Assembly: GCA_031264105.1 (NCBI GenBank)
Contig: JAISEM010000020.1
Location: 1-33,941, forward strand
Origin: Endomicrobium sp.
Lineage (GTDB): Bacteria; Elusimicrobiota; Endomicrobiia; Endomicrobiales; Endomicrobiaceae
Reading direction: 5' to 3'
Length of the DNA stretch: 33,941 nt
Numbering within the stretch: the stretch's first letter is position 1; every line of letters begins with the position of its first letter. This document shows, piece after piece, positions 1-33,941 of the stretch. Position numbers and translations under genes: made by a program. Below the pieces are notes generated by a model. It worked only from the letters and a program-made list of their open reading frames with translations. It ran no database searches and was not told the DNA's origin.

Positions 1-150
1 TACTTTTCTTTTAATACCTTCTCTGTTTATTGTATTAACTAGCTCTTCAAACCCTTCTCCTGTTCAAAAAATTCCTGATCTTTTTTGCTCCATTTCACTA
101 GTTTATCTGTCGACATAAACGCTCCTATATTAAATCCCATCGTATAATAC
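1..150 (-). pseudogene. 3'-truncated (window edge), apparently frameshifted small protein; MSTDKLVKWSKKDQEFFEQ / GEGFEELVNTINREGIKRKV
   Basis: Minus-strand reading gives two consecutive coding-like segments in different frames; second segment vaguely DUF4342-like. Cut by window start. Confidence 0.3.
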
Positions 151-246
151 TAATAATATATATTTTTATAAATTATGAGAACTTTTTTTGTTATTTTGTC
201 AATTTTTCCACATTCACAAACATCTTTTTATTGGATTCGTTTTTTA

Positions 247-1623
247 TTACTTAAGCTCTAATAAAACAATAGCCTCCGCATGATATGTCTGCGGAAACAT
301 ATCAACAGGGACAATTGCTTTAAGACTATATATATCTCTTTCAATTATAATTTGCAAATCCCTAGCAAGAGTAGAAGGGTTACAGGAAACATAAACTATT
401 TTCTTTGCATTTGAGTTCAATAGGAAATCTACAACATCTTTACTAAGACCACCTCTGGGCGGATCTACAATTATAACATCAAATTTTGACCCATTCTCGC
501 TAACCCATTGTTCTGCGGTTATAGCATGAAACTCCGTATTGGAAACATTATTTCCTACAGCATTTTCTTTAGCATTGTCTATAGCCTGTTCAATTTGCTC
601 TATACCAACAACTTTTTTTACATTATTGGCCATAGAAATGCCTATTGTACCAATACCACAGTATAAATCAAGCAGAATATCTTCTTTTGATGGGTTTAAT
701 AATCTTAGAATTTCGTTATATAAAACTTCTGTTCCTTTCGAGTTTGTCTGAAAAAACGAAAATGGAGAAATGTTGAAAAAATAATCTTTGCCACCAACAG
801 TAAGCTTTTCTGTAATAAAAGGTTTTCCGTACATAAGGATAGTTTTATCAGACACCACGGCATCAGACTTTCTTCCATTTAGTGTCCAATAAATACTATC
901 TGCAAATTCTGAAAATTCTTTTACAAGAGGCACTAGAAATGACTGTTCTTGATCAGAATTATTTGTAACTATATTTATAAGTAACTGATTATTATTTGCA
1001 GCTTTACGCAAAACCAAATGTCTAAAAAACCCTTCATGAGTTTTATTATTATACACAGGAATATTATTTTTATTGGCGAAATCTTTTACAATTTCTGCTG
1101 CACGTAAAAAATCTTTATCTGCGATAAAACAAGGAGGGATTGATATATATTTATTAAAACTTCCTGTGCGGTGAAGCCCCAGATCTGCGTCAGAATCGCC
1201 ATCAACTAAATTATTTTTGGAAGAGTTAAAAAAGCTAAACTCCATTTTGTTTCTGTAAAACCACATATTAGGACTTGTTAAAATCTGAGAGATTTTAATA
1301 TCTGCAAATTTCAAAAGTTCAAAAACATATTGTTGTTTATATTTGACTTGATTATCGTATGAAGCGTTTTGAAAAGAACAACCTCCACATAACCCAAAAG
1401 AAGGGCATAAAGGAGATATTCTCTGAGAAGATTTGGAAGTAATTTCTTTTACTAATCCTTCCCTGAAAGATTTTTTATCTCTTATCACTAAAACATCTGC
1501 CTGCTCCTTTGGGAGAAGTCCTTCAGTAAATAATGCAATCCCATCATCACATCTACAAAGAGATCTTCCTGGGAAAACAATCTTTTCACATACCACATTT
1601 ATAATTTTATTTTTTAAAGACAT
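247..1623 (-). CDS. rlmD: 23S rRNA (uracil-C5)-methyltransferase, RlmD/RumA family
   Basis: TRAM-like N-terminus, CGGCSFQN Fe-S cysteines, FFQTN, DLYCGIGTIG, DPPRGG, YVSCNPSTLARDL motifs. Confidence 0.9.
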   Translation of the reverse strand: MSLKNKIINVVCEKIVFPGRSLCRCDDGIALFTEGLLPKEQADVLVIRDKKSFREGLVKEITSKSSQRISPLCPSFGLCGGCSFQNASYDNQVKYKQQYVFELLKFADIKISQILTSPNMWFYRNKMEFSFFNSSKNNLVDGDSDADLGLHRTGSFNKYISIPPCFIADKDFLRAAEIVKDFANKNNIPVYNNKTHEGFFRHLVLRKAANNNQLLINIVTNNSDQEQSFLVPLVKEFSEFADSIYWTLNGRKSDAVVSDKTILMYGKPFITEKLTVGGKDYFFNISPFSFFQTNSKGTEVLYNEILRLLNPSKEDILLDLYCGIGTIGISMANNVKKVVGIEQIEQAIDNAKENAVGNNVSNTEFHAITAEQWVSENGSKFDVIIVDPPRGGLSKDVVDFLLNSNAKKIVYVSCNPSTLARDLQIIIERDIYSLKAIVPVDMFPQTYHAEAIVLLELK

Positions 1624-1639
1624 GAATCTGTATCTTCTT

Positions 1640-2584
1640 TTAAAACTTGAATTCCTTTTTTACTGTGTCTAAATCGATCAATGTTTGCTCAAGCTCTGCG
1701 ATTTTAACTTTAAGTTTCTCATAAAGTTTAGCATTATTTATAGCTTGCGCAATTTGCGCTACAAATACTGAAACGTTTTTAATATCTGACGAAACAAACG
1801 ATGGCGTACCTTCCGATTTAGTAAGCAATATATATCCAAGAATTTTATCTCTTAAAAGTATCGGATATAATAAAATTGACTTTATTTCAGTTTTAGATAA
1901 AAGATTTTCTCCAAATTCTTTTGGCAGATTTTTTGTTTCAAAAGATCTAGGCGTTAGACATTTAGTATTATTATCACTGCATACTCCTAACATAAAATCT
2001 TCTAGTTCCCTTCTGCGAGAATCAAACATCGGAATTGAAGATGAAGCTAAATATACTACGTCTGTATTGTCAAACAAAAATATAGAAACATCTTTTGAAT
2101 TTGTAACGTCTTTTAGCAAAGATATCATTATTGGAAACAAATCTTCCAAATCTAATCTTGAAAAAACGGCATTGGAACTCTCGTACAAAGCCAACATGAT
2201 ATTGAGTTCGTTTTTCTCTAAAGCTTTCTGAACTAACGCGGTTAACTCATCAATGTTAAAAGGTTTTTGTATAAAATCATACGCTCCGCCACCTTTCATT
2301 GCCTGTAAAGCTTTTTCAACTGTAGCATGACCGGTAATTACAATAACTTCAGATTTGGGAGATTTTTCCTTTACTGCTTTTAAAACATCAGGCCATCCAA
2401 ACTTGGGCATTTTCATATCAATAATTACAATTTGCACTTTTTCTGTATTGAGCTTGTTTAACGCATCTTCTCCATTTATAGCCGATATAGTCTCGTAACC
2501 TAATTTTGAAAATTTCGACACCAAAAGATTTCTAATGATGTCTTCGTCGTCAACAATAAGAATCCTTCCTTTTTTATACAACAT
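1640..2584 (-). CDS. Response regulator: N-terminal receiver domain plus GAF-like C-terminal domain
   Basis: ILIVDDEDIIRNLL, VIIDMKMP, VITGHAT, IQKPFN receiver motifs; C-terminal GAF-like segment. Confidence 0.85.
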   Translation of the reverse strand: MLYKKGRILIVDDEDIIRNLLVSKFSKLGYETISAINGEDALNKLNTEKVQIVIIDMKMPKFGWPDVLKAVKEKSPKSEVIVITGHATVEKALQAMKGGGAYDFIQKPFNIDELTALVQKALEKNELNIMLALYESSNAVFSRLDLEDLFPIMISLLKDVTNSKDVSIFLFDNTDVVYLASSSIPMFDSRRRELEDFMLGVCSDNNTKCLTPRSFETKNLPKEFGENLLSKTEIKSILLYPILLRDKILGYILLTKSEGTPSFVSSDIKNVSVFVAQIAQAINNAKLYEKLKVKIAELEQTLIDLDTVKKEFKF

Positions 2585-2601
2585 TTTGCTCCCCTTAGTA
2601 T

Positions 2602-3099
2602 CTATCTGTAGTTGGTAAACTGAAGAGGCAAAGAAAAAAACGTTCCCTTCAGGTATGTTATGACCTGTTGTAAATCATCTTTCTTGGGCGAAACAACTTT
2701 AATTTTTGAACCATCTATCTGTGTTTGTACTTTTATCTTTGAATCTTTTATAAGTTTTACAAGCTCTTTTGCTTTATCTGAAGGAAGTCCTGAAATAATC
2801 TCTGCAACTTGCCTTATATATCCTTCAAAAGCTTTCTCTTGGGATTTATAATCAAGAGACTTTATTGACACACCTCTCTTTGCAAAACGCCCTTCTAAGA
2901 TATCTTTCAAAGCTTTCATTTTAAAATCGTCATCTGCGACAAGGGTTATTTTTTTATCATTTTTGTTAAATTCTATTGAAGATTTACTTCCTTTAAAGTC
3001 AAATCTGTTTGCAAGTTCTTTCTGAGCTTGGTTGACAGCATTTTCAACTTCCATCATATTTACTTCAGAAACTATGTCAAAAGAAAACTTATCCGCCAT
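2602..3099 (-). CDS. YajQ family nucleotide-binding protein
   Basis: SFDIVSEVNMMEVENAVNQAQKELANRFDFKGSKSSIE; C-terminal LPLQFTNYR. Confidence 0.92.
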   Translation of the reverse strand: MADKFSFDIVSEVNMMEVENAVNQAQKELANRFDFKGSKSSIEFNKNDKKITLVADDDFKMKALKDILEGRFAKRGVSIKSLDYKSQEKAFEGYIRQVAEIISGLPSDKAKELVKLIKDSKIKVQTQIDGSKIKVVSPKKDDLQQVITYLKGTFFSLPLQFTNYR

Positions 3100-3125
3100 A
3101 AATCCTCCGAAAATTTCTAATAGAC

Positions 3126-3251
3126 TTATTTCTTATTTTCATTCCCACTAACGCTACTTTTACCAGCTATTACAACAATGTACGCAAAGAAAAATATAAA
3201 TAACACCATAAACAAGTACGCCGGCCAATCTGATGCAAAATCAATATACAT
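3126..3251 (-). CDS. Small single-TM membrane protein, 41 aa (MYIDFASDWPAYLFMVLFIFFFAYIVVIAGKSSVSGNENKK)
   Basis: Read from the minus strand; below the ORF track's size cutoff. Purine-rich GGAGGA upstream of ATG; fills gap between yajQ and cysteine desulfurase; one hydrophobic helix with polar tail. Confidence 0.6.
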   Translation of the reverse strand: MYIDFASDWPAYLFMVLFIFFFAYIVVIAGKSSVSGNENKK

Positions 3252-3295
3252 ATTTTCCTCCGCTTTTTATAAAGTCTGTTCTATTTTACTTTCTG

Positions 3296-4483
3296 CTACT
3301 GCTTTTGGTTCCATACGGGAGACATTAACCTCAAGTCCGACACGACTTTTGGCAATACTTCAAGAACATAATCAACATCTTCCTCTCTATTATAATGTCC
3401 AAAAGAAAAACGTATAGCTCCTTGAGCCGCAACAGGATCCACACGCATTGATGAGAGAACATGAGAAGTCTCTGATGATCCTGAAGCGCATGCTGATCCT
3501 GTTGAAACCGCTATACCTTTCATATCAAGCATAAGAAGCAAAGCTTCTCCTTCTATATAGTTAAAGCTTACATTTAAAATATTTGAAACTGATCTTATGC
3601 CACTTGCATTGATACTAACTTCAGGTATAGTTTCTAAAATGCCTTTCTTTAATTTTTCTCTTAAATGCAAAGTATGCTTCTCATTTTCTTTTATAGCAGC
3701 ATTGGCAATTTCAAATGCTTTAGCGCAGCCTACTATAGACGCAATATTTTCCGTTCCCGGACGTAGACCGCTTTCATGATGTCCGCCAAACATTACAGGG
3801 TATATTTTTACACCCTTTTTAACATATAAAACGCCTATGCCTTTAGGGCCGTTAAATTTATGAGCAGACATTGCAAGCATATCTACGTCTAACTTTTTAA
3901 CGTCAAGTCGAAGTTTGCCAGCAGTTTGTACAGCATCTGTATGAAAATATATTTTATTTTTTACATTCTCATTAATTTTTTTGATCTCATCAGCAATTGC
4001 TTCTATAGGCTGAATTGACCCAACTTCGTTGTTCGCATGCATTATTGTTACAAGAATAGTATTGCCCCTTACAGCTTTCTTAAAATCTTCAATGGAAATA
4101 ACCCCGTCTTTATCAACGTCAAGATAAGTAACCTCATAGCCAACTTCTTCAAGATGTCTACACGGATATAAAACAGCATGATGTTCTATTCTTGTAGTAA
4201 TTATATGACCTTTGCCGCCATAAGCGTTTAACAAACCAAATATAGCAATATTGTCAGATTCTGTTCCACATCCTGTAAAAAATATCTCTTCAGGGCATGC
4301 ATTTATTAGCTCAGCTATTTCTACTCTGGACTTATCTATGACTGTTTTTGCTTGCCTTCCAAAATAATGAAAACTTGAAGGATTTCCGTAAATTTCTCCA
4401 AAGTATGGTTGCATAGTTTCTATAACTTCAGGCGCCACTTTTGTAGTAGCGCTGTTGTCCAAATAAACTCTTTTTTGTTCCAT
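3296..4483 (-). CDS. Cysteine desulfurase (NifS/IscS family)
   Basis: YLDNSATTKVAPEV, HTDAVQTAGK, SAHKFNGPKGIGVLYVKKG, STGSACASGS. Confidence 0.93.
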   Translation of the reverse strand: MEQKRVYLDNSATTKVAPEVIETMQPYFGEIYGNPSSFHYFGRQAKTVIDKSRVEIAELINACPEEIFFTGCGTESDNIAIFGLLNAYGGKGHIITTRIEHHAVLYPCRHLEEVGYEVTYLDVDKDGVISIEDFKKAVRGNTILVTIMHANNEVGSIQPIEAIADEIKKINENVKNKIYFHTDAVQTAGKLRLDVKKLDVDMLAMSAHKFNGPKGIGVLYVKKGVKIYPVMFGGHHESGLRPGTENIASIVGCAKAFEIANAAIKENEKHTLHLREKLKKGILETIPEVSINASGIRSVSNILNVSFNYIEGEALLLMLDMKGIAVSTGSACASGSSETSHVLSSMRVDPVAAQGAIRFSFGHYNREEDVDYVLEVLPKVVSDLRLMSPVWNQKQ

Positions 4484-4484
4484 G

Positions 4485-5441
4485 TCACTTTCCTATTTTT
4501 CTATTCCTTACAATTCGCTTGTTTTTTACATGCTCGTCAAAAGTCTTAGCAAATAAATGACTTCCATCTCCGTTTGAGACAAAATATAAAGCTCCGAAAT
4601 CTGCCGGATATAAAGCTGCTTTTATTGATTCTATTCCCGGGTTACTTATAGGTCCCGGAGGCAACCCAAAATGTAAGTAGGTATTATACGGAGATTTAAA
4701 TTTAGTATCTTCTAGAGAAAGTTTCTCTTTTACAACTCCCATAGCATACAAAACAGTAGCGCAAGATTGCAACATTATCTTCTTCTTAAGTCTGTTATAG
4801 AAAACTGCAGATATAATGCTTCGTTCCTCTGGCTTAACAGTTTCTTTTTCAATAATAGACGCCATTATTATTATATCTTTAAAAGGAATCCCTATATCTT
4901 TTGCTCTTTTGTACATATCTTGAGTAATTTTTTTATCAAATTCATTATGCATTATATCTATTAATTCTTCTTCACTAATTCCCGGACTTATAAAATAAGT
5001 CTCAGGCACAAGATAACCTTCCAAGTTTTTTTCTGTTACAATTTTAATAAATTTTTCTTTATCAATTTTTACTTTATCTGAAATAATGTTAGCAATTTGT
5101 TTTATATTATTTCCTTCAGGGATTGTAATTCTAATGAAGTTTGAGGAGTTGCTCTTTAATTTTTTTAAGATTTTAAGTATACCGTCATTGCCTGACAATT
5201 CGTATATACCAGCCTTTAATCTCCCTTGTGAATTTGTAAGTTTTACAAAAAACAAAAATATTTTCTTTGAAAGTATTAAACTTTGATTTTCTAAACGAGA
5301 TGCGACTGTTGAAAAATTTTCTCCCTTTTTAACCATAAACATTGTTTTATTGCCTGAAGCAGACATAAACCCCAAACATAAAAATAAAGCTAGGGACAAA
5401 ACAACAACTGCCAATATAAAAACCATTATTTTTTTAGTCAC
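4485..5441 (-). CDS. mltG: Endolytic murein transglycosylase MltG (YceG)
   Basis: N-terminal TM, IPEGNNIKQIANIIS, ASIIEKE, YNRL, SPYNTYLHFGLPPGPISNPG. Confidence 0.92.
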   Translation of the reverse strand: MTKKIMVFILAVVVLSLALFLCLGFMSASGNKTMFMVKKGENFSTVASRLENQSLILSKKIFLFFVKLTNSQGRLKAGIYELSGNDGILKILKKLKSNSSNFIRITIPEGNNIKQIANIISDKVKIDKEKFIKIVTEKNLEGYLVPETYFISPGISEEELIDIMHNEFDKKITQDMYKRAKDIGIPFKDIIIMASIIEKETVKPEERSIISAVFYNRLKKKIMLQSCATVLYAMGVVKEKLSLEDTKFKSPYNTYLHFGLPPGPISNPGIESIKAALYPADFGALYFVSNGDGSHLFAKTFDEHVKNKRIVRNRKIGK

Positions 5442-5453
5442 AGTTTTTTTAAA

Positions 5454-5633
5454 TTACTCGTTAATAATATCCTTTTGACTATTATCAAAATACTTTTTTG
5501 ATCTCTTAATATTTTTTAATTTAAAAGCTTTTGATAGAAAAATTTCAACACTTTCATGTTTGGCTCCGCTTGAAGAAGTTCTTCTGCGCAGACCAAAGAA
5601 AAGCACTCGCGTAAGCAGTTTAACGATGTACAT
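5454..5633 (-). CDS. Small basic protein, 59 aa, overlapping ruvX 3' end (MYIVKLLTRVLFFGLRRRTSSSGAKHESVEIFLSKAFKLKNIKRSKKYFDNSQKDIINE)
   Basis: Open frame read on the minus strand, below ORF-track cutoff; starts inside ruvX and ends 13 nt before mltG start; no clear Shine-Dalgarno. Confidence 0.4.
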   Translation of the reverse strand: MYIVKLLTRVLFFGLRRRTSSSGAKHESVEIFLSKAFKLKNIKRSKKYFDNSQKDIINE

Positions 5634-6039
5634 CTAAATATGTTTGTAAAATAAGGGCTGCGGCTATCTTATCTTTTAAGCCTTTGCGTCTTTCTCTAGA
5701 GATATCACCTTCTTCTATAAGTATTCTTTCGGCTTGGGCCGTGGTAAGCCTTTCATCAACGGTAGTTACTTCAATATCTGATGAAAGAGTTTTAATTTCG
5801 CCAATTACTTTGTTGACGGTTTCAGCCATTTCTCCTTGCGTACCGTTCATATTAAAAGGAAGACCAAACACAATTACAGAGACATTATTAGATTTAGCTA
5901 TTTCTAAAATATTTGCTGCATTTTTCTTAAGAGAAATACTCGCTATAGTTTCAAATGGACTTGCCGTAATTCTCAATAAATCTGTCATGGCAAGACCTAT
6001 TCTCTTAAGACCGTAATCAACGCCCATAACTCTACTCAT
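5620..6039 (-). CDS. ruvX: Putative pre-16S rRNA nuclease RuvX/YqgF
   Basis: MGVDYGLKRIGLAMTD, VFGLPFNMNGTQGEMA, TVDERLTTAQAE. Confidence 0.92.
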   Translation of the reverse strand: MSRVMGVDYGLKRIGLAMTDLLRITASPFETIASISLKKNAANILEIAKSNNVSVIVFGLPFNMNGTQGEMAETVNKVIGEIKTLSSDIEVTTVDERLTTAQAERILIEEGDISRERRKGLKDKIAAALILQTYLDVHR

Positions 6040-8033
6040 GCTAATTCCTTTATTTTTTTTAATTCTTCTTTTATAGCATTTTCAACACTATCGGGCGTGC
6101 AATGCTCAAATGTTTTCCCGTTTATTTTTACTGCAGGCCCATTTGAACATTTTTCTAAACAAATCAAAGCTTCTACATTTACATTATCTTTAAATTTATT
6201 ATCACCAATTATGTGTTTTAGAATTTCTTTTGATCCTTTTCTTAAACAGTTGTTGCCAACACAAACATCCACATTAATAGATTTTTCCAAATGAGATTTA
6301 AATATTTCTAAAGTTTCTTTAAATCTTTTTCTGTATTTAAAGCTAGTATGTAAATATTCATGCGCTTTTTTGCTTCCAGGCTTTTCAAGATAGTCTTTGT
6401 AAATCTTTTGAACATAAGGATTATCTTGAGGTTTATGCAATTCCATAATTTTATCATTTTCATACAAAACTTTGCTTCTTTTCTTTCTTACGGCTAAATC
6501 TGAATAAACAGGCTGCCCCGCACCACCAATACAACCTCCAGGACATGCCATAACTTCAACAAAATCATATCTTTTTTTATCAGCTCTAATATCTCTTAAA
6601 ACTTTTCTTGCATTTTTTAATCCATGTACAACGGCTAATTTAAGTTCTCTAGCGCCAACTTTTAGTTTTGCTTCTCTTACGCTGTTTTCACCTCTTACAA
6701 AATTGAACTCTTCAGATTCGTCACCGTTAGCGTTCATGACATTTCTTAAAACAGCTTCCGTAACTCCACCAGAATTACCAAATATTATTCCTCCTCCTGT
6801 TTTAAAACCTAAAGGCATATCAAATGCCGACGCTTCAAGGTCTCCAAAACGCAAACCCGCCTCTTCAATCATCAAAGCAAGTTCTTGAGTGGTTATAACA
6901 TAATCAATGTCTATAACACCGTCTTTGGCTAGTTCAGATCTTCTTGCTTCATATTTTTTTGCAGTACACGGCATTACGGAAACAACAACCAACTCTTCTT
7001 TTGAGATACCTAAAACTTCAGGCATTATTCTCCTTGCAATAGATCCGTACATACCTTGAGGCGATCTGCAAGTTGAAATGTTTTTAATAAAGTCCGGATA
7101 ATATTGTTCAACAAATCTCACCCATGCCGGACAACAAGAAGTAAACATAGGCACATTATCGCTTTTTTCTAGGCGTTCTAAAAATTCATTTGCTTCTTCT
7201 ATAATAGTCATATCTGCAGTAAAAGAAATATCAAATACTTTAGCAAACCCCATACTTCTTAAAGCTGTAACAATTTTTCCTGCTATTTCTGTTCCATTTT
7301 CTTCACTAACACCGAAAACTTCGCCAATAGCAGCCCTTACAGCAGGAGCTATAGCCACTATAACCTTTTTCTTTTCATCACTTAAAGCCTTCCAAACTTC
7401 TCTAAATTCAGTCTTAGGCAGTATTGCTCCCGTAGGACAAACTCTTGAACACTGTCCACAATAAACACACTCTGAAGATTCCAAATCTCTTTCAAAAGCC
7501 GGACATATTTTAGCTCGCGAACCTCTACCAGCAAAACCTAAAGCACCTATACTTTGTATTTCATCACAAAATCTAACGCAGTCACCACACAAAACACATT
7601 TTCCGTTGTCTCTTACTAAAGCATATGTCGAAATATCTTTTGACTCTTTGCGGGGAATATTTTTAAATCTAACTTCTTCTATGCCAAGTCTTCTTGCTAA
7701 AGATTGCAATTTACAACTTTCGCTTTTAGCACACATTGTACACTCTCTGTCATGGTCTGCAAGCAAAAGTTCTATAGTAATTTTTCTTATTTCTATTAAC
7801 CGTTGCGTATTTGTCTTAATTTCCATATCAGGTTCTGGTGGTGTAGAACATGCAGACATTATTCCTCTACCTGCAATTTCTATCATACATAGTCTGCACG
7901 ATCCGTGAATACTAAGTTCAGAATGATAACAGAATGTTGGCAGCTCTATACGTTCTTTTTTGATAATTTCCAACAAATTTCTTTCGCTTGTAAATTCTAA
8001 TTTCTTGCCGTTTATGGTCAGGTATTTTCCCAT
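6036..8033 (-). CDS. hydA: [FeFe]-hydrogenase catalytic subunit, HydA-like, multi-cluster
   Basis: H-cluster motifs TSCCPAW, MPCTAKKYE, MACPGGCIGGAGQP; N-terminal 2Fe-2S (CYHSELSIHGSCRLC), His/Cys cluster segment, two 4Fe-4S motifs; C-terminal thioredoxin-like 2Fe-2S segment. Confidence 0.93.
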   Translation of the reverse strand: MGKYLTINGKKLEFTSERNLLEIIKKERIELPTFCYHSELSIHGSCRLCMIEIAGRGIMSACSTPPEPDMEIKTNTQRLIEIRKITIELLLADHDRECTMCAKSESCKLQSLARRLGIEEVRFKNIPRKESKDISTYALVRDNGKCVLCGDCVRFCDEIQSIGALGFAGRGSRAKICPAFERDLESSECVYCGQCSRVCPTGAILPKTEFREVWKALSDEKKKVIVAIAPAVRAAIGEVFGVSEENGTEIAGKIVTALRSMGFAKVFDISFTADMTIIEEANEFLERLEKSDNVPMFTSCCPAWVRFVEQYYPDFIKNISTCRSPQGMYGSIARRIMPEVLGISKEELVVVSVMPCTAKKYEARRSELAKDGVIDIDYVITTQELALMIEEAGLRFGDLEASAFDMPLGFKTGGGIIFGNSGGVTEAVLRNVMNANGDESEEFNFVRGENSVREAKLKVGARELKLAVVHGLKNARKVLRDIRADKKRYDFVEVMACPGGCIGGAGQPVYSDLAVRKKRSKVLYENDKIMELHKPQDNPYVQKIYKDYLEKPGSKKAHEYLHTSFKYRKRFKETLEIFKSHLEKSINVDVCVGNNCLRKGSKEILKHIIGDNKFKDNVNVEALICLEKCSNGPAVKINGKTFEHCTPDSVENAIKEELKKIKELA

Positions 8034-8037
8034 TTAT

Positions 8038-9912
8038 TTAACCCCTTTCCACAGAACTAAATTTGCATGAAGTCATACAAACTCCACATTTAACACATTT
8101 TGAAGCATCAATCGTATGTTTCTTTCCCTTCTGTCCGGTAATCGCTTTAACAGGACACTTTGAAGCACATACTCCACAGCCGACACATTTATCTGCTATA
8201 GTATAACTTAGCAAATTTACACATTCCTCCGCTGGACATCTTTTTTCTTTCACGTGAGCATTATATTCATCTCTAAAATATTTTAACGTAGATAACACTG
8301 GATTTGGAGCAGTTTTACCTAACCCGCACAGGGACCCTGCCATAACTGCTTTTGCAAGCCGTTCAAGGAGAACAAGAGTTTCCTCATTTGCTTTGCCATT
8401 TGTAATATCTGTAAGCATTAAAAGCATTTGCTTAGTGCCTTCCCTACATAAAACGCATTTCCCACAAGATTCGTTCTGGGTAAACTGCATAAAGAACTTT
8501 GAGACATTTACCATACAATTATGCTTACTCATAACTACAAGTCCGCCGGAACCAACCATCGCACCAACCTTTTTTAACGACTCAAACTCTAAAGGAAGAT
8601 CAAAATGTTCTTTTGTAAGACAACCACCTGAAGGTCCGCCTATTTGGACGGCCTTAAAATTATCTTCTTTAATTTTGTCTTCGTCATCTGTAACACCACC
8701 TGCTATGTCAAATATTACATGTCTTAAAGTCGTACCCATAGGGACTTCTATCAATCCTGTATTAACAACATTTCCTGTCAAAGCAAAAGTTTTTGTGCCT
8801 GTAGAATTTTCAGTTCCTATCTTCCTAAACTCTAAAGCTCCATAATTTATTATTAATGGAACAGTCGCAAGCGTCTCAACATTATTTATAGTTGTAGGCT
8901 TTCCCCATAAACCACTTTGGGCAGGAAAAGGAGGTTTTGGCAATGGCATCCCGCGTTTCCCTTCAAGAGAGGCTATTAAAGCTGTTTCTTCTCCACATAC
9001 AAAAGCACCGGCTCCTTCCATAACATGAAGTCTAAAATTGCGATTTGAACCAAAAACATTATCCCCCAAAATGCCTATGTCTGTAGCATCTTTTACAGCT
9101 TTGTTCATTCTCTCAACGGCAAGACCGTATTCTGTTCTTACATAAATATATCCTTCGTCAGCTCCTGTAGCTTTTGCCGCTATTATCAACCCTTCAATAA
9201 CACTATGCGGGTTTCCTTCCATAACGCTTCTGTCCATAAAAGCGCCCGGATCGCCCTCATCACCGTTGCAAATCATATATTTTTTTGTTCCTTCTTGTTT
9301 CCTTGTTATGTCCCATTTTCTTCCCGTCAAAAATCCAGCTCCACCTCGTCCTCTTAAGCCAGATTCCAAAACAACATCGCAAATTTCTTTATCTGTCATT
9401 TGCATACAAGCTTTTTTTGCAGCTAAATATCCGCCATTAGCTATATATTCTCTAATATTTTCAGGATCTATAATACCGCACTGTTTAAGCACCATTCTGT
9501 ACTGTTTTTGATAGAAAGGAATTTCTTCTTGACCCTTGCAGATAGTATCGCCACTACGGTAACAAAGTCTCTCTATAAGCTCATCATTTTTAACAGTCTT
9601 TTCTAGAATTTCTTTTGCATCTTCCGGTTTGACTTTTGTATAAAGTATTCCTGCCGGTAAAATATTTATTAGCGGCCCATTTTGACAAAATCCCTGACAC
9701 CCACTTTTTGAAAAGAATGAGCCACTATTTTCTTTTTTAAGTTCAATATGAGCATCAATACCGAGTTCTTTAGCTGCATCAACCAAAGTATTAAAAACTT
9801 TAAGAGATCCGTTTGCTACACATCCTGTGCCAGCGCATACGATAGCTCTTTTTTTTATATTTTCTCTGGAAGATAAAAAATCTTCGATTATTTTTTCCAA
9901 ATCAATCGTCAT
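8038..9912 (-). CDS. hydB: NuoF-like hydrogenase flavoprotein subunit, HydB-like
   Basis: NuoF-like GRGGAGFLTGRKW, CNGDEGDPGAFMDR, SCGKCVLCREGT; C-terminal 2x[4Fe-4S] ferredoxin domain. Confidence 0.93.
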   Translation of the reverse strand: MTIDLEKIIEDFLSSRENIKKRAIVCAGTGCVANGSLKVFNTLVDAAKELGIDAHIELKKENSGSFFSKSGCQGFCQNGPLINILPAGILYTKVKPEDAKEILEKTVKNDELIERLCYRSGDTICKGQEEIPFYQKQYRMVLKQCGIIDPENIREYIANGGYLAAKKACMQMTDKEICDVVLESGLRGRGGAGFLTGRKWDITRKQEGTKKYMICNGDEGDPGAFMDRSVMEGNPHSVIEGLIIAAKATGADEGYIYVRTEYGLAVERMNKAVKDATDIGILGDNVFGSNRNFRLHVMEGAGAFVCGEETALIASLEGKRGMPLPKPPFPAQSGLWGKPTTINNVETLATVPLIINYGALEFRKIGTENSTGTKTFALTGNVVNTGLIEVPMGTTLRHVIFDIAGGVTDDEDKIKEDNFKAVQIGGPSGGCLTKEHFDLPLEFESLKKVGAMVGSGGLVVMSKHNCMVNVSKFFMQFTQNESCGKCVLCREGTKQMLLMLTDITNGKANEETLVLLERLAKAVMAGSLCGLGKTAPNPVLSTLKYFRDEYNAHVKEKRCPAEECVNLLSYTIADKCVGCGVCASKCPVKAITGQKGKKHTIDASKCVKCGVCMTSCKFSSVERG

Positions 9913-10389
9913 TTAGTCCCCCATTGTCTCGTCTATAAGCTTAACAATTTTTTCAATAGTCATCTGACCATGAATATTTTCATTTATAACTACTACTGGA
10001 GCAAGACCACAAGCACCAAGACACGCAACAGTCTCAATTGTAAACAACATATCTTTTGTAGTATTTTCGTTTTCTTTTAAACCCAACTTTTTTCTTATAC
10101 CGTCTATAATAACCGTTGATTTCTTAACGTGACATGCAGTTCCATTACAAACTTTTATGATATTTTTCCCCTTTGGCTTTAGTGCAAAGTGGGAGTAAAA
10201 TGTAGCTACGCCATAAACTATTGCAGGAGACATATCAAGAGATGATGATATAAAAGACATGATTTCTTCAGACAAATACCTGTATTCTCCTTGAACGGAT
10301 TGTAAGATTGGTATAAGTTTTGACTTGTCAAAATTGTTTTCTTCTAGAATACGACAAACTGCTTCAAACTTAGAGTAATTTGATGTCAT
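9913..10389 (-). CDS. hydC: NuoE-like 2Fe-2S subunit, HydC-like
   Basis: GVATFYSHFALKPKGKNIIKVCNGTACHVK and CLGACGLAPVVVIN. Confidence 0.92.
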   Translation of the reverse strand: MTSNYSKFEAVCRILEENNFDKSKLIPILQSVQGEYRYLSEEIMSFISSSLDMSPAIVYGVATFYSHFALKPKGKNIIKVCNGTACHVKKSTVIIDGIRKKLGLKENENTTKDMLFTIETVACLGACGLAPVVVINENIHGQMTIEKIVKLIDETMGD

Positions 10390-10421
10390 TTGCTCCGCTC
10401 CTTAAAGTGGACATATTTATA

Positions 10422-10730
10422 TCAAGGTTTTAATAATTTGACTTTTATAAGGAGAGCTTTTATTTTTTCAAGGATTATTTTAAAAACTTCTATTACCTTT
10501 TCAATATTAAAGTTATTAGAAACAATATGAGATTTACGGTATATAGTAGATAGATTATCGCTTACATCAATATATTTAGTTTCGTTCTGTCTTGCAGATT
10601 TATAAGGATCTTCAAGAACAGTTTCTTTTGGTAAGGAAGTATTGCTTTTGCTTTCTGCGGCAAAAACAAAAGAATTGCTACAAAAAACAATTGTTAAAAA
10701 TAACAAGATAAAGTTTTTATCCGTTTTCAT
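10422..10730 (-). CDS. Hypothetical secreted protein
   Basis: 102 aa ORF with N-terminal signal peptide-like segment; overlaps 3' end of antiporter by 14 nt. Confidence 0.6.
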   Translation of the reverse strand: MKTDKNFILLFLTIVFCSNSFVFAAESKSNTSLPKETVLEDPYKSARQNETKYIDVSDNLSTIYRKSHIVSNNFNIEKVIEVFKIILEKIKALLIKVKLLKP

Positions 10731-11889
10731 TTTGTTTTGATAAAAGACATTTAAGTATTATTGGCGTTATAAAAGTAGTAAGCATTATAACAGCAACCAA
10801 AGCGCTATATTCTTTTGAACCAAAAACGTTATTTTCAAGACCTATGCCAGCAAATATCAAACCAACTTCTCCACGTGGGATCATTGAAACGCCTATCAAA
10901 AACTTATTTATATCTTTTTTAAAAACCACAAAGCCTGCTACAGCTTTTCCGACAAAAGCTACGGCAAAAAGAACTGCTGCCAAAACCAATATTTCTCTGT
11001 TAGCAGCTATAAATGGATTAAATGCGCTTATGTCAACGTTAGTTCCCATTAATACAAAAAATAGAGGAACAAAAAAAGCATATATAGGCTTTATATCTCT
11101 TTTTATCTCTTGAGACTGTTTAGTCGTTGAAAGAACAAGACCCGCCACAAAAGCCCCCACTATTGAAGCAAGATCTACTTTGACTGCAAATGCCGAGACA
11201 ACAAAACAAAATGCAATTCCCATAACAAATATAACATGCTCTTGCTTCATTTTTGCAAAAAGTCTAAATACTGTTGGAGCTATAAGAATTCCTGCTATTG
11301 TTGATAAAACTAAGAATAATATTGACGTTGCACTTACTTGGGCTATTGTTTCAAAAGTAACCGTTGCGCCTTGGACAAGTTTTAAAACTACAGCCAAAAT
11401 TGCAAGACCTATAACGTCATCAATGACCGCTGCTCCCAAAACAATTTTTGCTTCTTTAGTCTCAAGTTTTTTTAAATCCATAAACACTCTTGCTGTAATG
11501 CCAACTGACGTTGCCGTAAGAACAGCACCAGCAAAAATTGCCTGCGCATTTGAAAGACCAAAATGCAAGAATACAAAATAACCAAGAAAGTAAGGAGCAA
11601 TAACACCAACAAAAGCTACGGCAGTAGCCCAACCACCGGCTTTTAAAAATTCTTTTATGTCCATTGAAAGACCAACTTCAAAAAGAAGAATTATAGCGCC
11701 AAGTCCTGATATGCTTGTTAAAATAGGCGTTTCATGAACAAGTCCCAATATGCTAGGACCTATAAGAACACCTGCTAAAAGCTCGCCAATTATAGCGCTT
11801 TGTCTTAATTTTAAAGCTATTTCTCCAAGAATCTTTGCAAATAAAAGAATACTTGCCAAAGATATCAGAAATCCAAAAACATCGTGCAT
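10717..11889 (-). CDS. Monovalent cation:proton antiporter (CPA2/KefB-type)
   Basis: Multi-TM protein; ELLAGVLIGPSILGL, AAVIDDVIGLAIL, IPRGEVGLIFAGIG. Confidence 0.9.
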   Translation of the reverse strand: MHDVFGFLISLASILLFAKILGEIALKLRQSAIIGELLAGVLIGPSILGLVHETPILTSISGLGAIILLFEVGLSMDIKEFLKAGGWATAVAFVGVIAPYFLGYFVFLHFGLSNAQAIFAGAVLTATSVGITARVFMDLKKLETKEAKIVLGAAVIDDVIGLAILAVVLKLVQGATVTFETIAQVSATSILFLVLSTIAGILIAPTVFRLFAKMKQEHVIFVMGIAFCFVVSAFAVKVDLASIVGAFVAGLVLSTTKQSQEIKRDIKPIYAFFVPLFFVLMGTNVDISAFNPFIAANREILVLAAVLFAVAFVGKAVAGFVVFKKDINKFLIGVSMIPRGEVGLIFAGIGLENNVFGSKEYSALVAVIMLTTFITPIILKCLLSKQNENG

Positions 11890-11910
11890 CCCTTAACCCC
11901 TTACCTCAAT

Positions 11911-12576
11911 TTACTTTTTCCAAGCCTTGCCACAATTAAAAGTTTCATGACAGCCTTCTCTTGCACAATCTGGTCCCGCATCTTCAAAAAGCAAAGGAGC
12001 TTCTTTTCGTACAAGATTTAGCATACGACATGCCATATCTTTCATTTCCCATTGCGCCCTGTTGCAACACCTTAATGAAAAGAAATGTCTCAATTCCCTG
12101 GCATTCATAGTAATTATTATTTGCGTAGCTGCAGCATTTGGCAAGATATATCTTGCATCTTCTGCAGGAATACCAGCATCTAAAAATTCTTTATATAAAC
12201 TTTCAGTACTTTTTAAAAAATTATTATATTTTTCTAAAAGCTTTTCGTCATTTTTTATTGTTGCAGGAAAAACAAAATCAACACCTGCTTTAGATTTCAC
12301 GTATCTTTGACTTTGAACAGAAAAAGAAGCTATTCTGTGTCTTGTAAGCTGAGCAAGCAAAGCACGGGATACGCCTTCAACGCCAAATGTAAACGATGCG
12401 TGCTCAAGCACAGAATGATGACCTGAAAAAATAACTTTACCTAACAAATCTTTAACTTTATCAGGCGTAAGATTTTCATCAATATAATCAATTGTTGACG
12501 CGCTATAACAAAGTCTTGCAGCAACCGCACACATTTTTTCCGCATCTTTAGTAAACTTTAAAAGTTTTACATTCAT
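11911..12576 (-). CDS. thyX: FAD-dependent thymidylate synthase ThyX
   Basis: RHRIASFSVQSQRY matches RHRX7S motif; NARELRHFFSLRCCNRAQWE. Confidence 0.95.
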   Translation of the reverse strand: MNVKLLKFTKDAEKMCAVAARLCYSASTIDYIDENLTPDKVKDLLGKVIFSGHHSVLEHASFTFGVEGVSRALLAQLTRHRIASFSVQSQRYVKSKAGVDFVFPATIKNDEKLLEKYNNFLKSTESLYKEFLDAGIPAEDARYILPNAAATQIIITMNARELRHFFSLRCCNRAQWEMKDMACRMLNLVRKEAPLLFEDAGPDCAREGCHETFNCGKAWKK

Positions 12577-12586
12577 AGTTTCATAC

Positions 12587-13957
<1,371 letters not shown>

Positions 13958-13968
13958 TTAACAAAATA

Positions 13969-14041
13969 CGCTCCCAACGAGATTTGAACTCGTGTCGCAG
14001 GATTGAAAATCCTGTGTCCTAGACCCCTAGACGATGGGAGC
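13969..14041 (-). tRNA. tRNA-Glu(TTC)
   Basis: Manual cloverleaf: acceptor GCTCCCA/TGGGAGC, T arm GTTCAAATC, anticodon TTC. Confidence 0.92.
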
Positions 14042-14044
14042 AAC

Positions 14045-14117
14045 TGAGCCCGGTGCGGCTCGAACGCACGACAACCTCATTAAAAGTGAGGTGCTCTACC
14101 GACTGAGCTACGGGCCC
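14045..14117 (-). tRNA. tRNA-Lys(TTT)
   Basis: Manual cloverleaf: acceptor GGGCCCG/CGGGCTC, anticodon loop CTTTTAA. Confidence 0.93.
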
Positions 14118-14198
14118 TTCAAATTGATTTGTTTGAAAGGGGGATTTAAATCTTTAGAATATTAGAGAACTAAACAACCCTGCTCTAACGACTTAACG

Positions 14199-14227
14199 AT
14201 GGTAACATAAATTTTTGTTTTTGTCAA
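14199..14227 (-). promoter_or_regulatory. Sigma-70 type promoter for tRNA-Lys/tRNA-Glu
   Basis: Minus strand TTGACA - 17 nt - TACCAT, upstream of tRNA-Lys. Confidence 0.7.
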
Positions 14228-14239
14228 ACAATTTCATAT

Positions 14240-14337
14240 AAAAAAAACAAGAAGATACCGTCGTAAAATAGAAGAAACCTTTTCCAACCAATAGCGGGTT
14301 CTTCCAAACGACATTCGGTGGTACGCAATTATTTAAT
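14240..14337 (-). ncRNA. Candidate structured small RNA with own -10 and terminal T-run
   Basis: Minus-strand TATAAT (14344-14349), nested complementary segments TACC/GGTA, GTCGT/ACGAC, GAAGAACC/GGTTTCTTC, then T-rich tail CTTGTTTTTTT. Confidence 0.4.
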
Positions 14338-14381
14338 ACAAAAATTATAAGATATTAAATAAAATATTAACCCTTTTTAAA

Positions 14382-16493
14382 TTATTGTAAAGCAGAAAAA
14401 TCTAAAAATTTGGCAAAAATATTCTTTGTATAATTTAACAAAGAGATTCTGTTTGACTTTACAGCGGCATTTTCTGCCATAACCATAACTTTTTCAAAAA
14501 AATCGTCAATAATAGGCTTTATTTCCAAGACCTTATCAAAAATCTCAGTATATTTATTTTGAAAGACATAGACATCAACTTCTGCTTTTATTTTTACAGA
14601 AAATTTAAAAAGTTTTTTTTCAGGATCTTCTACCAATAAACTTTCATTTATTGACTCAGAAACATCAACGTTTTGTTTTTTTGCTTGATTTAAAATATTA
14701 TTTATTCTCTTAAAAACTGCCGAAATAGACGAAAAATCACCTTTTTGTCTTGCATTCTTTAAAGAAACAAGTTTAGGACGCAAAGAGCCTAAATCTTTTA
14801 ATTCCTCTTTTTCCAAAATACCAACCACGGATTTAACTTCGTCAAAACTATATCCTTCTGACTCAAGAATACCTTCTATTCTTTGACGTAAAAAATTAAT
14901 AAGCTTTTCATAAGCTACTTTATATTTTGGATTACTTTTTACATTTTCAGGTAAAAGATCAAATATCTTCCTTACTGCAAAACTTAAATCTTTATCTGGA
15001 AAAATTTGTGTCGCAATTCTTATAAATCCTATCGCGGCTCTTCTAAGACCATAAGGATCTGCAGAGCCAGAAGGTTCAAGACCTATAGAAAAATTTGCAG
15101 CTAAAGTATCTATTCTGTCAGACAACGATATCAAAGAAGCCAATTTATTTGAAGGAATTTTTCCAGATGCGCTTAAAGGTAAATAATGCTGTTCTATAGA
15201 CTCTGCGACCTCAAAGCTTTCACCTAACTTTGACGCATAGATTTTGCCCATAATTCCCTGTAGCTCAGGATATTCAAAAACCATCTCGGTAACTAAATCA
15301 GCTTTTGAAAGACTAACAGCTCTTTGAAGAGTTCTATCGTCTAACTGCACATTAAATTCTTTATTAAAAAATGCAACTATTTCTTTAATGCGTTCAATTT
15401 TTTCGTAAACAGTGCCTATTTCTTTATGGAAAATAACACCTTTAAGTTTTTCAATATTAGCATCAAGACCATTGTTCAAATCATTTTTATAGAAAAATTC
15501 AGCATCAGAAAGTCTTGCGGCAACAACCCTTTCATATCCTTCCTTAGCAATTTCTAAATAGGAAGATATTCCATTTTTAACACCTATAAAACAATTTAAA
15601 AATTTATTATTTTTATCATTTACTGCAAAACATTTTTGGCTTTTTTTCATACATACAGTGAGAACTTCTGAAGGTAAATCCAAATATTTCCTATCAAAAT
15701 CGCAAAGAACTGCCGACGGATATTCAACTAGATAATTTACTTCGTCAATTAAAGTTTCATCAGGGACTATAATACCGACATTTTTTACTACAGATTCTAT
15801 TGACTTTTTCATTTCTTCACGCCTTTTATTTTGGTCAACTAAAACTGATTTATTTTGCAGCGTTGTCAAATAGGTTTCAGGAGAATCTATTTTTATCTTA
15901 GATATATCATAAGTATGAAGACCTATCGTCCAATTGGAAGAGTTGACATCAGCTATTCTAAATTTGATTATCTTTTTTCCAAATAGTGCTATTATGTTTC
16001 TTATAGGTCTTGCAAATCTGAAACCACTTTCTTCCCATATCATAGATTTAGGAAAAGCTATTGAGTTTATTATCTTTGGAAAAGTAGAAGCTAAAAGGTT
16101 TTCTGTTTTTTCACCTTTTGTTTTTTTGATAAACGAAAGATACTCGCCTTTTTCTGTAACCTTCTTAACAAGTTTGTCTGGAGATGTGCCATTTTTTGCA
16201 GCAAAACCTTTGGCAGTCCGTGTCCAATCGCCATTTACATCTTTTGCCGCTCTCCAAGAAGGCCCTGAAATCTCCTCTATTTTATCTTCGCTTTTTACAG
16301 CCAAATCTCCAACAATTAAAGCAAGTCTTCTTGGCGTAGCAAAAGTTTTTATTGCTCCGTGTTTTATATTTAAAATTTCAAACTCTTTTAACGCGATTTG
16401 TTCAATTTGTTTTAATGCAGGCTCTATATAAGACGTCGGAATTTCTTCGGTCCCTATCTCAAGCAATGCGTTTTTTATGTTATCGTTGGTCAT
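14382..16493 (-). CDS. glyS: Glycyl-tRNA synthetase beta subunit
   Basis: [55 protein letters not shown]. Confidence 0.95.
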
Positions 16494-17367
16494 TGTCTAC
16501 TCCCGAACTAGATTCCAGATTTATATCTTCAGTCATTTTTAAATATTCTTCGGCTACTGTCTTTGCAATAGTTCTTACTCTTAAAATATATCCAATTCTT
16601 TCAGATACTGAAATTGCCCCTCTGGCATCAAGCAAATTAAATAAGTGGGAGCATTTCATAACCGCATCATATGCAGGCAGCGGAAGTCTAGATTGGGAAA
16701 GCTTTTTTGCTTCGTTTTCCCAATCAGAAAAGTGTTTTTTTAACATATCAACATTTGCCTTTTCAAAGTTATAAGCAGACCACTGTTTCTCATCTTCAAG
16801 ATGAACGTCTCCATAAGTCAGCGTATCATTCCATTGTAAATCGTAAACATTATTTTTCTTTTGAACATACGTGGCAAGACGTTCAGTGCCATATGTAATC
16901 TCAACTGAAATCGGGTTTAACGATATACCACCAACTTGTTGGAAATAAGTAAATTGAGTCGCTTCCATACCATCAATCCACACTTCCCAGCCAAGTCCCC
17001 AAGCGCCAAGAGTTGGAGATTCCCAATCGTCTTCAACAAATCTTATATCGTGTTTTTTAGGATCTAATCCTATAGCTTTTAGGCTGTTTAAATAAATCTG
17101 TTGTATATTTTTGGGCGCTGGCTTCATAATTACTTGGAACTGATAATAATGCTGAAGCCTGTTGGGATTTTCGCCATATCTACCATCTGCAGGTCTTCTA
17201 GATGGCTCAACATAAGCAACATTCCAAGCATTAGAACCTAAAGAGTGCAAAAAAGTTGCAGGGTTGAAAGTGCCAGCTCCTTTTTCTAAATCGTATGGCT
17301 GCCATATAAGGCAGCATTGATTTGCCCAAAATTTCTGTAAAGTCATAATAATTTCTTGAAAATTCAT
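16480..17367 (-). CDS. glyQ: Glycyl-tRNA synthetase alpha subunit
   Basis: [48 protein letters not shown]. Confidence 0.96.
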
Positions 17368-17464
17368 ACTATCTCCCGATTAACAGCCAACTATAAAATC
17401 AGAAAAATATTTTAACAAAAAAAGTATATTGACACAATACGGATTTTTTTAGTTAAATTGCGCA

Positions 17465-17962
17465 ATGGCTAAAAAAAATAACACTAACCCCCTGCGTCCC
17501 TCTTGGAACGAATATTTTATGAAATTGGCATGGCTTGTAGCAGAAAGATCTACTTGCAAACGTCATCATGTTGGCGCAGTTATTGTAAGAGATAAGAGAA
17601 TTCTTACGACAGGCTACAACGGCGCAGCTTCAGGAACAGAAGATTGTTTATCTTTGGGTTGTTTGAGAGATGCTATGGACATACCTTCAGGCCAAAGGCA
17701 TGAAATATGCAGGGCTATTCATGCTGAACAGAATGCAATTATCCAAGGCGGCTACCACGGAATAAATATCAAATATTCAACTCTTTATTGTACTCACTCT
17801 CCTTGTGTTCTATGCGCAAAAATGATAGTTAATGCTGGAATAAAAAAAATTATAGCAGATATACAATACCCTGATACTACTTTTAAAGAACTTTTCTCGG
17901 AAGTCGGAGTGGAATTTTCTACTTTGCATTTAAACAATCTCTCTATAGCGCAGGTCTTATAA
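17465..17962 (+). CDS. dCMP deaminase family (ComEB-like)
   Basis: Zn-deaminase motifs HAEQNAI and PCVLCAKM; GAVIVRDKRILTTGYNG. Confidence 0.9.
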   Translation: MAKKNNTNPLRPSWNEYFMKLAWLVAERSTCKRHHVGAVIVRDKRILTTGYNGAASGTEDCLSLGCLRDAMDIPSGQRHEICRAIHAEQNAIIQGGYHGINIKYSTLYCTHSPCVLCAKMIVNAGIKKIIADIQYPDTTFKELFSEVGVEFSTLHLNNLSIAQVL

Positions 17963-18001
17963 ACGCATAGTTGAGTTTGAATAACTGAAGGGAGGAGGTT
18001 T

Positions 18002-18432
18002 ATGTTAAAAAAATTAACGTTAGTATTGTGCGGCGTTTTCTTTTTTGTATGTTTTACTCCGGTACTGTCTTTTGCAGATGAGCATCATGACAAAGGTCCA
18101 AAGGCAGAGGAATTCAAAGAAGATAAGCATAAGTTTATTTCTAAATTAGATGACTTGTTAACAAAATACGAGAAGGTAGCAGACACTAAGAAAGAGTCTA
18201 TAAAGAAGGACATAAGAAAACTTGTCGTTGACTTTCTCGATAAAAAAAAATAACTGCCAAGAAAGAAAAAGCTATTAAACTACAAGCAAAGATAAGCGAA
18301 TATGAAGCTGACAAAAATAAAGTTATTGATGCTAAAGTAGATTTCGTAACAAGCGATGAAGGTCGTGAAAAAAATACATAAAAAGCAAGCTCATTTTGAT
18401 GAGAAAAAAGTTGCAAAAGCCGCAGAAAAATA
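18002..18432 (+). pseudogene. Small secreted Lys-rich protein, apparently frameshifted at A9 (18242-18250) and A7 tracts
   Basis: Annotated ORF stops at 18253 right after A9; a -1 shift continues as ITAKKEKAIKLQAKISEYEADKNKVIDAKVDFVTSDEGREK, then a compensating shift in the A7 run gives KIHKKQAHFDEKKVAKAAEK. Confidence 0.55.
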
Positions 18433-18448
18433 ATATTTTCAACCAAAC

Positions 18449-18489
18449 AAAAAAAGACTAGGTTGGTTTGCCACTTAGTCTTTTTTTTT
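18449..18489. terminator. Bidirectional intrinsic terminator between convergent genes
   Basis: AAAAAGACTA ... TAGTCTTTTTTTTT stem with T-run on both strands. Confidence 0.75.
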
Positions 18490-18493
18490 GTGT

Positions 18494-19123
18494 TTATAAA
18501 ACAATTTTTGCTATTTCTTGTGGGGTCTTTACTATGTAGTTGGGATTATAGGTTTTTATTTCATCTAAGTTACAGTATCCGTAAGCAACGGCTATAGAAG
18601 CTACGCCTGCAGCTTTTGCTACCAAAAAATCACTTGCGCTATCGCCAATCATCACTGTTTTTGAAATATCAGACTCTGTAGTCTTTACTAATTCAAAAAT
18701 AGTTTTTGGATTAGGTTTTCTTACATCTAGAGTATCGCCACCCCACACTTCAACAAAATAATTGCTAATCCCAAGTTCTTTTATAATGTCTTTTGCATAA
18801 ACTTCACTTTTATTAGTAAGAATGGCTTTCTTTTTATATTTTAAAGACTCCAACATCTCTTTACTACCGTTAAACATAACGGTAGTATCAAGCATGCGGC
18901 GTTTATAATAAGATTTAAAACCTTCGACTGCTTTCTCCCTTTTTTGAGGAACGACTTTTGATATAAGCGCATCAACGCCATTACCTAAATAAGATCGTAT
19001 TTGTTTTAATGGCAAATCTTCAAGATCATTATCTTGTCTTACAGAATTTACTGAAGAAGCAATGTCTCCTAAAGAATCTACAAGCGTACCGTCTAAATCA
19101 TAAATTAAAAAATCAAATCCCAT
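18494..19123 (-). CDS. HAD-family phosphatase, phosphoglycolate phosphatase-like
   Basis: YDLDGTLVDSLGDI, ILTNK, RKPNPKT, MIGDSASD. Confidence 0.88.
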   Translation of the reverse strand: MGFDFLIYDLDGTLVDSLGDIASSVNSVRQDNDLEDLPLKQIRSYLGNGVDALISKVVPQKREKAVEGFKSYYKRRMLDTTVMFNGSKEMLESLKYKKKAILTNKSEVYAKDIIKELGISNYFVEVWGGDTLDVRKPNPKTIFELVKTTESDISKTVMIGDSASDFLVAKAAGVASIAVAYGYCNLDEIKTYNPNYIVKTPQEIAKIVL

Positions 19124-19136
19124 AATCCTAATCCTT

Positions 19137-21668
19137 CTATATCCACTTTATTAGTCCAGGGAGTATCTGAACTTCCCCTTCGTATTGCGGTAAAATATGT
19201 AAAGTATATCCACATTTTCCCACTTTGTCAATCAAAATTTTTCCTTCAAAAATATAATTATCACCCTCTTTTGAAACCAAATTCATTATACCTATGCTTG
19301 GCTCGCTTACAGATTGTCCGTCATGAATATATCCACTATAAATTTGCATATTGACATCATTTGACGAAATATCGCCTAAATAAACTTTTGCCTGAACAGT
19401 TATTTCACTGGAAATTTTCATCTCGTTAAAAATATTATCACTTGTTGAAATAAATTCTATAGTATTCCACTTATTGTAAATATTTTTTATCCATTCACTT
19501 TTTTTCTTTGCTGGTTCGTAGTTATCTTTTTTGTATTTGGTATATTCTAACGCGGTAGAAATATAAAATTTTTTCGTATATTCTTCTATCATCCTGTTAG
19601 TATTAAATACTGGTCCTAAAGTTTGCATTGAAAATTTCATTTTTTGTGTCCAGCCTCTAGGTACACCATCCTGACCTCTTGTAAAAAATAAAGGTATTAT
19701 TTCGTTTTCTAATATTTCATAAATATCTCTGCTTTCAACTAAATCCTGATAATCTCTGCCAGGATAACGCTTTATCGATCCAATAGTCCAACCATTACTA
19801 CCGTTATAACCTTCACACCGCCAACCATCAAGAACGCTAAAATTTAATACTCCATTTACTGCAGCTTTCATTCCACTGGTGCCAGATGCTTCTTCAGGCA
19901 TTAGAGGGTTGTTAAGCCAAATATCAAATCCTTGAACAAGGTAATGAGCAACATTTACATCATATTCTTCTAAAAATACCACTTTTCTCTCTAAATCTGG
20001 ATCTTTTGATAGAGAGATTATATTTTGGATAATTCTTTTACCAATATCATCTTGAGGATGAGCTTTTCCCGCAATTATTATTTGTACTGGAAATTCTTTA
20101 TTTGTCAAAATCTTTTTTATTCTATCTAAATCTTTAAATACTAAATTACCTCTTTTATAAGAAGCAAATCTCCTTGCAAAGCCTATAGTCAAAGCTTCTG
20201 GGTCTAAAACATCATCACTAAGATTTATTATCTTTCTTGTTGCGCCATTTCTTTCAAGTTGTTGTCTAAGTCTAGATCTTGCAAACGTAACAAGACGCTC
20301 TCTTCTTCTTTCATGACCTCTCCATATTTCCGCGTCAGGTATATGTATTACTCTATTCCAAATTGTGTGATCTGCAGGCTCATCTCTCCAAGCTTCACCT
20401 AAATATCTGTCAAATAAATCTGAAATTTCATTTGAAATCCAAGTGTTTGTATGGCCCCATTTGTTATATGCGTTATAGGAACTTCTCTTCTTGGTAAATT
20501 GATCCATATGCTTTGCCACATATCTCTGGCGACGGTAGCATGTAGTCTGCTTACACCGTTTGCTTTGTTTGAAGTCTTGAGTGCAAGTATAGTCATTGAA
20601 AAATCTTTTTGATTAAAAGGAAATTGCCCAAGCTGTAAAAGATGATCTTTTGATATACCAAGCTTCTGGCATAAAATTCCAAAATATTTTAAGAATAAAT
20701 CACATAAAAAACTTCATTGCCGGCTGGAACAGGAGTGTGTGTAGTAACACACAATTGCTTTTTACCACTTGAAATGCTGCATCAAAAGAAAGACCATCTT
20801 CCATATGTTGACGAATTTTCTCTAATAATAAAAAAGCCGAATGTCCTTCATTTATGTGTATAACATCTGGATCTATTTTTAAAGTTTTAAGTAGTTTTGC
20901 TCCACCGACTCCCAAGACTATTTCCTGACGGATACGCATGTCTCTGTCTCCGCCATATAATTGATCAGTAATGGTTTTTGCATCTTTTGAATTTTTATCT
21001 ATATTTGCGTCTAAAAGATATAGAGGGATTCTTCCTATTTTGATTTTCCAAGCTCTTGCATATATTGTTTGATTTGGGATATCAATATCAATTACAAGTT
21101 CGCTTCCATCGTCATTTTTTACAAGTTCAAGAGGCATATGAAGAAAATTATTTTCAACATATTCTTCTTGTTGCAAACCATCAAAACTTAAACGTTGCCT
21201 GAAATAGCCATATCTATACAAAAGACCAACACCGACAAGAGGAAGTCCCATGTCGCTTGCAGATTTTAAGCGATCTCCTGATAAAACACCAAGTCCTCCG
21301 GAATAAATAGGAATGCTTTCATGTATGGCAAATTCCGTGGAAAAAATATGCAAATTTAAGATTTGAATAGTCAGAACAATACTCTGCATACCAAGTATTC
21401 ATACTAAGATATCTGTCTAAAACTCTTTTTACTCTCTCTACATGAGAAACGAAACTGTCATCTTGAGAAAGCTCTGTAAGTTTTTCTTGACTTACAGCTT
21501 CAAGCATAGCTTTTGGATTATGAGCTGTTCCAACACCACCACATATTATCGGCAATTGCAATTAAAGGATTTAAGTTATTAGGAATGTTTGGTATGCCTA
21601 CAAAAGTTTTTACATTTTTAGCAGTATAAATTTCTTGTTTTTCGTTAAGTAAATCTAAATCCATACTA
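19137..21668 (-). pseudogene. glgP: Alpha-glucan (glycogen/maltodextrin) phosphorylase with about five frameshifts
   Basis: ORFs 21518-21721, 21319-21561, 20700-21389, 20399-20596 and 19137-20519 form one protein: DNMWWCWN, YFSTEFAIHESIPIYSGGLGVLSGD, HINEGHSAF, THTPVPAGNEVF, ITNG..HTNTW, FARRFASYKR, AGKAHPQDD, EASGTSGMKAAVNG. Confidence 0.92.
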
Positions 21669-21772
21669 GCTCCTTTAATACAAAGTTGTATATTGGAAAC
21701 TGTACTTAAATATTTAAACACGAAAGTCTAATACTAACGTAGGAAGCTAAATCAATTACTAATCATATTATG

Positions 21773-21846
21773 CGCCCTGAAGAGGAGTTGAACCTCCAAC
21801 CTTATCCTTAGGACGGATCTGCTCTATCCAGTTGAGCTATCAGGGC
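21773..21846 (-). tRNA. tRNA-Arg(CCT)
   Basis: Manual cloverleaf: acceptor GCCCTGA/TCAGGGC, anticodon loop GTCCTAA. Confidence 0.9.
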
Positions 21847-21890
21847 ATACACAGTTTAGAATTTAGCTATGGAAAAAAATATTAACGTCT

Positions 21891-22353
21891 TTACTTTTTT
21901 TTAAATAACAACTCGCAAACAAAAGTAGCAGAAACCATATTGCCTTTAAGCTTCTTAACAAGCCATCCTGAAGCACCAACAAAGCAAATCGTCAACCAAT
22001 AAAACATTTTCTCTCCTTCAAAAACAGCACCTTCGCTTCATGCATTTCTATTGCTGTAGAATCATATTCTAAAGAATATGCAGCTTGAGCTGTTTACCGA
22101 GAAGTTTTCCTTTTTCCCTAATTGGTGCAAATGGAATATCCATTTTTACTGCCAAAGACATGCCAAGGAGAAATCCGCGAGATTCAATCCAGCAATCTTA
22201 TTAATTTTAATATTCTTGTATTTATCAGCAAAAACGTCAATTATTTCGTTAAAAATGCTTGTATCTTTAAGAATTGGAGTTATATCTTTGAAAATAACGC
22301 CTTCTATAGGAAATATGTCTCTACCCTATATTTTTAATTTTTTTTCTATATCC
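21891..22353 (-). pseudogene. apt: Adenine phosphoribosyltransferase remnant, multiple frameshifts
   Basis: Minus strand: IEGVIFKDITPILKDTSIFNEIIDVFADKYKN, KIAGF/ESRGFLLGMSLAVKMDIPFAPIREKGKL, AYSLEYDSTAIEMHE, AVFEGEK, VLLVDDLLC, GASGWLVKKLKGNMVSATFVCELLF in different frames. Confidence 0.85.
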
Positions 22354-23299
22354 ACTTTACTCTTCTTTCTATATTAGACCTTCTTTCTGTAAACTTAGAA
22401 GGTTGTCTTTCTTTACTACGTCTATCTCTACCACTTCTACCATCAAGTTTTAAATTTTCAGCAATATCTTTGCCAATAAAACTATACTTGACTAAACTTT
22501 CTTTAAGCTTCTTAAAAGCATGAAGTTCTACCTGTCTAACTCGTTCCCTGGAAATATTAAGAACTTTTCCTATTGAATCTAAAGACATTGGCTCTAAACC
22601 ACCTATTCCAAAACGCATTCTTACAACTTCTCTTTCTCTATCAGGCAAGTCATTTAAAGCCATACCTATATCTGCTCTGGTTCTTATAACTTCTGTAACT
22701 GACTCTGGGGAAGTTTCTTCAGCATCAATTATAGTATCTTTAACTTGCAGTTCAGAATCTTCGTCAATAGCAGCGTCTAAAGAGACTGCTCCATTGAAAA
22801 CTGATGAAGCTCTCATTAAGTCATTAACTTGTTCTTTACTAAGTTTTAACTTTTTTGCTATTTCGCCATCAGTTGGATCCCTTTCAAGCTTTTCTCTCAA
22901 CATTATTTTTGTTCTTATCCATTTGTTAAGAGCATCCCAAACATGAGAAGGAATTCTAACTGTTTTTACATTATTTTCTATACTTTTTCTTATGTATTGT
23001 TCTATCCAATAAACTGCATATGTTGAAAAAGCTACATTTCTAGCAGGGTCAAATCTCTCAACAGCCTTAATAAGACCTAAATTACCTTCTTCTATAAGAT
23101 CCATAAAATCTACACCTTTCTTCATGAATCTTTTAGCTATAGGTATAACTAATCTATAGTTTTGCTCTACAAGCTTGTCAAAAGCAGCTTTGTCAGTTTT
23201 AGATTTAAGCCACAAGGATTTAATTTCTTTATCGGCAAGAGGTTCAATTTTTCTGATTGCTTCAAAATAAAGCCCTAAAGGATCAAATTTTACATTCAT
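22346..23299 (-). CDS. RNA polymerase sigma-70 family factor
   Basis: Regions 2-4: FMDLIEEGNLGLIKAVERFDPARNVAFSTYAVYWIEQYIRKSI; SLDSIGKVLNISRERVRQVE; Arg-rich C-terminal tail. Confidence 0.93.
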   Translation of the reverse strand: MNVKFDPLGLYFEAIRKIEPLADKEIKSLWLKSKTDKAAFDKLVEQNYRLVIPIAKRFMKKGVDFMDLIEEGNLGLIKAVERFDPARNVAFSTYAVYWIEQYIRKSIENNVKTVRIPSHVWDALNKWIRTKIMLREKLERDPTDGEIAKKLKLSKEQVNDLMRASSVFNGAVSLDAAIDEDSELQVKDTIIDAEETSPESVTEVIRTRADIGMALNDLPDREREVVRMRFGIGGLEPMSLDSIGKVLNISRERVRQVELHAFKKLKESLVKYSFIGKDIAENLKLDGRSGRDRRSKERQPSKFTERRSNIERRVKWI

Positions 23300-23436
23300 T
23301 TTTGTCTCCTTAAAAACGGATCGACCGTATTTTTATCTCCTAAAATAGTCTTATTTTAGTCTTGTAATGTTATTTTGAATTATTTTCAGTTATCTTGAAT
23401 ATATTATGAATTATCTATCGGTCGTCTACAAATAAA

Positions 23437-23473
23437 AAAAGACTTGAAAGATAAGGATTTTTCCCAAGCCTTC
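23437..23473 (-). terminator. Candidate intrinsic terminator downstream of tRNA-Pro
   Basis: AAGGCTTGG ... CAAGTCTTTTTTT on minus strand. Confidence 0.5.
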
Positions 23474-23479
23474 GTAAAA

Positions 23480-23553
23480 TCGGGACGACTGGATTTGAAC
23501 CAGCGACCTCACGGTCCCGAACCGAGCGCTCTAGCCAGCTGAGCCACGCCCCG
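23480..23553 (-). tRNA. tRNA-Pro(CGG)
   Basis: Acceptor CGGGGCG/CGTCCCG; anticodon loop TTCGGGA. Confidence 0.9.
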
Positions 23554-23559
23554 AAAATC

Positions 23560-23910
23560 TTATAAACTGTTTTTTACATTTACTATTTTATTATTTTTAT
23601 CTACAAAAACAATTTTAGGGTTAATAGGCTTATCTGAAAGAGTAAAACCCATTATTATCACTTCTTCCCAAGGCTTTATAAGATGTGCAGCAGCGCCATT
23701 CATACAAATTACACCCGAACCAGACTTTCCAGGAATCACATAGGTTTCAAGTCTTGCTCCTGAAGTATTTGATACAACCAAAACTTTTTCGCCTATCCAA
23801 AGACCGGATTTATTGCAGAGATCAGTATCTATCGTTATACTACCTTTATATTCTAAATTAGCTTCTGTTACTGTTGCTTTAAAAATCTTTGAACTTAAAA
23901 CAAACTTCAT
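23560..23910 (-). CDS. panD: Aspartate 1-decarboxylase
   Basis: MKFVLSSKIFKATVTEANLEYKGSITIDTDL (GS cleavage site), GARLETYVI, CMNGAAAHL; start moved inside the tracked ORF to an ATG preceded by GGAGGAAG. Confidence 0.95.
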   Translation of the reverse strand: MKFVLSSKIFKATVTEANLEYKGSITIDTDLCNKSGLWIGEKVLVVSNTSGARLETYVIPGKSGSGVICMNGAAAHLIKPWEEVIIMGFTLSDKPINPKIVFVDKNNKIVNVKNSL

Positions 23911-23956
23911 CAACTTCCTCCAAAAATCAATCCGCTCGGCAATTATAGCATTTGCA

Positions 23957-24979
23957 TTATTGTTTGTTAATAGTAACAACTCTTTGAGGGAAAGGAATTT
24001 CTATTCCCTCATCATTAAATTTTCTATATAAATTTTTTAACACTTCACTTTTTATAAATGCTTTAGCATAAGCTGTTTTAACTCTAAAATATAAAATAAA
24101 GTTTATTGAAGAATCCGCAAAGTCCGTGAATTGAACTACTGGTTCATAAATTTTAGAAGCAGAATCATATTTATCCATTATTTCTTTAGCGGCATATTTT
24201 GCAACTTCTTCAACACGATCTAAGTTACTCCCATAAGCAATGCTACAAGCTATTGAAACCGTAACTTCAGACTTCTTAAAATGGTAACTACTTACTATAG
24301 CAGAAGATATTTTGCTATTAGGGATAACAATAGTAGTATTATATATTTCTTTTATTAAAGTTGTTCGCCAATTAACTTCAACAACCATTCCTTCTTGACC
24401 TGAATCAAGCTTAATATAGTCATCTTTTGCAATCTGCTTACTGGCAAGAATATTTATCCCGGCAAACAAATTAGCAAGTGTATCCTGAAGTGCTAATGCA
24501 ACAGCGACAGAACCTATACCCAAAGCAGTCAAAATAGGAGTTAACTTTACACCGACTTGATTTAGTATTAAAACCAAACCAATAAGCGTTATAAAAAACT
24601 TTAATATATTTGAAGTGATTCTCTCTTGAATTGTGTTCTGTAAAAATTTAGGGACAATCGACGCAATTAGAGTAACTATTGAAAAAGCAAATACAACATA
24701 GAAAACTTTATCTATAATTATGCTTTTCGTATTTAGTGGAGACTTTAGAATGGATACATAAAGAGCTATTAGAAAAAACCAAAGAGAAACATAAGTACTT
24801 GTCATTTCTACAATTTTATCATTAAGAACTAATCCAACTTTTGCTAAAAGATTTTGTATTAACCTTGCTACATATCTCTTAAACAAAAAGCCTATTGTAA
24901 ATATGAACGCAAATAGAGTCGCGCTCTCTACCCACAAAAGACCTTTTGTTAATATTTGATTCCAAACTTGTAATAACAT
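23957..24979 (-). CDS. MscS-family mechanosensitive channel
   Basis: TALGIGSVAVALALQDTLANLFAGINILASKQIAKDDYI and VEVNWRTTLI. Confidence 0.92.
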   Translation of the reverse strand: MLLQVWNQILTKGLLWVESATLFAFIFTIGFLFKRYVARLIQNLLAKVGLVLNDKIVEMTSTYVSLWFFLIALYVSILKSPLNTKSIIIDKVFYVVFAFSIVTLIASIVPKFLQNTIQERITSNILKFFITLIGLVLILNQVGVKLTPILTALGIGSVAVALALQDTLANLFAGINILASKQIAKDDYIKLDSGQEGMVVEVNWRTTLIKEIYNTTIVIPNSKISSAIVSSYHFKKSEVTVSIACSIAYGSNLDRVEEVAKYAAKEIMDKYDSASKIYEPVVQFTDFADSSINFILYFRVKTAYAKAFIKSEVLKNLYRKFNDEGIEIPFPQRVVTINKQ

Positions 24980-24982
24980 TTT

Positions 24983-25336
24983 TTATCTTTTAGGATTTTC
25001 AGCTTCTTCCTGACATTTTATACAATATCTTGTCCAGGGTATTGCTTTTAATCTTTCTAGAGGGATTTTCTCGCCACAACATTCGCACGTTCCATATATT
25101 CTTTTTTCTACCTTCGCTAAAGCATCGTTTACTGCGCTTAGTGTTATTTTATCGCTGGATGTAATCTCAAAAAATATTTCTTTATCGCTGTTTTGTCTTG
25201 CTATATCTATTTCATCTCCGACATTTGTATCATCGGAGTCTATATTTCTTTGAGCATTACTTGTCTTATTTAAAAGTTCTGCTATCTTTTCTATTAAAAG
25301 TTTTTTTATTTCTGCTAAATCTTTTTTGTTCATCAT
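24983..25336 (-). CDS. DksA/TraR-family zinc-finger protein
   Basis: YGTCECCGEKIPLERLKAIPWTRYCIKCQEEAE. Confidence 0.92.
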   Translation of the reverse strand: MMNKKDLAEIKKLLIEKIAELLNKTSNAQRNIDSDDTNVGDEIDIARQNSDKEIFFEITSSDKITLSAVNDALAKVEKRIYGTCECCGEKIPLERLKAIPWTRYCIKCQEEAENPKR

Positions 25337-25346
25337 TCTTTCTCCA

Positions 25347-26831
25347 TTAAAAATTTGTAAATACCTTAACCATTCTTAACTTGTCGTTTTCCTGACCGCT
25401 TATTCTTATACCTTTAGACGCTGTATCCATAAGACAATCACATATTTCCTGCGTTATTCTCTCTCCAGGTATTACTACAGGTATTCCTGGTGGATAAGGA
25501 GTTAAGATCTGAGCGGCTATATGCCCAACAGCTTTCTTTAATCTTACCTTTGTAATACTATTTGAAAGGAATACATCTCTTGGCTTCATAACCATTTCCG
25601 TAGATAAGGTTGGGATTTTAAGTATCCAATTTTTTTGCTTACCATGATATTTTTTACTTATACTTTCAAGAGCACTTACAAAAGCTTCCACATCAGCTTT
25701 GATTGTGCCTTCTCCATGAATAGCAACCAAATTAAATAAATCAGCATAATCAAGTTGTATTCTATATTCTCTGGCTAAAATACTTTCTACCTCATAACCT
25801 GAAAGGCCAGTCTTTGTAACATTTACAGTAAGTTTGGTTTCATCTAAATCAAAACCAAGTTTATTCATTTCTTTTCTGTCAAAACATTTCATATTTTGAA
25901 TGTTTTTGTTTATATAAGAACGTCCCCACTCTGCAGCATCTAGAACTTTGTCAAAGTCTTTTTTACCTTGCAAAAAAACTTGTCTTCTTGCCAAGTCAAG
26001 AGTTGCAAGCGTTAAGTAATTAGGACTTGTAGTTTGAAGCATTGAAACTACTTTTTTTACTCTATTAAAATCAACCAGTTTTGAATTAAAGTGTAACGCC
26101 GACCCTTGAGACATTGCCGATAAAATCTTGTGCGTTGATTGAACACATAAATCCGCACCTGCTTCAACTGCTGATTCAGGGAGTCTATCATTAAAATGCA
26201 AATGCGCGCCATGCGCTTCATCAACAAGTAAAATCTTGCCTCTTCTATGGCATAAATCCGCAATTTTACTCAATTCAGTAACAATTCCGTTATAAGTTGG
26301 ACTAGTTACTAATACAGCTTTTGCTTCAGGATATTTATCTAATGCTTCTTTAACTTGGTCATAAGTCATACTAAAAATTAAATCTAGGTTTTGATCTATT
26401 TTAGGTTGAACCCAAATAGGCCAAACACCAGACATAATAATTCCAGTCATTATAGACTTATGAGAACTTCTTGAAACTATTATCGAGTCTCCAGGATTAC
26501 AAGCCGAAAGAAACATAGCCATGTTACCACTAGAGGTTCCATTTACTAAAAATAAAGAATGCCTCACTCCATAAGCCTCTGCCATAAGCTCTTGAGCTTT
26601 TCTTATTGGTCCAACAGGGTCGTGCAAAGAATCTACTTCATCAAAAACCGTAACATCAAATTTGAAAACTTCTTGTCCAACATAATCTTTTAATTCTTTA
26701 TCTATGCTTCTTCCGTTTTTATGACCCGGACAATGGAAGGATATAACGTCTCTTTTTGCGTGACTAAGAAGTGTATCAAATACTGGAGCTTTGGATTGTT
26801 TTGTTAAATTCGAATTTTTTATTCTATTCAC
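25347..26831 (-). CDS. Orn/Lys/Arg decarboxylase, PLP-dependent (fold type I)
   Basis: FHCPGHKNGR, LVNGTSSGNMAMFL, LLVDEAHGAHLHF, STHKILSAMSQGS, TPYPPGIPVVIPGE. Confidence 0.92.
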   Translation of the reverse strand: MNRIKNSNLTKQSKAPVFDTLLSHAKRDVISFHCPGHKNGRSIDKELKDYVGQEVFKFDVTVFDEVDSLHDPVGPIRKAQELMAEAYGVRHSLFLVNGTSSGNMAMFLSACNPGDSIIVSRSSHKSIMTGIIMSGVWPIWVQPKIDQNLDLIFSMTYDQVKEALDKYPEAKAVLVTSPTYNGIVTELSKIADLCHRRGKILLVDEAHGAHLHFNDRLPESAVEAGADLCVQSTHKILSAMSQGSALHFNSKLVDFNRVKKVVSMLQTTSPNYLTLATLDLARRQVFLQGKKDFDKVLDAAEWGRSYINKNIQNMKCFDRKEMNKLGFDLDETKLTVNVTKTGLSGYEVESILAREYRIQLDYADLFNLVAIHGEGTIKADVEAFVSALESISKKYHGKQKNWILKIPTLSTEMVMKPRDVFLSNSITKVRLKKAVGHIAAQILTPYPPGIPVVIPGERITQEICDCLMDTASKGIRISGQENDKLRMVKVFTNF

Positions 26832-26850
26832 TTATCCTGCCTACATTAGA

Positions 26851-26926
26851 CTGCCCGGTAGAAGACTCGAACTTCTGACCCCTTCCATGTCAAGGAAGTA
26901 CTCTAACCAACTGAGCTAACCGGGCA
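26851..26926 (-). tRNA. tRNA-Val(GAC)
   Basis: Acceptor TGCCCGG/CCGGGCA; anticodon loop TTGACAT. Confidence 0.9.
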
Positions 26927-26961
26927 AGCATATGATGTTTATTATTTACAAACATAAATAG

Positions 26962-27033
26962 AGGTGCGGGCCGGAATTGAACCGGCGAATAACAGTTTTG
27001 CAGACTGTTCCCTTACCACTTGGGTACCGCACC
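26962..27033 (-). tRNA. tRNA-Cys(GCA)
   Basis: Acceptor GGTGCGG/CCGCACC; anticodon loop CTGCAAA. Confidence 0.92.
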
Positions 27034-27180
27034 AACGACCTAAAAGTTGTATAAGTATACTAAAAACAACATCCTCCAGTCAAATTCTTATATTTATTTC
27101 TCAATATTTGCGCTCTATTTTTGATTTTTTTTAAATCAATGTACTATAATTCTTTTAGTAATAATTAATGGAGAAAACCA

Positions 27181-27578
27181 TGAACTCATTAGCCTTAAGA
27201 ATCTCTTATGCCGATACTGACCAAATGGGAATGGTTTACTACGCAAACTATCTAGATTTTTTTGAACGAGGACGTACCGAGCTTCTTAGAGAAATAGGTC
27301 TTGAATATAAAGCAATAGAAGAGAGAGGTTTTTATTTTCCCGTTATCCATGCTGAGTGCAAATATATTTCTCCAGCGAAATACGACCATATTATAACAAT
27401 AGAAACTAATATATCAGAGGTAACAGCTGCAAGCATTACTTGTTCATATGAAGTAAAATGTCATGAAAAGCTTTTAGTTATAGGGAAAACAAAACATCCT
27501 TTTGTAAATAAAGAGTTAAAACCTGTTCGGTTTCCAAAAGATATAAAAGATGTATTGGAAAAAAATCTTGAAAAATAA
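27181..27578 (+). CDS. YbgC-family acyl-CoA thioesterase (hotdog fold)
   Basis: RISYADTDQMGMVYYANYLDFFERGRTELLRE. Confidence 0.9.
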
Positions 27579-28137
27579 ACAATTAAAAGATGATTCTTAT
27601 TTTATATCTCAAGCTTTAAAAGAAGCTCAGAAAGCTTACAAAAAAGGTGAAGTTCCAATAGGTGCAATTATAACTCTTAAAAATAAAATAATTGCTCGTG
27701 GCTTTAATAAATGCATTATGTTATCTGACCCAACTGCTCATGCAGAAATTATTGCTTTACGTAAAGCTGCTAAAAAATTAAAAACCTATCGTTTGAACGA
27801 TTGTTTCTTATATGTTACAATCGAACCTTGTCCAATGTGCGCGGGCGCTCTTGTAAATGCAAGAATAAAAAAAATTATTTTTGGCGCGTACGATGTAAAA
27901 GCTGGCGCTTGTAAAAGTGTATTTGAAATAACAAATAATAAAAAACTTAATCATCAAATAGAATTTGATGGTAGTAAAAAAGAATATTTAAATACAGAAT
28001 GCGCAGGAATAATTAGAAACTTCTTTAAAAATAGGCGTAAAATCAACGGGGGTGAACAGGGTTCGACGGGAGTGATAGAGGTAATGGCAGCAGGCCGGAG
28101 TTGGTCGATGGCTCCGCAAAAATCGACCGAAAAATAA
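27550..28137 (+). CDS. tadA: tRNA-specific adenosine deaminase; ORF runs into tmRNA
   Basis: GEVPIGAII, TAHAEIIALRKAAK, EPCPMCAGALVNARI; conserved part ends near FFKNRRK (~28041), only stop is 28135-28137 inside tmRNA. Confidence 0.9.
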   Translation: MYWKKILKNKQLKDDSYFISQALKEAQKAYKKGEVPIGAIITLKNKIIARGFNKCIMLSDPTAHAEIIALRKAAKKLKTYRLNDCFLYVTIEPCPMCAGALVNARIKKIIFGAYDVKAGACKSVFEITNNKKLNHQIEFDGSKKEYLNTECAGIIRNFFKNRRKINGGEQGSTGVIEVMAAGRSWSMAPQKSTEK

Positions 28138-28425
28138 ACAACAAAACTGTTGTTCCAATGCACAACGTTAAGCCTTTCACGGCATTTAGCGTTATGCCTT
28201 TAGCTGCTTAACGCGGCTTCGTTTTACCTCTAGACGCCTGCTATATGGATAAAACGTCAAGAGCAGGCTAGTTTTAAGCTGCTTGCGCCGTCAGTTTAAA
28301 ATTAAATTAAAACGGCGCTGGTTTATAATGTAGTACCGTCCGATTACGGGATAAATTTTCGGACTAAGCCTGTAGCGGCCTTACTAAAACATTTTCGGAC
28401 GCGGGTTCAATTCCCGCCACCTCCA
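28048..28425 (+). ncRNA. ssrA: tmRNA
   Basis: Acceptor GGGGGTG/CACCTCC, T arm GGACGCGGGTTCAATTCCCGCC, H-type pseudoknot PK1 (CGGAG/CTCCG and GGTCGAT/ATCGACC), tag ORF ending ...VMPLAA-stop at 28211; 3' CCA not encoded. Confidence 0.93.
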
Positions 28426-28505
28426 CACCTCAAAGGATTTTCAGTTGAAGCAGATGCAAAACTGCTTATAAAATGAGGCGTTTCTTTGAGTTCGATAAGT
28501 CCTTC

Positions 28506-29897
28506 CTAAAAAACAAAACCTTTTGGGCTTATCAAACTCTGAACATCTTTTTTTATTTCCAGATTTCCCGTTTCCCAGATAGCGTCAACATTGTTCATAA
28601 AGAACTTTACGAAGTCCCAGCAGTCTTCCGTAATCTTATTTATTTTCTCTTCGTCCATTAAACAAGCTTTTTTCTCTTGAATTTGCGCTTCCAATATATC
28701 CACTTCTTTCTCACCTAATTTCTTTATCGTAATATCTTCTTTGTCTCTCATTAAAAGAAGCGTGCCTAATTGCTGCTTTTCTAATTCGAGAATTTCAGCC
28801 TTTAATCTTTTATTCTGTTCTGTAATATTAGTCGTCTTTTGCTCATAAATATCCATTGACATTTGCCTGAACATTTCAAGATGTTCTTCTTTGGGCTTCA
28901 ATGTTCTTAAATAGTTGAGATACGCAGCATCAACATCTTGCTTCCTGTATCGGCAACGCTTATTGCCCTGACAGTGATAATAAGGAAATCTCCCTTTTGC
29001 CAAACTTGGCGTCATTTTGTGGTTGTTAGCGTGGCAATAAATATAACGTCTCAACGTAAATATAGGATGGTCGTCAACTCTAATCTTATTATCTCTTTCT
29101 CTTCCGTTCAATTTGCGTTGGACAGACCAAAACAGTTCTTCCGATACGATAGGCTCGTGAATACCTTTGATTTGCTGCCCTTCTGCATTGAGTGTTAAAC
29201 CGCAATACTGAATTCTTTTTATGAGCTTCTCAAATGTTTGAGGCGGTATATCAACACCGTCTTTTTTCATAAGTTCCCTGACTTGTGTTTGATTATAGTT
29301 GTCGTCCAAAAGTTCAAAGATTTTCTTAACCGTAGGCGTGTCAGCGTTCAGATAAAGCTGCTTCTTGCCGGTTAAGTTATTGGTGCGGACATCATAACCG
29401 AACTTTTTATGATAATACCTTCCGCTGTTTTTGGCAGCCCTTACGCCGTTATTTATCCTTTCCGTAATCATTCCAAGTTCTAATTCGCCGATAGCGGCTT
29501 CTAAGTTTAGTATAAACTTTCCAAGAGCGTTATCTACATTCATTCCGTTTGTGAATAAAATTCTAACACCTTCCTTCCTTAAATGTCTTGACAGATACGC
29601 AAAGTCACCGACATTTCTTGAAAGCCTGTCAACCTTGTAACAGATTACCGCAGAGACATTATTATTCTTATCGTGGCAGAACTTTAACAATTCTTTTAAC
29701 TGCGTTCTGTCTGCCGTACCGCCGCTTTCGCCTTCTTCTCGGAAAACGCGTATAACTATATATCCACTCTTCTCTGCAAACTCTTTACACTTTCGCTCTT
29801 GGTTATCTAAACTTTCACCGCCCTTTGCCTGCTCCGCTGTTGAAACTCTTACATATATAACGACATACCCGGAAAATCCCGTTGTTACATTTAACAT
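28506..29897 (-). CDS. Large serine recombinase (resolvase + recombinase domain)
   Basis: YVRVSTAEQAKGGESLDNQ, YKVDRLSRNVGDF, recombinase and zinc ribbon-like segments, coiled coil. Confidence 0.92.
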   Translation of the reverse strand: MLNVTTGFSGYVVIYVRVSTAEQAKGGESLDNQERKCKEFAEKSGYIVIRVFREEGESGGTADRTQLKELLKFCHDKNNNVSAVICYKVDRLSRNVGDFAYLSRHLRKEGVRILFTNGMNVDNALGKFILNLEAAIGELELGMITERINNGVRAAKNSGRYYHKKFGYDVRTNNLTGKKQLYLNADTPTVKKIFELLDDNYNQTQVRELMKKDGVDIPPQTFEKLIKRIQYCGLTLNAEGQQIKGIHEPIVSEELFWSVQRKLNGRERDNKIRVDDHPIFTLRRYIYCHANNHKMTPSLAKGRFPYYHCQGNKRCRYRKQDVDAAYLNYLRTLKPKEEHLEMFRQMSMDIYEQKTTNITEQNKRLKAEILELEKQQLGTLLLMRDKEDITIKKLGEKEVDILEAQIQEKKACLMDEEKINKITEDCWDFVKFFMNNVDAIWETGNLEIKKDVQSLISPKGFVF

Positions 29898-29959
29898 AAC
29901 TCCTCCAAAAAAATCCGAGCGTAAGAGAGATTAACCCCTTACGCTCGTCGATGTTGTAA

Positions 29960-30405
29960 TTATTTATTTTTCGCTTTCCGTTTAGTTAATCCTACTTGCT
30001 GTGCCTTTCTAAATGCATCTTCGCTTACAATATGTTCGTGCATAGCCTTTATAAGAGCTTTTTCGTAATCAGCAACCGCTATTTCTATCGCTTGCATCAA
30101 CATATATTCGCTCACCACTACATCTGCAAAGAGAACTTCGATGCCCATCTTTTTAAGGTTTTTTACAAGAACCATATAATACGATATATCTCTTGAAAGT
30201 CTGGAAAGATTAGCGCAAATTATGGACGAATATGCTGAGCCTTTTTGTCAAGACAAGAATTTAAATATTCATAAGCGGTAAAGTCTTTGTCTTTTGTTGT
30301 TGCCGTTAAGTCTTTAAGAACGAAAAAGTAGCGACAGCGCTGTTCTTTCTCTTTTTGCTTCTTTTTCTCTTTGTGAATTGCTGTGGATAACTCTAATAAC
30401 TTAAG
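29960..30405 (-). pseudogene. Second serine-recombinase catalytic domain remnant, frameshifted
   Basis: RYFFVLKDLTATTKDKDFTAYEYLNSCLDKKAQ then frame change to SIICANLSRLSRDISYYMVLVKNLKKMGIEVLFADV...; N-terminus lost beside the IS. Confidence 0.6.
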
Positions 30406-30408
30406 CCG

Positions 30409-31107
30409 TCAATTGAACGCTTGCGAAAATGGCTCGCAATAAAATTCTTCCGGTGTCTCATATCCAAGACTTTGATGAAACCTGTTCTCGTTATAAAACC
30501 TTACAAAATTTGCTACTCCTTCTTTTAACTCTGATATTTCGCTGTAATACTTGAATTTTATATCTTCGTATTTTATCGTCTTCCAAAATCGCTCTATATA
30601 AATATTATCCATCGCTCTTCCTTTTCCGTCCATACTTATCCGCACTTTATGCGCTTCCAATATCCTTATAAATTCTTCACTTGTATATTGGCTTCCTTGA
30701 TCGCTGTTAAATATACAAGGTTCTCCGTATTTCGATAACGCTTCTTCCAGCGCCGATATACAAAATTCTTTTTCCATCGCGTTGCTTATTCGCCGACTCA
30801 ATACTTTTCGTGAATATAGGTCTATTATCGCCGTCATGCACACACAACATCCTCTCATATTTACATACGTTATGTCCATCGCCCATACCTGATTTGGGAA
30901 ACTTATTTTATAATCTTTCAGTAAATACGGATATTTCTTGTGCAGTTTATTGCTTATACTCGTCTTCTTCTTTTTTCTAAGCCCTTTTAGCCCAAACTGC
31001 CTCATTATTCGACGTATCTGCTTCAGCGTTACTTCAAACAATTCTTTTATAGCCTCATAAACCTTTCGGTATCCATAAAACGGCGTTTCTATCAACACTT
31101 CGTACAT
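30409..31107 (-). CDS. IS3-family transposase orfB, rve integrase core
   Basis: TPFYGYRKV, WAMDITYVNMRG, FNSDQGSQYTSEEF, NIYIERFWKTIKYEDI, YNENRFHQSLGYETPEEFY. Confidence 0.92.
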   Translation of the reverse strand: MYEVLIETPFYGYRKVYEAIKELFEVTLKQIRRIMRQFGLKGLRKKKKTSISNKLHKKYPYLLKDYKISFPNQVWAMDITYVNMRGCCVCMTAIIDLYSRKVLSRRISNAMEKEFCISALEEALSKYGEPCIFNSDQGSQYTSEEFIRILEAHKVRISMDGKGRAMDNIYIERFWKTIKYEDIKFKYYSEISELKEGVANFVRFYNENRFHQSLGYETPEEFYCEPFSQAFN

Positions 31108-31112
31108 CCACC

Positions 31113-31532
31113 CTAATATCGCATTCTTCCTTCCACATTTATGTCTCGCTTTTCATAATAATACCTCGAGCGACTTATGTTCAGCATTTTGCACTGTTCT
31201 TCTATGTTCAACTCTTCTATTTCAGGTTCAACAAGTCCGCCTCTTTCCCGTACAATGCTTGTACTTTTTTTTAGAAAACCTCGCTCGCTATGCGCTTTCC
31301 CTAACTGCTTTTGCAATTCCTCTATTACCGCTTCTTTCTGTTGTGTATCTTCATCTTTTTTATTTTTACGTCCAAATAATTCACTTGCGTTCTCTAGTAA
31401 CGTCTTTTTCCATAATCCTATCAAATTTGGATGAACCTCATATTGTTGCGCTATTTCGTTTATCGTTTTGTCGCCTTTTAGCGCTTCCAGCGCTACCTTT
31501 GCCTTAAATCCATCTTCGTAAATCTTTTTCAT
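31113..31532 (-). CDS. IS3-family transposase orfA fused in-frame to the N-terminus of orfB
   Basis: FKAKVALEALKGDKTINEIAQQYEVHPNLIGLWKK; then after A8 run EIEELNIEEQCKMLNISRSRYYYEKRD (orfB N-terminus). Confidence 0.85.
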   Translation of the reverse strand: MKKIYEDGFKAKVALEALKGDKTINEIAQQYEVHPNLIGLWKKTLLENASELFGRKNKKDEDTQQKEAVIEELQKQLGKAHSERGFLKKSTSIVRERGGLVEPEIEELNIEEQCKMLNISRSRYYYEKRDINVEGRMRY

Positions 31533-31617
31533 AAGCAGTTCCCTTTGGTTTTTTCAAAGCTTTCCACTTATTCTACCTTATTTTTTTTGTCCGATTTTTT
31601 TTGGCTCATTATAGAAG

Positions 31618-31803
31618 CTACGTGACACGCAAATCGTGACCGCTCTTTGACAGAAAAGCATAGGCTGCAAAAAACAGACCTGCAATCCCGATTGCCCAAA
31701 CGGCAAGATATTCATGCTCTTTAAGCCCTTCAAGGTTTATTGCCATGAAATATATTGACGCCAAAATGACTACTGTAACGAAAAATGACTGCAGTATCTT
31801 CAC
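31618..31803 (-). CDS. Small two-TM membrane protein, possibly altered at its C-terminus by the adjacent IS
   Basis: 61 aa ORF with two hydrophobic segments; stop is 7 nt from putative IS end. Confidence 0.5.
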   Translation of the reverse strand: MKILQSFFVTVVILASIYFMAINLEGLKEHEYLAVWAIGIAGLFFAAYAFLSKSGHDLRVT

Positions 31804-31872
31804 TTTTACTATTCCTCTTCAATTATTATTTTCCAATGCTGCCATTATACGAAATCAATATGAGAAATACAA

Positions 31873-32256
31873 ATGATTTATTTAAAACTGTCAGTGTTGT
31901 TATTGTTTGCTGTTTCTTTTTGTCCCTGCGCCGCCAAACACGAAACTTTTGTTGTTCCAAAAGATTTTAAGTACTCTGAAGTTACAGTTCCGGTAAAAGA
32001 TTTCATCATGAAAGGATTTGTTTTCAATGAAAATGGCGAACGCATAGGGTCTGAAATCACAAACGAAATGCTGATGAAGGAAGCGCAAAAACTCGGGGCG
32101 GATGCCGTACTGAACGTCAAAATTGATGTTTTTGAAGACAATAAATCTTCAAAATTTTTAGGCATAAAAATGCAGAAAAAACGCATTTACATATATAAAG
32201 CTTCTGCTCTTGCAATTAAATATACCGAAGCCATTGACTCGGGAGTGAAAAAATGA
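31873..32256 (+). CDS. Secreted/lipoprotein-like protein, possible YbjQ-like fold
   Basis: Signal peptide/lipobox-like LLFAVSFCPCAAK; MKEAQKLGADAVLNVKIDVFE. Confidence 0.6.
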   Translation: MIYLKLSVLLLFAVSFCPCAAKHETFVVPKDFKYSEVTVPVKDFIMKGFVFNENGERIGSEITNEMLMKEAQKLGADAVLNVKIDVFEDNKSSKFLGIKMQKKRIYIYKASALAIKYTEAIDSGVKK

Positions 32257-32495
32257 AGCTATATAAAATAGCTTTTGTTTTGTTTAGTATCAGGTATTGC
32301 TAATGCGACGAGCTTTGATGATTTGATAAATAAACGCTTGCAAGAGAAGAACAAGCAGCATTAGAAAAACAGGAAGAGATTGAGAAGCAAAAAGAATTGG
32401 AGAAGCAACAAAGGGAATTACAAAAGCAAATAGAAATAGCCAAACAACAGAAAGAACTAAAGAAGCTGCAAAAGGAACTTGGAATAAAACAGCGA
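32252..32495 (+). pseudogene. Secreted coiled-coil protein remnant, two frameshifts and 3' truncation
   Basis: MKLYKIAFVLF / SGIANATSFDDLINKRL / EEQAALEKQEEIEKQKELEKQQRELQKQIEIAKQQKELKKLQKELGIK in three frames on the plus strand. Confidence 0.65.
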
Positions 32496-32877
32496 CAATC
32501 CTACTTGTTTTTGGATCGTAAATAACCAAATCAACGTCAGGCAAATGCGAACCAAACTCGCCATAATCAACGCTCAAATTTCTTTTTACCAAACTCAATT
32601 CTTTTGATAAGTTAGCCCCATTTGTTCGCTCTAACCTATTGCCATTTACAACCTGTAATGCTAAAGTCCTAACCTCGTCACTAATAATATATTCAATCAA
32701 CTTTTCAAGATTTTTTCCTTTAAAAGCACGCCAAGATTGCTCATGGTCATCGCCTCTAAAATCTTTTTTATGTTGCTCTTTAGCTTCCTTCAAAACATTT
32801 GAAATATGGCGATATGTTTGTACGCCATATTTTTCCTTTTTCGTTTCGTAAATTTTAATAAGGTCATTTATAGTCAT
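32490..32877 (-). pseudogene. 3'-truncated type II restriction endonuclease-like gene (tentatively BsaWI-like)
   Basis: MTINDLIKIYETKKEKYGVQTYRHISNVL...GSHLPDVDLVIYDPKTSRIVAVL resembles PD-(D/E)XK nuclease up to the acidic motif; downstream residues of ORF 32290-32877 are antisense to the coiled-coil remnant. Confidence 0.6.
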
Positions 32878-32881
32878 AATC

Positions 32882-33941
32882 TTATTTTTCCATTATTAAT
32901 ATATATTCCGTTGGATAAACAGAAACCTTATTTTTATCGCTCATTCTTGCAAACTTGCCCGTTTTTTCATCTCTAAAAGACGGCAAATTTTTCGAAGGAA
33001 TTTCCCTTTTGATAATATCAACAATTCTTAATCCCAAATTTTGCAATTGCTCGGCAAAAACTTCGGCATTCAATATCTCAACTCCCCTTAAACTGGTATT
33101 ACCGATGACAATACAAGTTTTTCCACCTTCTTTTAGCATCCTTTTCATTTCAACAAAAACCTGATTCATTTCGCTAAAATAGGTAGAAACTTCTTCTGCG
33201 ATTTTGGAATCTCTTTTTAGCAATTCATTCCTTATTTTTTCAGCGATCTCACTATTTAAAATCAAATCTTTTTTATTGTAATAAGAAGTACCAATAAACC
33301 TTTTGCGAAAATCATTTAAATCTTTCGTGTATTCCAACCACAAAGCTGTTAGTTGGTGTAAATCTGCATATTCATAAGAGGTAACATAAGGGGGCGATGT
33401 GACAATTAAACTAACGGAATTATCTTTGGCAGGGACACTTCTAGCGTCAGCGCAGTAAACTTGACTTAATATTTCCAAATGATTTTTTTCTTTTGATAAT
33501 TCGTAAAACTGATCGTTCCCTCTCATCATCACTTTTATTTGCTTGTAAAAAGTCGGTACAGGGTCAGAAGGTTTTTTGTTTATGTCCCTTGTCGGTTTAT
33601 TGCTTTTCTGCAACCAAATAGAACAGTTTTTCAAAATGTTAGAAAATCCGCAATAGAAAAAATCTCTAATATCCTCATCTTTTAATTTTGAAATTTCAGC
33701 AAAAATAAACGCAAGTTTTCTTTTTTTCTTCGGGCTTAAACCAGTAATCAATTCTCTCGTGTTCAGGCGCTTTTACTTCTGTATCTTTCTCATATGCGTC
33801 TAGCTTTATCTTAAGAGTAGCGAATGCTTCTTCAATTTTCTGTGGGTCAATAGGAGTAATTTTCGCTTTCGTAATTAGAACAGCTACTGGATTTATATCA
33901 ACTCCAACTGAACAACGTCCCATAACTTTTGATTCAACAAG
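32882..33941 (-). pseudogene. DNA methyltransferase (N4-cytosine/N6-adenine type), frameshifted at an A7 run; 5' end beyond window
   Basis: GRCSVGVDINPVAVLITKAK ... HERIDYWFKPEEKKK | LAFIFAEISKLKDEDI ... VTSPPYVTSYEYADLHQLTALWLEY; two ORFs overlap at about 33700-33750. Confidence 0.85.

What the first reader, a model, noticed from the sequence alone, without database searches (positions are those of the whole stretch)
28030..28140. tadA reads without a stop about 90 nt into mature tmRNA
The TadA frame has no stop after its conserved C-terminus (FFKNRRK); the first in-frame stop (28135-28137) is inside ssrA, past pseudoknot PK1 and next to the tag start. If tadA and ssrA are co-transcribed, RNase P cleavage at the tmRNA 5' end (28048) would make the tadA message a non-stop mRNA, the substrate tmRNA rescues. 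This could be a built-in feedback linking tmRNA processing to TadA level, or simply a tolerated loss of stop in a shrinking genome.
Basis: partly seen in the sequence, partly recalled or inferred. Interest (0 to 1): 0.65.

Follow-up and report, generated by a model that had tools for sequence, protein, structure and literature searches.

The report
tadA gene running into tmRNA gene
In a termite-gut Endomicrobium the gene for a tRNA-editing enzyme (tadA) has lost its own stop codon and ends 90 bases inside the gene for the ribosome-rescue RNA (tmRNA); relatives show that this overlap comes and goes by drift, and that the tmRNA gene probably has its own promoter hidden inside tadA.

Summary
The tadA frame (27550-28137) has no stop before the mature tmRNA 5' end (28048); its first stop, UAA 28135-28137, is the UAA beside the tag's resume codon. 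Both genes look intact and single-copy. tadA and ssrA are same-strand neighbours in most Endomicrobia examined. In 71 pairs the tadA stop lies from 292 nt before to 108 nt inside ssrA. Sixteen overlap, in all three frames, with at least 9 state changes on a TadA tree. The closest relatives differ: one has an 8-nt overlap, the next a stop 2 nt before ssrA. That is drift at a tight junction, not a conserved circuit. tadA codons 82-91 carry a conserved extended -10 promoter (27793-27821) in 33 of 36 genus-mates, about 6 expected from codon usage. So ssrA probably has its own promoter inside tadA. RNase P cutting of read-through transcripts would still make a non-stop tadA message; that is untested. 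The same idea was published in 2014 for smpB-ssrA in Carsonella and for other genes overlapping tRNA/tmRNA genes. The overlap is a new instance of a known kind, unusually frequent here; the embedded promoter is the fresh element.

The parts
27121..27150 (+). candidate promoter of the thioesterase-tadA operon (TTGATT-N18-TATAAT)
   Evidence: consensus scan only; number of sites in the region is about the shuffle expectation
27168..27578 (+). YbgC/FadM-family acyl-CoA thioesterase gene, overlapping the start of tadA
   Evidence: ORF, TIGR00051 above cut-off
27550..28137 (+). tadA (tRNA adenosine-34 deaminase), frame open 90 nt into ssrA
   Evidence: ORF, NF008113 176.8 bits over cut-off 150
27793..27821 (+). 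predicted ssrA promoter inside tadA: -35 TTGAAC 27793-27798, 17-nt spacer, extended TG 27813-27814, -10 TACAAT 27816-27821; predicted start near 27828
   Evidence: consensus scan, synonymous-site conservation, 31/36 best site against shuffle maximum 21, 33/36 at score 10 or more against codon-usage null maximum 14
28039..28047 (+). junction where the tadA stop was lost (relatives read CGTAAAAAATAAAC or CGTAAAGTCAAAC before GGGGG)
28048..28428 (+). tmRNA gene ssrA (discriminator A at 28425; 3' CCA not encoded)
   Evidence: RF00023 151.3 bits, ARAGORN
28135..28137 (+). UAA that ends the tadA frame, part of the UAAAC context just before the resume codon
   Evidence: sequence, register shared by relatives
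28140..28211 (+). tmRNA tag reading frame NKTVVPMHNVKPFTAFSVMPLAA with its stop
   Evidence: register and -AA ending shared with relatives; ARAGORN's tag does not fit

Best explanation
ssrA sits directly behind tadA in Endomicrobia and is probably transcribed from its own sigma-70-type promoter embedded in tadA codons 82-91; RNase P trims the roughly 220-nt leader to give tmRNA (promoter inferred from conservation, trimming inferred from general tmRNA biology). Because tmRNA supply does not depend on tadA messages, and the end of TadA beyond FFKNRRK varies freely among relatives, the tadA stop drifts across the ssrA 5' end through small indels (shown by comparison). In this genome it was lost, so tadA translation runs on to the UAA beside the tmRNA resume codon, adding 30 residues. 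Read-through transcripts that RNase P cuts before or during translation become non-stop tadA messages that trans-translation clears (inferred). This is a tolerated by-product rather than an evolved regulator.
For: Stop positions from 292 nt before to 108 nt inside ssrA in 71 genomes, 16 overlaps in three frames, at least 9 state changes, nearest relatives differing. Conserved extended -10 promoter inside tadA in the genus and sister genera, not in G012 where ssrA is 1.8 kb away. Outside the phylum only 3 of 78 tadA loci reach the same motif score. SmpB and RNase P RNA are present in the genome.
Against: No transcript data. The motif lies 226 nt upstream of tmRNA, a long leader. The nulls ignore relatedness, and the peptide YVTIEPC itself favours the motif (synonymous-shuffle null still gives 13.6 of 36). 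L008 (another Elusimicrobia bacterium) has the motif without a neighbouring ssrA. Some genomes with adjacent ssrA (G078-G080) have only a weak version. The thioesterase negative control was too small to be informative.
Confidence: 0.68

Rival explanations
1. Built-in feedback: RNase P maturation of tmRNA truncates tadA mRNA, the non-stop product is tagged and degraded, so TadA level falls as tmRNA processing rises.
For: No terminator and no space between the genes, so tadA transcripts must enter ssrA; the cut would remove the stop. ArfA is a real case of non-stop control (PMC3985003).
Against: Overlap not conserved in nearest relatives; all frames and many lengths used. tmRNA seems to have its own promoter. 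No obvious reason why TadA should track tmRNA.
Confidence: 0.07
2. tadA and ssrA are only co-transcribed: all tmRNA comes from the thioesterase-tadA operon, and each transcript is used either as tadA message or as tmRNA.
For: Adjacent genes with no gap in many species; candidate promoter upstream of the operon; no promoter enrichment in the last 150 nt before ssrA.
Against: The conserved promoter block inside tadA has no other evident use; tmRNA is normally far more abundant than a tadA message (general knowledge).
Confidence: 0.15
3. Assembly or sequencing indel at the junction; the real gene has an ordinary stop.
For: Draft assembly; the phosphorylase gene is broken here but intact in G023.
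Against: G023 also lacks a stop before ssrA; G041 has the same 90-nt overlap; adding one A at the junction as in G023 only shortens the overlap to 8 nt.
Confidence: 0.08

Closest known systems
   Same: A protein gene upstream of ssrA, same strand, runs into ssrA, so tmRNA maturation should make a non-stop message; present in only some strains; extension residues look random; reduced symbiont genome.
   Different: Here the gene is tadA, not smpB, so there is no direct self-feedback through its own product; recurrence is wider (16 of 71 genomes, including genomes of about 2 Mb); an embedded ssrA promoter is inferred.
CDS-tRNA overlaps predicted to give non-stop mRNAs (survey in PMC4131195, Table 4)
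   Same: Same-strand CDS upstream of a processed RNA gene with the stop inside it; 250 cases counted there.
   Different: The survey puts same-strand overlaps at about 1 in 15000 mRNAs with few evolutionary events each; here one gene pair gains or loses overlap at least 9 times in one family.
ArfA control by RNase III cleavage and tmRNA (PMC3985003)
   Same: A programmed nuclease cut would create a non-stop message rescued by tmRNA.
   Different: ArfA's cut is functional and regulates rescue; here the arrangement is not conserved and no function of the cut is shown.
tRNA punctuation in mitochondria (own knowledge)
   Same: Processing of a downstream structured RNA defines the mRNA 3' end.
   Different: There polyadenylation completes a U or UA to a stop; here the cut leaves ...AUC AAC, which added A residues cannot turn into a stop.

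Membership tests
CDS overlapping a t(m)RNA gene, predicted non-stop mRNA | Same-strand CDS upstream with its stop inside the RNA gene | tested here: met
   tadA stop 28135-28137 inside tmRNA 28048-28428
CDS overlapping a t(m)RNA gene, predicted non-stop mRNA | CDS is a functional protein family member and the RNA gene is valid | tested here: met
   NF008113 over cut-off; RF00023 151.3 bits, good fold
CDS overlapping a t(m)RNA gene, predicted non-stop mRNA | The shared transcript is really cut at the RNA 5' end, leaving non-stop mRNA | not testable with these tools
   needs RNA 3'/5' end mapping; RNase P RNA present
Programmed non-stop autoregulation (ArfA type) | Arrangement conserved as a functional cut before the stop | tested here: not met
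   present in 16 of 71 genomes, differs between nearest relatives
Programmed non-stop autoregulation (ArfA type) | Product level depends on tmRNA activity | not testable with these tools
   no expression data
Mitochondrial-type tRNA punctuation | Cut leaves U or UA that poly(A) completes to a stop | tested here: not met
   sequence before 28048 ends AUCAAC in frame
Sigma-70 extended -10 promoter (for ssrA, inside tadA) | TTGACA-like -35, 16-18 nt spacer, TGNTATAAT-like -10, conserved beyond coding need | tested here: met
Sigma-70 extended -10 promoter (for ssrA, inside tadA) | Transcription starts there and yields tmRNA | not testable with these tools
   needs dRNA-seq or 5' RACE

The most novel reading that the evidence does not exclude
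tmRNA maturation by RNase P sets TadA level through non-stop decay, making ssrA and tadA a physically coupled pair whose balance shifts between species as the stop codon moves across the tmRNA 5' end.
Probability: 0.07. Interest if true: 0.75.

Novelty: new variant of a known kind. Interest (0 to 1): 0.42.

Why it matters
Endomicrobia give a natural series of species in which the same gene ends before, at, or well inside the tmRNA gene. That makes a published but untested idea (RNase P-made non-stop mRNAs from overlap with t(m)RNA genes) directly testable, and cautions that such overlaps can be tolerated rather than functional. The embedded promoter would explain how tmRNA supply stays independent of the upstream gene, and shows a second signal written over a protein-coding sequence.

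Tried and rejected
Promoter just upstream of ssrA: no clear positional enrichment within 150 nt. Selection for one overlap length or frame: none seen. tRNA-Arg(ACG) by anticodon pattern: matches no more frequent than the control, so undecided. Thioesterase 3' end as a negative control for synonymous conservation: only 11 usable genomes, top window 0.50, uninformative. Published Endomicrobium transcriptome paper: no mention of ssrA or tmRNA in its text. Literature: one paper holds both Endomicrobium and tmRNA, on another subject; 18 papers hold tadA, ssrA, overlap and tmRNA together, two were checked and do not describe this overlap; the Carsonella precedent is PMC4131195. G028 left out of counts: its tadA end and ssrA 5' half are fused; G012 and G093 left out of the gap counts because of distance.

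Full report
Observation. The tadA ORF spans 27550-28137 and the tmRNA 28048-28428, so 90 nt are shared. TadA is supported by NCBIfam above its cut-off and tmRNA by Rfam and ARAGORN; the RNA folds well. The stop UAA 28135-28137 lies two bases before the resume codon. The tag is best read as NKTVVPMHNVKPFTAFSVMPLAA*, because relatives share the register and the -AA ending; ARAGORN's tag does not fit this. The window belongs to a 0.99-Mb, 82%-complete draft genome with one tadA and one ssrA; the nearest named relatives are Candidatus Endomicrobiellum porotermitis and Endomicrobium sp..

Relatives. Searching 96 genomes of the class with tmRNA and TadA showed the two genes adjacent on one strand in most genomes where both lie on one contig. 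I fetched these and placed the tadA stop relative to the tmRNA 5' end in 71 usable pairs. Sixteen have no stop before ssrA: seven use the UGA of GGGGGUGA (8-nt overlap) and nine overlap by 12-108 nt. The reading frame alone explains the lengths. On a TadA tree of 55 family members the overlap changes state at least 9 times (many forks are weak, so the count is rough). G023 (95% identical TadA) overlaps by 8 nt, while G027 has its stop 2 nt before ssrA. Outside the phylum tadA is often followed by tRNA-Ser, and two loci overlap it, by 48 nt (L037) and 24 nt (L053).

Embedded promoter. A consensus scan flagged TTGAAC-N17-TACAAT with an extended TG inside tadA at 27793-27821; the scan alone proves nothing, since such sites are about as frequent in shuffles. 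But in 36 genus-mates codons 82-90 form the most conserved synonymous block apart from the 5' overlap with the thioesterase gene, which serves as a positive control. CGT, TTG, GAT, ATA, TAT, GTT and ACA are kept there although the gene elsewhere uses alternatives freely. The site is the best promoter of the tadA-ssrA stretch in 31 of 36 genomes (synonymous shuffle: mean 13.6, max 21), and 33 of 36 reach a motif score of 10 or more (codon-usage null: mean 6.5, max 14). Nine members of sister genera (G055-G066) keep it. G012, whose ssrA is 1.8 kb away, does not, though this is a single case. These nulls do not model relatedness, one outside locus (L008) has the motif without a neighbouring ssrA, and transcription was not measured.

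Mechanism. Shown: overlap, adjacency, drift of the stop, motif conservation. Inferred: the motif drives ssrA; RNase P trims the leader; tadA read-through transcripts are either translated to 28137 (30 extra residues) or cut and then rescued by tmRNA. SmpB and RNase P RNA are present. Feedback is not excluded but lacks the conservation that a function should leave.

Known background. PMC4131195 described smpB running into ssrA in Carsonella, named the feedback idea, and counted 250 same-strand upstream CDS overlaps with t(m)RNA genes; all same-strand overlaps together were about 1 in 15000 mRNAs. The present case is of that kind, with a different gene, unusually frequent recurrence, and an inferred embedded promoter. 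The ArfA precedent for functional non-stop control is in PMC3985003.

Verdict. A side observation may be the more surprising one: a clade of these bacteria has tmRNA tags of 43-47 residues with a hydrophobic, membrane-segment-like stretch.

Noticed in passing
L183, L184, L182, L177 (G017, G022, G025, G044); contrast L175 (G016): tmRNA tags of 43-47 residues with a hydrophobic, transmembrane-like stretch (for example KILGLGMFLLALLGIK, mean Kyte-Doolittle about 2.2 over 15 residues) in four species of one supported clade; the related G016 has a 22-residue tag without it. Such an SsrA tag could send rescued products to the membrane; not tested.
   Followed up: partly
window 28140-28211 and most related loci: Endomicrobia tmRNA tags are long (often 20-30 residues, ending in -AA), and ARAGORN mis-calls or misses many of them.
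   Followed up: partly
28427-33559: About 5.1 kb present here but not in relative G023, beginning exactly at the ssrA 3' end: serine recombinase (28506-29897), IS3-type transposase pair (30409-31532), a weak BsaWI-like restriction enzyme match (32290-32877) and a DNA methylase piece (32882-33751).
   Followed up: partly
19137-21721: Glycogen phosphorylase-like gene broken into several frames here, intact as an 860-aa ORF in G023: a decayed gene or assembly errors.
   Followed up: partly
L168 (G028): tadA 3' end fused to the middle of ssrA, lacking the tmRNA 5' half, with a short repeat in the tag region: deletion or misassembly.
   Followed up: no
L011, L037, L046, L053, L060 and others: In distant phyla tadA is often followed within a few tens of bases by tRNA-Ser (sometimes SRP RNA next), twice overlapping it: tadA repeatedly ends at an RNA-processing site.
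   Followed up: partly
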